Made by a program: the position numbers and the translations under genes
Part shown: in pieces, positions 1-64,000 of the stretch
Layout of the letters: every line of letters starts with the position of its first letter
Numbering within the stretch: the stretch's first letter is position 1
Source: Saprospiraceae bacterium
GTDB lineage: Bacteria; Bacteroidota; Bacteroidia; Chitinophagales; Saprospiraceae
Length of the DNA stretch: 64,000 bases
Direction: 5' to 3'
Assembly: GCA_022448945.1 (NCBI GenBank)
Contig: JAKVCV010000013.1
Span: 121,455-185,454 of the forward strand
Notes under the pieces: generated by a model
The model's database searches: none
Told to the model about the DNA's origin: nothing
What the model saw: only the letters and a program-made list of their open reading frames with translations

Positions 1-1607
1 CTGTTAATTTTTTAGGATTCACTGTTTGGCGTAAAGATGGGTGTGATAATTTTATTCCTGATACTTGTGAGATAGGCTTTTCATCACATGGTTATACACA
101 AATTAATACAGGTTATATAACTACTCCAATAGCAGGTAAATATAATTTTATTGATAATACAATCCTGAGTGGGGATACCTATAGTTACAGAATTTTAGCA
201 GAGTTTGCGACCCCTATTTATTACAATGGAGTTGTAACTAATTATCATAGTCCTGTTTCAGGTAAAACTTCCGATGAGATCTGTATACAACCTGGAGAAG
301 ATTTGCCTTTTATTATTAATGTAGATGTTGAAGTAACAAATTCGTCTTCTGGGGAAATTTTTATTAGATGGACAAAACCAAATACTGAGCAATTGGATAC
401 CACAATTTTTTTACCTCCTTACAGGTATGAATTATTTGAATCTAATGATATGTTAGGTTCAAACTTTAGTGCTGTACCAGTATATTCGTCTCCTTCATAC
501 TCTGCATTTTATCTTGCTAATGATACGTTTTTTACCTCTACGCTTTTAAATACTGAAAATAATCCATATAGTTATCACATTAAGTTCTTTTCTTCAACAG
601 ATACTATAGGAACTACCAAAGATGCCTCTTCTATTTTTCTAACTGTAGCATCATCTAATCAATTAAATATCTTATCATGGTCAGAAATCGTTCCATGGCA
701 AAACACGGAATATGTTGTTTATGAAGAACTCCCACTTGGAAGCAATAATTTTATTGCACTTGATACAGTGTCAACAAATAATTATCAACATTCTGGCTTA
801 GTAAATGGAACAACTTATTGTTATCGTATAGAAAGCATTGGTTCATATAATACTTCTTCAACTCCAGATACATTATTTAATAAATCTCAAAAGGCATGTG
901 GGGTGCCTTTGGATACGATCGCACCATGCCCACCAGACATTTCTTCAATAATAGCAATTTCGAGTTGTAATTCTGTTCAGGATGATGCGAACAACCCTGA
1001 TAGGCAAACATGTCAAGGTACAATTACACCTGTTTCTTTTTTATTTAATGAAATAAAGTGGTCCAACAATCCTGATAGTTGTGCCTTGGATGTTGCATAT
1101 TTTAAAGTATATTTTTCGGCTTTTTGTACTGGTGATTATACTTTAGTTTACGAATCTCAAGGTCTTACAGATACATCTTTTACCCATGTGCCTTCAGCCA
1201 CAAATTTGGCAGGATGTTATTATATTACTGCAATAGATTCTATAGAAATTAATGGTGGAGGTAATGAAAGCGATCCAAGTAATGTCATTAGAACAGACAA
1301 TTGTCCATTTTATGATTTGCCAAACACCTTTACTCCCAATGAAGATGGTTCAAATGACTTCTTTAGACCATGCTTGATTTATAGATATATAAATAGTGTT
1401 GATTTTAGAGTAACTAATCGTTGGGGGCAAGTTGTTTTTCAGACTAATAACCCTGAAATTAATTGGGATGGCAAAGATCAAAATACAGGTAAAGATCTTC
1501 CTGAGGGAGTCTATTTTTATACTTGTGCGATTGAACAGCATTGTATGTCCTGTGAGGCAATAAAGTCCTTAAAAGGCTATATTCATATTATTCGAGCTTC
1601 AAAGTAA
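1..1607 (+). CDS. Secreted multi-domain protein with T9SS type B C-terminal sorting domain (5' end cut by window)
   Basis: The ORF track starts this gene at an internal TTG (303), but the same frame is open without a stop to the window edge (from base 3: VNFLGFTVWRKDG...), so the gene is truncated on the left. The visible 535 or so residues are beta-rich and look like tandem fibronectin-type or Ig-like modules: two similar units have GTTYCYRIESIG and SYRILAEF-like strands. The last ~85 residues (NTFTPNEDGSNDFF, TNRWGQVVF, NWDGKD, LPEGVYFY) are the gliding-motility-associated C-terminal domain (CHU_C, TIGR04131 type). Proteins with this end are exported across the outer membrane by the type IX system and kept at the surface or released. 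Specific function unknown. Cysteines are frequent, which suits an extracellular protein. The sorting domain is certain; the adhesin-like role is inferred. Confidence 0.9.
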   Translation, partial: VNFLGFTVWRKDGCDNFIPDTCEIGFSSHGYTQINTGYITTPIAGKYNFIDNTILSGDTYSYRILAEFATPIYYNGVVTNYHSPVSGKTSDEICIQPGEDLPFIINVDVEVTNSSSGEIFIRWTKPNTEQLDTTIFLPPYRYELFESNDMLGSNFSAVPVYSSPSYSAFYLANDTFFTSTLLNTENNPYSYHIKFFSSTDTIGTTKDASSIFLTVASSNQLNILSWSEIVPWQNTEYVVYEELPLGSNNFIALDTVSTNNYQHSGLVNGTTYCYRIESIGSYNTSSTPDTLFNKSQKACGVPLDTIAPCPPDISSIIAISSCNSVQDDANNPDRQTCQGTITPVSFLFNEIKWSNNPDSCALDVAYFKVYFSAFCTGDYTLVYESQGLTDTSFTHVPSATNLAGCYYITAIDSIEINGGGNESDPSNVIRTDNCPFYDLPNTFTPNEDGSNDFFRPCLIYRYINSVDFRVTNRWGQVVFQTNNPEINWDGKDQNTGKDLPEGVYFYTCAIEQHCMSCEAIKSLKGYIHIIRASK

Positions 1608-1801
1608 TAGTTGTAACTTTGAAGAAGTCTTATTTGTTAAATTTTACATAACTTTTAGCTTGTATTTATATTATATATTAATAAATATATCTATTTTTGC
1701 AATCCAAATATTGGATAACCTTAACTAAAAATAAATATCTTCTTCTTTGTTTTTTGCCAATCGAGGCATTTAATTTTTTTATTCTAAAGTAAAAACAATG
1801 G

Positions 1802-1835
1802 TTGTTTCCTTTTTTTCAAAAAAATGTTACTTTTG
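1802..1835 (+). promoter_or_regulatory. Putative Bacteroidota-type promoter of the YwqK-like gene
   Basis: A TACTTTTG box (1828-1835) matches the -7 consensus TAnnTTTG. A TTG (1802-1804) lies 23 bases upstream, at the outer limit of the usual spacing for the -33 element. It is 49 bases before the start codon at 1885. Assigned by consensus only. Confidence 0.4.
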
Positions 1836-1884
1836 TTTTATCATTGTTCTAAACTAAAAAATCAAGGAGTAAATTCCCTCTATA

Positions 1885-2847
1885 ATGAAGCTACTTACTA
1901 CACTATTTTGCTGCGGAATCATTTTACAGTTAACAGCACAGGAATATAAAAAAGAGTCTTATGACAATGGTGCTCCACTATCAGAAGGTGCTTATACTGC
2001 TTCTAATTTTAAGACTGGTGTCTGGAAATATTTCTATCCAAATGGTAATATAGAAGCTGAAGGTAGTTATAATGGGAAACAAGCTGGAAAAACTATAAAT
2101 GTTATCCGTAAAGGGAAAAATTCTGCTATTAATGATAAAAGTTCAGTTAGGAATGGCAAATGGACATTTTATTACAGTAGTGGTTCTAAAAAAGGTACAA
2201 TTAATTATTCTGATGGCTGTCCCACTGGTTTACTTACTAAATGGTATAAAACAGGTGAGAAAATGGAAGAAACTGAATACATTGATTGCAAACCTTTAGG
2301 AAATAAAAAAATATGGGCTAGAGAGGGTTGGTTGAAATATGAAACAACAAATGAAGGAGATGGTCGAAGTACTGAAATTGAATGGTATGCAAGCGGACAA
2401 AAAAAATCATCCGTTCCTTATAGAAATGGACAACAATATGGACGCGTAAAGCGCTGGTATGAAAGTGGCCAGAAAGAAGAAGATGTTATGATGAAAAATA
2501 CTAGAGTGCATGGCTCATATCGTTCTTGGTATGCTAATGGTAATAAACAGCGCGAGTTTTTCTCTATAAATAATGTTATGAGTGGTGAATATAAGGAATG
2601 GACAGAAGATGGGAAGTTATTATGGGAGATTACAGAAATGGATAATGAACAAAAAATTCAAGTTAAAAATTACTGGCCTAATGGTCAGGTTAAAATGTCG
2701 GGTAAATCTCATATGCCTGAATCTTTAAGTATTCACCAATGGTCACAAACCCGTCATGGTTACTGGACTTATTGGTACAAAGACAATACCGTAAGTAAAT
2801 CTGAAAAATACGCTAACGGGCAGTTGCTAACAGTAGAAATGCCGTAG
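1885..2847 (+). CDS. Secreted YwqK-family protein with MORN-variant repeats
   Basis: The 320-residue product starts with a signal peptide (MKLLTTLFCCGIILQLTAQ) and is then built of repeated units of the form G-x-W-x-Y/F-Y-x-N/S-G-x-x-x-x-x-G, for example GVWKYFYPNGNIEAEGSY and NGKWTFYYSSGSKKG. These are the degenerate MORN-like repeats annotated as toxin-antitoxin system YwqK family antitoxin. That label comes from a Bacillus protein; the many secreted Bacteroidota members have no known toxin partner, and no toxin gene is visible next to this one. The gene is monocistronic: a consensus promoter precedes it and a strong terminator follows 23 bases after the stop. It is a small relative of the 670-residue protein at 18065-20077. 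Exact function unknown; a cell-envelope role is inferred from the signal peptide. Confidence 0.85.
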   Translation: MKLLTTLFCCGIILQLTAQEYKKESYDNGAPLSEGAYTASNFKTGVWKYFYPNGNIEAEGSYNGKQAGKTINVIRKGKNSAINDKSSVRNGKWTFYYSSGSKKGTINYSDGCPTGLLTKWYKTGEKMEETEYIDCKPLGNKKIWAREGWLKYETTNEGDGRSTEIEWYASGQKKSSVPYRNGQQYGRVKRWYESGQKEEDVMMKNTRVHGSYRSWYANGNKQREFFSINNVMSGEYKEWTEDGKLLWEITEMDNEQKIQVKNYWPNGQVKMSGKSHMPESLSIHQWSQTRHGYWTYWYKDNTVSKSEKYANGQLLTVEMP

Positions 2848-2870
2848 AAATTTTTAGTATTTATTCAATA

Positions 2871-2903
2871 AAAAAAGCACAGACAACAGTCTGTGCTTTT
2901 TTT
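2871..2903 (+). terminator. Rho-independent terminator after the YwqK-like gene
   Basis: The perfect inverted repeat GCACAGAC / GTCTGTGC has a 4-base loop and is flanked by A6 on the left and T7 on the right. It ends only 16 bases before the ATG of the VWA gene. Confidence 0.85.
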
Positions 2904-2919
2904 AATTCTAGAATATATT

Positions 2920-4053
2920 ATGAATAGCTTTGATAGATTGCAACGTTGGAGACTTGTACTTGGCAAGAAAGCTGAAGATGAAGTGATTGAATTAAGTATT
3001 CAAGCTATGGAGATGGATGCAGCCTTAACTGCTTTATATGATTCTGGTGCAAAAGGAGGGTTGGGGAATTCTTCTCCTAAAATTAATCGATGGTTAGGTG
3101 ATATCAGAAAGTATTTTCCTTCCCAGGTAGTACAGATAATGCAGAAAGATGCTCTAGTTAATCTCGGCTTAAATCAGATGCTCCTTGAACCTGAACTATT
3201 GGAAAATATAGATATTGATGTACATTTAGTTGGCACCTTACTTTCTCTTAATAATATTATTCCCTCCAAGACACGTCAGACGGCAAAATTTGTTGTTAGA
3301 AAAGTTGTTGAAGATCTAAAAAAACTCCTGGAACAGCCATTAAGGATAGCAATTAGGGGTGCATTGAAACAAGATGTACCAAATAGAAGACCAAAATTTA
3401 ATGAAATAAATTGGCCTAAAACGATTCGAAATAATTTAAAACACTATCAACCTGAATTTAAAACTATTATACCGCACGAATTAATTGGTTATGGTAGAAA
3501 AGGGCAAGCATTAAAAGAAATTATTCTTTGTGTCGACCAAAGTGGATCAATGGCCTCTTCAATTGTCTATTCAAGTATTTTTGCATCAGTTTTAGCTTCT
3601 ATTACATCACTAAAGACACATATGATAGTTTTTGATACTTCAGTAGTCGATTTAACAAAAGAAATGGATGATCCAGTCGATTTATTATTCGGAACACAAT
3701 TGGGTGGAGGAACGGATATTCATAGGGTTCTTTGTTATGCTGACAGTCTCATAAATAAACCTTTAGATACTATTTTTATTCTAATTTCTGATTTGTACGA
3801 AGGGGGAGACACAGAGAGCATGTTAAAACAAGCAGCTATAATTAAGAAAAAAGGAGTGAATTTTATCTCACTTTTAGCTTTAAATGATGAAGGTGCTCCT
3901 GTTTATGATAAGAATGTAGCCTCCAAACTTTCAGCATTAAAAATTCCTGTTTTTGCTTGTACTCCACATTTATTTCCAGATATGATGGCAGCTGCATTGA
4001 AAAGGGAAGATATGCACAATTGGTTATCAAGAAAAAATGTAGTAAAAAGATAA
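2920..4053 (+). CDS. VWA domain protein of the MoxR/VWA/DUF5691 system (YehP-like)
   Basis: The track start at 2893 is a GTG inside the terminator hairpin; the ATG at 2920 (MNSFDRLQRWRLVLG) fits the family, giving 377 residues. An alpha-helical N-terminal region (about 1-190, with MDAALTALYD and RWLGDIRKYFP) is followed by a von Willebrand factor A domain. Its metal-ion-dependent adhesion site is intact: DQSGS at 206-210, a GGGTDI threonine loop and ISDLYEGG. Known relatives are encoded in operons with a MoxR-type AAA+ ATPase, DUF5682, a SWIM zinc-finger protein and DUF5691 (yehLMPQ in E. coli covers part of this set). Here the ATPase (47803-48891) and DUF5691 gene (28161-29696) are in the window but far away. 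A chaperone-like or conflict-related role is proposed for such sets but not settled. No signal peptide, so cytoplasmic. Confidence 0.85.
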   Translation: MNSFDRLQRWRLVLGKKAEDEVIELSIQAMEMDAALTALYDSGAKGGLGNSSPKINRWLGDIRKYFPSQVVQIMQKDALVNLGLNQMLLEPELLENIDIDVHLVGTLLSLNNIIPSKTRQTAKFVVRKVVEDLKKLLEQPLRIAIRGALKQDVPNRRPKFNEINWPKTIRNNLKHYQPEFKTIIPHELIGYGRKGQALKEIILCVDQSGSMASSIVYSSIFASVLASITSLKTHMIVFDTSVVDLTKEMDDPVDLLFGTQLGGGTDIHRVLCYADSLINKPLDTIFILISDLYEGGDTESMLKQAAIIKKKGVNFISLLALNDEGAPVYDKNVASKLSALKIPVFACTPHLFPDMMAAALKREDMHNWLSRKNVVKR

Positions 4054-4084
4054 ACTAGGGATATACTTTCAGAAAACAAATACT

Positions 4085-4951
4085 TCAATATGTTTTTCCC
4101 ATACGTTCAGGAACGGCAATAATATAATCACCTTTTCTATAATGTTCTTTATCAAGTTTTATGACTTCTTCTTGTTCGACAGTAGTGATAACTAGAATTT
4201 TTAAATTTGGATTAAATTGTCTTAAATACCAGACTATTCCTTCTTTATTATTAGAATGAAAGGTGCCATTAAAATGTAAAAACAGGTCGCCTTCAGACCA
4301 ATTACCATATATAAAATAAGCCATTGTAGCATCTTTTATCATTTGTGCCTGAGGGTAGTATTTGGGGTTTGATGTCATACCATGCGTATGCATTTCAAGC
4401 ATTTCTTTATAACAACCTAATTCGTAATCTTCTATAATAGGTAAAGGGGCAATAAATACTTTAGAGTATTTAGGAAGATTATCTAATTTTTTTAGTCCAT
4501 TTTTAAAAACAGAAGATGCATATCTTCTAGGAATATTTGTTGCAACAAATCTCAAATTATTGTCTTTTGCAAATGAAACTAATGGTTTGTAGTCCGTTTT
4601 ATAATTTGACCAAAGTCTAGTTTCATTTTCAAAATTTTTCTCAGAAATACAACCCAAAAAGAACTCGTTTATAAGAAGTTGATTATCGGATTCAAACATT
4701 TCAGCACCCAATAATAAATTATCATTTTCTTGAGCATATAAATCACGCGTTACTTCCAATTGAAGCCAGTGACATATAGGGTTGTTATGTAATTCTCCAA
4801 AAAAAACTATATCAGCATTTTGAAGTTCTTTGAGCATTTTTGAATATGCAATTTCTTTACCTTTTTGATTATATAATTTGTATGCCTGAGGTTGGGCAAT
4901 AATATTTGAGCAAAGAAAACAGAATGAAATTATACTAAAAAAAGTGTTCAT
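4085..4951 (-). CDS. ChaN-like (haem-binding uptake, Tiki-superfamily) protein
   Basis: The 288-residue product has a hydrophobic N-terminus (MNTFFSIISFCFLCSNIIA) that serves as a signal peptide; a cysteine in it could be a lipidation site, but the lipobox is poor. The mature part carries the ChaN/Tiki pattern: an early VFFGELHNNPICHWLQLEV motif with conserved Glu and His, ATNIPRRYA in the middle, and a late LFLHFNGTFHSNNKEGI segment with further histidines. ChaN of Campylobacter binds haem and is linked to iron uptake; related Tiki domains are metalloproteases, so the reaction here is uncertain. Its start codon overlaps the stop of the upstream outer-membrane protein gene by 4 bases (ATGA), which indicates translational coupling and a shared role at the envelope. 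Confidence 0.8.
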   Translation of the reverse strand: MNTFFSIISFCFLCSNIIAQPQAYKLYNQKGKEIAYSKMLKELQNADIVFFGELHNNPICHWLQLEVTRDLYAQENDNLLLGAEMFESDNQLLINEFFLGCISEKNFENETRLWSNYKTDYKPLVSFAKDNNLRFVATNIPRRYASSVFKNGLKKLDNLPKYSKVFIAPLPIIEDYELGCYKEMLEMHTHGMTSNPKYYPQAQMIKDATMAYFIYGNWSEGDLFLHFNGTFHSNNKEGIVWYLRQFNPNLKILVITTVEQEEVIKLDKEHYRKGDYIIAVPERMGKTY

Positions 4952-5760
4952 TGATTATCTTCTATATTTAATTTATAATTAAAATTATTTGGAACATCAT
5001 AAAACTTGTATCTAAATCCTAGGCCAAAATTAATAGTATAAATGGTCGTTTGATTTTCTTTATATAATGTTTTTTGTGTTAATGAGGGGTAAACTACAAT
5101 ATTTTGTGCGTCTGTCAAAAATTCTTCTTCCAAAAGAAAACCTTTTCTAATTCCAGCAGCATAAAAGATAGATGCGACAATAAAAAAGCTGAATTTAGGT
5201 TTAATATTATAACCTAAGAAAATACTGCCTTTTATAGCAGCAGCAGTTTTTAAATCGTAAGACCATTTGCTTACCGTAATAGTATCACCTAATTTGTTGC
5301 CTGAAATAATATCACCTCCTTTATATGCTAAAATCCCAATATCAATATTAAAGCCATATTCTATTTTTTTTGTATTAGCAAAACCAATGCTAAACATAGC
5401 ATAACCTGAATTCCAGGAAGTAGCTTCAAATATAGGTAAATCAAAAAATATTTTCGATTTTTCTTCTTCAAAAGGATGATACATGTATCCTAGAGTTACT
5501 CCTATACGCCAAGGAGATGAGGGAAGAGGAGTAATGCTAGACATGATTTCTGCATACATACCAAGTCCTGCTGCTGATCTGTCATCGCTCACATCTGTTA
5601 GCATTCGATATTTTCCTAGGGGAATGGAAACACCAGTATTGATTCTAAAATCAAAATTGGGTTTAAATTCTTTTATAGCATTAGTAGTTTTTATAGGATT
5701 TATTTGTCCTAGAATTTGCGAGGCACCCAAAATGAATAAATAGAAAATTGTATAATTCAT
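4948..5760 (-). CDS. Putative outer-membrane beta-barrel protein
   Basis: The 270-residue product begins with a signal peptide (MNYTIFYLFILGASQILGQ). It continues with alternating amphipathic strands separated by turns, such as RINTGVSIPLGKYRML, GVTLGYMYHPF, YGFNIDIGILAYKGG and a terminal INFGLGFRYKFYD, typical of a small beta-barrel of the outer-membrane type found across Bacteroidota. The family is not recognised beyond that. It is the first gene of a two-gene unit with the ChaN-like gene (4-base overlap). Divergent from gyrA, with a 502-base spacer. A role in transport or display together with the ChaN-like protein is inference from the coupling. Confidence 0.7.
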   Translation of the reverse strand: MNYTIFYLFILGASQILGQINPIKTTNAIKEFKPNFDFRINTGVSIPLGKYRMLTDVSDDRSAAGLGMYAEIMSSITPLPSSPWRIGVTLGYMYHPFEEEKSKIFFDLPIFEATSWNSGYAMFSIGFANTKKIEYGFNIDIGILAYKGGDIISGNKLGDTITVSKWSYDLKTAAAIKGSIFLGYNIKPKFSFFIVASIFYAAGIRKGFLLEEEFLTDAQNIVVYPSLTQKTLYKENQTTIYTINFGLGFRYKFYDVPNNFNYKLNIEDNQ

Positions 5761-6262
5761 ACTTGAGCGAGTGTAAGGGTTAATTTCATGTGATGTAAGT
5801 TAAGAAGAGGGTTTAAATATATCTATTATAATCAAAGTTTTGCCCCCATTTTATTTTAGTTGCGTCTTGATATTATAAAACGATGTTTTTAGCTATTTGG
5901 TTGATTATGTACAAAAAAAATGAACGACATAGCCTAAAATCACTTTGGGTGTAAATGCAAATTAATTAAAATATTAGTATGTCAATTAATGAGTTTTCGC
6001 AGTAATATCTTTTTATACAAAACGAAATAAAAACATAGAAATTGGATTCTAATGTCAATTTCTAAAATGAATAATAAGCAAAAAAAACGCCATTGTTAAT
6101 AAACTAAAAAAATAAATTCATAACCCCCTGTAATTCAGCAATATAAAAGCCAAATTATTTGATTTTATTTGATGGTTTTAAGCTTCTTTTTTGTATCTTT
6201 GCACTAATGTTTTAAGAAGGACTAAACTGTCTAAAAAAAATATATAAAATACAAGTAATAAT
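5761..6262. other. 502-base intergenic region between divergent genes
   Basis: The region contains the gyrA promoter near its right end (6168-6201) and must contain a promoter for the minus-strand operon ending at 4085, although no clear CAAAnnTA box was found close to 5760. It is very AT-rich, has no ORF of note in either direction and no strong hairpin. Confidence 0.6.
6168..6201 (+). promoter_or_regulatory. Putative gyrA promoter (TTTG-N22-TATCTTTG)
   Basis: TTTG at 6168-6171 and TATCTTTG at 6194-6201 match the Bacteroidota -33 and -7 consensus at an accepted spacing of 22 bases. The box is 61 bases upstream of the gyrA ATG. Confidence 0.6.
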
Positions 6263-8911
6263 ATGGATTCAACAGAGAAAATAATACCAATTAATATTGA
6301 AGATGAAATGAAATCGGCTTATATAGATTATTCTATGTCCGTAATTGTTTCAAGAGCCTTGCCAGATGTAAGGGATGGTTTAAAACCAGTTCATAGGAGG
6401 GTTTTATATGGGATGTCACAGCTAGGTTTGACTTTTAATAAATCACATAAAAAATCAGCACGTATTGTTGGAGAGGTGTTAGGAAAGTATCACCCACATG
6501 GAGATTCCTCTGTTTATGATACTATGGTTCGTATGGCACAACCATGGTCATTAAGATATCCCTTGGTAAATGGACAGGGTAACTTTGGTTCTGTAGATGG
6601 TGACAGTCCTGCTGCTATGAGATATACAGAGGCTAAATTAGAAAAAATAAGTAACGATATTTTAGCTGATTTAGGCAAGGAAACTGTTGATTTTCAATTG
6701 AATTTTGATGATTCATTAAAAGAACCTACAGTTTTACCAACAAAAATTCCAAATCTATTGGTAAATGGAGCTTCTGGAATTGCAGTAGGTATGGCTACCA
6801 ATATGTTGCCACACAATCTTAGCGATGTTATTGATGGTATTTTGGCTTATATTGAAAACCAGGATTTACCTATTGAGGAACTTATAGAACTTATTAAGGC
6901 TCCTGATTTCCCAACCGGTGGTACTATTTATGGATTAGAAGGTGTACATCAAGCTTTTGCAACAGGAAGAGGCCGTGTTATTGTCCGTGCAAAATCTGAA
7001 ATTGAAATTACTAAAACAGGTAAGGAACGTATTATTATCACTGAAATCCCTTATCAAATTAATAAGGCTAATTTAATAATTAAAATTGCCGAGTTGGTTA
7101 ATAGTAAAAAAGTAGAAGGTATCTCAGATTTGAGAGATGAATCTGATAGAAAGGGGATGCGTATAGTAATTGAACTTAAGAGAGATGTTAGTCCCCAAGT
7201 TGTTTTGAGTAAGTTGTTTAAGTATAGTCCTTTACAATCTTCATATGGTGTAAATAATATCTGTTTAGTTAATGGTCGTCCAGAACTTTTAAATCTTAAA
7301 GATATTATTAGAGAATTTGTAAAATTCCGTCTGGAAGTTATACTTAAACGTGCAATTTTTGATAAGAAAAAAGCTGTTGCCAGGGCACATATATTACAAG
7401 GACTTTTAGCGGCTCTTGATCGTCTTGATGAAATTATTAGTTTGATTAGAGCTTCAAAAAATGCTGATGTTGCTAAAGAGGCTCTTATGGCTTTTGATTT
7501 TACTCCAAAAGGTGATGCACTCGATAGTTTTATTGGACAAAATCCGCTTGAAGGGAATCGTCTTTCTGAATTACAAGCTAAAGCTATTCTTGAGATGCGT
7601 TTACAGCGTCTTACTGGACTTGAGCGTGAAAAATTAATTGATGAATTCAGAGAGTTAATAATTCTTATTGCTGATCTAACTGATATTATTGAAAATGAGT
7701 CTCGTCGTTATAAAATCATACAAGAAGAATTATTGGAAATTAAAGAAAAATATGGAGATGAACGTCGAACAGATATAACATATGCTGAGGGTGAGATTAG
7801 TATTGAGGATATGATTGAGAATGAAACAGTTGTTGTTACGATTTCTCATCTCGGCTATATTAAGCGTACACCAATAACAGAATATAGAACTCAAACAAGG
7901 GGAGGAGTAGGAGCAAATGCTGCGAAAACTAGAGAACAAGATTTTGTTGAGCATATATTTGTTACTAAGACGCATGATTATTTATTGTTGTTCACTGCAT
8001 ATGGGCGATGTCATTGGCTTAGGGTATATGAAGTGCCTAAAGGAGCTAAAGCTTCTAAAGGAAGAGCAATTCAAAACTTACTACAATTGCAGTCAGGAGA
8101 TAAAATCAAGGCTTTTATTCCTATAGAAAACCTGAAGGACGAAGAATTTTTGAAATCGCATAATCTTATTTTTGCAACAAAACAAGGTATAGTTAAAAAG
8201 ACAGATATTACTGCATATTCAAGACCTAGAACTAACGGTGTTAATGCCATTAGTATTCGTGAAGATGATGAATTGCTTGAAGTGAAACTTACCGATGGTA
8301 GCAATCATATTTTACTTGCTACTCGTGAAGGAAAAGCAATTAGGTTCAATGAACAGAATGTTCGTCCAATTGGAAGAACGGGTATGGGTGTAAAAGGTAT
8401 TAATTTAGGCAACAATAAAGATAATTATGTTATTGGTATGGTATGTGTAGCAGATGGAGATGATGCAGCTACTATACTTGTGGTTGCAGAAAATGGAATT
8501 GGAAAACGAACAGTTTTAGATGAATATCGTGCTCAGACTCGTGGTGGGAAAGGAGTTAAGACAATAAATGTCACTGCTAAAACTGGAAAATTAATTGCCA
8601 TTAAATCTGCTACAGATGATGATGATATGGTTATTATTAATAAATCAGGTCTTACTATCCGTCTTGCAGTAAAGAATGTTCCTACTACAGGAAGAGCAAC
8701 TCAAGGTGTAAAATTAATCAATATCAAAGAAGATGATTCTATAGCTGATGTTGGCCTAATAAAGGATGGTCAATTGAATCAAGTTGAAGATACTAATGAA
8801 AATACTTTAGATGGTGAAAATTCAATTGGTGATTCTACAGAGAAAGATAATAATATAGATACAAATAGTAATGATTCTGATAATCAGGATAAAAATAATT
8901 CTGAAGATTAG
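6263..8911 (+). CDS. gyrA: DNA gyrase subunit A
   Basis: At 882 residues this is a full-length GyrA, the breakage-reunion subunit of the type IIA topoisomerase that introduces negative supercoils with GyrB. The catalytic tyrosine is Y121 (AAMRYTE). The quinolone-determining region reads [11 protein letters not shown] with Ser82 and Asp86 (equivalent to S83 and D87 of E. coli), the sensitive form. The C-terminal half has the six-bladed pinwheel with the GyrA box QTRGGKG near residue 760, which separates it from ParC; QTRGGVG marks another blade. The last ~50 residues are an acidic, Asn/Asp/Glu-rich tail (ending [11 protein letters not shown]), as is common for regulatory tails of GyrA. The gene has its own promoter and is followed by a strong terminator, so it is monocistronic. 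Confidence 0.98.
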
Positions 8912-8925
8912 ATTCCATGTAATAT

Positions 8926-8965
8926 TAAAAAAAAGCAGCTTACTAATAAGTAAGCTGCTTTTTTA
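8926..8965 (+). terminator. Bidirectional rho-independent terminator between gyrA and the QTMAN-like gene
   Basis: AGCAGCTTAC (8934-8943) pairs perfectly with GTAAGCTGCT (8950-8959) over a 6-base loop, with an A tract on the left and a T tract on the right. It sits between the convergent gyrA and 8989-10086 genes and can serve both. Confidence 0.85.
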
Positions 8966-8988
8966 TATCCTTTAATAAGGATTTTATT

Positions 8989-10086
8989 TTAAATATTTAC
9001 AATGTTGTCATACTCTTTTACTAATAAATCCCAATCGTACTTTTCAACTAAATTTTGAGTTTTAGCAGGCTTTTCATTTTTACATTTTTCGATTAAAATC
9101 TTTAATTTTTCTGGAAACTCATTATCATTATTATAATAAAAGAGTGGATGATATGGAAAATGTTCTGGGTATGCTAGACGAGAAGGTAGAAGAGGAATTG
9201 TATTACAATAAACAGCCTCGATGATACTTGCACCAAAGAAATCTTGGAGTGATGTAACAGGGATAATATCTGCTTGCCATAGCCAATAGGCGTAATCAGC
9301 TTTATTTTTACAATATCCGCAATATAGAATTTCGTTTTTCAACCGCTTCTTCGCTTCGTTAAAAATGGGAGGATATTTTTCTTTTTTAGCCCCAAGAATT
9401 ATTAGACTGAATTGTACTTTATGTGCTTTTAATTCAAATAGAGCTTTAAAAAAAGTATTTGGATTTTTATCATACTCCCAACGATGATTCCAAAGTAATA
9501 CAGGAGCTTTATTTGTAGTATTTTTCGATTGGTTATGTAGGTTTAAATTTTTTAAATCAAGTCCTAAAGGTAATACCTGACACTTGTTTTTTATACGATC
9601 TATTGTACTTATGTTTTTGTGATCAGGAAATTGATTTAAAAAATCAGGCAGTGATTTTAAAAAACTATTTTTGTGGTAATTTGAATTAAAAAGACACAGA
9701 TCAGCAACCAAAGCAGAAGTGTAGTTTATAAACATATAATGATTATCTCTCTGTTTATTTGTATCTTCATCAGAAGGACTCCAAGGGTAGGATAATTGAT
9801 TTTCATGAAAATACATAGCAGTTCTTATTCCATTAGATTTTTTTCGTGTAAGAGATAGAAACGTTGAAAAATCAAGCATATCAGTAGCAATGATATAATC
9901 AGGTATAAAATCCATCTTTATGAATCTCTCCGCTAAGGTAACAGCAGCACCATGCATTCTCCATTTCCAATGATGTGCAGATAGAGTTAATAGTTTTATT
10001 TGATGACGACTATATTTTTGCCACCCTTCTGCCCATTGTTTGTGGGAGCCTCCAAAGAATGGTTCTATAATCAAAATCTTCGCCAT
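8989..10086 (-). CDS. tRNA-queuosine alpha-mannosyltransferase (QTMAN/GTDC1) homologue
   Basis: The 365-residue protein opens with IIEPFFGGSHKQWAEGW and LSAHHWKWRMHGAAVTLAE, the DUF3524 signature shared with animal GTDC1, now named QTMAN. That enzyme transfers mannose from GDP-mannose to queuosine in the anticodon of tRNA-Asp. The C-terminal half is a GT4-like GT-B domain: LLWNHRWEYDKNP, SLIILGAKKEKYPPIF, then DFFGASIIEAVYCNTIPLLP, containing the sugar-nucleotide-binding glutamate region. No signal peptide, so cytoplasmic, in keeping with a tRNA substrate. The gene lies between gyrA and pyc without queuosine genes nearby. Family membership is clear from motifs; that the bacterial protein makes mannosyl-queuosine is inference, and another glycosylated acceptor is possible. 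Confidence 0.8.
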   Translation of the reverse strand: MAKILIIEPFFGGSHKQWAEGWQKYSRHQIKLLTLSAHHWKWRMHGAAVTLAERFIKMDFIPDYIIATDMLDFSTFLSLTRKKSNGIRTAMYFHENQLSYPWSPSDEDTNKQRDNHYMFINYTSALVADLCLFNSNYHKNSFLKSLPDFLNQFPDHKNISTIDRIKNKCQVLPLGLDLKNLNLHNQSKNTTNKAPVLLWNHRWEYDKNPNTFFKALFELKAHKVQFSLIILGAKKEKYPPIFNEAKKRLKNEILYCGYCKNKADYAYWLWQADIIPVTSLQDFFGASIIEAVYCNTIPLLPSRLAYPEHFPYHPLFYYNNDNEFPEKLKILIEKCKNEKPAKTQNLVEKYDWDLLVKEYDNIVNI

Positions 10087-10170
10087 TTCTAATCAAAATA
10101 TTAGCTTAGTAATAATCAGAAAATTGATTCACTTTAATTTGCAAGTATTTTCATTGATAATAATTGAATT

Positions 10171-13100
10171 TTATTCAAATTCAATTATCAAGTCATCTTG
10201 TCCAACCATTGTTTTTTCAGGTAAGTGGATCTTTTTTATAACTCCTCCTATAGTTGCAGTAATTGTACTTTCCATTTTCATTGCCTCTATGATAAATAAA
10301 GGAGTATTAGAGACTACATTATCACCCTCTTTCACTAGTATTTGTGATAGACTTCCTTGAAGAGGGGCACCAATTTCTTTTTCACCAATAGCTTTTCGAT
10401 GTACTATTTTTTCAGTTTCAATTGTGTTATCTTGAATTCTTACTGATCTAGTTTGTCCGTTTAATTCAAAAGTAACATGTCGCATACCTTCTTTATCAGG
10501 AACAGAACAGGAGATATAACGTATTAAAATATTTTTACCACTGCCAATTTCAACAATTGTTTCTTCATTTTGTTTTAAACCATAGAAAAAGGGAACAGTA
10601 GGGAGGTGTTGAACAGCATTATATTTTTTGTAGTGATTATAAAATTGTTCAAAAACCTTTGGGTATAATTTGTAAGACAAAAAATCAAGCTCTGTACAGA
10701 ATGTGTCATATTCTTTTTGAAAAGCAATAAATTCTTCCTCAAAATTTATAGGGGATAGGTGTGCATTAGGTCGTTCTGTGAAAGCTAATTCTTCTTTCAG
10801 TACCATTTTTTGAAGTTTTTCAGGGAAACCACCATGAGGTTGACCTAGATTACCCCTAAAAAATGATTTCACACTATCAGGAAAATCAATTTTGTTACCT
10901 TCATTAAGAATATCTTCTTTACTATAGCCATTAGAGGTCATAAACATTGCCATGTCACCTACAACTTTTGAGGAGGGAGTAACCTTAATTAGGTCCCCGA
11001 ATAGGTTGTTTACAATGCCATAATTTTCTTTTATCTTTTCGAATTGTTCTTCAAGACCAAGACCTCTTGCCTGAGGACGTAGGTTAGAATATTGGCCTCC
11101 TGGAATTTCATGTTCATACACTTCGGCAGTTCCAGCTTTTAACTCACATTCAAATGGATAATAATATTCACGTACAGATTCCCAATAGTTTGAAAATTCA
11201 TTTAGCGAGTTTATATTTAAATTACTCTTCCGTTCATGAAATTTTAACATACTTGCTATTGAGTTAAAATTTGGTTGAGATGTTAAACCAGACATTGAAC
11301 TTAATGCTACGTCGACTACATCTACTCCGGCTTCTATAGCTTTAAGATAAGTTGCAGACTGAATTGAAGAAGTATCATGAGTATGGAGGTGAATTGGAAG
11401 GTCAACAGCTTTTTTTAATCCTGTGATCAATTGTTCAGCAGCATAGGGTTGGAGCAATCCAGCCATGTCTTTAATACATAAAATATGCGCTCCTTCATCT
11501 TCCAATTGTCTAGCCAGATCTAGATAATATTGAAGTGTAAATTTTGTTTTAGTAGGATCATTTATATCACCTGTATAGCATATGCATGCTTCAGCAAGTG
11601 AGTTTGTACGTTCTCTGACTGTCCGTATGCTTACTTTCATTGCTTCAACCCAATTGAGTGAATCAAAGATGCGAAATATATCAATACCTGTTTCTGCAGC
11701 TTTTTCAATAAATTTTTCTACAAGATTATCAGGATAAGCAGTATAACCTACAGCATTAGAGCCACGCAATAACATTTGTAACAAGGTATTTGGCATTGCT
11801 TGGCGTAGTAGTTTTAAGCGTTCCCATGGACATTCTTTCAAGAATCTTAGGCAAACATCAAAAGTTGCACCACCCCAGACTTCCATTGAGAAAATATCAG
11901 GATTATTTTTAGCAAAACTTTCTGCAACTTTCATCATATCATGTGTACGTACACGTGTAGCCAATAAGGATTGATGTGCATCTCTAAAAGTAGTATCAGT
12001 ATATTGTATTGCTTTTTCGTTTTTAAGCCATTGTACGAAGCCATCTCTACCAAGTTCTGTAAGTCGGTCTTTTGTGCCCTTTCCATAGGGTGCAGATTTA
12101 GAGAAAGTAGGAACCACAGGTTTGAGAAACACTTTATTTTTATCCACGAACTTAACGTCACTATTTCCATTTACAATGACATTTCCTAAATAGTAGAGCA
12201 TTTTTGTACCTCTATCTTGTCTGCGTCCAGGTGCTTGTAGCAAATGGGGATTGGAATCAATAAAGGTAACAGTTGTTTTACCAGCCTGAAAAGTCTCATT
12301 TTTAAGGACATTTAGTAAAAAAGGGATGTTTGTTTTTACACCCCGAATCCTATATTCTCTTAATGCGCGATGGAGACGACCAGATGCCCCTTTAAGTGTT
12401 CTTCCCCAAGCTGTTACTTTTACTAGCATACTATCAAAGAAAGGAGATATCTTGGCCCCTGTAAATGCTGAACCTGCATCCAGTCTGATACCAAAACCTG
12501 CCGCATTTCTATAGGCGATTAGTTGTCCGTAATCAGGTTTAAATCCTTCTGCTGGGTCTTCGGTAGTAATACGACATTGAATTGCATATCCTAAAGTCGT
12601 CACATCGTTCTGATGACAAATATAAATTTGAGGATGAGAAAGTTCAAACCCCATTGATATTAAAATCTGTGAGCGTACAATATCTATTCCTGTAATTTGC
12701 TCAGTAATTGTATGTTCAACCTGTATGCGAGGATTAACTTCAATGAAATAAATATTTTCATTATTATCTACCAAAAACTCTACAGTACCTGCATTGCTAT
12801 AATTTACATGTTTTGCTATTTTAAGAGAATATTTATATAGAGCATCTTTTGTTTTTTGACTTAGGGTTGCAGAAGGGGCTACTTCAACTACTTTTTGAAA
12901 CCTTCTTTGCAAAGAGCAATCCCTTTCATACAAATGTACTAGGTTGCCATAATTATCTCCTAAAATCTGAACTTCAATATGCTTGGGAGAATCAATATAT
13001 TTTTCAATAAAGACTGTATCATCTCCAAATGCTGTTTTTGCTTCTCCTCTGGCTTCTCCAAAAGCTTTAATAAGTTCATTATCATTATATACAATACGCA

Positions 13101-13626
13101 TTCCTCTTCCTCCTCCTCCTGAAGCAGCCTTAATCATAATTGGGTATCCAATCCGATTAGCTTCAGTACGAGCAATTGATACATCTGTCAGTTTTTCCCT
13201 GCTATCTTCTATTAATGGAACTTCTAAATTTCTAGCAATGATTTTTGCATCTACTTTATTCCCTAATTTTTGCATTGCTTCAGGACTAGGACCTACGAAG
13301 ATAATTCCTTCTTCTTTACATCTGCTAGCAAACTGTACATTTTCTGATAAAAAGCCATAACCAGGATGAATTGCTTCTACATTATTCTCTAATGCTATAC
13401 TTATAATTTCTTCAATATCCAAATAAGGCTTTAGGGGGTTGTCGTCAGTACCTACCTGATATGCTTCATCAGCTTTGTAGCGATGCAATGAATAACGATC
13501 TTCGTGCGTATAAATAGCAACTGTTCTAAGTTCAAGTTCAGAAGCTGCACGAAGTATGCGTATAGCAATTTCTCCTCTGTTGGCAACCAATAACTTTTGA
13601 AAGCGATTGTGTTGTGGCGTTTTCAT
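10171..13626 (-). CDS. pyc: Pyruvate carboxylase
   Basis: At 1151 residues this is a complete single-chain pyruvate carboxylase, the biotin enzyme that makes oxaloacetate from pyruvate, ATP and bicarbonate to refill the TCA cycle. Biotin carboxylase comes first (LLVANRGEIAIRILRAA at about 13-29; ATP-grasp loop AASGGGGRGMR), then the carboxyltransferase domain (QYTDTTFRDAHQSLLATRVRT, with metal-site HLHTHDT), then the conserved pyruvate carboxylase region, and a biotinyl domain with the attachment lysine K1117 in EAMKMES. All parts are in order and intact. A TATCTTTG -7 box lies about 60 bases upstream of the start. The gene appears monocistronic; 84 bases separate its stop from the QTMAN-like start on the same strand, so read-through is possible. 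Confidence 0.97.
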   Translation of the reverse strand: MKTPQHNRFQKLLVANRGEIAIRILRAASELELRTVAIYTHEDRYSLHRYKADEAYQVGTDDNPLKPYLDIEEIISIALENNVEAIHPGYGFLSENVQFASRCKEEGIIFVGPSPEAMQKLGNKVDAKIIARNLEVPLIEDSREKLTDVSIARTEANRIGYPIMIKAASGGGGRGMRIVYNDNELIKAFGEARGEAKTAFGDDTVFIEKYIDSPKHIEVQILGDNYGNLVHLYERDCSLQRRFQKVVEVAPSATLSQKTKDALYKYSLKIAKHVNYSNAGTVEFLVDNNENIYFIEVNPRIQVEHTITEQITGIDIVRSQILISMGFELSHPQIYICHQNDVTTLGYAIQCRITTEDPAEGFKPDYGQLIAYRNAAGFGIRLDAGSAFTGAKISPFFDSMLVKVTAWGRTLKGASGRLHRALREYRIRGVKTNIPFLLNVLKNETFQAGKTTVTFIDSNPHLLQAPGRRQDRGTKMLYYLGNVIVNGNSDVKFVDKNKVFLKPVVPTFSKSAPYGKGTKDRLTELGRDGFVQWLKNEKAIQYTDTTFRDAHQSLLATRVRTHDMMKVAESFAKNNPDIFSMEVWGGATFDVCLRFLKECPWERLKLLRQAMPNTLLQMLLRGSNAVGYTAYPDNLVEKFIEKAAETGIDIFRIFDSLNWVEAMKVSIRTVRERTNSLAEACICYTGDINDPTKTKFTLQYYLDLARQLEDEGAHILCIKDMAGLLQPYAAEQLITGLKKAVDLPIHLHTHDTSSIQSATYLKAIEAGVDVVDVALSSMSGLTSQPNFNSIASMLKFHERKSNLNINSLNEFSNYWESVREYYYPFECELKAGTAEVYEHEIPGGQYSNLRPQARGLGLEEQFEKIKENYGIVNNLFGDLIKVTPSSKVVGDMAMFMTSNGYSKEDILNEGNKIDFPDSVKSFFRGNLGQPHGGFPEKLQKMVLKEELAFTERPNAHLSPINFEEEFIAFQKEYDTFCTELDFLSYKLYPKVFEQFYNHYKKYNAVQHLPTVPFFYGLKQNEETIVEIGSGKNILIRYISCSVPDKEGMRHVTFELNGQTRSVRIQDNTIETEKIVHRKAIGEKEIGAPLQGSLSQILVKEGDNVVSNTPLFIIEAMKMESTITATIGGVIKKIHLPEKTMVGQDDLIIEFE

Positions 13627-13688
13627 TTATTTTTCTTTTTGGATATCTAGTGAAGTTTCTCTGTTTGTGAAAAATAATTTTTCTGCTT

Positions 13689-13696
13689 CAAAGATA
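13689..13696 (-). promoter_or_regulatory. Putative -7 promoter element of pyc
   Basis: On the minus strand the sequence reads TATCTTTG, an exact TAnnTTTG match, 63 bases before the pyc start codon. No good TTTG at the -33 position was seen, so this is a partial match. Confidence 0.4.
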
Positions 13697-13790
13697 TAAA
13701 TGTATTCGAATAAAAAAAGAGCATTTAGGCTTCTTTTTAGAAGTATATGATAGGTTTTACTATAAGTATTATTTATAAAATAAAAAATAT

Positions 13791-13830
13791 AAAAAGCCAT
13801 GCTCTAATATGATATAGAGCATGGCTTTTT
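13791..13830 (-). terminator. Rho-independent terminator after the DUF2795 gene
   Basis: A perfect 16-base inverted repeat (AAAAAGCCATGCTCTA / TAGAGCATGGCTTTTT) with an 8-base loop lies 34 bases past the stop of the minus-strand gene 13865-14086. It isolates that gene from pyc. Confidence 0.85.
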
Positions 13831-13864
13831 GCGGATTCATGTAATAATTGTTATATATAAAATA

Positions 13865-14086
13865 TTAGTACTCGTCTTCAGGGAAAAAGAAATCTGATTT
13901 AGTTGGGAAGTCCGCCCAAATATCTTCAATGCCCTCATAGAGTTCACCTTCGTCTTCAAGTGCCTGAAGGTTTTCAATAACTTCAATAGGTGCACCTGAA
14001 CGAATAGCGTAATCAATTAATTCATCACGGGTAGCAGGCCAAGGAGCATCTTGTAAATGTGATGCGAGTTCTAAAGTCCAATACAT
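13865..14086 (-). CDS. DUF2795 family small protein
   Basis: This 73-residue acidic protein starts MYWTLELASHLQDAPWPATRDELIDYAIRSGAP and contains the pattern PATRDELIDYA-GAPxEVIENLQ typical of DUF2795, a short helical domain widespread in Bacteroidota and other bacteria, function unknown. The tail is rich in Asp, Glu and Phe. The ATG at 14086 is the only sensible start. A strong terminator follows, so this is a single-gene unit, likely well expressed. The overlapping plus-strand ORF 14059-14358 in the track is a shadow. Confidence 0.85.
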   Translation of the reverse strand: MYWTLELASHLQDAPWPATRDELIDYAIRSGAPIEVIENLQALEDEGELYEGIEDIWADFPTKSDFFFPEDEY

Positions 14087-14321
14087 ATTTGTTTTTATTT
14101 CAATTTGGTGATTCTATATTTATTCAGCTTTTAAATTCGTGCAAATTTAAAAATATAATTAGAAATTGTATAAACAAACGTATTTTATTTTTAAAGGTTG
14201 CTTTTTTTAAATTATTTAATGAAATTATTGGAACGCTTCTGGTAACTGAATTCAGTAAATTGAGTATGATTTTATATTATTTTTGTCTATTTTTTTTTCA
14301 TTATACTACTTATATAAAAAC

Positions 14322-14357
14322 AAAAAAGAACATTGGAATAATTCCAATATTCTTTTA
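14322..14357. terminator. Terminator-like near-palindrome
   Basis: GAACATTGGAAT (14328-14339) and ATTCCAATATTC (14341-14352) form a 12-base stem with one mismatch and a single central base, flanked by A6 on the left and T4 on the right. The very short formal loop means the innermost pairs must open. It could work in either direction; no plus-strand gene ends nearby. Confidence 0.4.
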
Positions 14358-14436
14358 ATGTATAAAAACGGGTTGGCCTTTTCCCCCGAGCAGACCAACC
14401 CTTATTAGGTCTGATTACCCCACCAAACCTAAGCTC
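14338..14436 (-). pseudogene. Possible IS630-type transposase remnant
   Basis: Read on the minus strand from 14436, the frame gives ELRFGGVIRPNKGWSARGKR followed by PTRFYTLKEYWNY. This recalls the DDE core of IS630-family transposases, which have the pattern D-E-x-R-F-G-x-(I)-x-x-P-x-x-x-W-x-x-x-G-x-R-P then a REY-Y segment. The patch is about 33 codons, a TAA lies directly upstream in frame, and no further similarity or terminal inverted repeats were found, so if real it is a decayed fragment. Chance resemblance cannot be excluded. Confidence 0.3.
14370..14413 (-). promoter_or_regulatory. Two mutually exclusive hairpins (attenuator-like)
   Basis: GGGTTGG (14370-14376) can pair with CCAACCC (14395-14401); on the minus strand this stem is followed by GTTTTTA, terminator-like. 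CAGACC (14391-14396) can instead pair with GGTCTG (14408-14413). The two stems share bases 14395-14396 and overlap, so only one can form at a time. It lies 284 bases upstream of the DUF2795 gene on the same strand. It could equally be accidental structure in a transposase remnant. Confidence 0.3.
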
Positions 14437-15042
14437 TTATATATAGATTATATAGGATGTATAAATCCTTTATTTCTAAAAAATATTTCTCGACTTTTGA
14501 ACTGTTTCACTATAAAGGTCTCAAATTTTTATTTTTTTTGCAAAAATAAAGGTGTTTATTTTTAATATTTTTTTAATTAAGTATTTGATTTTGAACTTAA
14601 TATATTGATATTCAGCAACTAAATTGATAATCATAGTGCTGTTTTCATCTTTTTAAACAAATGAATATCAATAGTTAATACATATTAAATATAATAATTA
14701 ATAAACAGATATTCTTCTTGATTAATGCAAATTGAATACAAAATATAATAGTTTTTTTCTATATATTACTCCTATCTGATTTTTATTTATTAATCGCATT
14801 CATCACTAATTGTTATTCTGGTAGAATCTATTTTTATACCAATATCTGATTATATTACAGATTATCACAGGTTTTAATATTTTCAATATTGAACTATTTA
14901 AAGTATGATAATTTTTAATATTGGGCATTTCAACCTTTTAGAATAGAACTAGTTCATTAAGATGTATTTAGATTTTACCTTAATAATTTTTTATTCGAAT
15001 AAAAATAAATGAGATGAAAAATATGAACGGAGTAGAGGATTA

Positions 15043-16332
15043 TTATGAATCAATTTCATATTGTCTGATCTTCCTATATAATGTTCGTTCAGAAATGCCT
15101 AATTCTTTAGCTGCTTCTTTTCGTCTGCCTTTATGTTTAGTCAGCGCTTTTTTAATTAGTTCCTGTTCCATATCCTCAATGGATAAAGATTCTTCTATCT
15201 CTTCTACATCACTAAATTTATTTCCACTAGTAGAGGGGGTATTAATTATTATGGGTGAAGTTTTATTATGCTCATCATCAAAAGAGTTGTCATATTCATT
15301 TTGTTCAAAGTCTTTCTGATCTTGAGAATTAAAAGTAGGAATTGAAGATAAAGTAGAGGGATTAGAATGTGTAGTAGGATTTGGCATTTGTAGATTATTG
15401 GTTTGTGCCAATTCTGTAATTAGAGATTTTAGATCCCCTAAATCTTTCTTCATTTCATATAGGAATTTATATAAAATTTCTCTTTCGTAAAAACTAGAGT
15501 TATCAGAGGATTTATTTGATTGGTTGGTCAATGCGGGTAAATTACGATTTAATGCATTTGGTATAAATTCTAGTAATTCTTCAGCAGAGACTAACTTTGT
15601 TTCGGATAGCGCAGAAATTTGTTCAGCTATGTTTTTTAGTTCTCTTATATTTCCAGGCCAGCTATAATTTTCTAGAAGTAATTGAGCCTTTTCGTCTAGC
15701 CTTATAGGATCTGTCTTATATCTTTCTGCAAATTCTGATGCAAATTTTCTAAAAAGAATATGAATATCCATTGGGCGTTCTTTTAATAAAGGTACTTTGA
15801 TAGGTACAGTACTTAATCTATAGTAAAGATCTTCTCTGAATTTACCTTTTTTAACAGCTTCCAGAAGATTTATATTAGTTGCTGTAATTATCCTAACATC
15901 TGTTTTTTCTACTTTATTAGAGCCCATCTTTACAAATTCTCCATGCTCCAAAACCCTTAAAAGAAATTGTTGTAAACGTTGTGGCATTTCACCAATTTCA
16001 TCCAAGAAAATTGTTCCACCATTAAGTGATTCAAAATAGCCTTTTCTTTCGGTAGTAGCTCCGGTAAAGGCATTTTTGGTGTGTCCAAAAAGTTCAGAGT
16101 AAAGTGTACTCTCGGGCAATGCACCACAATTGATTGCTATAAAGTTTTGATGTTTTCGACCAGATAAACTATGAATTATTTTAGAAAAGGATTCTTTCCC
16201 TACACCCGATGCACCTACGATTAGGACAGTAAGATCAGTAGGCGCTACCTGTATTGCAGTTTTTAGCGCATGATTTAATGAAGCTGAGTTGCCAATTATA
16301 CCAAATCTTTGTTTTACTGTTTGCAGATTCAT
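15043..16332 (-). CDS. Sigma-54-interacting transcriptional regulator without receiver domain
   Basis: The 429-residue protein is an AAA+ bacterial enhancer-binding protein. Walker A is GASGVGKE (40-47), the sigma-54-contacting loop reads NAFTGA (87-92, a mild variant of GAFTGA), Walker B is GGTIFLDE (105-112), and the R-finger region is present (FREDLYYRLS). A Ser/Asn-rich linker (about 270-385) leads to a Fis-type helix-turn-helix at the end (KEAAKELGISERTLYRKIRQ). The AAA+ domain starts almost at residue 1, so there is no N-terminal sensor; activity is probably controlled by expression or by a partner. In many Bacteroidota the homologous gene directly follows miaB and precedes lptE and secG; here four other genes separate it from miaB, and lptE is not on the other side. 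Confidence 0.93.
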   Translation of the reverse strand: MNLQTVKQRFGIIGNSASLNHALKTAIQVAPTDLTVLIVGASGVGKESFSKIIHSLSGRKHQNFIAINCGALPESTLYSELFGHTKNAFTGATTERKGYFESLNGGTIFLDEIGEMPQRLQQFLLRVLEHGEFVKMGSNKVEKTDVRIITATNINLLEAVKKGKFREDLYYRLSTVPIKVPLLKERPMDIHILFRKFASEFAERYKTDPIRLDEKAQLLLENYSWPGNIRELKNIAEQISALSETKLVSAEELLEFIPNALNRNLPALTNQSNKSSDNSSFYEREILYKFLYEMKKDLGDLKSLITELAQTNNLQMPNPTTHSNPSTLSSIPTFNSQDQKDFEQNEYDNSFDDEHNKTSPIIINTPSTSGNKFSDVEEIEESLSIEDMEQELIKKALTKHKGRRKEAAKELGISERTLYRKIRQYEIDS

Positions 16333-16412
16333 AGGCTATTAATAAAAATTCATAATTACTTAATCGCAAATATAAAAAATATAACCTCAAATTTTATTAG
16401 ATAGATTAATTT

Positions 16413-17798
16413 TTAGGGTCTAATCCCTCCAATAATACAGGTAAAAATTGCAGCCATTTTAATTTGTGGGGGAGCATTTTTCATGTTATCTGAAATATTC
16501 CAGGATTTCCAGGCATCATCCCCCGACCATTTTGTATTCACTGTCATTTGGCCATATTTAGAAGTGATATTCCAGGATTTCCAGGCATCATCCCCCGACC
16601 ATTTTGTTTGTACCTCTAAATTACCAAATTTTGAATCAATATTCCAGGATTTCCAGGCATCATCCCCCGACCATTTTGTTTTAATAGTTATCTTTCCTTC
16701 CGAAGTGTTAAAGTTCCAGGATTTCCAAGCATCATCACTTGACCACTGAGTTTCAACAGACCAATGTGGTCCATTGGTGTTTATATTCCAGGATTTCCAA
16801 GCATCATCCCCCGACCACTTAGTTGACATTGTCCAAGTTCCAATATTGGTGTTTATATTCCAGGATTTCCAGGCATCATCCCCCGACCATTTTGTAGCAA
16901 TATAACTTATTTTAATATCAGGTGGGCTTGCATCTATTTCTTTTCCCTTTGAAGATTGAGAAATTGTATGAATTACTTTATTGCCAGCATAAATTGTTTC
17001 TCCTGGACGACAACGTAATTCCTTAGAACTTTTACCTCTAATAGTGATTCTACTGTCTGTCACTTTATTAGCTGTTTCTAAATATATAGATACATTAAAA
17101 TTGGAGTTATTAGTAAGGGTCAAATTAATAAAATCAGATGAAGCATTGTATTTATCAATTAATTTTTGTTCCTCTGCAGCTAATCGTGCTGCTTCTTTTT
17201 CTTTTGCAATGCGTTCTTTTTCTTTTTCTTCTTCCAGGAGTCGTTCTTTTTCTTTCATTTGGTCTAATAGAATTTGGTATTTTCCTTTACCATTTGAAAG
17301 ATCTAAAATTAATTTACCAGTTACAAGCTCGCGTTGAGTAATAGAAACCTCAAATTCATGTTTTTGAGTTTCTAGATTTTTTATAAAGTTTATAAAATTA
17401 AAATGATTTGGATTGTCAAGATTCATTTGCTCTGGAATAAATTCAAAGCATAAATATTTTTGTGATTTCTTCGACTCATCAATAGGTACATCCCATATGA
17501 ATTTCTTATTATTATCATCAATAAGTTTAAATGTCATACTAAACGATTCTGAGTCTACTCCTGCATTGAATTTTAAGCGACTAAAAATCTGTTTCATATA
17601 GATTGTGCCATATATAATTTCATTAGAATTAAACGTTTTTTTTCCTTTTACATCCTTCTTTTTCGAAGCATTATTTATCTCTGAAGTAAATATTATAGAT
17701 CCTGATTCTGCAATTGAGCTTATTAAATTCTCCAATTGGCCGAAGGTTAAAGAATTCAGGAGAAGGCAGAATGTACAAATAAGAACATTTTTTTTCAT
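16413..17798 (-). CDS. Secreted protein with six 24-residue WSGDDAWKSWN repeats
   Basis: The 461-residue product has a signal peptide (MKKNVLICTFCLLLNSLTFGQ) and a first domain of about 160 residues of unknown type. A charged coiled-coil follows (about 180-215, KEKERLLEEEKEKERIAKEK). A second beta-rich domain leads to six tandem 24-residue repeats, each with TKWSGDDAWKSWNI or a close variant and ending in a variable strand. The repeats run almost to the C-terminus. The tryptophan-rich, strictly periodic layout suggests a stacked beta structure (solenoid) on the surface. I do not recognise the family. It lies 80 bases upstream of the sigma-54 regulator start on the same strand and belongs to the accessory group between that gene and miaB. 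Confidence 0.8.
   Translation of the reverse strand: MKKNVLICTFCLLLNSLTFGQLENLISSIAESGSIIFTSEINNASKKKDVKGKKTFNSNEIIYGTIYMKQIFSRLKFNAGVDSESFSMTFKLIDDNNKKFIWDVPIDESKKSQKYLCFEFIPEQMNLDNPNHFNFINFIKNLETQKHEFEVSITQRELVTGKLILDLSNGKGKYQILLDQMKEKERLLEEEKEKERIAKEKEAARLAAEEQKLIDKYNASSDFINLTLTNNSNFNVSIYLETANKVTDSRITIRGKSSKELRCRPGETIYAGNKVIHTISQSSKGKEIDASPPDIKISYIATKWSGDDAWKSWNINTNIGTWTMSTKWSGDDAWKSWNINTNGPHWSVETQWSSDDAWKSWNFNTSEGKITIKTKWSGDDAWKSWNIDSKFGNLEVQTKWSGDDAWKSWNITSKYGQMTVNTKWSGDDAWKSWNISDNMKNAPPQIKMAAIFTCIIGGIRP
16498..16895 (-). repeat. Six tandem repeats with an exact 72-base period inside the 461-aa gene
   Basis: The motif TTCCAGGATTTCCA starts at 16498, 16570, 16642, 16714, 16786 and 16858, that is every 72 bases. 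Each unit has a conserved core of about 38 bases (through ATCATCCCCCGACCATTTTGT, with some substitutions in units at 16714 and 16786) and a variable remainder. The high DNA identity of the cores implies recent or homogenised duplication. Confidence 0.95.
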
Positions 17799-18064
17799 TT
17801 CAATTTATTTTAATTTTTTTACGAATTACATATAATTTTGTGACTGATATGTTAATTTATAAAACTTTGTAAAGCTGATATTATTTCAAAAACATAGAAG
17901 ATGTTGTTCTTTTTAATTGAATAATTTTAATAGATTAATATTTATATAAAATAATATATTCTTAAATTAAGAATGTTTTGAAGGAGTAGATTAGTTAACT
18001 TTGAAACCAGGAAATAAATTATGGGCTTTCGATTTGTTATATTTTTAATCTTGTTAAGAATTTA

Positions 18065-20077
18065 TTAATTGGCTAATTCATAAAGACCATTTTTGTAGGT
18101 TTTTTCTTTGATTTTTTTTCCTTTTTTATCATAGTATAGCCATAAGCCTTCTTTTTGTCCCAAATCATACATGCCTTTAATACGTATATTGCCATTTTCA
18201 TAGTAAAGAATCCATTCATCTATCTCTAGGCCGTTTTGGTATGTTCCTGTATACCATGTTTTCTCATCTGAAAAATAATAGATAACAGAACCATGGATAA
18301 ATCCATTTTTATAATTTATAATGCTTTCCTTGTTTTCATTTGCATAAAACTCTTCAAATTTTCCGTCTTTTTCACCATTAGTAAAGTTACCTGTAGACTT
18401 TAATTTACCATTTTCGTGGTATGATGTCCATATTCCGGTTTTATAGTTATTAGTGTATTGACCTTTTTCTTTTATCATTCCATTATTATAATAAATAACC
18501 CATTCACCTATTTTATCACCATTTTGATATTTCCCTTTTTCTTTTAGTTTGCCATTCTTATGATATATTTTCTTTTCGTCAAATAAAATACCGTTATTAT
18601 ACTTTTCTTTTTTATATATTTTGCCATTATCATGGTATGTAATAACTTGTCCATCGACCAAGCCATTAATATAGATTTTATTAGATTTTAACTTTCCATT
18701 AGAATGATGATAGGTCCAATGGCCATGTAATTTGCCATCTTTGTAATGACCTTTTTCTTTTAATTTACCATTAGGATAGTGATAGACCCATACACCTTCT
18801 TGATGATCACTAACATATTTACCTTTGTTTTTTAGTTTACCATTTGAGTAATGTGAAGCCCATTGACCATCAATTCTATCTTTGTGATATGTGATTTTAT
18901 GCTCTAATTTACCATTGTCCCAAAAATAATCCCATTCTCCAACAAGGTGGCCATTGTGATACTTCCCTTTTAATTGCAATTTGCCATTTGGGTAATGCAT
19001 AATAGCATCACCATTTAGATTGCCATTTTTAAATGAACATTTGTATTCAATTTTTCCATTACTATGATATGCTAGCCAATGGCCATCTTTATTCCCGTTT
19101 GTAAATTTCCCTTTTTCTTTTAATTTGCCGTTACTATGAAAAGCTGTAAAGGACCCATTTTTTTCTCCATTTATAAAATTACATTTATATGATTCTTTAC
19201 CATTTTCATGGTAATATTCCCAAATACCTTCTTTTAAGTTATTATTATATAAGCCTTTTTCTTTTACTTCTCCATTTTCAAAGTAATGGATCCATTCTCC
19301 GTTTAAATTCCCTTCATTATAATTTGCTTTTTCTTTAATTGCCCCACTTTCGTAATATGATATCCATTCATTATGGGTTTTTCCATTAAAAAAGGATCCT
19401 TTTTCAGCTAATTTGCCATTGCGATAATGAATAGAAAAATCTTCATCAGGAATTCCAACAGTAAAGAACGACTTGATATTAATATTTCCATTGCTGTGAT
19501 ATGTAAGCCATTCCCCGTCTTTTTTACCTTTGAAATATTTACCTATACTTGCAGTTTTTCCATTTGAGAATTTCGAATGCCATTCTCCGTCTTTTTTACC
19601 CATTTTAAATTGACCTGTTCCAGCAATTTTCCCATTTTTATAGTAGGCTTTTTCAGGGCCATCTAAAAAGCCATCAACAAAGAATTCTTCTTCCATAACC
19701 TGGCCATTATGGTAATAGAAAGTAGCTTTCCCATTCTGTTTACCATTTTTGTAAGTTTCAATGTATCTAACTGGACCATTTTTGTAATAGTATTTCCAAG
19801 TATCAATTTTTTTGCCGTAGAGATATTGGCCTTCAGATTCCAAACGGCTATTGCTATGAAAGGTTTTCCATAGACCATTTTTTTTACCTAATGCATATTT
19901 GCCGATGTATTCCTGGTGCTCATTGTTGTAAAATCCAATCCATTCACCATCTTTAGAATCATTAACTAATTGTCCTTCCTCTTTAATCTTACCGTCATTG
20001 TAATATAAAATTGTTGTTTTTTGTGCATAAGAAGAGACCCAAAATAACAAACTTAATAAAGCCAGAATATGTTTCAT
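18065..20077 (-). CDS. Giant secreted MORN-variant/YwqK repeat protein
   Basis: The 670-residue protein has a signal peptide (MKHILALLSLLFWVSSYAQ) and then consists almost entirely of about two dozen repeats of roughly 23 residues, of the form NGKLKEKGKY-x-G-x-x-x-G-x-W-x-Y-Y-H-x-N. Such repeats form an extended beta-hairpin ladder in MORN proteins. Members of the YwqK family are usually a third of this length, so this one is unusually long. No recognisable catalytic domain and no lipobox. It lies between a lipoprotein gene (20151-20723) and the 24-residue-repeat gene (16413-17798), all on the minus strand. A scaffold or surface-binding role is inferred; the antitoxin label of the family should not be taken literally. 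Confidence 0.88.
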   Translation of the reverse strand: MKHILALLSLLFWVSSYAQKTTILYYNDGKIKEEGQLVNDSKDGEWIGFYNNEHQEYIGKYALGKKNGLWKTFHSNSRLESEGQYLYGKKIDTWKYYYKNGPVRYIETYKNGKQNGKATFYYHNGQVMEEEFFVDGFLDGPEKAYYKNGKIAGTGQFKMGKKDGEWHSKFSNGKTASIGKYFKGKKDGEWLTYHSNGNINIKSFFTVGIPDEDFSIHYRNGKLAEKGSFFNGKTHNEWISYYESGAIKEKANYNEGNLNGEWIHYFENGEVKEKGLYNNNLKEGIWEYYHENGKESYKCNFINGEKNGSFTAFHSNGKLKEKGKFTNGNKDGHWLAYHSNGKIEYKCSFKNGNLNGDAIMHYPNGKLQLKGKYHNGHLVGEWDYFWDNGKLEHKITYHKDRIDGQWASHYSNGKLKNKGKYVSDHQEGVWVYHYPNGKLKEKGHYKDGKLHGHWTYHHSNGKLKSNKIYINGLVDGQVITYHDNGKIYKKEKYNNGILFDEKKIYHKNGKLKEKGKYQNGDKIGEWVIYYNNGMIKEKGQYTNNYKTGIWTSYHENGKLKSTGNFTNGEKDGKFEEFYANENKESIINYKNGFIHGSVIYYFSDEKTWYTGTYQNGLEIDEWILYYENGNIRIKGMYDLGQKEGLWLYYDKKGKKIKEKTYKNGLYELAN

Positions 20078-20150
20078 ATTGGGGTTTTTTACATATTAAC
20101 TTAACATAAAATAAATAACATTATATGTGATATGGTTTAATATAGATTTA

Positions 20151-20723
20151 TTATTTAACCCGTATCAGACCGTTCTTACTGTTAATATAAATAATTTTTG
20201 GATTATTTTCATCTAATGTTCGTTTAACCTTTGCAAAAGCAGCAATTTGTTCTGCACTGGGATTTTCTGTCAGTTCTTTAGGATGTACATAATTATATAT
20301 ACCATAACCATTTCCAAATACTGACCAGCCTTCAGTTTTATCCAGATCTGTAATACTATAGTCCCAGTTATGTTCCGCAGCTGTTTTAGGTTTATATTTT
20401 CTTAAAAGTTGAATAGCACTTTTTGAAATATTTGTAACAGTATCAATATTGTCGAAAATAATATATGTGCCATTTTTCATTATTACCCAATCTTTATAAG
20501 ATGGAATGATTGCTTCTTGAATATTACTCAATAATTCTTGTTCTGAAAGTTTAGATTCAGTTTTTAAATTTGTTTGGATTTCTGTATCTAATGAAGAATT
20601 AGCTGTATTTTCAAATTGATTGTTTTTGTTTGGTTTTAAAGATTTTTCAGAGTTATCTATTGGTGTATTACAGTTTATTGCAATAAGAGATAGAGATATT
20701 AAAAAGAGTAACAATAATTTCAT
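20151..20723 (-). CDS. Putative lipoprotein of unknown function
   Basis: The 190-residue product starts MKLLLLFLISLSLIAINCNTP; the cysteine at 18 is preceded by a hydrophobic stretch and is the probable lipidation site. A polar, Asn/Ser/Lys-rich linker (about 20-60) is followed by a folded domain of about 120 residues with WVIMKNGTYIIFDN, AAEHNWDYSITDLDKTEGW and a terminal KIIYINSKNGLIRVK. Not recognised. It starts 16 bases downstream of the stop of the serine hydrolase gene (20739-22229), so the two are very likely cotranscribed and may act together in the envelope. Confidence 0.7.
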   Translation of the reverse strand: MKLLLLFLISLSLIAINCNTPIDNSEKSLKPNKNNQFENTANSSLDTEIQTNLKTESKLSEQELLSNIQEAIIPSYKDWVIMKNGTYIIFDNIDTVTNISKSAIQLLRKYKPKTAAEHNWDYSITDLDKTEGWSVFGNGYGIYNYVHPKELTENPSAEQIAAFAKVKRTLDENNPKIIYINSKNGLIRVK

Positions 20724-20738
20724 ACTATGATATATTTA

Positions 20739-22229
20739 TTAGTTAATTCGTTGGGATGAAGTATTGAATATTGTCTTATATATTGTTGGTACTAGATCAA
20801 TTGTTTTTTTATAATATATTTTAGCTTTTTCCTTTTCATTGATAGAAAAGTAGCAATTTGCTAATTCAAAGCAAGTTGAAAAAGATGCTGGGAATTCATT
20901 TAAATTAAATTCATAAATCTCTATTGCCTCCTTATATTTCTTTTGTTTTTGTAACTTTTGGCCTATAATAAATAACGCATTCCCACTAAAAAGGTAATTA
21001 TTTTCTTTTGTGTTCTTGAGTTTTATATAAAGTTCGATAGCTTTTTTATATCCGTTATTTTCATAAATAGCTTCAATGAAAGCTTCTATGGGTATTAATA
21101 AACGGTTGTTAGCGTAAAGGGCTGCAATAGTATTACCAATACGAATAATAGCGTCTTCATTATTACGGTTACTAAAAGCAATTACACATAATTGTAGTTC
21201 AGGAATTCTCAAAGAGTAATTGGTAAATCCTTTAGTGTGGCCAGAATGATGCGTGATTTTTATACTTCTAGAATAGTCTATTCTCCAACCATTTCCATAT
21301 TGTTGTATTAATAATTCAGGATCATCATAACTCGATACCAGTGATTTTTCGAATTCTTTTAATGGTATAAGTTGATCCGTATAAAGTGCCTTATTCCATT
21401 TTTGATAATCAGAGGTTGATGTATAAATTCCACCATCACCTTGTACAGCAGAGGTAGTTGATTGGTCTGTTTTACTAATATTATTTTTTGAAATGGTATA
21501 TCCATAGGCACGGTTAATTATTGGGACCCCTTTTTTATAAACACTAGTATTCGTCATTTTTAAAGGATCAAATATCTTAGTTTTCATATATTTACTATAA
21601 GGAATCCCTGAAACCTTAGCAATTACTTCTGCTAATACTGCATAAGCAGAATTACTGTATTCGTATTTGGTTCCTGGATGAAATAATGTTTGGGATTGTA
21701 TTTTCATTAACTGCAATACCTCATCGTCCAAAATTTGATCTATTCTATCTTCTGGCAATAGAGAAATATAATCTATTAATCCAGAACGATGTACTAACAA
21801 GTGTTTAATTGTTATTTCATTTCCGTAATCAGGAAAATCGGGGAAAATATCAGTTAGTTTACTATCATAGTTTAATTTATTTTCATGAATTAATATCATA
21901 ATAGCCATTGCTGTAAATTGTTTAGTAACTGAAGCAGTTCTGTAGTTGGTCTTATGAGTAGCCTTTATTTTTTTTTCTAGATCAGCATAACCATAGCTTT
22001 TATTAACTAATATTTTAGAGTCTTTTATTACCATCAATGAAGCTCCAGGTTTTTCACCAGAATAACGTGCAAAAAGTTGATCAATAATATCAGAATCTTT
22101 TTCCCATTGAAAATCTTTAAAATTAGTATCCGTTTTAATGTTATAAATTATATTATCCTGCCCGTATAACATAAATGTATACAGTAGAAAAACATAAAAA
22201 ATAAATATTTTAAGCAACGGAATGTGCAT
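20739..22229 (-). CDS. Class C beta-lactamase-fold serine hydrolase with C-terminal TPRs
   Basis: The track start at 22301 is a TTG; the ATG at 22229 gives a proper signal peptide (MHIPLLKIFIFYVFLLYTFMLYGQ) and 496 residues. The hydrolase domain has the three serine beta-lactamase / DD-peptidase motifs: SVTK (nucleophile serine, in YRTASVTKQFTAMA), YSN (YEYSNSAYAVLAEV) and HSG (HHSGHTKGF). These proteins act as esterases, DD-peptidases or D-aminopeptidases. The last 130 or so residues are two to three tetratricopeptide repeats (for example YKEAIEIYEFNLNEFPASFSTCFELANCYF), a combination seen in Bacteroidota. Likely substrate and periplasmic site are inferred. First gene of a unit with the lipoprotein 20151-20723. 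Confidence 0.9.
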   Translation of the reverse strand: MHIPLLKIFIFYVFLLYTFMLYGQDNIIYNIKTDTNFKDFQWEKDSDIIDQLFARYSGEKPGASLMVIKDSKILVNKSYGYADLEKKIKATHKTNYRTASVTKQFTAMAIMILIHENKLNYDSKLTDIFPDFPDYGNEITIKHLLVHRSGLIDYISLLPEDRIDQILDDEVLQLMKIQSQTLFHPGTKYEYSNSAYAVLAEVIAKVSGIPYSKYMKTKIFDPLKMTNTSVYKKGVPIINRAYGYTISKNNISKTDQSTTSAVQGDGGIYTSTSDYQKWNKALYTDQLIPLKEFEKSLVSSYDDPELLIQQYGNGWRIDYSRSIKITHHSGHTKGFTNYSLRIPELQLCVIAFSNRNNEDAIIRIGNTIAALYANNRLLIPIEAFIEAIYENNGYKKAIELYIKLKNTKENNYLFSGNALFIIGQKLQKQKKYKEAIEIYEFNLNEFPASFSTCFELANCYFSINEKEKAKIYYKKTIDLVPTIYKTIFNTSSQRIN

Positions 22230-22347
22230 TATTAGAAGATAAAATGATGTAAGCAATAGTATTGGTACATTAATAGGAGCAATTTTAGACCTTAATAACA
22301 ATAAGCTGGTATATTAATAAGTCCATACATAAAATTTCGTTCTATTT

Positions 22348-23772
22348 TCATTGAACTAATTCTCCCTTCAAAGTCGCAGTAGTAAAATCATTGATCTTTA
22401 CATTTACATAAGTTCCAATTTTTGCTTCCTCTCTTGGAAATACAACCATTTTGTTTTGGCTTGTACGACCTGCTAAATCATTTTTTGATTTTTTGGATTC
22501 TTTTTCTATTAAAACTTTATGGATTTTTCCAACTTCCTTTTTATTGTGTTGATATGATAGTTGTTGTTGTAAACGAATAATTTCATTTAACCTGCGTTTT
22601 TTTATTTCCAGAGAAATATCATCTTCGTATTTTTTGTGTGCTAAAGTATTCGGTCTCTCAGAATAGAAAAACATATATGACATACTATATTTTGCTAATT
22701 CCATTATAGATAGGGTGTCCTGGTGTTCTTTTTCTGTCTCTCCACAAAAACCAGCAATCATATCTGAAGATATGGCACAATCAGGAATGATTTCATAGAT
22801 TCTATTTATTTTATTGATATACCATTCTCTATCATATGTACGGTTCATCTTTTTTAAAATATTTGAGTTGCCGGATTGTACTGGCAAATGAATATAGTTA
22901 CATATGTTTTCATATTTCGAAATATTGAACAAGACTTTATCGGTAATGTCTTTTGGGTGAGAGGTAGAAAATCGAATACGTAAATCAGAATTTATTTTTG
23001 CAGTCATTTCAAGAAGATCCGCAAAATCAACGTTTTCTTTTGTGTCTGGGTTTTCCCATTTATATGAATCTACATTTTGGCCCAATAGTGTAACTTCACG
23101 GAAGCCTCTGTCAAATAGATCTTTGCATTCTGCTAATATACTAAAAGGGTCACGGCTGCGTTCACGGCCCCTAGTGAAAGGAACTACACAAAAGGAACAC
23201 ATATTATCACATCCTCTAGTTATAGTTACAAATGCAGTAACCCCATTAGAACCTAAGCGCACAGGATTAATGTTAGCATAAGTTTCTTCTCTTGAGAGGA
23301 AAACATTGATCCCTTTGTCTCCATCTTCTGCAGTAGCAATTAAGTTAGGTAATTCACGGTATGCATCAGGACCAACGACAAGATCTACTAATTTTTCCTG
23401 TTCTAGTAATTTCTTTTTTAAACGTTCTGCCATACATCCTAGTACACCAACCAATATACCCGGTTTATTATCTTTTAATTTGTCAAATATCCTCAGTCTT
23501 TTTCTAACTGTATCTTCTGCTTTTTCTCGAATCGAACAGGTATTTATAAGTATCAAATCAGATTCTTCCATATCCCTGGTTGAACTATAACCAATATCAG
23601 ATAGTATAGAAGCTACAATTTCACTGTCACTAAAATTCATTTGACAACCATAGCTTTCGATATAAAATTTCTTGTTGTTATCAGATGTATTAGTAGCAAT
23701 TTGTTCATTGAAAAAAGCATCACCTTGTTTGCTCTCATCTATGTTTTTAATTGTAGGATTGTCGTTGTACAT
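22348..23772 (-). CDS. miaB: tRNA-2-methylthio-N6-dimethylallyladenosine synthase MiaB
   Basis: The 474-residue protein is a methylthiotransferase. The N-terminal UPF0004 domain supplies three cluster cysteines (ESYGCQMN with C43, [22 protein letters not shown]). The radical SAM domain has [21 protein letters not shown] with the CxxxCxxC cluster, and a C-terminal TRAM domain (about 405-474) binds tRNA. MiaB adds the 2-methylthio group to i6A37 in tRNAs reading UNN codons. The RGRERSRD sequence and overall match favour MiaB over RimO or MtaB. A TATCTTTG -7 box lies 94 bases upstream. The genes downstream on the same strand are accessory rather than the usual sigma-54 regulator. Confidence 0.96.
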
Positions 23773-23865
23773 AATTATTTAGTTGTTCAAAATTCTAATT
23801 AAAGTAGGCGGGTTATATTTTTGGATTAAAAAATAAACTATAACCAGATTGTCTTTAATGCACTA

Positions 23866-23873
23866 CAAAGATA
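23866..23873 (-). promoter_or_regulatory. Putative -7 promoter element of miaB
   Basis: The minus strand reads TATCTTTG, an exact TAnnTTTG match, in the sequence typical of Bacteroidota promoters. It lies 94 bases upstream of the miaB start. No clear -33 TTTG accompanies it. Confidence 0.4.
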
Positions 23874-24069
23874 CAAAATCGATGGTTATAAGCCTCATTT
23901 TCTATTTGATAAATTTATCTTCTTTATTTTATTAAGCTTTTATAATCAGGCAATAATAAAATAATAAAGGAAATCTCTATAATTAAAATATAAAGATATC
24001 AGTTTTTGATTTGGAGAAATTCAATTTTATATGTGAATTTTTTAGATAATGTATTGTATAATTGAAGGT

Positions 24070-24819
24070 TTATTTTAATCGTTTATATATTGGAGAATTG
24101 AGCAGTCCTAATTTGTTTAAGAAGTGTTTAAGTGATACGGCTAATACTCCTAGACCATATTTTATAGAACGAGTAAGATTGATTGAAGATGCTTCTTCGA
24201 AATATTTGGTAGGACAGGTTACTTCACCAATGTGAAATCCTGCATAGATAATCTGAGATAACATTTCATTGTCGAAGACAAAATCATCATCATTAGCATT
24301 GAAGTTTATTGTTTCTAATACTTCTTTACTAAATGATCTGTAACCAGTATGATATTCTGATAGTTTGTATCGGATTAGGAGATTTTGGCTAAAAGTTAAG
24401 AAGCGATTAGCAATATATTTATAAATAGGCATTCCACCTTTAAGAGCACCCTTACCAAGTATTCTTGATCCTAATACCACAGGATATAAATCTTCACCAA
24501 TAATATTTACCATAGAGGGAATTAGTTTTGGTGTATATTGGTAATCAGGATGCAGCATTATGACAATATCAGCACCTAGTTCAAGTGCTTTATTGTATAG
24601 TGACTTTTGATTTGCACCATAGCCTTTGTTGCTTTCATGAATAATTATATGTTGAATTCCTAATTGCTTTCCTACTTCTGCAGTATGATCTTTACTGGCA
24701 TCATCACATAATATTACCTCATCAACCAAATCAAATGGGATTTCGTTATATGTAATTTCAAGGGTTTCAGCTGCATTGTAAGCAGGTAGAACGACTATAA
24801 CTTTTTTGTTTTTGTACAT
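24070..24819 (-). CDS. Family 2 glycosyltransferase (polyprenyl-phosphate sugar synthase-like)
   Basis: The 249-residue protein is a compact GT-A enzyme: VIVVLPAYNAAETL at the N-terminus, EVILCDDASKDHT with the nucleotide-binding aspartates, GADIVIMLHPDYQY with the DxD-equivalent, and GYRSFSKEVLETI with DDDFVFDNEMLSQI in the acceptor half. No membrane segments, unlike the longer DPM1 forms with C-terminal helices. Such enzymes transfer mannose or glucose from a nucleotide sugar to a polyprenyl phosphate or to envelope glycans; the substrate cannot be read from sequence. Monocistronic, with a CAAAAATA (TATTTTTG on the minus strand) box about 40 bases upstream. Confidence 0.88.
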   Translation of the reverse strand: MYKNKKVIVVLPAYNAAETLEITYNEIPFDLVDEVILCDDASKDHTAEVGKQLGIQHIIIHESNKGYGANQKSLYNKALELGADIVIMLHPDYQYTPKLIPSMVNIIGEDLYPVVLGSRILGKGALKGGMPIYKYIANRFLTFSQNLLIRYKLSEYHTGYRSFSKEVLETINFNANDDDFVFDNEMLSQIIYAGFHIGEVTCPTKYFEEASSINLTRSIKYGLGVLAVSLKHFLNKLGLLNSPIYKRLK

Positions 24820-25071
24820 TGGAGATTAATAAAAAATACTTAAATACATAGATAACCAAAAATATAAAAAAATGATTAATTAATTAGAAAATTCCTCAGA
24901 TTAATGAAATCTAAAAGTTAAGAATTATATGTTTTGGCTAATAATTATAATAAATGTTATCGTTTATTAGATATTCTTATTTTTTACCTCTAATTGAGCT
25001 TAGATTTTCCTTTTTAAGTATTATTTTTGTATTCTAATATAAAATTTATTTTTTTCAGTTATTTTGATTCT

Positions 25072-25821
25072 ATGTTGTTATTGATATCACCAGCCAAAAC
25101 TTTGAACCTTGATCCTTCAAAATTGAGTAAATATTCTCAGCCTCAATTATTAGATAATAGTCAGGAACTAATAAAAAAACTTAAAACTTTTAATTCTGAC
25201 CAACTGCAAGATTTGATGGGAGTAAGCAAGAAGATTGCAGATCTGAATGTAGACCGAAACAACTCCTTTTCGGTACCATTTAATATAAATAATTCAAAAC
25301 AAGCGATCTTGGCATTTAAGGGTGATGTTTATCAAGGTATGTCGCCCGAAGATTTTGATTCATCTGATTATGATTTTGCACATCAACATATTGGTATCTT
25401 ATCAGGATTATATGGGTTTTTAAGACCTTTGGATTTAATGCAACCATATCGCTTAGAGATGGGAACAAGACTAAAAGTTAATAAGCATAATAATTTGTAT
25501 GATTTTTGGGGGAATATTATCACTAAAAAAATAAATGAATCTCCTAACAAATTTGTCGTAAACCTTGCTTCGAATGAATATTTTAAGTCAATAAAACAGC
25601 AAGAGTTAAAAGCTGAGCTATGGACAGTTAATTTTAAGGAGCTTAGGAATGGAAAGTACAAAGTGATATCTTTTAATGCTAAAAGAGCAAGGGGTATGAT
25701 GTGTCGTTATGTGGTTAAAAATAGATTAGTGGAACCATTGCAAATGAAAGCATTTAATATGGATAATTATATATTCAATGAAGAATTATCTAAAGAAAAG
25801 GAATTAATATTTACAAGGTAA
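25072..25821 (+). CDS. yaaA: Peroxide stress protein YaaA (DUF328)
   Basis: The track start at 25027 is a TTG; the ATG at 25072 gives MLLLISPAKTLNLDP, which is exactly how the family begins, and 249 residues. The DUF328 marks are present: ISPAKTL, FKGDVYQGM, ILSGLYGFLRPLDLMQPYRLEMG, and a C-terminal AKRARGMMCRYV. E. coli YaaA lowers free intracellular iron during hydrogen peroxide stress and binds DNA; the biochemical activity is not fully defined. Cytoplasmic. A TATTTTTG box at 25022-25029 could be the -7 element, which would give a leader of about 35 bases. The next gene (GT4) starts 52 bases downstream on the same strand. Confidence 0.95.
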   Translation: MLLLISPAKTLNLDPSKLSKYSQPQLLDNSQELIKKLKTFNSDQLQDLMGVSKKIADLNVDRNNSFSVPFNINNSKQAILAFKGDVYQGMSPEDFDSSDYDFAHQHIGILSGLYGFLRPLDLMQPYRLEMGTRLKVNKHNNLYDFWGNIITKKINESPNKFVVNLASNEYFKSIKQQELKAELWTVNFKELRNGKYKVISFNAKRARGMMCRYVVKNRLVEPLQMKAFNMDNYIFNEELSKEKELIFTR

Positions 25822-25873
25822 TTATTGAATAGATTTATATACTTAATTATGGAAATAAATTCCAGTTTTTAAA

Positions 25874-27112
25874 ATGAAAATACTTCAGTTAACTAAAAAA
25901 TTTCCGTATCCTTTAAAAGACGGCGAGGCTATAGCTATAACTTCTTTAGCTAAAGCACTCAATGAATTGAACTGTGAGGTTTCATTATTGAGTATGAATA
26001 CAACAAAGCATTTTTTTGATGTTAGCGAGTTGCCAGATTCTTTTAATCATTATACAAGAATGGATTTGGTTACTGTAGATAATCGGTTGAAAGTATTTGA
26101 TGCTTTTTTAAATTTATTCAGTAGTCAATCATATCATATATCGCGTTTTTTGTCTAAGAGTTATCAGGCAAAACTGATAGATGTGTTGAAGAAAAATAAG
26201 TATGATATTGTACAACTGGAAACATTATATCTTGCGCCATATGTAGATGTGATACGTGAATATTCAAATGCAAAAATTGTTATGCGCTCCCATAATGTGG
26301 AACATGAGATTTGGAAACGAATAACAAAGAATACATCTATTAGTGCAAAAAAAATGTATTTAGGTTTGTTATCTAAACGTCTTGAAAATTTTGAGCTTTT
26401 ATATCTTAATAAATACGATATGATGGTAGCAATAACGGAACGTGATTTGAATTTCTTTAAAAAACTAGGTTGTAGTATACCTTCTAGCGTTTCTCCCATC
26501 GGATTAGAATTGTCAGGATATAATCAAAACATCAATAGACAAAAACATCCTACTTTTTGTTTTATAGGTTCTCTTGATTGGATGCCAAACCTAGAAGGTA
26601 TCGATTGGATTTTAGACAAGGTTTGGCATAAGGTAATTGAAGAAGTACCCAATGCTCAATTTCATATTGCAGGTAAAAACACACCTGATAGAATAAAGAA
26701 TACATCTTTAAAGAATGTCATAGTTCATGGTGAAGTTCCTGATGCTATTGAATTTATTAATGCTCATGATGTTATGTTAGTTCCATTGTTTTCAGGAAGT
26801 GGAATGCGCGTTAAAATTCTAGAAGGAATGGCGCTTGGAAGAGTAGTTTTAAGTACAAATCTTGGCTTAGAGGGTATTATTGGAGAACATAACAAGAATG
26901 TGCTTATCGCTAATGATGCAGAAAATTTTGCTCAACAGATTATAAGATGTTTTAATAGCCCTGATTTAATTACAAATTTAGGATTTGCTGCTAGAGAACT
27001 TGTTAATAATCATTATGATAATATTTCTATAGCTTCTTCTTTAGTAAAATCTTATCACCAATTAATAAGTGAAGAAGATTCTAAGTGTATTAACTTTAGT
27101 CCTCAATCTTGA
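25874..27112 (+). CDS. Family 4 glycosyltransferase
   Basis: The 412-residue GT-B enzyme starts MKILQLTKKFPYPLKDGEAI, the usual N-terminal Rossmann strand and glycine/acidic loop. It has RSHNVEHEIWKR in the acceptor half and FIGSLDWMPNLEGIDWIL at the start of the donor-binding half. PLFSGSGMRVKILEGMALG carries the E-x7-E-like nucleotide-sugar site. Related proteins build cell-surface polysaccharide or lipopolysaccharide in Bacteroidota. It is downstream of yaaA on the same strand and 59 bases upstream of obgE, but obgE has its own promoter box, so cotranscription is uncertain. Donor and acceptor unknown. Confidence 0.9.
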   Translation: MKILQLTKKFPYPLKDGEAIAITSLAKALNELNCEVSLLSMNTTKHFFDVSELPDSFNHYTRMDLVTVDNRLKVFDAFLNLFSSQSYHISRFLSKSYQAKLIDVLKKNKYDIVQLETLYLAPYVDVIREYSNAKIVMRSHNVEHEIWKRITKNTSISAKKMYLGLLSKRLENFELLYLNKYDMMVAITERDLNFFKKLGCSIPSSVSPIGLELSGYNQNINRQKHPTFCFIGSLDWMPNLEGIDWILDKVWHKVIEEVPNAQFHIAGKNTPDRIKNTSLKNVIVHGEVPDAIEFINAHDVMLVPLFSGSGMRVKILEGMALGRVVLSTNLGLEGIIGEHNKNVLIANDAENFAQQIIRCFNSPDLITNLGFAARELVNNHYDNISIASSLVKSYHQLISEEDSKCINFSPQS

Positions 27113-27119
27113 TCATTGA

Positions 27120-27147
27120 TTGTTTCTAAATATCTAGCTTACTTTTG
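27120..27147 (+). promoter_or_regulatory. Putative obgE promoter (TTG-N17-TACTTTTG)
   Basis: TACTTTTG at 27140-27147 matches TAnnTTTG, and TTG at 27120-27122 lies 17 bases upstream (another TTG at 27116-27118 gives 21). The box is 24 bases before the obgE ATG, implying a short leader. Confidence 0.5.
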
Positions 27148-27171
27148 CTGCATTTTTAAAAATATTAAATA

Positions 27172-28164
27172 ATGGCTGATAACTCTAATTTTATTGATTA
27201 TGTAAAAATTTGCTGTCGTTCAGGTGCTGGCGGCGCGGGCTCAGGTCATTTTTTTAGGGATAAATTCACATCAAAAGGAGGTCCTGATGGTGGTGATGGT
27301 GGGCGAGGAGGACACATTATAGTAAGGGGAAATGAACAAATGTGGACATTGTTGCACTTAAAGTATAAAAAACATGTTATTGCTTCAAATGGGCAACCAG
27401 GTGGAGGTAGTCGTTCATCGGGTGCAGAAGGTAAAGATATTTATCTTGATGTACCTCTTGGTACAATCATAAAAGATGTCGAAACAGGTGAAATAGAATT
27501 TGAAATCACTGAAAATGGCCAAACTGAAATTGTGACACCAGGTGGACGTGGCGGAAAAGGAAATTGGCATTTTAAGTCACCTACAAATCAAATACCAACA
27601 TATACATCTCCGCCAGGAGAGGGACTTAAAGAATGGAAAATATTTGAATTGAAGGTATTGGCAGATGTGGGGCTTGTTGGGTTTCCTAATGCTGGCAAAT
27701 CGACTTTACTATCTGTCCTTTCAGCGGCAAAACCCAAAATTGCTGATTATCCTTTTACTACCTTAGTGCCTAATTTGGGCATGATAAAATATCGCAATGA
27801 TCTTTCTTTTGTTATGGCAGATATTCCTGGCATTATTGAAGATGCGCACAAAGGTAAAGGGATAGGACATCGTTTTTTGCGTCACATAGAACGGAATGCT
27901 ACACTTTTATATATGATACCAGCAGATACAGATAATATCCGTAAAGATTATGATGTGTTGGTTAATGAACTTGCGCAATACAATAAAGAATTACTTGATA
28001 AGCCTCATATTCTGGCAATAACAAAATCAGATTTATTGGATGATGAACTTATAGAAATGATAAAACAAGATTTGCCAAAGAATATAGAAACAATATTTAT
28101 TTCTTCTGTTGCTCAAAAGGGACTTACTGAACTTAAGGATATGCTTTGGAAGTCTATAAATTAA
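27172..28164 (+). CDS. obgE: Obg-family GTPase (ObgE/CgtA)
   Basis: The 330-residue protein has the glycine-rich OBG fold first (residues 1-160: [43 protein letters not shown]). The GTPase domain follows, with G1 [10 protein letters not shown]2 region [11 protein letters not shown]3 DIPGI and G4 TKSD. ObgE is an essential GTPase that binds the 50S subunit and links ribosome assembly with the stringent response. The length is standard for Bacteroidota, which lack the C-terminal OCT domain of Firmicutes. The stop overlaps the stop of the convergent DUF5691 gene by 4 bases. Confidence 0.97.
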
Positions 28165-29696
28165 TCTTTCATATTTGCAATTTCCCATCTGAATTTTAGA
28201 ATAGATAAGAAGTGATCTATTTCTCTTTTCCATGAGTTCCAAGAATAACTTTGAATAGGCCAATTCTCCTTAATCCTTTCATATAATAATGGTGAAATGG
28301 CAAATCCGGCTCTTTTGAGAACTGTTTTTATACTCCAATGAAAAATATGTGCATCTTGCATTATTGTTTGTTGAATTCTGTAAATGACTTTTTCAGCAAC
28401 TGTATTATTCCATTTTTGATGTTCTGTTAATAAGAATGTTACAATAGGTTGATGATCTGAAAAAGTAGATTTATTATCTAATTTCAGATATTGCTCTGCC
28501 AAAATATTGAATAGGTTATTTGGTAAATTTTCGTATAGAAAGTCTATTGAAAAATCAAAGTTATTTTTTTGATTAATATTGTTTAAATAAAACTTGTGAA
28601 AGACAATTATCCATTCTTCGTCATGAAAATTTTTAGCAGCATGTGCAAAACCCAATAAAAAAATATTCCCCCATTTAGTTTTTGTTATATATTCTAATAT
28701 TTGCAACGGTGTCTTATTAAAGAATTTTGACCACCATTCAGGAGGAATTTTTGATATTATCTGAAAGAGTTGATTCGATTTGGAACCATAGTTTTTAAGA
28801 AATATCATGCGTGGTTGAATACCATTTTTTTTCATTTCAGCATTCGTCAAGGATGGCAATTCAATGTTTAATAATTCTGTTGTTGTGTTATAAGTTGCAA
28901 TTTGTGTCATAAGGGTTTTCATTCTACAGACTAGTCTAGATTGGGGTAAACATCCCAAAAGTGAGGCAGCATGCTTGCGAACTTCGTGTCTTGAATCATT
29001 TATTGCTTTTTCTAGGAATGGTTCATCGTTGTTCGTTAGGCTTAATTTTAGTGCTTTAATAAGTGCTGATCTTACCATAAAACCTTCATTTTCCCATACT
29101 TTTTCTATTAAATTGATGGCATGAGATGGTTTTGTTTTGTGAACTTTTTTGATATAACATACACGTTCATCTATCGATCCATAAAAAAAGATATTATCAT
29201 TGGTGCCGTTTTGATTTTTTACATAATTCCATTTGTCTGAAAACTGAGATAGCCAAACACCTCTTTCCCCAATACATTTTGTAATTAATATTTGTAAATT
29301 TGGGTAAGAACTACCTAAATCGAGTAATTCTGGAAGAAGATCGGGGGATACAAGCTTATTTTTTTTAGATAATTTTTCCAGAATTTCAGTTAAAAATTGA
29401 TCATTTTTATTTTTCAAAATATATTGCAGTTGTTTTTTTCTTGAGTTGTTGCAATATTGAAAATTTTCTTTTGGGCAAGCAACATTATTAGGGTAAATAG
29501 AATTTAATGGTAATTGTGCAATAGAATAAAGCTTACTTTGAATAGTAATAACTTTAAGTAACGTTTTTTCAGGTTCTTTTGATTGAGAGAGATTAATACC
29601 AAAAGCTTCAATTTTTTTTAAAAAACACGGATTTAATTCATTTCCTGTAATATTACCTACTAATACTTTTCTTACTAATTCTTCCCATGTATTCAT
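28161..29696 (-). CDS. DUF5691 family protein
   Basis: The 511-residue cytoplasmic protein begins [20 protein letters not shown] and has the landmarks of DUF5691: [32 protein letters not shown], then HEAT-like helices with [40 protein letters not shown], and a tryptophan-rich end with [18 protein letters not shown]. Function unknown. In many bacteria DUF5691 is encoded with a MoxR-type AAA+ ATPase, a VWA protein, DUF5682 and a SWIM zinc-finger protein. Both the ATPase (47803-48891) and VWA gene (2920-4053) are in this window but not adjacent. The 3' end overlaps obgE by 4 bases (convergent); 69 bases separate it from the upstream gene 29766-30611 on the same strand. Confidence 0.82.
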
Positions 29697-29765
29697 AAAA
29701 TTATATTAGATAGGATTTGAAATTGAAGTTGATGGTATTATGAGGATTTTGGATAATTAATGAAG

Positions 29766-30611
29766 TTAATCAAAGTTAATTAGTTTCTTTCTTTTTATAC
29801 CTAATCGTTGCAACATAATTGGATTATTAATATCATTTCCTACATCTAGTAGATTGTCTTTTTGGAAAGCATGTAAGGCATCTTTTGTTTGTTTATCAAA
29901 ATTGCCATTTATGATTACATTATAAGCCTGTTTAAATAATGCTTCTTGTAGAGATAGAATTGATGTTTTTCTCGATTCCTCCGAATTGCAAATTAATTCT
30001 GACCATTTTAGCCAATTTCCCGCTGGGATCTCTATAAGTTTTTCTCCAACGTTCAGATTGGTTTTATTTTTGTCATTTAAAAAATATATGCGTGATTTTT
30101 GGGCAAGAATTTTTCTTTTAATTACGATGGTCTCAGCTGGTATGATAAAGTCAGTTGTAGTTGTGTCCAAAATATTTTTGAAGGGGAAAAACTTTCTATG
30201 TATTATTTTATAATTAGGGGTAGTTCTAACTAGTCCTAAAGTAAGGAAAGGTACGCCTTTTTTTCTATTACATAATGGCGAAACACTAGCAATTTTATAA
30301 TTTGCAGCAGATTCTTTAAGGATCAAAACTTCAGTTTGGACAAAATAATTACTTGTATCCAGATTTCCATTGAGTGGTGGAGTAATTTCAAGTGTATCGT
30401 AAATAGTAGTAAATTTTGCTGGAACAATTTTGAGATAATGTGATTTTTTTAATTTATATAAATCTTTATCGCTTGATTTTCCAGGGTAAAGTGCATAATT
30501 TTTGCCTTCTTCAACAATATCTACAATTAGTTCAAGATTTTCTTGTGCATATAATTGCGCTGTAACCATAATCAAATATATACAAAGAGATATTGTAGAT
30601 TGAATATTCAT
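29766..30611 (-). CDS. Secreted protein with C-terminal peptidoglycan-binding-like motif
   Basis: The 281-residue product has a signal peptide (MNIQSTISLCIYLIMVTAQLYAQ). The central 180 residues are beta-rich with two similar stretches about a reported value and type (YKIVPAKFTTIYDTLEI-like and IPAETIVIKRKI). The C-terminal 60 residues (SLQEALFKQAYNVIINGNFD then QTKDALHAFQKDNLLDVG) have the shape of the PG_binding_1 domain, three helices that contact peptidoglycan. This combination occurs in Bacteroidota envelope proteins of unknown role. A periplasmic, cell-wall-associated place is inferred. It may be cotranscribed with the DUF5691 gene 69 bases downstream, but the two products would sit in different compartments. 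Confidence 0.7.
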   Translation of the reverse strand: MNIQSTISLCIYLIMVTAQLYAQENLELIVDIVEEGKNYALYPGKSSDKDLYKLKKSHYLKIVPAKFTTIYDTLEITPPLNGNLDTSNYFVQTEVLILKESAANYKIASVSPLCNRKKGVPFLTLGLVRTTPNYKIIHRKFFPFKNILDTTTTDFIIPAETIVIKRKILAQKSRIYFLNDKNKTNLNVGEKLIEIPAGNWLKWSELICNSEESRKTSILSLQEALFKQAYNVIINGNFDKQTKDALHAFQKDNLLDVGNDINNPIMLQRLGIKRKKLINFD

Positions 30612-30894
30612 AGTTGATTTTATTTCTTTTTACTATATAAATATACGTGGTTAAATTAATGAAAAAAAGTAAGAATATTTAAACAAAACCATTTTGATTA
30701 TTATTTTGAATATAAATATTTTGGAATAGATAATCAATTTATTCGCATATGGTTTTTAAATCAATTAATATTGTTTATTTAAGACATGAAGTATGCTTTG
30801 TCTGAATTGAATTTTTTAAATTTTGTACACTATTGAACTCTAAAAAGGCGTTATTTTGTAGAGTGCACTTATGTATTATTTTAATTGTAATGAT

Positions 30895-31518
30895 ATGGAA
30901 CATAGGGTTATTTCTAATCCACTTTTTATTGAACAAGAAGCAGTTATTGTTAATCAATTGTTTGAAATTGGTTTAACTCTTTTTCATTTAAGAAAACCGT
31001 ATTCAACTAAGAAGGACTGCCAATTTTTTTTGAATAATATTCAAGAGTCTTTTCATTCACGTATAATAGTACATCAATATCCATCTTTAATTCCAGAATA
31101 TGGCTTGGCAGGTATTCATTTAAAAGAAGGTATAAGGCAGGAAATGTCTAAATCTGAATTGGACTATATGATAAAAGACTACAACTGTAAAAAACGCTTT
31201 ATAGGTACTTCCATTCATGAAAGAAAAACGTTGGTAAGTTTAAACATGAATTTTGATTATGTATTCCTTAGCCCTGTTTTTCCAAGTATTTCTAAGCCTG
31301 ATTACCTACCTTCAGAGGATTGGAGAATCAGTGATATAAATATACCTGTAAAATTAATAGCTTTAGGGGGGATAGATACCAATACGTTACAAAAAGCATA
31401 TAAAATGGGATTTAAAGAGGTTGCTTTTCTTGGAGCATTATGGCAGAATTCCAATACAGTTATCAAAAATTATTCAAAATTATGCAAACAAATGACACAA
31501 TTAGACCTTATGTCTTAA
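30895..31518 (+). CDS. TenI-like thiamine-phosphate-synthase-family protein
   Basis: The family in this phylum begins just before VISNP, so the ATG at 30895 (MEHRVISNPLF) is preferred over the in-frame ATG at 30871; length is then 207 residues. It is a TIM barrel of the ThiE/TenI superfamily: FHLRKPYSTKK, GLAGIHLKEGI, FIGTSIHE, FLSPVFPSISKPDY and LIALGGID phosphate loop. The Asn-Asp pair that ThiE uses is replaced by VHQYPS, which fits TenI (thiazole tautomerase) better than a true thiamine phosphate synthase. It starts a cluster with thiD (37-base overlap) and the ThiE fusion, supporting a role in thiazole phosphate processing. Confidence 0.82.
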   Translation: MEHRVISNPLFIEQEAVIVNQLFEIGLTLFHLRKPYSTKKDCQFFLNNIQESFHSRIIVHQYPSLIPEYGLAGIHLKEGIRQEMSKSELDYMIKDYNCKKRFIGTSIHERKTLVSLNMNFDYVFLSPVFPSISKPDYLPSEDWRISDINIPVKLIALGGIDTNTLQKAYKMGFKEVAFLGALWQNSNTVIKNYSKLCKQMTQLDLMS

Positions 31519-32249
31519 CAATTGCAGGTTACGATGGAAGTTCTGGTGCAGGACTTACTGCTGATATAAAAACAATGGAACAAATTGGGGTTTATGGTTT
31601 ATCTGTTTGTACGGCTATAACTGTACAACACGAGTCTGTATTTAAAACGGTTAAATGGATTGACATAGACCTTATAAAACAACAAATAATTTTACTCATA
31701 CGTAAATATCCTATTGACTTCTGTAAAATTGGGTTAGTTGAAAACGAACAAATACTTCAAACTATTATACATTTATTGACAGATAATTGTCCTGATGTAA
31801 AAATTGTGTTGGATCCTGTATTTAGTGCTTCTGCTGGGTTCAATTTTGATTATAATTTAGGTTATAATGATTATCAGAATATACTTAACAAAATTTATCT
31901 TTTGACACCTAATGCCCATGAATTAGCACAAATAGGAGAGGATTCTAAAGACTTAATGTTAACCGCTAAGAAATTGATGCAGTATTGTAATGTGCTTTAT
32001 AAAGGAGGGCATAATGAAAACCAAAAAGGTACTGATATCTTATTCGAGGGTTCAAATATTCATATTCTTGAACCTAAAGAACAAATATATTATGAAAAAC
32101 ATGGTTCAGGTTGTGTTCTTTCAGCTGCCTTAGTTTCCTATTTAGCTTTGGGGTGTGAATTGTTGGATGCATCCAAATCTGCTAAAGATTATATTTCTTC
32201 ATTTTTAATTTCAAATGATCGCCTATTGGGATATCATTTTTTGAAATAA
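31482..32249 (+). CDS. thiD: Hydroxymethylpyrimidine/phosphomethylpyrimidine kinase
   Basis: The track start (31440) lies deep in the preceding gene; the ATG at 31482 (MQTNDTIRPYVLTIAGYDGS) is more likely and gives 255 residues. ThiD phosphorylates HMP twice to HMP-PP, one of the two precursors of thiamine phosphate. Ribokinase-like signs are: LTIAGYDGSSGAGLTADIKTM (substrate and Gly-rich loop), GVYGLSVCTAITVQ, LDPVFSASAGF, LLTPNAHELAQI, and the anion-hole/catalytic HGSGCVLSAALVSYLALG near the C-terminus. It overlaps the TenI-like gene by 37 bases and is 23 bases upstream of the DUF3806-ThiE gene, so the three form one operon. Confidence 0.95.
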   Translation: MQTNDTIRPYVLTIAGYDGSSGAGLTADIKTMEQIGVYGLSVCTAITVQHESVFKTVKWIDIDLIKQQIILLIRKYPIDFCKIGLVENEQILQTIIHLLTDNCPDVKIVLDPVFSASAGFNFDYNLGYNDYQNILNKIYLLTPNAHELAQIGEDSKDLMLTAKKLMQYCNVLYKGGHNENQKGTDILFEGSNIHILEPKEQIYYEKHGSGCVLSAALVSYLALGCELLDASKSAKDYISSFLISNDRLLGYHFLK

Positions 32250-32272
32250 CTTCATTTTTATTTTTCAAATAA

Positions 32273-33331
32273 ATGGCCAGACAAAGTAACCACGAAGAAT
32301 CGGTATTATCAAAAAAACAAATTTCTTGGAAGAAAGATGCATTAGAACTAGCCATAGGATTGGTAGAAAAGTATTCAGAGATTGACTCGGACTATTTTTT
32401 TGAACCTAATTTATTAGATGCAGCCTTTGAAAATGTGATGAAACAAAATTGGTGGAAACGCCCTAGGAATTTCATTTTAATTACAGGCTTTGGTTATGCG
32501 CTAGGTCAATCACTTGTCGATAGGCTTGGTTTTGAATGGATAGTTTATAAAGACTATCAAGGAAAAGATATTGCGGTAAAACATCAAAAATCTGGAATTA
32601 TTTGTTTTCCCATATCTGCAGTCCGAAAGCGTATAAAAAGTAAAGATTATAGATTTATGGAGGTTTATACCTGTGATGTTGAAAGAGAATTGATTTCAAT
32701 AGCTAAAGAAATTGATAAATTGCAATTTATTTCACAGGGAAAGGATATTAATGCACATCTTAAATCAATAGAAAGCGCTTGTCAGGGAGGATGTAAATGG
32801 GTGCAACTTAGGTTGAAAAAGGTCTCATATGAGGAATACCTTGAAACAGCTATTGCAGCAAAAGAAATTTGTCAAAAACATCAGGTTAAACTTACAATCA
32901 ATGATAATACGCAAGTCGCACTTGAGTCAAAAGCTGATGGTTTACATCTTGGCAAACAAGATATGTCCCCTTCAGAGGCTAGAAAGATAGTTGGTGATAT
33001 TATAATAGGAGGGACTGCCAATACCTGGGAGGATATTGTATATTTAGCTGAACAAAAGGTTGATTATATAGGTCTTGGGCCATTTCGGTTTACTAATACT
33101 AAAGAAACACTTAGTCCTATACTTGGAATAGAAGGATATGATAAGTTATTGCAAAAAATGAAAATTGCTAAGATTGATATTCCAGTCCTTGCTATAGGTG
33201 GTATTGAGTTAGAAGATATTCAATATATAGTAGATATAGGGGTATGGGGTATAGCTGTTTCTGGTTTATTAGTTAATGCAAAAGATAAAAAGAAAGTTTG
33301 TGATTCTATTTTTAATCAATTGGTAAATTAA
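32273..33331 (+). CDS. thiE: DUF3806-ThiE fusion: thiamine phosphate synthase with extra N-terminal domain
   Basis: The 352-residue protein has two parts. Residues ~1-142 match the shape of DUF3806 (LITGFGYALGQSLVDRLGFE then WIVYKDYQGKDIAV and CFPISAVRKRI). Residues ~148-352 form a complete ThiE: LQFISQGKD, WVQLRLKKVSYEEY (QLRxK), TINDNTQVA (ND pair), DGLHLGKQDM, IGGTANT, DYIGLGPFRFTNTK and LAIGGIE. ThiE joins HMP-PP and thiazole phosphate to thiamine phosphate. A normal Bacteroidota ThiE starts right at LQFISQG; here no start codon is near that point, so the fusion is real at ORF level. DUF3806 has no assigned function. Last gene of the thiamine operon; no thiC, thiG or thiH in the window, so precursors come from elsewhere or from salvage. 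Confidence 0.88.
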   Translation: MARQSNHEESVLSKKQISWKKDALELAIGLVEKYSEIDSDYFFEPNLLDAAFENVMKQNWWKRPRNFILITGFGYALGQSLVDRLGFEWIVYKDYQGKDIAVKHQKSGIICFPISAVRKRIKSKDYRFMEVYTCDVERELISIAKEIDKLQFISQGKDINAHLKSIESACQGGCKWVQLRLKKVSYEEYLETAIAAKEICQKHQVKLTINDNTQVALESKADGLHLGKQDMSPSEARKIVGDIIIGGTANTWEDIVYLAEQKVDYIGLGPFRFTNTKETLSPILGIEGYDKLLQKMKIAKIDIPVLAIGGIELEDIQYIVDIGVWGIAVSGLLVNAKDKKKVCDSIFNQLVN

Positions 33332-33341
33332 TAATCATACA

Positions 33342-34631
33342 TTATTTATGAACAAGATCCAGGCCTGCACAAATTTTTTGGGCCGCAACTTCGAGTTCAT
33401 TGTCAGTATGTGCAGCAGACACAAAACCTACCTCATAACCAGAAGGCCCTAAATAAATCCCTTTGTCAAGTAAAAATGCATGAAGAACTTTGAATTTTTC
33501 CATACTTGCAGGATCTATCTGGTCAGCTCGTCGGATTTCTTTTCTGGTAAATGCTATCCAAAAAATAGAAGCTATTGTATTTATATTTACTTCATAACCT
33601 TTAGAATCACAATGGTTTTGTATGTTGAGAACAAAGTTTTTGGTTTTATTTTCTAATTCATCATAAAATCCATTCTGAAGCAATTGAGTAGCTGCAGTAT
33701 AACCTGCTGCCATAGCTACAGGATTTCCAGATAGTGTTCCTGCCTGATAAACCCCTCCATCAGGTGCAACATGTCCCATAATCTTATGACTTGCCGCATA
33801 AGCTCCAACAGGCATACCTCCTCCAATAATTTTGCCGAAAGTAATGATATCTGGCTGGATATTATAATGACCTGCTGCACCGTCAAAGCCAACACGAAAA
33901 CCTGAGATTACTTCATCAAAAATAAGTAAAACATCATAACGGCTACAAAGGCTCCTGAGTTCTTTTAGATATGTTTCTCGTTGAAGTAATAGGCCATTAT
34001 TTGCTGGAACAGCTTCTATAATTACACATGCAATTTTGGATGCATGTAATTTAAAAGTAGTTTCAAGCGCTTTTAGATCGTCTAGAGGTAAAACAATTGT
34101 TTCATTGGCAAAAGCAGCAGGAATTCCTGAAGAGCTACTCACACCAAACGTTGCCAAACCTGAACCAGCTTTTACTAGTAAAGAATCAAAATGACCATGA
34201 TAGCAACCATCAAATTTAATGATCTTATCTTTCCCTGTAACACCTCTTGCCAAACGAATAGCTGACATTACAGCTTCAGTACCTGAGCTTACAAAACGTA
34301 ACTTATCGATGAATCGGTTGTTTTTAAGTATTAATCCCCCTAATTTATTCTCCCAACTTGTTGGTGTTCCAAAAGAAGTTCCATGGGCTACAGTTTCGAT
34401 TATTACTTCACGGATCTTATCATTATTGTGGCCTAAAATAAGTGGTCCCCAGGAACAGCAAAAGTCAGTAAATTGGTTGTCATCTTCATCCCAAATCTGA
34501 GCACCTAATCCTCTTTTTATGAATAAAGGAGTTCCTTTTACTGATTTAAAAGCCCTCACCGGAGAGCTTACTCCTCCAGGGAAATATTGTTTTGCCTCTT
34601 TGAATAATTCTTCAGAAAATTTGCGATTCAT
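33342..34631 (-). CDS. hemL: Glutamate-1-semialdehyde 2,1-aminomutase
   Basis: The 429-residue PLP enzyme of fold type I converts glutamate-1-semialdehyde to 5-aminolevulinate in the C5 route to haem. Matches: FPGGVSSPVRAFKSV at the N-terminus, DFCCSWGPLILGHN, LRFVSSGTEAVMSAIRLARG, FDGCYHGHFDSLLVKAGSG, LIFDEVISGFRVG, and the PLP lysine in ITFGKIIGGGMPVGAYA. All are as in GSAM, not in acetylornithine aminotransferase. Convergent with the thiamine operon (10-base gap). The minus-strand symporter lies upstream with its own start region, so hemL is probably transcribed alone. The phase of haem synthesis is not otherwise represented here. Confidence 0.97.
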   Translation of the reverse strand: MNRKFSEELFKEAKQYFPGGVSSPVRAFKSVKGTPLFIKRGLGAQIWDEDDNQFTDFCCSWGPLILGHNNDKIREVIIETVAHGTSFGTPTSWENKLGGLILKNNRFIDKLRFVSSGTEAVMSAIRLARGVTGKDKIIKFDGCYHGHFDSLLVKAGSGLATFGVSSSSGIPAAFANETIVLPLDDLKALETTFKLHASKIACVIIEAVPANNGLLLQRETYLKELRSLCSRYDVLLIFDEVISGFRVGFDGAAGHYNIQPDIITFGKIIGGGMPVGAYAASHKIMGHVAPDGGVYQAGTLSGNPVAMAAGYTAATQLLQNGFYDELENKTKNFVLNIQNHCDSKGYEVNINTIASIFWIAFTRKEIRRADQIDPASMEKFKVLHAFLLDKGIYLGPSGYEVGFVSAAHTDNELEVAAQKICAGLDLVHK

Positions 34632-34729
34632 TATCTTAATTTATATGATAAAATATAGAATTTTATATTTATATGTAGGTTGCAAAGATGTAAAAAACGA
34701 TTGGTTTTTTTATTTATTTTTTTGAAACA

Positions 34730-36271
34730 TTAAGTTTGATCTTTAAAAGAATCATAAATTAAGTCATCACTATTATCAATAAGGTTGTCATCAACTTGTT
34801 TCGGATATAATTTAGTGAATAAAATTCCAGCCAAAATTGAGCATAAAAAAGAAGGTGCCAAAACATCTAATTTTTCAATATATGGACCTATTCCTTCCAT
34901 CTCCATGATGCCAAACTTGAAAAGTGGTACACACAAAAAACCTGTGACCATAGAAGCTATAGCGCCTTTTTCCGAGTAGGGTTTCCAAAATAAACAGAGA
35001 ATTGTAACGGGGCAAAATGTTGCAGCAATTCCAGACCATCCAAATATTACAAACCAAAAAACAGTTCTATCTGGAGTTAAAATAGCTACTGCCATGGCAA
35101 TGGCCAATGCAGCCAATGCCATTACCAATGTTACATATCTAGACATTGAAGTTAAATCACCATCTTTTAGGTCTGGACGTCTTATTTTTTGATAAAAATC
35201 TCTTGTAATTGCACTTGATGCAAGTATAAGTAATGAGTCAATTGTTGACATGATCGCAGATAAAATAATAGCAATATATATAGCAATAATGATGGTTGGG
35301 AAACTATATTCTATTAATTGAATGATTACATCTTCTCCTCCAGTTCCCAATATAACCTCTGGATCTTGCCCAGTTTCAGTAAATAGGTATCTACCTAATA
35401 AGCCAATTGTTACAGCTGCCGCATCTGTTAATAGTGTAAAAATGATTGCTACCCATTTTCCTTTGTCTATTTCAGAATCATTTTTAATAGAAATGAATCT
35501 CACATAGATCTGAGGAGACCCTAAGAAACCAAGACCAATCGTAACAAAGCCAAGAATAGCAAAAATATTCATCCATGGGTTTGGGTCATTACCCCAAATA
35601 TTAGTTAGATCTGGATCTATAGCATGCAAGCCACTTACGATACCATCACCATTTGTAATACTCCACCAGGCTATGACAGGTAGAGTCACTAAGCCCAAAA
35701 ACATTAAAATTCCCTGAAATAGATCGGACCAAACAGCAGCAACAAAGCCTCCGATAAATATATAAGCAAGGACTATAAAAAAGCCAAGTAATGCTCCAGT
35801 GAAGTAATTAAGTTCTAATAAAGATTCAAAGGCTTTACCAGTAGCATCGATTTGTGCACTTACATAAATGACTACAAAAACAGCAAGTGCAACGGCAGCT
35901 AACACCCTTATTGTATGTGTTTTAGCATTGAAATGGCTCTCTAGAAAATCTGGTACGGTAATAGATTCATATTTGTCAGTTAGTCTTTTGAATGGTTTGG
36001 CCATAAACCACCAGGAAATGCCTACACCGAGTAATTCTCCTACTACCACCCAGTATGCTGAAAGTCCTGCAATTGCTCCCATACCAGTTAACCCCAACAA
36101 TAACCAACCGGATTCTCCCGTAGCACGTGCAGAAAAAGCGGCAGCCCAATACCCTATATTCTTGCCACCAACGTAAAAATCACTAAGTCCTTTTACACGT
36201 CTAGACGCCATTAATCCAATAAAAAATAATATGGCAAAGTAAATACCAAGAACAATGAATTTTGTGAGCAT
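34730..36271 (-). CDS. putP: Sodium/solute symporter, proline-permease-like (SSS family)
   Basis: The 513-residue polytopic protein has the SSS layout of about 13 transmembrane helices: MLTKFIVLGIYFAILFFIGL, then SRRVKGLSDFYVGGKNIGYW, then ARATGESGWLLLGLTGMGA, the family motif region GGFVAAVWSDLFQGILMFLG (sodium-site G-x-x-A-x-x-x-S-D-x-x-Q), and IAIILSAIMSTIDSLLILASSA. These fit the proline/sodium symporter subfamily (PutP), but substrate specificity in this family is hard to read, so proline is the best guess only. The C-terminus is a short acidic cytoplasmic tail. It lies 98 bases upstream of the hemL start, same strand. Confidence 0.88.
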   Translation of the reverse strand: MLTKFIVLGIYFAILFFIGLMASRRVKGLSDFYVGGKNIGYWAAAFSARATGESGWLLLGLTGMGAIAGLSAYWVVVGELLGVGISWWFMAKPFKRLTDKYESITVPDFLESHFNAKTHTIRVLAAVALAVFVVIYVSAQIDATGKAFESLLELNYFTGALLGFFIVLAYIFIGGFVAAVWSDLFQGILMFLGLVTLPVIAWWSITNGDGIVSGLHAIDPDLTNIWGNDPNPWMNIFAILGFVTIGLGFLGSPQIYVRFISIKNDSEIDKGKWVAIIFTLLTDAAAVTIGLLGRYLFTETGQDPEVILGTGGEDVIIQLIEYSFPTIIIAIYIAIILSAIMSTIDSLLILASSAITRDFYQKIRRPDLKDGDLTSMSRYVTLVMALAALAIAMAVAILTPDRTVFWFVIFGWSGIAATFCPVTILCLFWKPYSEKGAIASMVTGFLCVPLFKFGIMEMEGIGPYIEKLDVLAPSFLCSILAGILFTKLYPKQVDDNLIDNSDDLIYDSFKDQT

Positions 36272-36459
36272 TGGGAGTAGGATTTAATTTTTTGTGTTTA
36301 TTAGATTATCTAACTTTGTAATTAAATGTAATATACAAGTTTTGAGTTTTCCTTTGATTTTATTTTTAAACTATTTTATTATTATTAATATTTTAAACTT
36401 TGTTCATTTATACTTGTTTATTTTTTCATAGATAGTTTTATTATTACAAAAAACATAAA

Positions 36460-37482
36460 ATGTATAAACACGCCTTATTTTTATTTGTTCTTGTATTATA
36501 TACAAATTATATTGTTGGACAAAAAGTTATAACATCATTTGACGACACTCCGCAATCGCTAAAACCTAATTATTCAAATTTAAATAATTGGTGTGCCCAC
36601 CCTGATAAAGAAGATAAATCGGATTTAATTCCCAGACCTTTACGTAAAGAGACAAATGATTTGTCAGATCAAGTAGATGTCTTTTTTATACATCCTACAA
36701 TGTATTTGGACGATCCTAAAAATGAATTTTTGTGGAATGCCGATATCGATGATAAAAAAATGAATAAAAAAGTTGATAATAAACCTATAAAATATCAGGC
36801 TAGTATATTCAATTTGGCAGGAAGGGTATACGCACCACGCTATAGGCAGGCTCATATTCGTAGTTTTTATAGAAATTATAAATCTGATGGTAAAAAGGCA
36901 CTTATATTGGCATATCAGGATGTAAGAAGTGCTTTTATTCATTACTTGAAAAATTATAATAATGGTCGTCCTTTTATTTTAGCAGGACATAGCCAGGGCG
37001 CTTTACATTTGATTAGTTTACTTAAAGAAATGATAGATGGCAAGGACTTGCAAAAAAAATTAATCGCTGCTTATGTGATAGGATGGGGAGTAAAAAAGAA
37101 TGAATTCAAAACCATACCATTGGGAAATAGTCCCGATCAAACTGGATGCTATCTAACTTGGCGAACATATTCACGAGGATATTTGCCTTCATATTTAGAT
37201 ACAAATGATGTATGTGTAAATCCAATAAATTGGAAATCGAATAATAGCTATGCATCTTATAAAGAGAATAAAGGATCTATTTTATTTGGTTTTAATGTGG
37301 TTCGAAAACATTTGTTTGATGCACAGGTTAACGGTTCAGTCTTATGGGTTGGTAAACCAAATTTATTTTTAGGGGGGTTATTTGAAAGAGAAAATTATCA
37401 TATCGGTGATTTAAATTTGTTTTATTTGAGTGTAAGAAGAAATGCTGTCTTGAGAGCAAAAAAATATTTGACTGAGAACTAA
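36460..37482 (+). CDS. DUF3089 secreted alpha/beta hydrolase-like protein
   Basis: The 340-residue product starts with a signal peptide (MYKHALFLFVLVLYTNYIVGQ). DUF3089 landmarks follow: LNNWCAHPDKEDKSDLIP, VDVFFIHPTMYLD, RVYAPRYRQAHIRSFY, LAYQDVRSAFIHYLKNYNNG, and the nucleophile elbow RPFILAGHSQGALHLISLL (GxSxG). DUF3089 is a serine-hydrolase-like family; substrates are not known. A TAACTTTG box at 36311-36318 with a TTTG 16 bases upstream might be its promoter. Divergent from putP, convergent with the CYTH gene. Periplasmic site inferred. Confidence 0.85.
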   Translation: MYKHALFLFVLVLYTNYIVGQKVITSFDDTPQSLKPNYSNLNNWCAHPDKEDKSDLIPRPLRKETNDLSDQVDVFFIHPTMYLDDPKNEFLWNADIDDKKMNKKVDNKPIKYQASIFNLAGRVYAPRYRQAHIRSFYRNYKSDGKKALILAYQDVRSAFIHYLKNYNNGRPFILAGHSQGALHLISLLKEMIDGKDLQKKLIAAYVIGWGVKKNEFKTIPLGNSPDQTGCYLTWRTYSRGYLPSYLDTNDVCVNPINWKSNNSYASYKENKGSILFGFNVVRKHLFDAQVNGSVLWVGKPNLFLGGLFERENYHIGDLNLFYLSVRRNAVLRAKKYLTEN

Positions 37483-37517
37483 AATATTTGATAAAGTTCT
37501 ATTCTGATCACAAATAA

Positions 37518-37988
37518 TTACCAGAATTTGAATGGATGGCTAACCAAACTTGAATTAAAGTATCTGGTATCTTCTGAGACCTCTTTACTAACCCAGTTGG
37601 GGATTATTATTTCTTGGTGTTCACTTTTAAGTTCAACCTCTGCAATTATTAAACCTTCGTTGTCACCACTAAATTCATCAACTTCCCATCTAAGCCCATT
37701 AAAAACTATTGTATACCGTGATTTTGAAATGATGGCACCCAAACACATTTCAATCATTTCTCTTGCATCGTTTAAAGGAATGGTATATTCAAATTCTTTT
37801 CTTATAATTCCTTCATTTTTACTTTTTATAGTCAAAAAACCCTGATTTGCCTTTATACGAATACGAACTGTTCGTTCTGCTCCTTTAGAAAGATATCCCT
37901 GTATGATACATTCAGGATTATGTTCTTTTTTTATTTCTGACCATAGATTATGGTGTACTAAAAATTTGCGTTCTATTTCTGTAGCCAT
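37518..37988 (-). CDS. CYTH domain protein (class IV adenylate cyclase / triphosphatase-like)
   Basis: The 156-residue protein begins MATEIERKFLVHH, the ExExK signature that names the CYTH superfamily. It continues with the charged tunnel strands: TVRIRIKANQGFLTIKSKN, RKEFEYTIPLNDA, RYTIVFNGLRWEVDEFSGDN and LIIAEVELKS. Bacterial short CYTH proteins of this type hydrolyse inorganic triphosphate or thiamine triphosphate; some make cAMP. The IIQGYLS and VDEF patterns match the NE0304-like tripolyphosphatase group. Cytoplasmic. Monocistronic. Given the thiamine operon 4 kb away, thiamine triphosphate is a thinkable substrate, but there is no direct evidence. Confidence 0.9.
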   Translation of the reverse strand: MATEIERKFLVHHNLWSEIKKEHNPECIIQGYLSKGAERTVRIRIKANQGFLTIKSKNEGIIRKEFEYTIPLNDAREMIEMCLGAIISKSRYTIVFNGLRWEVDEFSGDNEGLIIAEVELKSEHQEIIIPNWVSKEVSEDTRYFNSSLVSHPFKFW

Positions 37989-38067
37989 AAATTATATCGT
38001 GGTATTTTGCAAGGATTTATAGGTACTGATAATACTGTTATTTGTTATAAATTGATGGGAAGAAATA

Positions 38068-39027
38068 TCAATTTTGAATTCTATTGAATAAGATGGTCTG
38101 AAAATCATCTATGAGTTCTAAACTCTTTCGACTAATATTTTCAATCGGGTACGATAAACGGCCTAATGAGTGCTCGAAAACCAAAAAAGCAGCATCTTCA
38201 CTTACATACCATTGTCCAACTTGAGATATATGTTGATCTTCGAATATTTTAAGGCTTCCATCTTCATTAAGATATAGTGTGTAATCAGAACTTCCAACTT
38301 CTTTATCTCCAACATTAGCTAATGCCCATGCACCTATAATCTTATGCTCTATTTGTTGATTTGAGGGGGCTTTTGACTCGTTATTTGTTTTTTCCAAGAT
38401 ATAAGAGCCATATTGGTCTGTAAATTGAAGTTTGTTTTTTTTAAGGAAGTTAATATCGATAGTTTGAGTATTATTATCATTTGATAGTGTTAGTTTAGTA
38501 TTATTATCATTTAACACCCAACGTCCAAGGCGTACCTTTTCATTCACTTTTTCACGGTATGAACTATTTTTAAAGAAATGAAAAGTGAGATTTTTTTCAT
38601 TATAGTTATAACAACTATCTTCAATTTGAACTATTGACCATTCACCTCTTAATTTTTTTCTTGCCTTATTATGATTTATAGATTTTATCTTTAAATTTCG
38701 TGTTAGAACAAAGCCATTGTCTTTGTTAGAAAGCCCTAAAAATAAAGGGCTTATGTAATTAATGACAAAGTGTTCGGAAATGATATTATCTTTTTCAGAG
38801 ATGGTAATTACTTTCTTTTTTTTGGAATATTCCCAATTATTAATCTCAGTATTTTCTTTAGAAAATGCTATTTCCAGTGTACCGTTTTTCTTAAAGAAAT
38901 ATGAACGTTCAAAAGTCGTATCTTTAGTTTCTATTTTCCAATTACCTACAATTCTTTGTTTTGTACTACAAGAAGAAATACTCCAGATAAACAGCAGAAA
39001 GCCCAAATTTATAAGTAAGTTTTTCAT
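38068..39027 (-). CDS. Lipoprotein with three lipocalin-like repeats
   Basis: The track start (39048) is a TTG; the ATG at 39027 gives a lipoprotein signal (MKNLLINLGFLLFIWSISSCS) and 319 residues. Three related segments follow, each opening with a short G-x-W motif and an F-x-x-x-G strand, as in lipocalin-like domains: RIVGNWKIETKDTTFERSYF (about 24), KLRGEWSIVQIEDSCYNYNE (about 130) and KIIGAWALANVGDKEVGSSD (about 233). Such domains are single beta-barrels in Bacteroidota lipoproteins; ligands unknown. Three in a row suggests internal duplication. Monocistronic and outer-membrane bound by inference. Confidence 0.75.
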   Translation of the reverse strand: MKNLLINLGFLLFIWSISSCSTKQRIVGNWKIETKDTTFERSYFFKKNGTLEIAFSKENTEINNWEYSKKKKVITISEKDNIISEHFVINYISPLFLGLSNKDNGFVLTRNLKIKSINHNKARKKLRGEWSIVQIEDSCYNYNEKNLTFHFFKNSSYREKVNEKVRLGRWVLNDNNTKLTLSNDNNTQTIDINFLKKNKLQFTDQYGSYILEKTNNESKAPSNQQIEHKIIGAWALANVGDKEVGSSDYTLYLNEDGSLKIFEDQHISQVGQWYVSEDAAFLVFEHSLGRLSYPIENISRKSLELIDDFQTILFNRIQN

Positions 39028-39105
39028 TTTATTTATAGTGTAATTCAAATTATGAGTTAGGAGAAAACAAAAAAAATGTCAGATATCTATTTAATGATAG
39101 CAATT

Positions 39106-39663
39106 TTAATGCTCTTGATTAGTAAGGTAACTAAATTTATAATGTTTAAGAAATACTTTCTTTCCTTTTTCAGTTTTTGAAAAATCAGTATAAACGAGTT
39201 CAACACCACTAAAAAGTTCAAGAACAGGCCGTTTATGAGGAGTTAAAATTACAAGATTTTGGCTGTGTTGAAAAAGTTGAATAACAAGATCATAAAGTTT
39301 TTCTTTAGGACATAAATGCATAGCAAAACTACAAATAATACAACTATACTTTCCAGCCATCTTCCCTTTAATAATATCGTTAAAAGACCATTTATAACAT
39401 TCTTTATTTAGGTTTTTTTTATATAGATGGTGTGTATAAGGATCACTAGCTTTATAGTTGTCATAATTTAAAGATCTTAATATTAAACTAACCTCGCCAC
39501 CACCAGTACAAAAATCCAGGACTGAAGTATAGTCTAATTTTTGTGAATTATTAATAATTAATTCTCGGATCTGTTCAATATGAGGGTTTTTATATTCATT
39601 ACCGTAATCCTGGTAATACTTATCTACTCCTAGTTGTTCATATAGATTACGTATATGCTTCAT
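39106..39663 (-). CDS. Class I SAM-dependent methyltransferase
   Basis: The 185-residue protein has the SAM-binding motif I as SVLDFCTGGGEVSLILRSL, an acidic motif II in YKASDPYTHHLY, and CIICSFAMHLCPKEKLYDLV as motif IV/post-motif. This is a minimal Rossmann-fold methyltransferase without extra domains; the substrate is unknown. No signal peptide. It is divergent from the SDR gene at 39818, with a 154-base spacer. Nothing in the neighbourhood points to a specific role. Confidence 0.8.
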   Translation of the reverse strand: MKHIRNLYEQLGVDKYYQDYGNEYKNPHIEQIRELIINNSQKLDYTSVLDFCTGGGEVSLILRSLNYDNYKASDPYTHHLYKKNLNKECYKWSFNDIIKGKMAGKYSCIICSFAMHLCPKEKLYDLVIQLFQHSQNLVILTPHKRPVLELFSGVELVYTDFSKTEKGKKVFLKHYKFSYLTNQEH

Positions 39664-39817
39664 TGTAGATTATTAGGTATAAAAAATATAACATTTCAGC
39701 TGTATATGTTTCTGATATTATTAAAAGTAAAAAAAAGGAGATTAAATTCATGCACCTAATTTATCTTTTGCTATATTGATTCAAAATTAACCAAAAAATT
39801 AATTAAATCAGTTTTTT

Positions 39818-40588
39818 ATGTTTGCAAAACATCTGTTGAAGGATAAAATTATATTAATAACTGGCGGAAGAAGTGGTATCGGGTACCAAATAGCAACTTC
39901 CTGTTTGTCCTATGGAGCTACTGTATATATATGTTCTAGGAAAGAGGATAAGTTGAAAATTGCTGCAGATAAATTGAATGAAATTGGAACTTGTTATCAT
40001 ATTGCAGGTGACATTCGAGATATTGAGCGTGTTCAGGAAATCGCAGAATATATTAAGGAAAAGTCTGGTCGGTTAGATATTCTGGTAAATAATGCTGGAG
40101 GTCAGTTTCCATCTCCTGCTGAAGATATTAGTTATAACGGCTGGAATTCAGTCATCAATAATAATCTTAACGGTACTTGGTATGTTACTCAAACTATGGC
40201 AAAAACATTCTTTATTCCTCAAAAAAATGGGAATATCGTTAATATTATTGCCAATATTTTCAGAGGTTTTCCAGGAATGGTACATACTGGTGCAGCACGG
40301 GCTGGTGTTGAGAATATGACTAAGACACTTGCAGTGGAATGGTGTAAGCATAATATTAATATCAATGCAGTTGCTCCTGGCATAATTAAGTCTACTGGAT
40401 TGGGTCAATATCCAGATGAACTGCTAGAAGGCGTGAGTGATAGAATTCCTCTTAAAAGACTAGGTACTACTAAGGAAGTTGCAGATTTATCAATATTTCT
40501 CATGAGCCCTATGGCAGGCTTTATTACTGGTGAAACAGTATATATCGATGGTGGTCATCGTTTATGGGGAGATCTTTTCGACTTTTAA
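39818..40588 (+). CDS. Short-chain dehydrogenase, trans-2-enoyl-CoA reductase-like
   Basis: The 256-residue protein has the NADPH-binding glycine motif TGGRSGIGYQIA and the NNAGGQFPSPAEDI motif. Instead of YxxxK it has MVHTGAARAGVENMTKTLAV, as in the peroxisomal enoyl-CoA reductase (PECR) subgroup, which reads HSGAARAGV. It therefore probably reduces or processes enoyl-CoA, not a 3-oxoacyl carrier. The C-terminal GFITGETVYIDGGHRLWGD is normal. It precedes two acyl-CoA dehydrogenase genes on the same strand, which supports a lipid-oxidation or CoA-thioester pathway. Cytoplasmic. Confidence 0.88.
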   Translation: MFAKHLLKDKIILITGGRSGIGYQIATSCLSYGATVYICSRKEDKLKIAADKLNEIGTCYHIAGDIRDIERVQEIAEYIKEKSGRLDILVNNAGGQFPSPAEDISYNGWNSVINNNLNGTWYVTQTMAKTFFIPQKNGNIVNIIANIFRGFPGMVHTGAARAGVENMTKTLAVEWCKHNININAVAPGIIKSTGLGQYPDELLEGVSDRIPLKRLGTTKEVADLSIFLMSPMAGFITGETVYIDGGHRLWGDLFDF

Positions 40589-40772
40589 GAGTTTTTATCA
40601 TTAAACAAATTTTAAAGACCATAAATCCGAAGGATTCTAATAAAGAAGTCTGAATCTTCATTTTTTTTCCTTAAATATTTTTTCTCATGTTACTTCTATT
40701 AAAATGAAGTTGAAAAACCCCATTAAATTTGAACCTTAAGAAATAATTCAAGGTCAATTTATTATTAAGCAT

Positions 40773-41921
40773 ATGAATTTATATAACGAAGAACATCAAC
40801 TTTTTAGACAATCAGTAAAGGATTTCCTAAAAAAGGAAGCAATGCCATATATAGATGATTGGGAAAAAGCAGGAGAAATACCCCGAACTATTTGGAAAAA
40901 ATTTGGAGATATGGGTTTTTTGGGTGTAAATATCCCAGAAAAATATGGTGGTAGTGGGCTTGATTTTGGATATCAGTCAATTCTTGTTGAAGAGACTTCT
41001 AAATGTTATTCAGGCGGCTTCAGTGCTGCTATTATAGGTCATATCTCATTGGCTATGGTTTACCTTGAACGTTTTGGAAGTGAATATATTAAAGAACGCT
41101 ATTTGCCGAAGAGTTGTTCTGGAGAATGGTTTGGTTGTTTAGGTGTAACAGAACCATTTGCTGGTTCTGATGTTGCTGGAATCAAAACTACTGCTGTTGC
41201 TGATGGAGATGACTATATTCTTAATGGTAGTAAAACTTTCATAACGAATGGTGTATTAAGTGATTTTTTGATTATTGCTGCAAAGACAAATCCCGAAATG
41301 AAATCAGCTGGTATTAGTCTTTTTGTTTTAGATAGATCAATGCCTGGAATATCTGCCCATAAACTTGATAAGTTGGGCTGGCATGCTTCCGATACTGCTG
41401 AAATTTCTATTCAGGATGTTCGTGTACCTGCAAAAAATATAATTGGTGAAGCGGGTATGGGTTTTTATTATATTATGCAAAATTTTGCATTGGAAAGACT
41501 AATTTTGGCAATTGGAGCTATAACTGCCTGTGAAACAGCTATTGCTTATACCCTTAAGTATATGTCTGAACGTAAGGCATTTGGTCGTCCAATTAATAAA
41601 TTTCAGGTTTTGCGTCATAGAATGGCACAACTTGCTAGTGAAACTACTATGTTAAAATCTTTTAATTCCACTATTTCAGTTGCTTTCAATCAATCGAAAA
41701 ATGTTGTTAAAGAGTGTGCTATGGCAAAGTTGCTATGTACAGAGCTATCGGATAAAGTAATGACTGAGTGCCTACAGTGTTTTGGGGGTTATGGATATAT
41801 GGAAGATTATAGAATGGCTAGAATGTTTAGGGATAGTAGATTAGGTACTATAGGAGGTGGCACTTCAGAAATAATGCGCGAATTAATATCTAAAATGGTA
41901 ATTGATGATGTTAGTTACTAA
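40773..41921 (+). CDS. Acyl-CoA dehydrogenase (long-chain type), first of a tandem pair
   Basis: The 382-residue flavoprotein has the N-terminal helical domain (EEHQLFRQSVKDFLKKEA), the FAD/substrate strand GCLGVTEPFAGSDVAGIKTT and NGSKTFITNGVLSDFL. The C-terminal helical domain contains YMSERKAFGRPINKFQVLRH, QCFGGYGYMEDYRMARMFRD and GGGTSEIMRELI. The position of the medium-chain catalytic Glu (YEGT) is GGGT here, while a Glu is present in ITACETAIAY, as in long-chain and isovaleryl dehydrogenases. It should oxidise an acyl-CoA to the 2-enoyl-CoA and pass electrons to ETF. 48 percent or so similar by eye to the next gene; see tandem finding. Confidence 0.94.
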   Translation: MNLYNEEHQLFRQSVKDFLKKEAMPYIDDWEKAGEIPRTIWKKFGDMGFLGVNIPEKYGGSGLDFGYQSILVEETSKCYSGGFSAAIIGHISLAMVYLERFGSEYIKERYLPKSCSGEWFGCLGVTEPFAGSDVAGIKTTAVADGDDYILNGSKTFITNGVLSDFLIIAAKTNPEMKSAGISLFVLDRSMPGISAHKLDKLGWHASDTAEISIQDVRVPAKNIIGEAGMGFYYIMQNFALERLILAIGAITACETAIAYTLKYMSERKAFGRPINKFQVLRHRMAQLASETTMLKSFNSTISVAFNQSKNVVKECAMAKLLCTELSDKVMTECLQCFGGYGYMEDYRMARMFRDSRLGTIGGGTSEIMRELISKMVIDDVSY

Positions 41922-41987
41922 ATAATACATTTTTATTGTCTCATTTTTTAATTAATAAAACTTATTTAAATACAATTAATCATAATT

Positions 41988-43151
41988 ATGAAATCATATT
42001 ATTTTAATGAGGAACATGATATGTTCAGGCAATCTTTAAAGGATTTTCTAAATAAAGAAGCCATTCCAAATATTACGCAATGGGAACAAGATCGTAGAAT
42101 ACCAAAAGCCTTTTGGAAGAAATTTGGAGACATGGGGTATTTTGGGATCAATTTTCCAGAAAAATATGGTGGCCTTGATTTGGGTTTTTTCTATTCCGTT
42201 GTGTTAATCGAAGAAATTTCTAAATGTTTTTCTGGTGGTTTTGCAATCTTACCCATGGTACAGTCTTATATGTCTACTCCTTATATTCTTAATCATGGTT
42301 CAGAAGCGCTTAAAGAAAAGTATCTTCCAGGTGCTATAGCAGGAGAGAAGATTTGTTCTATTGCCATATCAGAACCTGGTGCTGGCTCCGATGCCATGAA
42401 TATCCAAACTAAAGCCATTAAAAATGGAGATCATTATATAGTTAATGGTAGCAAAACTTTTATAACCAATGCTTTTTATGGCGATTTTATGGTAGCAGTT
42501 GTAAAAACAGACCCTGAAGCTGGAGTGAATGGCATTAGTTTATTAGTCATTGATAATAAATCAGAAGGTGTATCAATGAGGAAGTTAAATAAACTTGGAT
42601 GGCATTCTTCAGATACTGCTGAGATAAATTTTGATGATGTTGAAGTGCCAAAGGAAAATTTAGTTGGTGATGAAGGGATGGGCTTTTATTATTTAATGGG
42701 AGGATTACAACTAGAAAGATTAGTTGCTGCTGTTGGTGGTTTTGCAGGCTGTGAGTCTGCACTAAGATACTCGTTACAATATATGTCTGAACGTAAGGCA
42801 TTTGGTCGTCCAATAAATAAGTTTCAGGTTTTAAGGCATAGAGTAGCTCAGATGGCATCTGAAATTGAAGCGCATAAATACTTTACTTATCATTGTTGCA
42901 AATTGCATAATGATGGTGAATATGCTGTAAAAGAATGTTCTATGGCCAAGTTATTAGGCACAGAAATGGCTAACAAAGTTGCTACAGAATGTCTTCAGTT
43001 TTTTGGTGGATACGGGTATATGGAAGATTACAAGATGGCTCGTTTTTTCAGAGATTCTCGTATTGGAACAATTGGGGGTGGAACTTCTGAAGTTATGAGA
43101 GAAATTATTGCTAAGATGATCATCGATGGGCAGGAATATGAAGAAGCGTAA
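41988..43151 (+). CDS. Acyl-CoA dehydrogenase (long-chain type), second of a tandem pair
   Basis: The 387-residue paralogue of the preceding gene starts in the same way (EEHDMFRQSLKDFLNKEAI). It shares CSIAISEPGAGSDAMNIQTK, GSKTFITNAFYGDF, YMSERKAFGRPINKFQVLRH and FFGGYGYMEDYKMARFFRDS. The Glu of GGFAGCESALRY occupies the long-chain/isovaleryl catalytic position and GGGT replaces the YEGT of short-chain enzymes. The substrate pocket segments differ from the first copy (MQSYMSTPYIL against IGHISLAMVYL), so the two likely use different acyl chains. 66 bases separate the genes; they are probably cotranscribed with the SDR gene. Confidence 0.94.
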   Translation: MKSYYFNEEHDMFRQSLKDFLNKEAIPNITQWEQDRRIPKAFWKKFGDMGYFGINFPEKYGGLDLGFFYSVVLIEEISKCFSGGFAILPMVQSYMSTPYILNHGSEALKEKYLPGAIAGEKICSIAISEPGAGSDAMNIQTKAIKNGDHYIVNGSKTFITNAFYGDFMVAVVKTDPEAGVNGISLLVIDNKSEGVSMRKLNKLGWHSSDTAEINFDDVEVPKENLVGDEGMGFYYLMGGLQLERLVAAVGGFAGCESALRYSLQYMSERKAFGRPINKFQVLRHRVAQMASEIEAHKYFTYHCCKLHNDGEYAVKECSMAKLLGTEMANKVATECLQFFGGYGYMEDYKMARFFRDSRIGTIGGGTSEVMREIIAKMIIDGQEYEEA

Positions 43152-43300
43152 AATTAATATAATTATATCTTTTCTATCCATACTTCAAGGAGTAGAGACT
43201 TTTACTATTATTATCTTTTCAGTTCTTAATTTTTTAATGTATTTTTAAATGTACTAATTGTAATAATTAATCATGTTAATGTTTCTAAATCAGTATTTAT

Positions 43301-43741
43301 ATGGAATTGGAAGATATTAAAGAAAAAAATTATATAGAAAGCTTTGAAGTAAAAACCATTAAAGGCGAAACCATTAAATTTGGTGATGGTAGTAATAAAC
43401 CTACTTTGTTGGTCTTGTTTACTACTTGGTGTTCATCCTGTATGGAAGCAGCGCCAGCTATAAGTAATAAGTTTTCTCATTTAAAAGGACAAATAAATCT
43501 TGTCGGTATAGGTAGGGAGCACAATGCTGAAGAATTAAAAAAATGGGCTGATGTGGCTGGTCTACATTATGATTTGATAGAGGATCCTGAACGTGAATTA
43601 TTTAATAGATTTGCAGAATTTCATGTGCCTAGAATTTATTTGATAGCCACTGACGGTTATGTTACATATCAGGATGTAAACTGGCATCCATTTATGCTGG
43701 AGGATATGGAAGAAGCTGTTAATGATATACTTACAAAATAA
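43301..43741 (+). CDS. Thioredoxin-like thiol-disulfide protein (TlpA type)
   Basis: The 146-residue protein has the thioredoxin fold with active-site FTTWCSSCMEAAP (CxxC as CSSC) after a leading strand FEVKTIKGETIKFGDGSNKP, and a cis-proline strand in FHVPRIYLIATDG. No signal peptide or membrane anchor, so it seems cytoplasmic, unlike most TlpA/ResA relatives. A strong terminator follows directly. It lies 149 bases downstream of the second acyl-CoA dehydrogenase, so may be transcribed separately. Redox partner unknown. Confidence 0.85.
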   Translation: MELEDIKEKNYIESFEVKTIKGETIKFGDGSNKPTLLVLFTTWCSSCMEAAPAISNKFSHLKGQINLVGIGREHNAEELKKWADVAGLHYDLIEDPERELFNRFAEFHVPRIYLIATDGYVTYQDVNWHPFMLEDMEEAVNDILTK

Positions 43742-44107
43742 ATATAACCACTTCAACTCCGAAGTGGCTTTTTTTTGTTTTTTATACAATGGTGATTACT
43801 TTGATACTATTTAATATTCTGTAAATTGAAAATAATTTGTTGATATTCTTTTTATAAGAATTAATGATAGCTAATAAATCTTACGTTTGATATGCTATTT
43901 GTAGCTTTGCTGTTGTCTTGATAATTATATATTATGAATTACACCTACCTTAAATTTATTAAAAAACACCAACAAAAAAGACTTTAAATTACGTTTAGAA
44001 ATAGTAGGGGAATGATATTACAAATTTATTAACTAATACATAGTCATTATAAAGTGTTTTTTATTTGATAGAACTTCAACATATCCTAAAATCAAAAGAC
44101 AGGAAAT
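43742..44107. other. 366-base intergenic region before the large outer-membrane protein
   Basis: It contains the terminator at 43746-43776 and two TAnnTTTG-like boxes (TACGTTTG 43882-43889 and TAGCTTTG 43902-43909) without a good -33 partner, either of which could start transcription of the gene at 44108. A 17-codon ATG frame (43935-43988) is not supported as a gene. Otherwise AT-rich and featureless. Confidence 0.5.
43746..43776 (+). terminator. Rho-independent terminator after the thioredoxin-like gene
   Basis: CCACTTC (43748-43754) pairs with GAAGTGG (43761-43767) over a 6-base loop, followed by CTTTTTTTT. It lies 7 bases past the stop codon at 43741. Confidence 0.85.
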
Positions 44108-47100
44108 ATAAAAAAGCGATCAAATATATTTTGTTGGATTTACATACTTTTATGTTTGCAATTCAACAATATTCTGGCACAAAGTGACAGCAGTCAGACA
44201 AAGACTCCTCTTAGTAATTGGAGGTCTATCTCATTTGTATCTACTTCTGATACTATAACACTTGATACTCACGTTGTTTTTTCTAATTCAGTACAATTAA
44301 GAAATTCAAAAGCAGTTGTGCCGGATTCTTGTTATAAAGTAGAAGGTAATTTACTTGTTTTTTTGAAACCTCAGCGAGATAGTTCTTATCAAGTTACTTA
44401 TCGTGTTTTTCCCTATCCAATAAACAAAAAAAGACAGCATAAGGATATTAATTTAATAGGAAGTTCCCTACAACATGATGGATTGATAGGTAGCGCCTAC
44501 ACCTACAATCCATTTATACTTGGTGGTGAAGCTTTTAATTTTAATGACTTGGACTACAGTGGCGTTTTTGCAAGAGGTATTTCATTGGGGAACAGTCAGG
44601 ATTTAATTCTTAATTCTAATTTTAACTTACAGGCATCTGGTAAGTTGGGTGATATTGAAATCTTAGCTGCTATTAGTGATAATAATGTGCCCTTACAACC
44701 AGATGGGAATACACAGCAGTTGCAGGATTTTGATCGAATTTTTGTCCAATTTAAATATAAAAAACAGAGTCTTATTGCTGGAGATTATAATATTAAAAGA
44801 CCCAAAGGAAGTTATTTCATGAATTACTATAGACGTTTACAAGGGGGGCAATTATTTACTGATTTGAAAGCAGGTAAAAAAGGACGTCTTAAAACAGATG
44901 CTAGTTTTGCAGTTTCAAGGGGTAAGTTTGCAAGAAATGTATTTATGGGGCAAGAAGGAAATCAAGGACCTTATAGACTTACTGGTGCTAGTGGAGAACA
45001 GTTTATTATTATTATTGCTGGTACAGAAAGAGTATTTATTGATGGTATATTATTAACGCGTGGTACAGACAATGATTATGTTATTGATTATAATCTTGGA
45101 GAGCTTACGTTTACCCCTAACCAATTAATAACTAAAGATAAAAGGATACAGGTTGAATTTAGTTATTCTGATCTAACCTTCCTAAGAACACTTGCTACAG
45201 CCAATATGTCTTATGAAACTCAAAAAACTAATATAAGGTTTAATTTTTATTCAGAACAGGATGCAAAAGGTCAAACATTGACCGAATCACTTTCTGATTC
45301 TGCTAAAGCTGTATTACAACGTGTAGGGGATAATATCGATCAAGCTTTTGTTTCTGGTTTAAGTATACCTGACCCCAATAGCCAAGGAGTAGGTGCTATT
45401 TTTTATATGCTTACTGATACAACTGTAAATGGTATTTATTACGATAGTGTTCTGGTGTTTTCTAATGATCCAGACTCAGCTATTTATAGTGCTAAATTTG
45501 CTTCGGTAGCAAATGGTGGAAATTATATTAGAAATCAGGGTTCTGCAAATGGTGTTGTATATCAGTGGGTTGCTCCTGATCCTATTACTGGCTCACCAAT
45601 GGGGACACATGACCCTATACAATTGTTAGTTACGCCAAAGCAACGACAGTTGTTTAATTTAGGTATGGATTATAGCATTGGCAAAACAGGGAAAATCTCC
45701 GCAGATATTGCTTTGAGTAATGTTGATCAAAATACTTTTTCAGAAATTGGTAATGATGATAATCAAGGTGTTGCAGGACGATTGTCCTATAGGCAATCAA
45801 TCCCTTTGTATTTTGGTAAAAAGTTTAAGATTGACAGTTTGTCTGGCACTGGAAATAATAATGATAGTGTTAAGAGTCTTGCAAATAATTATTTTGATAT
45901 TCAAATGCATTATGAGTATTTGATGAAAGAATTTGAGTTTGTAGAACCCTATCGTCCAAGGGAATTTGCACGCGATTGGAATATCAATTTACCAGAACCT
46001 ACTCAAGAACATTTATATAAAGCATTAATTAGACTGAGAGGCACAAAATGGGGTAGGATCTCATATGAGTTTAGTGGCTTAAATAAAGAAGAGAAATATA
46101 GTGGATATAAGCACAATCTTAGTATGAATACGAATTATAAGGGAATGAAATTAATTGCTAATGGTAGTTTATTACAGAGTAATACGGAAGCTGAAAAGAG
46201 CATATTTATTCGTCCTAAAGTTGATTTATCATATACTTTTAAAAAATTATTGAATTGGAAAATAGGGGCTTTTGCAGAAATGGAACAAAACCAAAGAATA
46301 GATATCAGTTCAGATACATTAATGGCTGGTAGTTTTTTCTATAATTTTTTTAAAGTATATTCTGATTTACCTGCTTCTAAAAATCTAAATTTACATATTC
46401 ATTATCTTCATCGTTATGATTATACTCCTACAAGTGAAAGGTTTATGGTTAACTCGATTGCTGATGATTTAAACCTTGCTGGTGAGTGGATCCCTTCCAA
46501 AGCTTCCAGACTTATATGGAACTTAAATTACCGTAGTCTTTATATTAAGGATAGCACCCTTACTAATGAAGAACCAAAGCAGACATATCTTGGGCGTCTT
46601 GAATATATTCTTAATGTTAAAAAGGGTTTTATTCGTTCCAACACAATTTATCAATTGGGATCTGGTCAGCAACAAAAAATTGAGTATAATTTTGTAAAAG
46701 TAGACCAGGGGCAAGGTAGTTATATATGGGTAGACAGAAATGGTGATGAATCCGAACAGACTAATGAATTTGAATTGTCTAATTTTCAGGATCAGGCTGA
46801 TTATATTCGTGTAACACTACTAACAGGTCAATTCATACGAACCAATAATGCCCTTTTTAGCCAAAGCCTTACGATTAGACCAAAAATTCTCATCAGAAAC
46901 AGTAAAAAAAGAGATAAAAATAAAAAGCTTCCTATAGGACTAGATATTCTAGAACGTATTTCTACACGTAGTATTTTTAAGATCGATAGAAAAACGTATG
47001 ATGGAGCAGCGGGGGTGGTTGCTTTTAATCCTTTTCAGTTGGAAGTTAACGATACGGCTTTGGTATCTGTAAGTTCTAATCTTCAAAACAATATATATTT

Positions 47101-47761
47101 TAACAGAACTGGGATTTATAGTCTTGAATTTGCTCAAAGAGATAGCAAAAATAAAACACTTTTAAGCACAGGGTTTGAGACTAGGAACTTCACAGAATAC
47201 ATGTTAAGACAACGCTTGAATATAAAACCCGGATCAATAACAAATGGAAAGAAACCTACTCTAGCAATGCGAAATATAAGGTTGCAAGCTTTATTGACAG
47301 GAGCATTAGGATTTCAAGGAAATCAATCTGAATTTTTTCCATCAAGAGATTTTAATGTTGAATTTTATCGTTTGGAACCACAGTTTTCTTTTCTCTATAA
47401 AAAGTTTTTGAGGGTTATACTTAAATATAAATTTGATTATAAGGAAAATCAAATAGGTAATCGCGAGCTATTAAGAAGTCATGATGTAACAACGGAAATT
47501 ACTTATAATAAAACTTCTAAGACGAATATTAGAGCTAGTTTTTCAATTGTTCAAATGGAATATAATGGTGATCCTACTTCACCAGTTGGATATACTATGA
47601 CTCAAGGCTTACAATCTGGTAGTAATTATTTGTGGAAAATAGGAATTTCTCAAGCATTATCATCCAGTATACAGATGACAATAAGCTATGAAGGCCGCAA
47701 GACGGGCGATGATTCACCAATTATTCATGTAGGTCGCGCAGAAATCCGGGCTAACTTTTAG
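44108..47761 (+). CDS. Large outer-membrane protein of unknown function, start codon probably ATA
   Basis: The track begins at a TTG (44156), which would cut off most of the signal peptide. The frame is open back to 44090, and from 44108 (ATA) it reads KKRSNIFCWIYILLCLQFNN then ILAQS, a textbook signal peptide. No ATG, GTG or TTG occurs in that frame between the upstream stop (44087) and 44156, so either ATA is used or the start codon is mutated. The mature ~1190 residues are rich in amphipathic beta strands (for example LILNSNFNLQASGKLGDIEI, FDRIFVQFKYKKQSLIAGDY, QVEFSYSDLTFLRTLATANM) and end in IIHVGRAEIRANF, as a large outer-membrane barrel. Family unknown to me; similar large proteins occur across Bacteroidota. 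Monocistronic. Confidence 0.75.
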   Translation: MKKRSNIFCWIYILLCLQFNNILAQSDSSQTKTPLSNWRSISFVSTSDTITLDTHVVFSNSVQLRNSKAVVPDSCYKVEGNLLVFLKPQRDSSYQVTYRVFPYPINKKRQHKDINLIGSSLQHDGLIGSAYTYNPFILGGEAFNFNDLDYSGVFARGISLGNSQDLILNSNFNLQASGKLGDIEILAAISDNNVPLQPDGNTQQLQDFDRIFVQFKYKKQSLIAGDYNIKRPKGSYFMNYYRRLQGGQLFTDLKAGKKGRLKTDASFAVSRGKFARNVFMGQEGNQGPYRLTGASGEQFIIIIAGTERVFIDGILLTRGTDNDYVIDYNLGELTFTPNQLITKDKRIQVEFSYSDLTFLRTLATANMSYETQKTNIRFNFYSEQDAKGQTLTESLSDSAKAVLQRVGDNIDQAFVSGLSIPDPNSQGVGAIFYMLTDTTVNGIYYDSVLVFSNDPDSAIYSAKFASVANGGNYIRNQGSANGVVYQWVAPDPITGSPMGTHDPIQLLVTPKQRQLFNLGMDYSIGKTGKISADIALSNVDQNTFSEIGNDDNQGVAGRLSYRQSIPLYFGKKFKIDSLSGTGNNNDSVKSLANNYFDIQMHYEYLMKEFEFVEPYRPREFARDWNINLPEPTQEHLYKALIRLRGTKWGRISYEFSGLNKEEKYSGYKHNLSMNTNYKGMKLIANGSLLQSNTEAEKSIFIRPKVDLSYTFKKLLNWKIGAFAEMEQNQRIDISSDTLMAGSFFYNFFKVYSDLPASKNLNLHIHYLHRYDYTPTSERFMVNSIADDLNLAGEWIPSKASRLIWNLNYRSLYIKDSTLTNEEPKQTYLGRLEYILNVKKGFIRSNTIYQLGSGQQQKIEYNFVKVDQGQGSYIWVDRNGDESEQTNEFELSNFQDQADYIRVTLLTGQFIRTNNALFSQSLTIRPKILIRNSKKRDKNKKLPIGLDILERISTRSIFKIDRKTYDGAAGVVAFNPFQLEVNDTALVSVSSNLQNNIYFNRTGIYSLEFAQRDSKNKTLLSTGFETRNFTEYMLRQRLNIKPGSITNGKKPTLAMRNIRLQALLTGALGFQGNQSEFFPSRDFNVEFYRLEPQFSFLYKKFLRVILKYKFDYKENQIGNRELLRSHDVTTEITYNKTSKTNIRASFSIVQMEYNGDPTSPVGYTMTQGLQSGSNYLWKIGISQALSSSIQMTISYEGRKTGDDSPIIHVGRAEIRANF

Positions 47762-47802
47762 TAAGGAGGGCTTAAATTTTAGCTTTTTTAAGTACTAATT
47801 TA

Positions 47803-48891
47803 TTACTCTTCGAGTTCTTTAAAAGCTCTGTATAGGTCCGACCATTCTTTTCTTTCTTTAACAATTGTTTCAAGATATTCTTTCCATACTTCATAATCTT
47901 GGATAGGGTCTTTGATGATTGCACCAATAACTCCTGCTGCTAGATCTCTAGCCTTTATAGCGCCATCTCCGAAGTGTGCAGCCAATGCCTGTCCACTGTT
48001 AATCACTGATATTGCTTCGGCAGTACTTAATGTTGCAGACGGAATTTTTAGTTTAATTTTTCCATCAAATGTCTTTCCCGTTCTTAATTCTCTGAACATC
48101 GTTACTAGTCGCTGTATCTCTTTTTGGGGAGCTAATTTTGCTGGAATTTCTAGTGCTTTGCCGAGCTGATCTACTCGGGTTTTTACAATTTTTACTTCTT
48201 CTTGTAAAGAATTTGGAAGGGGTAATACTATCGTATTAAATCTTCGTTTTAGTGCACTTGAGAGATCATTAATACCTTTATCCCTGTCATTTGCAGTAGC
48301 GATCACATTAAACCCTTTTTTAGCTTGTATCTCTGTATTAAGTTCGGGTACAGGTAATGTTTTTTCTGATAAAATAGTAATTAATGCATCTTGTACATCA
48401 GAAGGTATTCTTGTTAATTCTTCAACACGAGCAATTTTACCCTTTTCCATAGCTACCATAATTGGCGAGGCAACTAAAGCTTCTTCTGAAGGTCCTTTAG
48501 CTAATAGACTTGCATAATTCCAACTGTATCTTAATGTATCTTCACTAATACCTGCTGTTCCCTGAACCAATAAGGTAGAATTTCCTGAAATTGCTGCTGA
48601 GAGATGTTCGCTAACCCAGGTTTTCGCTGTTCCTGGTACACCCATGAGTAGTAAAGCACGATCAGTTACCAAGGTTGCTACTGCTACTTCAATAAGTCGT
48701 TTGTTGCCAAAATATTTAGGGCTGATAACTGTACCATCCTCCAGTTCTCCACCCATAATATAAGTTACTACAGACCAAGGTGAAAGATTCCAGTTTATAG
48801 GTTTTTGGTAATTGTCTAGTTTAGCTATAGCTTTGAGTTCTTTAGCATATTCTACTTCAGCGTGTTGTTTTAAGAGGTTTTTTTTAGACAT
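47803..48891 (-). CDS. MoxR-type AAA+ ATPase of the VWA/DUF5691 system (YehL-like)
   Basis: The 362-residue protein has Walker A GVPGTAKT (84-91) in RALLLMGVPGTAKTWVSEHL, then LLVQGTAGISEDTLRYSWNY, the Walker B-like region ARVEELTRIPSDVQDALITI, the sensor-1 NVIATANDRDKGINDLSSAL and an arginine finger region KRRFNTIVLPLP. The order and the TAGxSEDxxRYSWNY block are those of the YehL-type ATPase encoded with VWA, DUF5682, SWIM and DUF5691 proteins in many bacteria. It is thought to remodel a target together with the VWA partner; the target is unknown. In this window the partners lie 18 kb and 44 kb away. Cytoplasmic. Monocistronic. Confidence 0.88.
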   Translation of the reverse strand: MSKKNLLKQHAEVEYAKELKAIAKLDNYQKPINWNLSPWSVVTYIMGGELEDGTVISPKYFGNKRLIEVAVATLVTDRALLLMGVPGTAKTWVSEHLSAAISGNSTLLVQGTAGISEDTLRYSWNYASLLAKGPSEEALVASPIMVAMEKGKIARVEELTRIPSDVQDALITILSEKTLPVPELNTEIQAKKGFNVIATANDRDKGINDLSSALKRRFNTIVLPLPNSLQEEVKIVKTRVDQLGKALEIPAKLAPQKEIQRLVTMFRELRTGKTFDGKIKLKIPSATLSTAEAISVINSGQALAAHFGDGAIKARDLAAGVIGAIIKDPIQDYEVWKEYLETIVKERKEWSDLYRAFKELEE

Positions 48892-48952
48892 GTTATGTTG
48901 GAATATAGATTATTATGAAAAGAACTAAGGTATAATTAATATAGTCATAATA

Positions 48953-50656
48953 TTAACCTTTAATCATTTCCAGCCAATATGGATAGCCACCGATTTCAAT
49001 TTTTATGATATAAACATCTGGAGGATATTTTTTAAGATCAGGGATTTTCATTTCTATAATCTCATTACCCTTAGTATGACCTTCATGGTAATATTTTTCC
49101 TGAAATGTTTTGTCAAATATAGTCATTGTTATAGATGTCGGGTAACGTTGCTCTACAAAAAGATGTAATTGTTTATCAATGACTTTAGGTGCGAAGTACA
49201 TTTGTCCCCGATGGTCAATAATGATACTGGATTCTAGCAATGCCATGTAGGCAAAAAAGAAATTAGGAATGCCAAAACCCAGTGATGAATCAGGTTCAGA
49301 TGAAATACTACCACTAAGACGGATTGCATTTTTGATATCTTCACTTTTATGCGTTGGGAAAGCTTGTTTCAATGATGCAACCATACCAGCCATTACAGGG
49401 GAGGAAAAAGAGGTGCCATTCGTTCTAGTAATATCGTATCTTGTCATTGATGCTACAACGGTATGCCGTCCCTGGGCAGCAATATCGGGTTTTATTCTTC
49501 CGTCGGGTGTAGGCCCCCAGGAACTAAAACTTGCCCGTTTACCATTAGGACGTACAGCACCAACAGATAGCACACCTTTTGCATCTGCAGGTGCTCCGAT
49601 ATAATGCCAAGGACCATCTCCTTCATTACCTGCACTATTAACTATTAACAGGCCTTTTGATGCACCTATCTCGGCGCCTCTGCTACACATTGCAGTTTTG
49701 CCATCCATTTGATGATATTTATAAGACATAGTGGTGTCATTAAAGCCTGTATAGCCCAGAGAAGAATTAATGACTTCAACACCTAAACTGTCCGCATGTT
49801 CAACACCCGCAACCCAATTAAATTCTTCTGCTCTGAACTCTCCCTTTACATCCTCAGTTTTAAAAAGATAATATGAAGCATCAGGAGCAGTACCTACCAT
49901 AAGATGAGGCGCCTTTGCAGCCATACATGATAGTACATTACATCCATGACTACTACTTTCATATACAAAACGGTCACCTTGTACAAAATCATGTGTCCCA
50001 AGTAATCTATTCTCGTTAAACATACTGTCAAATACAGGCATTCTGTATACATTTAGAAAACCACCATCAAGTATAGCTACATGTACTCCTTTTCCTGTAT
50101 ATCCATAACTGTGCAGCACGTCACCACCCAACATTTTAATTTGATTATCAGCTTGTCCGTAATAGTCCTTTTCATGTTTTGAAAGATCAACTTTTGGACG
50201 TTTAGTATTCATTGATGGTTTAATAGCGTTTCTGTATTTTCCTAATGGTTTTACAGAGTTTACGAAGGGTAATGCTGCAATTTTTTTAAGAACTGTTGTA
50301 TCTGTTGTATGAACTGCTACCGCATTTAACCATTTCGATTTGGCATGAATTCCTGCACCTAAAGCTATTATTTGTTGTATATATTCAGGAGTGACAGGAA
50401 TGTCTAATATATCAATCTCAATTCCCATTAAATATCTACGTTCAATTGCCCTTGCAGACAAAAAGTCCTGGGGTCGGAATATACTGTATGGACTTTTATT
50501 TTTGTCCTTTAATTCTACACAATGTAGGCTATGATTATGATGTCTGTGATCATTTTTTTGGCCTGTTAAATTATTGTTTAAAAATAAAATAATGATAACT
50601 GTTAATGGAATTCTGTTGAGCATTGTAAAGAACAAATAAATAATCCGCGATCTCAT
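48953..50656 (-). CDS. Secreted subtilisin-like serine protease (S8)
   Basis: The 567-residue protein has a signal peptide; start is either 50656 (MRSRIIYLFFT...) or the ATG at 50623 (MLNRIPLTVIIILFLNNNLTG), which alone gives a good signal. An inhibitor-like propeptide (about 40-150) precedes the catalytic domain with Asp in VAILDGGFLN, His in SSHGCNVLSCMA and Ser in NGTSFSSPVMAG. The usual DSG and HGT are DGG and HGC, so it is a divergent subtilase. The C-terminal ~90 residues are beta-rich (MTIFDKTFQEKYYHEGH, PPDVYIIKIEIGGYPYWLEM) and resemble a T9SS type A sorting domain without the conserved NP start, so secretion route is unsure. Such proteases degrade extracellular protein. Confidence 0.88.
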   Translation of the reverse strand: MRSRIIYLFFTMLNRIPLTVIIILFLNNNLTGQKNDHRHHNHSLHCVELKDKNKSPYSIFRPQDFLSARAIERRYLMGIEIDILDIPVTPEYIQQIIALGAGIHAKSKWLNAVAVHTTDTTVLKKIAALPFVNSVKPLGKYRNAIKPSMNTKRPKVDLSKHEKDYYGQADNQIKMLGGDVLHSYGYTGKGVHVAILDGGFLNVYRMPVFDSMFNENRLLGTHDFVQGDRFVYESSSHGCNVLSCMAAKAPHLMVGTAPDASYYLFKTEDVKGEFRAEEFNWVAGVEHADSLGVEVINSSLGYTGFNDTTMSYKYHQMDGKTAMCSRGAEIGASKGLLIVNSAGNEGDGPWHYIGAPADAKGVLSVGAVRPNGKRASFSSWGPTPDGRIKPDIAAQGRHTVVASMTRYDITRTNGTSFSSPVMAGMVASLKQAFPTHKSEDIKNAIRLSGSISSEPDSSLGFGIPNFFFAYMALLESSIIIDHRGQMYFAPKVIDKQLHLFVEQRYPTSITMTIFDKTFQEKYYHEGHTKGNEIIEMKIPDLKKYPPDVYIIKIEIGGYPYWLEMIKG

Positions 50657-50966
50657 TAAATGAATTTAAAAGGAAAATGTTTAGTAATTATTGAGTTTTG
50701 GTATGCAATTCAGAAAACAAATGCTAAAGTAATAATTATTATAACTAAACATGAATAGCTTTAAAATAAATAGCTGTTTATAACAAAAAATTAATTGTTT
50801 GCTTTTGCAGTAATAAATAGCGAAAATTGTTTATTTACTATCGTAAAAACAGCAGATTATTTTTTCAATAAAGATATGACGAAATAATAAATATAATGGG
50901 AGGTTGGTAAATTAATATAAATTAGCTAGATTAGGTTTCAATAACCCAACCCCACAAAAATATTTT
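50657..50966. other. 310-base intergenic region between divergent genes
   Basis: AT-rich spacer that should hold promoters for both the subtilase (minus) and the esterase (plus). No clean TAnnTTTG box was found in either direction near the starts. A GGTTGG / CCAACC pair (50902 and 50946) has a 38-base loop and is probably meaningless. Nothing else is visible. Confidence 0.5.
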
Positions 50967-52580
50967 ATGAGAATACTAATACTAATCTTACTCCCCTTTA
51001 TTATACAGTCTTCGGTTTTTTGTCAATGTATTGAACGTTATAAGCAACGATATTTTAATAATATTGATATACATAGAGATGTAGTGTATCGAAAGGATGC
51101 ACCAAGTTTGATAGCATCAACAGTTTTTGGCGAAACCCTTATTAACAAAGATTTGGTTATGGATATTTTTATGCCAACTGCGTCAGATACCGTAACCAAT
51201 AGACCAGTTGTTGTTATTGGTCATGGAGGTGGCTTTGTTAATGTTGCTTTTATGTCTAATACTATTATGGTTGGAACAATGGACAATGATGATGTTCAGG
51301 CTCTAGCTGATACACTTGCTCATTGGGGTTATGTAGCTGCAGTAATAGAATACAGATTAGGTTATAATTTGCTTAGTTCTTCTAGTATTAATCGCGCTGT
51401 ATGGCGTGGCACTCAGGATATGAGTTCTGCCATAAGGTTTTTTAGAAAAAATGCCTCCTGGTTTGGCATTGACCCAGAGCGTGTTTTCTCAGTCGGGTCT
51501 AGTGCTGGTGCATTTGGAGCCCTTCATTCTGCTTTTGTTGATTTTCATGAAAGAGATGCTGAGACTTACGAATTGAGTCCTGGGTCATTTAATGATCTGG
51601 GTCATTTGCATAGTTGTCCTGTAGTGTCTTTATCCACTTTTGATCCTTTTTCAGGGTTGAATGTAGTTGGAAATGATGTAGACTCAATTCCAAATGGTGT
51701 TGCTACATATTGGGGTGCAATAGCTGATTTGAAATGGTTGTATCAGGGTAATAATAAGGCTCCGATAATTATGTTTCATGGGACAAATGATTTGATTGTT
51801 GATTATAAATGTGCTAAACCCTTTTCAAATGTTGTTATTGTTGCTGCAGAAACTTGTGGAACATATATGATGGACTCTGTTTTAACTGCTCATAATATGT
51901 TACACGAGGCTTATTATGGACAAGGTCAGAATCATGAATACTGGGGCGCTTTAAACGGTGAATGGTTGCCTGGAGGCCCCAATGCATATTGGCCGGATAT
52001 CATTCAAAAAACAGCCGATTTTTTCTATAATTTGATGAAACCTGAAATCCCATTAATATCGGGACCAAATAATGTGATACATTCTACAAATTATTCTTAT
52101 ACTATTTTAAATCCATTACCAGGTTATACATATTGTTGGGAAGTAGGAGGGGGTGTTATAGTTTCTCCCGTAACAAATTCATCTACTATAGATGTACAAT
52201 TTTACAATACGACCAATCAGGGTTATGTTACTGCGAGGGCAATTGATTCTGGTCACTTTGTTAGTGAAAAGGCTGTTGTTTTTACTATAGTAACAACAGA
52301 TGTAGACAATATCACCAAAACTCCTTCAATTTCAACCATCAATCTAAAGCCCAATCCTGCAAAGAAAAGATGTATTGTTTCTTTTATTAGTAGCTTAGAA
52401 TTAGAAGGGCAATTATTGGTATATAATGCTTTTGGAGTTGAAGTCTTCAATAATTCTATTAATATAAATATTGGAGAGAATCATAAAAATCTAGATTTAG
52501 ATAAGTTAAATCAGGGTATATATTTTGTAGAGGTTAGAACTCCTAAAACCAAAGTTGTAGAAAGATTAATAATTTATTAA
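50967..52580 (+). CDS. T9SS-secreted alpha/beta-hydrolase (carboxylesterase-like)
   Basis: The 537-residue protein has a signal peptide (MRILILILLPFIIQSSVFCQ). The hydrolase domain carries the oxyanion loop GHGGGF, the nucleophile in GSSAGAFGAL (GxSxG), an Asp in GTNDLIVDY and His in GQGQNHEYWG, giving a full triad. An Ig/PKD-like domain follows (about 360-440, PGYTYCWEVGGGVIVSPVTN). The last ~80 residues (NLKPNPAKKRCIVSF ... GQLLVYNAFGVEVFN ... LNQGIYFVEVRT) are a T9SS type A sorting domain. The enzyme is thus released or displayed outside the cell. The fold resembles feruloyl or acetyl xylan esterases, but the substrate cannot be told. Divergent from the subtilase. Confidence 0.9.
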   Translation: MRILILILLPFIIQSSVFCQCIERYKQRYFNNIDIHRDVVYRKDAPSLIASTVFGETLINKDLVMDIFMPTASDTVTNRPVVVIGHGGGFVNVAFMSNTIMVGTMDNDDVQALADTLAHWGYVAAVIEYRLGYNLLSSSSINRAVWRGTQDMSSAIRFFRKNASWFGIDPERVFSVGSSAGAFGALHSAFVDFHERDAETYELSPGSFNDLGHLHSCPVVSLSTFDPFSGLNVVGNDVDSIPNGVATYWGAIADLKWLYQGNNKAPIIMFHGTNDLIVDYKCAKPFSNVVIVAAETCGTYMMDSVLTAHNMLHEAYYGQGQNHEYWGALNGEWLPGGPNAYWPDIIQKTADFFYNLMKPEIPLISGPNNVIHSTNYSYTILNPLPGYTYCWEVGGGVIVSPVTNSSTIDVQFYNTTNQGYVTARAIDSGHFVSEKAVVFTIVTTDVDNITKTPSISTINLKPNPAKKRCIVSFISSLELEGQLLVYNAFGVEVFNNSININIGENHKNLDLDKLNQGIYFVEVRTPKTKVVERLIIY

Positions 52581-52617
52581 AGAGATATAATACCAATACA
52601 AAGCGTTCGTTTTTTAT

Positions 52618-53724
52618 TTATTTTTTTTCAAAAATTCTATTATAGAATTCCAACAATTTTAATTCTTCTTTTTCCCAGATGAATTCTTCTCTCGCCCTAA
52701 CACAATTTTTTTGGATTTGAGTGTAAAATTCTGAAGATTTTGTGAATTTTTCAATAGCAACTACAATAGATTCTGTAGATAAATCTTCTAAAAGCAAACC
52801 AACAGGGAATTCACTAATAATGTTAGAATATTCAGGAAAATTCATATTTAGAGATGGTTTTTGAGCCTGGATATAATCGAAAAATTTATTAGCTAATGAG
52901 TAGTAATAATTTAGTCCTTTGTTTTGCAGTAAATTAATGCCAATATGTGCTCTTTTTGTAACTTCAAGCAGTTGATCAGGTTGGGCATATCCAAGAAATT
53001 TTACTTTATCTGTAAGATTTAACGCTTTCGATAGATTACGTAATTTTTCTGAATTATCACCTTCTCCAACCAGCCAAAACTCAACATCTTCCAAATGCTG
53101 GATTGCCTCAATCATTTCTTCTAATCCTCTGCCATCATTCAAAACTCCTTGATATAGGAGAATATAAGGCGGATGAAAGGGTAGTGGTGTTATGTTTTTA
53201 TCCTGTTGTAAAGGTACATTTCTGATAACAGAGAAATCAACATTATATTGGTCCTTAAATACCTTTTTTAGACTTTCACATACGGTATAACAATATTTTA
53301 ACTTAGGAACTGTTTTTTTTCCAATCCATTCCCATGTACGCTTAACCTTAGGCCTTTCAACAACTTCTGGTAGTTCTGTAAAAAATTCATGCGCATCATA
53401 AATACATATCTTTCTTTTCAGCTTGCTTGAGTAATATCCTGCCAAAATACTATCAAGGTCTATGCTACAGACTGCATCAAATTGTCGAAAAAGCAAGAAA
53501 AAAAACAAACGGATATTGTATTCAATATAAAACATTTTCCCTTTGTTAAAAATACATTTTAACCGCTTTTGTTGAAATGATCTGTTTTTTAGTGCTTCAC
53601 TTCCAGGACGTTTTCTTCCTACAAGGCATACATTATAACCATCCTTAACAAGGGTGGAACAGATGCGTATCATCCTTTGATCATAAGTAAGATCATTCGT
53701 AACAGTGAAGTAAATCTTTTGCAT
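52618..53724 (-). CDS. Family 4 glycosyltransferase
   Basis: The 368-residue GT-B protein begins MQKIYFTVTNDLTYDQRMIRICSTL with the N-terminal Rossmann strand, then DAVCSIDLDSILAGYYSSK and YDAHEFFTELPEV in the acceptor domain. The donor domain starts at ILLYQGVLNDGRGLEEMIEA and includes VKFLGYAQPDQLLEV and AHIGINLLQNKGLNYYYSLA. No membrane segments. It is the 3' gene of a pair with the TauE/SafE permease (2-base gap), same strand. Probably acts in envelope polysaccharide or glycolipid synthesis; sugars unknown. Confidence 0.88.
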   Translation of the reverse strand: MQKIYFTVTNDLTYDQRMIRICSTLVKDGYNVCLVGRKRPGSEALKNRSFQQKRLKCIFNKGKMFYIEYNIRLFFFLLFRQFDAVCSIDLDSILAGYYSSKLKRKICIYDAHEFFTELPEVVERPKVKRTWEWIGKKTVPKLKYCYTVCESLKKVFKDQYNVDFSVIRNVPLQQDKNITPLPFHPPYILLYQGVLNDGRGLEEMIEAIQHLEDVEFWLVGEGDNSEKLRNLSKALNLTDKVKFLGYAQPDQLLEVTKRAHIGINLLQNKGLNYYYSLANKFFDYIQAQKPSLNMNFPEYSNIISEFPVGLLLEDLSTESIVVAIEKFTKSSEFYTQIQKNCVRAREEFIWEKEELKLLEFYNRIFEKK

Positions 53725-53726
53725 TC

Positions 53727-54464
53727 TTAAATATATCCTAATGCTTTAAAAATTAATAGAAATCCTGAAATTAACATCAAAATATAAACATATTTATTAA
53801 ATGCAGAGGGGTTTGTGATAAAACTATTAATCTTTTTACCAATAGGTACTGCAATAATCATTGCAGGAAATGCATATAGAAAATAGTAGCCTATCTTAGA
53901 ATTTTGATAGGAGTTCATATATACATGACTACAAATAATAAGTATTGTAAGCAGCCAAAAATAAAACTGTAAAGTAACTCTGAAAGTAGGTGGAGACCAT
54001 TGCCTTAAGGAGCCATAAATAACAACTGGAGGACCAGAAATATTGTATGCTCCTCCAAACAAACCAGAAAGTGCACCAAATATAGCAGCATATCTGTCAT
54101 TTTTGATATAAGGAATTTTGGGTGTAATTAAATTATAGATCGAAAAAATAATAATAAAACTTCCTAGAATTATCTTAATTAATGATTCATCTGCATACTT
54201 ACTCAGATATACTCCTATGGGTACAAATAACGACGCTGAAATAACGAGTGAAATGATACTTTTATACTGAATTTCTTTTCGGCCACGGACAACTATAATT
54301 GTACTACCTGCTATAAAAAGTAAGGGTATTAATGGACCAATAATTTCTAAGCTAAAATAAAGAGATAGAATAGGCATTGAAACCATTGCAAAACCAAATC
54401 CAAAAGTTGAATTAATTAAACTACAACAAAAAACTATCAGTATTATAAATAGAATAGTCTCCAT
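53727..54464 (-). CDS. TauE/SafE family membrane permease
   Basis: The 245-residue protein is an integral membrane protein with about eight helices in two similar halves. Each half begins with the family motif near GFGFAMVSMPILSLYF and GALSGLFGGAYNISGPPVVIYG (G-x-x-x-G-x-x-x-P). TauE/SafE permeases export sulfite, sulfoacetate or related anions and many have unknown substrates. It ends 2 bases before the start of the downstream glycosyltransferase, so the two are in one operon, without an obvious functional link. No sulfur genes nearby. Confidence 0.88.
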   Translation of the reverse strand: METILFIILIVFCCSLINSTFGFGFAMVSMPILSLYFSLEIIGPLIPLLFIAGSTIIVVRGRKEIQYKSIISLVISASLFVPIGVYLSKYADESLIKIILGSFIIIFSIYNLITPKIPYIKNDRYAAIFGALSGLFGGAYNISGPPVVIYGSLRQWSPPTFRVTLQFYFWLLTILIICSHVYMNSYQNSKIGYYFLYAFPAMIIAVPIGKKINSFITNPSAFNKYVYILMLISGFLLIFKALGYI

Positions 54465-54691
54465 TCTAAGATTTTTTAATTAAAGTTGTTTTGTCAAAGA
54501 AAAGATGTAAATCTACTATCTTTTAAAAGATATAATTGTACGTATTCAAGTATATAATTGGTTTTTATTTTATTATTTTCATCTTGAACGAACAAGAAGT
54601 ATAGGTTGTACCCTTAGAGATAAAAAATACAAGGTATTACAAATACTTTGTAACAAAGGGTTTTAATTTAAATGGATTTTACTTGTTTTTA

Positions 54692-54732
54692 TAAAAAGAG
54701 ACTATTGCATCTATACAATAGTCTCTTTTTGA
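54692..54732 (-). terminator. Rho-independent terminator after the gene at 54755
   Basis: AAAAAGAGACTATTG (54693-54707) pairs perfectly with CAATAGTCTCTTTTT (54716-54730) over an 8-base loop. It lies 23 bases beyond the stop of the minus-strand gene 54755-55510. Confidence 0.85.
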
Positions 54733-54754
54733 ATTGATTGAATAATCTAATTGT

Positions 54755-55510
54755 CTAAAATGTTACACCTATTCTCAAAGAAGGACGGTAAAAGGTGCGA
54801 TTCTCAATTACTGGGTTTCCATTCCAATCTGAATATTCATATTTAGCAAATTGTATGACATAACCAAAATCCATTACAAGATGTGTTTTTCTTGTAGAAG
54901 GGAATCTTATGCCGATTGAGGGTCTTAGATAGAGGCCCCCTTCTGCACGATTATTCATTAACATATCATTAATTCCTATTCCATAACCTATATTTAAATC
55001 ATAAAATATGCTTGTAGAAGTTTTCATTAAATGGCCACGTATATTTGCATATATAGGAACAAAAGAATATTGCATTAAAGTGAGACTATTCAGACTGATT
55101 CCAGCACCAATTCCAATAAGACGATGCAAATGATATCCCGATACATAGTTTACACTTAACCCCAAAGATGGGCCATTAAAATCTGTGGTTCCTATTAAAG
55201 TTCCTCCAGTAATTGAATTATACCAACCTTTTTGAGGTACATGCATTTTCCTCTTTTCTTTTTTTTGGATTTGATAATCCAAAGAAACTTCATCTTTCAG
55301 TATTTTAACTACTTCAGAAGCTTTATATACTAAAATGCTTCCACCAAGAATTTCAATTTTGATATTTTCTTTTGGGTTATATTCTAATACATAACCTTTT
55401 ATTACAGAACCATTTTCTAAATATATAATATCTTGAAAATTGGTTTGAGCATAAAGGTTAAAATATGTAAAAAGACATATTAGTACACTATAAATTTTTT
55501 TGAAATGCAT
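54755..55510 (-). CDS. Putative outer-membrane protein with N-terminal Sm-like beta domain
   Basis: The 251-residue product has a signal peptide (MHFKKIYSVLICLFTYFNLYAQ). Residues ~25-75 (DIIYLENGSVIKGYVLEYNP then KIEILGGSILVYKASEV) form a compact beta unit seen at the start of many Bacteroidota envelope proteins. The rest is barrel-like: SITGGTLIGTTDFNGPSLGL, IGAGISLNSLTLMQ, DLNIGYGIGINDML and a last strand FYRPSLRIGVTF ending in Phe, as beta-barrels do. Function unknown. It is downstream of the LVIVD gene 55620-56888 on the same strand by 109 bases. Confidence 0.72.
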   Translation of the reverse strand: MHFKKIYSVLICLFTYFNLYAQTNFQDIIYLENGSVIKGYVLEYNPKENIKIEILGGSILVYKASEVVKILKDEVSLDYQIQKKEKRKMHVPQKGWYNSITGGTLIGTTDFNGPSLGLSVNYVSGYHLHRLIGIGAGISLNSLTLMQYSFVPIYANIRGHLMKTSTSIFYDLNIGYGIGINDMLMNNRAEGGLYLRPSIGIRFPSTRKTHLVMDFGYVIQFAKYEYSDWNGNPVIENRTFYRPSLRIGVTF

Positions 55511-55619
55511 ATCTAATATATTTACGAATCCTTATAATAAAAATGTTGTAATAAATCTGATTTAGTATACTTACAATCCCCTCCAGAATTTATTATTTGT
55601 AAAATGGATTTATCTACTA

Positions 55620-56888
55620 TTATTTTACAACTGGAATATGACTTAACAGTTGTAAAGCAGCAGGGGAGGACGTATTGTATTGATAAAAACCATCTTGTCC
55701 CACAACTAATAAGATATTTGCATTTGGAATAGTGATTGCATCATAAGTTGGAAATGAATTATCATGAAATAATTGATTTTGACCTATATTGAATTTGTCA
55801 GCAACATCAAAGACTTTAAGTCCATCTGCTCCATCACAAAGATACAGTTTGTCATTTTCAACGCTTAATCCTTGCGGATTGGTTAAAGCTGTTGTACTTA
55901 TTAAAGATGGATTCAATATATCTGAAATGTCAATTACATCAAGTTGATTGATAAAACCCTGGCATCTGGTTCCGCTACGAAGTGTAATATATGCAAAATT
56001 TCCATTTACGAAAACAGGGTCACAGACATCAGCATGTTCAAACTCACTCAAATAAGTGGGATTTTGAGGGTTACTATTATCGTATATAAACATGCCTGTA
56101 TTTGATCCTATAAACAACTTGTCTTGATAGGGAAAAATGGTTTCAATACCCCAGCCCCAACCAATTTGGAGTTGATTAACTCTTGTAGGGTCTTCTGGAA
56201 CTGTAATATCAAATATATGCATGTCTTGGTTATCTACAACATAAAGGTTTTGACCATCAATTGCAAATCTTGCCATTGATCCTCCAATTCCTATTGCTTC
56301 TCGACTTCCACTACCAGCAGCAGCAGAAACACCACCAGTACTTACAGATGTAAATGGTTCTATTTGAGGTGTACCCCATATAGCAGGATCGTCACATATT
56401 ACTTCTTCAGTTACTTCTTCCGCATTATATTTTACTAAAACACCTAAATCAGGGTCAGTGCCGTAATTAGGAAAAGCATCATTAACTCGTTTTTCAAGTC
56501 TGATATTTTGAATGTCAGTTATATCAATTGCTAATAAATCAATATAATTATCTGCATATAGCGTTGTTCCACTCATTGCTATATCTAAATTACCTGGTAT
56601 TGCAATAAAAGCTATTTTAGCAGGACTTGAAGGATTAGCATTATCAATTACATGGATTCCTTCATCAATTTCATTAATTAGAATTAAACTTCCATATAAA
56701 TAAATTTTACCAGGATTTATCAGGTCACGTCCCGGTTCAACCACAGGATCAATTCGAATTTCATCATAGGTTTTGTAAATGGGTTCATATTTTGTATAAG
56801 TCATTACTCTTTTACAGTCATCCTTTACACATGCTGACATTAATAACAGTAAGCTGATAGTCGCAAAAAATATATTGGAATTTTTCAT
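55620..56888 (-). CDS. LVIVD-repeat lipoprotein
   Basis: The 422-residue lipoprotein starts MKNSNIFFATISLLLLMSAC with lipidation at C20. The mature part is a beta-propeller of LVIVD-like repeats with the pattern of a value shown, then a named state: IYLYGSLILINEIDEGIHVI, NLDIAMSGTTLYADNYIDLL, ARFAIDGQNLYVVDNQDMHI, KLFIGSNTGMFIYDNSNPQN and LSVENDKLYLCDGADGLKVF. LVIVD domains occur on surface proteins; binding partners are not known. Its order and wording match the paralogue at 59842-61020 along most of the length. Surface or outer-membrane lipoprotein by inference. Confidence 0.88.
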   Translation of the reverse strand: MKNSNIFFATISLLLLMSACVKDDCKRVMTYTKYEPIYKTYDEIRIDPVVEPGRDLINPGKIYLYGSLILINEIDEGIHVIDNANPSSPAKIAFIAIPGNLDIAMSGTTLYADNYIDLLAIDITDIQNIRLEKRVNDAFPNYGTDPDLGVLVKYNAEEVTEEVICDDPAIWGTPQIEPFTSVSTGGVSAAAGSGSREAIGIGGSMARFAIDGQNLYVVDNQDMHIFDITVPEDPTRVNQLQIGWGWGIETIFPYQDKLFIGSNTGMFIYDNSNPQNPTYLSEFEHADVCDPVFVNGNFAYITLRSGTRCQGFINQLDVIDISDILNPSLISTTALTNPQGLSVENDKLYLCDGADGLKVFDVADKFNIGQNQLFHDNSFPTYDAITIPNANILLVVGQDGFYQYNTSSPAALQLLSHIPVVK

Positions 56889-57145
56889 AATAAATTTTGT
56901 TTGTGTTAATAAGTGATATGTATATAAGTTATGGGTAATACTTATAGAATATATATGTTATAGATTTTATTTTAATTAAGAATACTTTTGGATTATAAAC
57001 TGCATTTAACAATCTGATTAATTAAACGCTTTCATTTTTATAAAAGTGAAATGTTATTATGATTTTAACATATTCTAGATATTAGATCATTTTTTTTAAT
57101 TGAATGAAATAATTAAAAACTAAAATACATAAAAAATTTTGGAAA

Positions 57146-57541
57146 TTAATTTGATTGATCTAACGTTTGAAATATTTGACCGGCAGCCCATAGTGAGCTT
57201 CCAATTATATTATATACAGACTGCTCTTTTGATGGTTTGACTATTACCAATTTATATGCTTCTTTTGGATTAGTATCATTTGGACTAAATTGATACATTG
57301 AGTACGATGGGTTATGAGAATAATTTTCTTGATAATTAATGGTTTGAAGGTTTTGTTTCCAAAAATAATCCTCTTTGATTCCTAGATGCAATTCTACTTT
57401 TTTGTCTACCTTTTTGGAGGTAATCACTAAAGGAACATTATCATAATGTTGTTTGAAATTAATATTAGTTAATTCTATTTGTTGTCCATATGTTGATTGA
57501 AGTGAAACAACAGCAATAATAATAAGCATTAGCTTTTTCAT
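57146..57541 (-). CDS. Small secreted protein of unknown function
   Basis: The 131-residue product has a signal peptide (MKKLMLIIIAVVSLQSTYGQ) and a 110-residue mature part, polar, with tyrosine-rich middle (NYQENYSHNPSYSMYQF) and no cysteine or recognised motif. It has a good promoter upstream (57661-57692), so it is likely a real expressed gene. It is between the LVIVD gene and the divergent subtilase gene. No family recognised. Confidence 0.65.
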   Translation of the reverse strand: MKKLMLIIIAVVSLQSTYGQQIELTNINFKQHYDNVPLVITSKKVDKKVELHLGIKEDYFWKQNLQTINYQENYSHNPSYSMYQFSPNDTNPKEAYKLVIVKPSKEQSVYNIIGSSLWAAGQIFQTLDQSN

Positions 57542-57865
57542 AAAATTTAATTTTTCTTAGTGAAATAAATTATATGTTATTTATAACATTTATTATGTCA
57601 GCAGAAGTAAATTCAATAATGATTTTTAACTTATTTATATCTTATTATTGTTTGATAATGCAAAGATAATATAAATTAAATGAATATTCAAACAAAATTT
57701 ATAATTTTTTGTTTTTAATTTAATACTCATGCTTTTTTTAACAAATTTATTACATACTTTGTAAAAGTACTGGTTCATTGTAACTATAACGCAATTAAAT
57801 AAATAGGTTACATTGTCTTCATCAAAATTTTAATTCAATTAAAAAAACCAATTAACTTTTATAAT
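57542..57865. other. 324-base intergenic region between divergent secreted-protein genes
   Basis: It holds the minus-strand promoter at 57661-57692. For the plus-strand subtilase at 57866 a sequence ATACTTTG near 57760 is close to, but not, a TAnnTTTG box. No ORF or hairpin of note. Confidence 0.5.
57661..57692 (-). promoter_or_regulatory. Putative promoter of the 131-aa gene (TTTG-N20-TATCTTTG)
   Basis: On the minus strand TTTG (57689-57692) is followed after 20 bases by TATCTTTG (57661-57668), an exact match to both elements at the ideal spacing. It is 120 bases from the start codon at 57541. Confidence 0.65.
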
Positions 57866-59776
57866 ATGAATCTTGTTTCTCAAATAATAATTTTTACTTC
57901 TATTTTTTGTTTGCTATTTAATAAGATAGATGCCCAGCAGTATTCTAGCTATACAGAATATCTAGATCTTGAACGTTTAATCATTAAATTTGATCCACTA
58001 ATAGAAAGTAATTTTAAAGATAAAACCCTGTCAAAGTTTAAGTCTATTAAATCCTGGGGTTATTTGTCTTATCCTCAGATTACGATTGCTTTTACTAAAG
58101 CAAAAAATGTAAATGAATATTTTCAGATCATTGAAGAACTAAACAATGAACCTTCTATTCAATATGTTGGAGAATATTTTAAAAACAATAAAAACCATAG
58201 CCTAGGTATTTTGAATCAGGTATTAGTTCAATTAAATGATAAATCCGAATATGATTTATTAAATGATATAGCAAATGAGTATAATGTACAATCTATTGTA
58301 CCACATCGTATGAATAATCTTTATGAATTACATATTAATAAAGATTCAAAACTTAGTGCTTTAGATTTAGCAATTAGTATCCATCAATCTAAAATGTTCA
58401 GATATGCAGAACCAAATTATCTTATTAATCCCATAGTTACTTCAAATGATTCTCTATATGACTATCAATGGGCAATTAATAACACAGGTTCTGCAATTCA
58501 ATTTAATGGAACTATTGATGCCGATATGGATGTTCAGGAGGCATGGGCAATAACAACTGGTCAACCATATATTCGTGTTGCAATTCTAGATTCAGGTGTT
58601 GATACTTTACATCCAGATTTAATGTCTAATTTAGTTAATGGATATTCGGCAATAGGAGATAGCAGTAAAGGATATCCTTCTTTCAATTTCAATAAAGATG
58701 GCCATGGGACTTGTTGTGCTGGAATTGTTGCTGCAATTGGCAATAATAATATAGGAACAGCAGGAGTGGCTTATGGTTGCAAGATAATCCCTATTAAAAC
58801 ATTTTATTATCAAAACTTGCCGGGTATTGGCACTTTACCTTATTCAACTGCTTCTTGGATGGCAGATGCAATTACATGGGCTTGGCAAACAGGATATGCT
58901 GATATACTCAGTAATTCTTGGGGGCTTCAAGATCTATTTATACCATTATTACCAGGTCCTGGAGATACATCTACTGTCAATAATGCAGTTATTCAGGCGT
59001 ATGCAAATGGTAGGAATGGAAAAGGGAGTTTGCTTTTTTTTAGCTCAGGAAATGAAGGTGATCCTCCAATATGGCCAGGTAGAGAACCTGATGCAATTTC
59101 AGTTAATGCAACATCAATGTGTGATGAGCGTAAGTATAATGGTTCTTGTGATGGAGAATCCTGGGAAGGCAATTATGGATTTGGATTGGAATTGGCTGCT
59201 CCAGGAGTGAAAATTGCTACAACAGATGCTTTAGGGTCTAATGGATTTGATGCAGGAGATTATGAAATGACTTTTAATGGTACTTCAGCTGCATGTCCGA
59301 ATGCTGCTGCTGTAGCTGCTTTGATTTTGTCAGTTGACAGCAATCTTACTGCTCATAGTGCAAGGGCAATAATTGATTCAACTGCTGATAAAGTAGGTGG
59401 ATATAGTTATTCAACAAATGCAATATATGGAACCTGGTCAGATGAACTTGGCTATGGAAGAATAAATGCATATAGAGCTGTTTCAGCAGCTTTACAAGGA
59501 ATGGCTTCCAGTACTGTAGATATTCAAACATTAGCAGATGTTACAATATATCCAAATCCATCTCAAGGAAGTGTTATCATTTCACATCAACTGTTGAATG
59601 ATAATCCTATAAGTTTAACCATATATTCATCTTTAGGGCGTTCTTTGATGATAAAGAAAATTAATAACAGCAATGAAACAGAATTATATTTACAGAATTT
59701 TCCCAATGGCACCTATTATCTTCATTTAATTACGGAAAAAACAACTATTACTAAAACGCTACATTTGATACGATAG
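57866..59776 (+). CDS. T9SS-secreted subtilisin-like serine protease (S8)
   Basis: The 636-residue protein has a signal peptide (MNLVSQIIIFTSIFCLLFNKIDA) and a propeptide of about 190 residues. The catalytic domain has Asp in VAILDSGVDTLHPDL, His in GHGTCCAGIVAAIG and Ser in FNGTSAACPNAAAVAALIL. The spacing and the NNTGSAIQFNGTIDADMDVQ lead-in are those of S8 peptidases of Bacteroidota. The last ~75 residues (DVTIYPNPSQGSVIIS, SLTIYSSLGRSLMI, LQNFPNGTYYLHLI) are a T9SS type A sorting domain, so it acts outside the cell. The gene is followed by a strong bidirectional terminator and lies between two LVIVD lipoprotein genes on the other strand. Confidence 0.95.
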   Translation: MNLVSQIIIFTSIFCLLFNKIDAQQYSSYTEYLDLERLIIKFDPLIESNFKDKTLSKFKSIKSWGYLSYPQITIAFTKAKNVNEYFQIIEELNNEPSIQYVGEYFKNNKNHSLGILNQVLVQLNDKSEYDLLNDIANEYNVQSIVPHRMNNLYELHINKDSKLSALDLAISIHQSKMFRYAEPNYLINPIVTSNDSLYDYQWAINNTGSAIQFNGTIDADMDVQEAWAITTGQPYIRVAILDSGVDTLHPDLMSNLVNGYSAIGDSSKGYPSFNFNKDGHGTCCAGIVAAIGNNNIGTAGVAYGCKIIPIKTFYYQNLPGIGTLPYSTASWMADAITWAWQTGYADILSNSWGLQDLFIPLLPGPGDTSTVNNAVIQAYANGRNGKGSLLFFSSGNEGDPPIWPGREPDAISVNATSMCDERKYNGSCDGESWEGNYGFGLELAAPGVKIATTDALGSNGFDAGDYEMTFNGTSAACPNAAAVAALILSVDSNLTAHSARAIIDSTADKVGGYSYSTNAIYGTWSDELGYGRINAYRAVSAALQGMASSTVDIQTLADVTIYPNPSQGSVIISHQLLNDNPISLTIYSSLGRSLMIKKINNSNETELYLQNFPNGTYYLHLITEKTTITKTLHLIR

Positions 59777-59784
59777 ATAAAACT

Positions 59785-59820
59785 AAAAGACCTTATGACA
59801 TCTGTCATAAGGTCTTTTTT
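59785..59820. terminator. Bidirectional rho-independent terminator between convergent genes
   Basis: AAAAGACCTTATGACA and TGTCATAAGGTCTTTT form a 16-base inverted repeat with a tiny formal loop, and T tracts follow on either strand. It lies between the subtilase gene (ends 59776) and the LVIVD gene (ends 59842). Confidence 0.85.
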
Positions 59821-59841
59821 GATGAGCAGATATATTGAATG

Positions 59842-61020
59842 TTATACGTCAATTGTAATCTCACTAATACGTACAAGTTTCTCAGGGTCTATAGCATCGT
59901 ACTGAAAGATGCCTTCAAGACCAACAACTATAAGTGTGTTATTTTCAGAATTAGGAATAACATCATAGGCTTTACGGATATCTCTATCTGCATATTGTAA
60001 ATTGTCCAATATTTTATTTTTATCAGTAACATCAAATACTTTTAATCCCTGATTCCCATCACAAAGGAAGAGTGTATTTTCTTTGACACTTAATCCATGT
60101 GGGTTATGCATTTGGTAATTACTTACGAGGGTTGGATTGTTTAGATTTGAGATGTTAACGACATCTAATTGGTTGATTGCTCTGTCACAAGGTCCTCCAC
60201 TACGTAAAGTGATATACGCAAAATCACCAGCTACTACTACTGGATCGCAAGCAACTGCATGTTCAAATTTACTTAGGAATAGTGGATTTTGTGGATTAGT
60301 ATTATCATAAATATACATTCCTTCAGTACCACCAATAAAAAGATGATCTTCATGTGGGAAGATAGTTTCCACTGTAAATTCTAAAGGAATTTCTTTGATC
60401 TTAGAAGGGGTAGAAGGCTCGGTAATGTCAAATACAATCATTTTATTGCCATCCAATACATATAATGTATTTCCAACAATCGTAAAACGGGCCATTGATC
60501 CACCTACTCCAGTAGGGTTCCCTCCACTGGTAGGCTTACCATTTGAAACGGCTTGAAACTGCGTACCTCTGATACCAATCGGTTCAGCACCATTGTTTAT
60601 TGCTAGAAGATGTTCCCTTCGCTCTTTTTCAAATGTTTTAAAAGCTCCTTTTACGCGTTTTATTTCTCCTGTTTTTGTATTTAAAGTTACGAGGTCCATA
60701 TAGTTGTCTGCATAAATAATATCACCTTTCATAGCTACATCAATATTGCCAGGTATTTTTACAAAGCCAACTTTCTTAGGTTTTGCAGGATTTTCATTAA
60801 AAACAAGATGAATGCCTTTGCCCATTTCATTGATAAGTAACATATCATCTTTAATATAAATTTTGCCGGGATTTTTTAGCGGTTGAGACGTTTTGAGTTC
60901 TATAGCTTTTTGTCGCATTTCTTCAGCTGTTTTATAGCTCAGTTCGTTATTATCTGAATTGCAACCCCAAAATAAGGAATTGGCAATTAGCGCTATTAAG
61001 CAAAGATATATGTATTTCAT
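59842..61020 (-). CDS. LVIVD-repeat lipoprotein, paralogue of 55620-56888
   Basis: The 392-residue lipoprotein starts MKYIYLCLIALIANSLFWGC with C20 as the lipidation site. It repeats the paralogue's propeller: GKIYIKDDMLLINEMGKGIH, NIDVAMKGDIIYADNYMDLV, GVGGSMARFTIVGNTLYVLD, HLFIGGTEGMYIYDNTNPQN, FAYITLRSGGPCDRAINQLD and LSVKENTLFLCDGNQGLKVF. Each blade has the hydrophobic L-x-I/V-x-D strand that gives the family its name. It ends next to a bidirectional terminator. Role unknown; the surface position and similarity to the neighbour suggest a related function at the cell surface. Confidence 0.88.
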   Translation of the reverse strand: MKYIYLCLIALIANSLFWGCNSDNNELSYKTAEEMRQKAIELKTSQPLKNPGKIYIKDDMLLINEMGKGIHLVFNENPAKPKKVGFVKIPGNIDVAMKGDIIYADNYMDLVTLNTKTGEIKRVKGAFKTFEKERREHLLAINNGAEPIGIRGTQFQAVSNGKPTSGGNPTGVGGSMARFTIVGNTLYVLDGNKMIVFDITEPSTPSKIKEIPLEFTVETIFPHEDHLFIGGTEGMYIYDNTNPQNPLFLSKFEHAVACDPVVVAGDFAYITLRSGGPCDRAINQLDVVNISNLNNPTLVSNYQMHNPHGLSVKENTLFLCDGNQGLKVFDVTDKNKILDNLQYADRDIRKAYDVIPNSENNTLIVVGLEGIFQYDAIDPEKLVRISEITIDV

Positions 61021-61241
61021 AATATGAATTCTTTTGAGTTAACAGGACAAATTATTAAATAAAAAATGTACTTGGAAAAATTAAAATTTTATAAAATTAA
61101 CAATACAATTTATCATTAGATGGATTCTAGTTAAAATTACAAAAAACTTTAAATAAAAGTTTCCAATACAAAAACTTTAATATTTCGATAAGTAATTATA
61201 TGTAGCTAATCTAAGTTTTAAATTCATCGTTTAATTAACAT

Positions 61242-62621
61242 TTAAAGCTGTAATTCTTTTTTGTTAAATACTTCATATAAAAGAACTCCAATTACAAACA
61301 AGTATTCAGTAATTATTATATAATAATTTTCTGTAAAGTCGGTACCTGAATAGCTAATGTAAGTTAATGTTATAAGAAAGGACCACAGTATAACAAACCT
61401 GAATGAAGTGAAAACTCCTATCATAATAAGAGGCGTGATATACCATGGATGTATAGTTGTAGCAAGAAAAAAATGTATTGAGTAAATAAATAACATACTT
61501 TTAAAAAAAGAATGTATAGAATTACGGTTTGATCTATTGAATGAGATTATAAAAATAATTAGAATATCTAAGATTGGAAGTGTTTTTCGAATAATCCCAT
61601 AAATATCTTCTCTTAAAAAATCTTCTAACCATTGTACATTCATAAAGTACTTATGAAAATCCCAAAGCTGCCAATATTCATTAAAAAGGCCATATCTTGC
61701 CAGATAATATATGCTTGCATTGAACTCAAAATGATTAAAATAAAGGGATATACTTGATTGTATTTTACCAACTAATTCAATATCAATAAATAGCAGAAAT
61801 AGTAATGCAGTGACTCCTAAAACAATTGTACAATATTTTATACCTTCTTTGAACCATAGTCGGCACAGAATCAGTGGTAAAAAGATGAGGGGAAGCAGTT
61901 TTATATTAACTGCAAGTGCAAATACAAATGCAGAAGTTGTCAATTGATTTTTTAACAAAAAATACAAAGCAAGAGATAGAAAAAATATCATTGCAGCTTC
62001 AGTATGTAAATTGCCAGATAATTCTATAATCACCAATGGATTAAAAGCATAAAAGAAAGCGAGGTGTACAGGTTTTTTGATTATTTTCAATATTTTGATA
62101 ACCATGATGATAGTACCCACCTCAAAAGCAATTGTTATAAGATGTAAAACAAATAAACTGGCCCCAATATTATTATCAAATAAAAACGAAGAAATAAAAA
62201 AGAGGCATTGAGTCAAAGGTGGGTAGACTGAATAGAAATTAGTAGAATTCAGATGAGGATATAACTGTTGAAGTTCTGCTGTCTCATACAAATAATGATT
62301 AATTAATTCAGAAGGCAGGTAAGCATAGGGATTGTAACCATTATATAGTAAACGACCATCCCATAGATATCTCCAAAAATCATCAGAAAGCGCTGGATAT
62401 TCAAAAGTAAAGATCAATCTCAATATGATTGCAGCAAAAATAAATTGATTTATTTTATTATCTACAAATAATTTGCTCGCCTTATTGCACCAATACAAAT
62501 AAAATATAAATGCTCCTGAAAATAAAGTGATAAAAATTAAAAAATCACTTCTGCTAACCTCATAAGCAATTAAAAAATAAGTAATTATAGAAAGTAGAAA
62601 AACCACATAATTTGTCCTCAT
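61242..62621 (-). CDS. Polytopic membrane glycosyltransferase-like protein (GT-C, GT87/DUF2029-like)
   Basis: The 459-residue protein has roughly ten to twelve hydrophobic helices. The first extracytoplasmic loop has ALSDDFWRYLWDGRLLYNGY and NPYAYLPSE, the typical acidic D-x-x-R-Y-x-W-D motif of GT-C enzymes, and later SVYPPLTQCLFF and FNPLVIIELSGNLHTEAAMI. This is the pattern of polyprenyl-phosphate-dependent mannosyltransferase-like proteins. The acceptor is unknown; likely a glycolipid or surface glycan made outside the inner membrane. It starts 49 bases downstream of the beta-lactamase-like gene stop (62671), same strand, so the two may share a transcript. Confidence 0.8.
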   Translation of the reverse strand: MRTNYVVFLLSIITYFLIAYEVSRSDFLIFITLFSGAFIFYLYWCNKASKLFVDNKINQFIFAAIILRLIFTFEYPALSDDFWRYLWDGRLLYNGYNPYAYLPSELINHYLYETAELQQLYPHLNSTNFYSVYPPLTQCLFFISSFLFDNNIGASLFVLHLITIAFEVGTIIMVIKILKIIKKPVHLAFFYAFNPLVIIELSGNLHTEAAMIFFLSLALYFLLKNQLTTSAFVFALAVNIKLLPLIFLPLILCRLWFKEGIKYCTIVLGVTALLFLLFIDIELVGKIQSSISLYFNHFEFNASIYYLARYGLFNEYWQLWDFHKYFMNVQWLEDFLREDIYGIIRKTLPILDILIIFIISFNRSNRNSIHSFFKSMLFIYSIHFFLATTIHPWYITPLIMIGVFTSFRFVILWSFLITLTYISYSGTDFTENYYIIITEYLFVIGVLLYEVFNKKELQL

Positions 62622-62670
62622 AAAAATATGGTTTTAAATTAACCTTAATATTAACAATATTAATTCTGTT

Positions 62671-63891
62671 TTAAAGAGAAAGTCTTGGTGCAAAATAGAG
62701 ATCGAAAAAAGCACGAACACAGTTGGTAGATAATTCATTTTTTGATGAATTAGTTAGAAATACAATGCCTACATCTTCTTTGGGGCAGAAGCCCATTTCA
62801 GGACGAAAGCCTCTAACAAAACCACCATGATAAACAATTTTGTGATTATTGTAATCAAATATACGCCATCCCATTCCATATGAAGCCTGCGATAATCCAG
62901 GAAACCAAATTTCATAATAATCTGAATCTTCGTTCATTGGGATATGGGGTGTAAATATTTCATCGAGTACTTTCTGGGGGACAATATCTGTCCTATGGCC
63001 GAGCATGGTCTTAAGCCAGATTGCCATATCTGAAATACTTGCGTTAATGCCGGCAGCTGGAGCCACATTGTACCAGTTTTTACGAATGTTAGCACTTTTC
63101 CATTTTTTTCTGCTTAGCACATGAGGGAAACCTTTGTTTTTGGTATTTACCATAGCATTATATCCAACAGAAGCATCGGTCATTCCTAAAGGGACAAATA
63201 ACAACGAATCTAATAATTGTTCAAAAGTATACTTAGTAGCAGACTTGGCCACTTCGCTAATTACGCTAAACATAGCATTTTGATAAGCATAAACTGTTGC
63301 TGGTTCCGTTTCGATGTTTACATTACACATTTTTCTTAAAATGTTAGGATAGGATAAGCCTTGATAAATTAGTGAAGAGCCTGCATATTTTATTAATCCG
63401 CTAGTTTGACTTAATGTGTGCCTTAACGTTAATTTTTCTGTATTAGAAGATTTTTTAAGTCTGAAATGAGGTAAGTGATCCTTTATTTTATCATTCCAGC
63501 CTATATATCCTTTGTCAACCAACAAACCTGCCAATACAGAAGAAAAACCTTTGGAAATTGATGCTAGTCTGAAAACAGTATGTTTGTTTATGCTATCAAG
63601 AGAGCCATTTTTTCTATGTCCATAAGTTTTGATGCTTTTTATTTCGCCATTTTTCACAATAGCATAAGCAACTCCAGGAAGTTGAAATTCTTTAATTTTA
63701 CTACTAATAAATGTTTCATACTGTTTCACAACATTTAGCATGTGTGTATTTTCAGGGTCTGGCAAGTTCAGTAAGACAGCCTTTTTACCTTTTAAAATGA
63801 GCTTTGATTCTTCATTTTGAGGACTATTTAAACATGCTATTAAATTTATAAAGACAACTATATACATAGTCGTTTTAAATAAGAATTTCAA
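62671..63891 (-). CDS. Class C beta-lactamase-fold serine hydrolase, lipoprotein
   Basis: The 406-residue lipoprotein probably starts at TTG 63891 (MKFLFKTTMYIVVFINLIAC), which supplies the basic N-region that the ATG at 63867 would lack; lipidation at the Cys of LIAC. The three catalytic motifs are SISK (FRLASISKGFSSVLAG), YQN (YAYQNAMFSVISEV) and HGG (IVYHGGFVRGF). Compared with 20739-22229 there is no TPR domain. Such proteins are usually DD-peptidase-like or esterases, not true beta-lactamases. Located upstream of the GT-C gene on the same strand. Confidence 0.9.
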   Translation of the reverse strand: MKFLFKTTMYIVVFINLIACLNSPQNEESKLILKGKKAVLLNLPDPENTHMLNVVKQYETFISSKIKEFQLPGVAYAIVKNGEIKSIKTYGHRKNGSLDSINKHTVFRLASISKGFSSVLAGLLVDKGYIGWNDKIKDHLPHFRLKKSSNTEKLTLRHTLSQTSGLIKYAGSSLIYQGLSYPNILRKMCNVNIETEPATVYAYQNAMFSVISEVAKSATKYTFEQLLDSLLFVPLGMTDASVGYNAMVNTKNKGFPHVLSRKKWKSANIRKNWYNVAPAAGINASISDMAIWLKTMLGHRTDIVPQKVLDEIFTPHIPMNEDSDYYEIWFPGLSQASYGMGWRIFDYNNHKIVYHGGFVRGFRPEMGFCPKEDVGIVFLTNSSKNELSTNCVRAFFDLYFAPRLSL

Positions 63892-63912
63892 AATAGTTTA
63901 CTTTTTATCTAA

Positions 63913-64000
63913 TTAGGAATGTTGATGATCTTCTTCGTCGATTAATTTTGTGCCGCAATATGGACAATAAATAAAAGTTTGTCCAAAGTGATTTTTACAA
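63913..64000 (-). CDS. Zinc-ribbon protein, C-terminal end (cut by window)
   Basis: Reading the minus strand to the right edge, the frame gives CKNHFGQTFIYCPYCGTKLI and then DEEDHQHS before TAA at 63913. The CPYCG knuckle is the second half of a zinc-ribbon; the leading Cys (and residues beyond the edge) would make the first. Only 28 residues are visible, so size and family are unknown. It ends 22 bases upstream of the start of 62671-63891, on the same strand, so cotranscription is possible. Confidence 0.6.
   Translation of the reverse strand, partial: CKNHFGQTFIYCPYCGTKLIDEEDHQHS

Follow-up and report, generated by a model that had tools for sequence, protein, structure and literature searches.

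What brings a DUF3806 domain and a thiamine phosphate synthase (ThiE) into one polypeptide, and what might the former do for the latter? ThiE couples HMP-PP to thiazole phosphate, thereby joining the two halves of vitamin B1 as thiamine phosphate; de novo thiamine synthesis depends on this enzyme. The question is raised by an open reading frame in the window (by which we mean the entire 64,000-nucleotide stretch that was analysed, from a genome of the marine genus Aureispira of the Bacteroidota), which a preliminary description, prepared from the letters alone, had interpreted as some 142 DUF3806-like residues continuing without interruption into an intact ThiE. This interpretation is borne out by profiles, by fold and by the uninterrupted frame:

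32273..33331, + strand: DUF3806–ThiE fusion gene, 352 aa, ATG to TAA, a single open frame; 6 other Aureispira genomes hold a complete equivalent
32273..32695, + strand: N-terminal DUF3806 domain, residues 1–141 (PF12713, AlphaFold2 model, Foldseek match 3hlz)
32480–32644, + strand: the Pfam DUF3806 match proper, residues 70–124
32711..33328, + strand: ThiE (thiamine phosphate synthase) domain, residues 147–352 (NF000736 and TIGR00693 passed; TMP-TENI)

Two known domains in a new arrangement

The ThiE models of NCBIfam match residues 149–348 of the fusion protein above NCBI's curated cut-offs (NF000736, 232.6 bits versus 227; TIGR00693, 163.9 bits versus 145.1), and the Pfam TMP-TENI match covers residues 151–330 (E 4.8e-50). 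This domain is as complete as a stand-alone ThiE, from which the fusion protein differs by about 141 extra N-terminal residues in the form of a separate folded domain. When the N-terminal 142 residues alone were searched, the proposed similarity to DUF3806 was recovered: PF12713 scored 44.3 bits (gathering score 21; E=1.5e-11; profile positions 22–77 of 86). DUF3806 was the sole Pfam match to these residues at E values up to 10, and there were zero NCBIfam matches at E up to 1.

The PF12713 match spans only 55 residues; that the DUF3806 domain extends over the full ~141 residues is supported by comparison of the predicted fold. The AlphaFold2 model of this domain (pLDDT 92.4; last helix, 129–141) aligns with PDB entry 3hlz over 137–138 columns (Foldseek: prob 1.00, E 2.4e-3, TMq 0.65–0.71). 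The latter, BT_1490 from Bacteroides thetaiotaomicron, is the only convincing match to the fold in the PDB, and we take its make-up to be DUF3805–DUF3806. Such proteins of Bacteroides and its relatives resemble the Aureispira protein in that their DUF3806, by profile and by fold, is joined to another domain; they differ in that their DUF3806 is C-terminal, behind DUF3805 and away from thi genes, whereas that of Aureispira is N-terminal and precedes ThiE. A similarity to the immunity protein Tsi3 has been reported for the N-terminal domain of 3hlz, which is the half other than DUF3806 (PMC3792639). A search of the PDB by sequence gave no convincing match, and a viral fold library gave none. Alignment of the domain with one Bacteroides DUF3805–DUF3806 protein was uninformative (E 0.071, from a thin alignment with Neff about 2), so membership of DUF3806 rests on Pfam and fold. 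A full-length model of the fusion protein (pTM 0.56) predicts the mutual packing of the DUF3806 and ThiE domains without confidence.

Across the aligned DUF3806 sequences, one Gly, one Trp, one Asp and one Pro are the only invariant residues; no binding site can therefore be named in DUF3806, and this pattern of invariance speaks against a conserved active site. In the diverged pair of genomes with the least saturated synonymous sites (G006/G001), codon alignment gives dN 0.12 and dS 0.84 for the N-terminal domain, and dN 0.11 and dS 1.17 for the ThiE part. Since dN is well under dS in each, both parts are under purifying selection, which on the N-terminal domain is close in strength to that on ThiE.

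Conservation across the genus

In a search of 61 related genomes, the complete fusion, with no stops inside it, was found in seven Aureispira genomes including the window's own; the proteins of the relatives are 46–64% identical to that of the window. Every complete DUF3806-bearing copy in the genus is fused to ThiE (7/7), and the domain order that the preliminary description had proposed to seek elsewhere is thus present in each of these genomes. In an eighth genome (G005) the DUF3806 part stays open until the short contig that carries it ends; in all, DUF3806 exceeds the Pfam cut-off in seven Aureispira genomes besides the window's. In G002, the ninth species, thiE is free and overlaps thiD by ATGA, and a profile search of its genome gave no DUF3806 match. 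A further stretch of G007 that resembles DUF3806 (E 0.009, interrupted by three stops) was set aside, as it does not lie within a plausible gene.

These data dispose of two concerns about the frame. A single genome could not, by itself, rule out an assembly or sequencing error that conceals a stop and a separate start; seven assemblies, however, share the same frame without inside stops, among them that of the isolate CCB-QB1 and those of genomes assembled into 2 and 3 contigs; we give such an error a negligible chance. The alternative of a chance gene fusion, which had also been raised, is unlikely insofar as it means an accident limited to one genome, because the fusion is conserved across the genus. 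The DUF3806–ThiE protein is real, genus-level and selected, and DUF3806 is an unusual partner for ThiE.

The thiamine cluster

The fusion gene begins 23 bases past the stop of thiD and is the last member of a three-gene cluster:

30871..31518, + strand: TenI-like, divergent TMP-TENI family gene (PF02581, 2.5e-13), first of the cluster; position conserved in relatives
31440..32249, + strand: thiD-type HMP-P kinase gene (PF08543, 5.7e-52; TIGR00097, 3.9e-47, below its curated cut-off); same neighbour in relatives

Those members of the genus whose flanks were read all carry the genes in the order tenI-like, thiD, fusion (or free thiE), and the free thiE of G002 shares with the fusion gene its position after thiD. 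The fusion is the sole full-strength TMP-TENI match in each genome, the TenI-like gene and others being far weaker. ThiG is present across the genomes of the genus and ThiC in 8 of 9; the window's genome has ThiG, ThiC and ThiS. From its family, from its standing as the only strong TMP-TENI gene and from the presence of ThiC and ThiG, the fused protein almost certainly makes thiamine phosphate: as from-scratch thiamine synthesis needs ThiE, the activity must come from the fused protein or from a shortened version of it.

Several further observations concern the surroundings of this cluster. The TenI-like gene at 30871–31518 falls far under the ThiE cut-offs and may encode a thiazole tautomerase or have another role. 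A thiS–thiC pair with a TPP riboswitch upstream lies elsewhere in the same genome (L081:7527-9622, contig C56); Rfam gave no TPP riboswitch match in the window, where the thiamine cluster lies. In several Aureispira genomes, a transpeptidase/beta-lactamase-like gene (PF00905, 3.3e-38; L062:2794-3606) is found just ahead of the thiamine cluster, a place from which it is absent in the window. A DUF5691 protein (28161–29696; PF18944, 2.4e-78) adjoins obg and a peptidoglycan-binding-domain protein, and L063 has similar neighbours.

The old thiE start codon

At the boundary between the two parts, two positions are of particular interest:

32696..32698, + strand: codon 142, TCA in the window and ATG in the other 6 complete fusion genes (codon alignment)
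32657..32659, + strand: in-frame ATG, residue 129, 13 codons upstream of codon 142 and 21 residues before the ThiE core

The spacing between codon 142 and the ThiE core is that expected of a free ThiE start. Because the last helix of the N-terminal domain ends at residue 141 and codon 142 is ATG in six relatives, we infer that the join lies at the old thiE start, or within about a codon of it. The preliminary description had seen no start codon near the beginning of ThiE. This holds for codon 142 of the window itself; on the other hand, the ATG at 32657 and in-frame TTGs at 32690 and 32720 do lie nearby, and the other six genes have kept ATG at codon 142.

The context of these codons was scored with position weights for the 20 bases before a start codon. 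The training set comprised the window, G002 and a further contig from the window's genome, and the held-out AUC was 0.87 for ORF starts versus internal ATGs of other Aureispira loci. Five fusion genes were scored for an internal start, with the near-identical G004 left out. In 5/5, the ATG at the ThiE start is the top-scoring internal in-frame ATG of its own gene, and its context beats 89–100% of internal ATGs overall. These contexts also agree with the published initiation rules for Bacteroidota, namely A at -3, -6, -12 and -13 (PMC6847099). The evidence that codon 142 is used as an internal start in the relatives is only suggestive, given the K/E-rich linker and the common descent of the genes. 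As for the window, its ATG at 32657 has a moderate score (it exceeds 87% of the internal ATGs and 23% of the ORF starts in the window) and is a possible start of a short form; its TTG at 32690 scores poorly.

Distribution of the fusion and of DUF3806

No fusion was found outside Aureispira in the genomes searched. A pattern-based scan of the genomes of 84,980 species, of a kind that reaches close relatives only, returned Aureispira alone; the other searches for the fusion stayed within Bacteroidota samples. DUF3806 is itself rare in this phylum: it occurs in 6 of 396 evenly sampled genomes (the window's included) and in 3 of 349 genomes of an order sample, and in a family sample Aureispira alone passes the cut-off. 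Outside Aureispira it is found behind DUF3805 or stands alone, and its strongest scorers in Bacteroidota have DUF3805 in front. The N-terminal domain had no match among plasmids, and the literature searched yielded no mention of DUF3806 by name. A stand-alone DUF3806-like protein of another Bacteroidota genome (L073:3591-4151) has a lipoprotein-like signal at its start (MKNYLLLITLLILVSCKG); some DUF3806 proteins may thus be exported.

The suggestion that the fusion might tie DUF3806 in general to thiamine metabolism is so far unsupported. Around six other Bacteroidota DUF3806 genes (three of which encode DUF3805–DUF3806 proteins), tblastn detected no relative of thiE, tenI, thiD, thiC or thiS within ~4 kb, one of the six being on a 4.4-kb contig. 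The link between DUF3806 and thiamine is therefore an Aureispira-specific acquisition.

Origin and proposed role of the fusion

In a tree of ThiE, every fusion falls on one side of a branch with support 85/88, and G002 is the neighbour; one gain of the fusion thus suffices, and the tree gives moderate support to a single gain. We hypothesize that, in the ancestor of most of Aureispira, a cluster of tenI-like, thiD and thiE genes gained a DUF3806 gene between thiD and thiE. To judge from the anatomy of the gene and from the tree, the DUF3806 frame would then have run into thiE at its start or within about a codon of it. In the resulting single protein, a short linker would connect a folded DUF3806 module, probably without catalytic activity, to an intact ThiE barrel; the latter, from its family and as the only such gene, should retain the normal coupling of HMP-PP to thiazole phosphate. 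DUF3806 would most likely be an accessory module that sets ThiE's partners, assembly state or stability, an assignment that we make tentatively. Most members of the genus have preserved the old thiE start codon together with a start-like context, and free ThiE may accompany the fusion there; the window species lacks this codon and probably makes mainly the fused form. Taken as a whole, the explanation that a DUF3806 gene was inserted, was fused once in the genus and now serves a working ThiE as its accessory module is the one that we favour, as reasonably probable. Against the accessory module in particular stands G002, which has ThiE without DUF3806.

The main rival holds that DUF3806 retains an older, unrelated job and is merely attached, thiamine synthesis being independent of it. 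This idea fits the DUF3806 genes elsewhere in Bacteroidota, which are not near thi genes and are joined to DUF3805 or alone, and it fits G002's possession of ThiE without DUF3806; the start-like ATG between the parts in 6/7 genes would allow their separate production. Yet all seven complete copies retain the fusion, even where identity to the window protein drops to 46%, and that ATG is missing from the window species. We regard a mere attachment as doubtful. Slightly better placed, while still tentative, is the proposal that the cell makes and needs two products, the full-length fusion and a free ThiE begun at codon 142, and that their ratio matters, which is compatible with DUF3806 being an accessory module. 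It draws on the ATG at codon 142 in 6/7 genes, on the contexts of the five genes tested (best internal ATG in each, beating 89–100%, at the held-out AUC of 0.87) and on their agreement with the Bacteroidota rules (PMC6847099). It is opposed by TCA at this codon in the window species, where the TTG close by, at 32690, has a poor score; by the K/E-rich linker, which is A-rich anyway; and by the shared descent of the genes. A-matched controls were few (2 to 12 per gene).

A more specific proposal combines both themes: DUF3806 would be a small-molecule- or protein-binding regulator of ThiE, and one gene would yield both a regulated fused enzyme and a free one, the latter from an internal start since lost in the window species. 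This we consider improbable. It is very unlikely that the N-terminal domain is a second thiamine-pathway enzyme. Fusions of ThiE with other enzymes do exist, such as PRK09517 (ThiE–ThiD type) with its kinase part. This family, PRK08999 (Nudix type) and PRK02615 (N-terminal extension) likewise combine ThiE with another part in one polypeptide, and their ThiE parts match the fusion protein. None of the three, however, matches its N-terminal 142 residues, where the partner is DUF3806. This domain has no kinase or other enzyme profile match in Pfam or NCBIfam, thiD already adjoins the fusion gene, and no catalytic set is conserved across the DUF3806 family. We did not class the protein as a bifunctional ThiE with a second pathway enzyme, its N-terminal domain matching DUF3806 only.

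The conserved fusion of DUF3806 to an easily assayed enzyme offers a concrete handle on what this domain does to a partner protein. The locus is also a clear natural example of a gene that was inserted and then fused at a start codon, in which an unfused relative and varied states of the old start are found within one genus.
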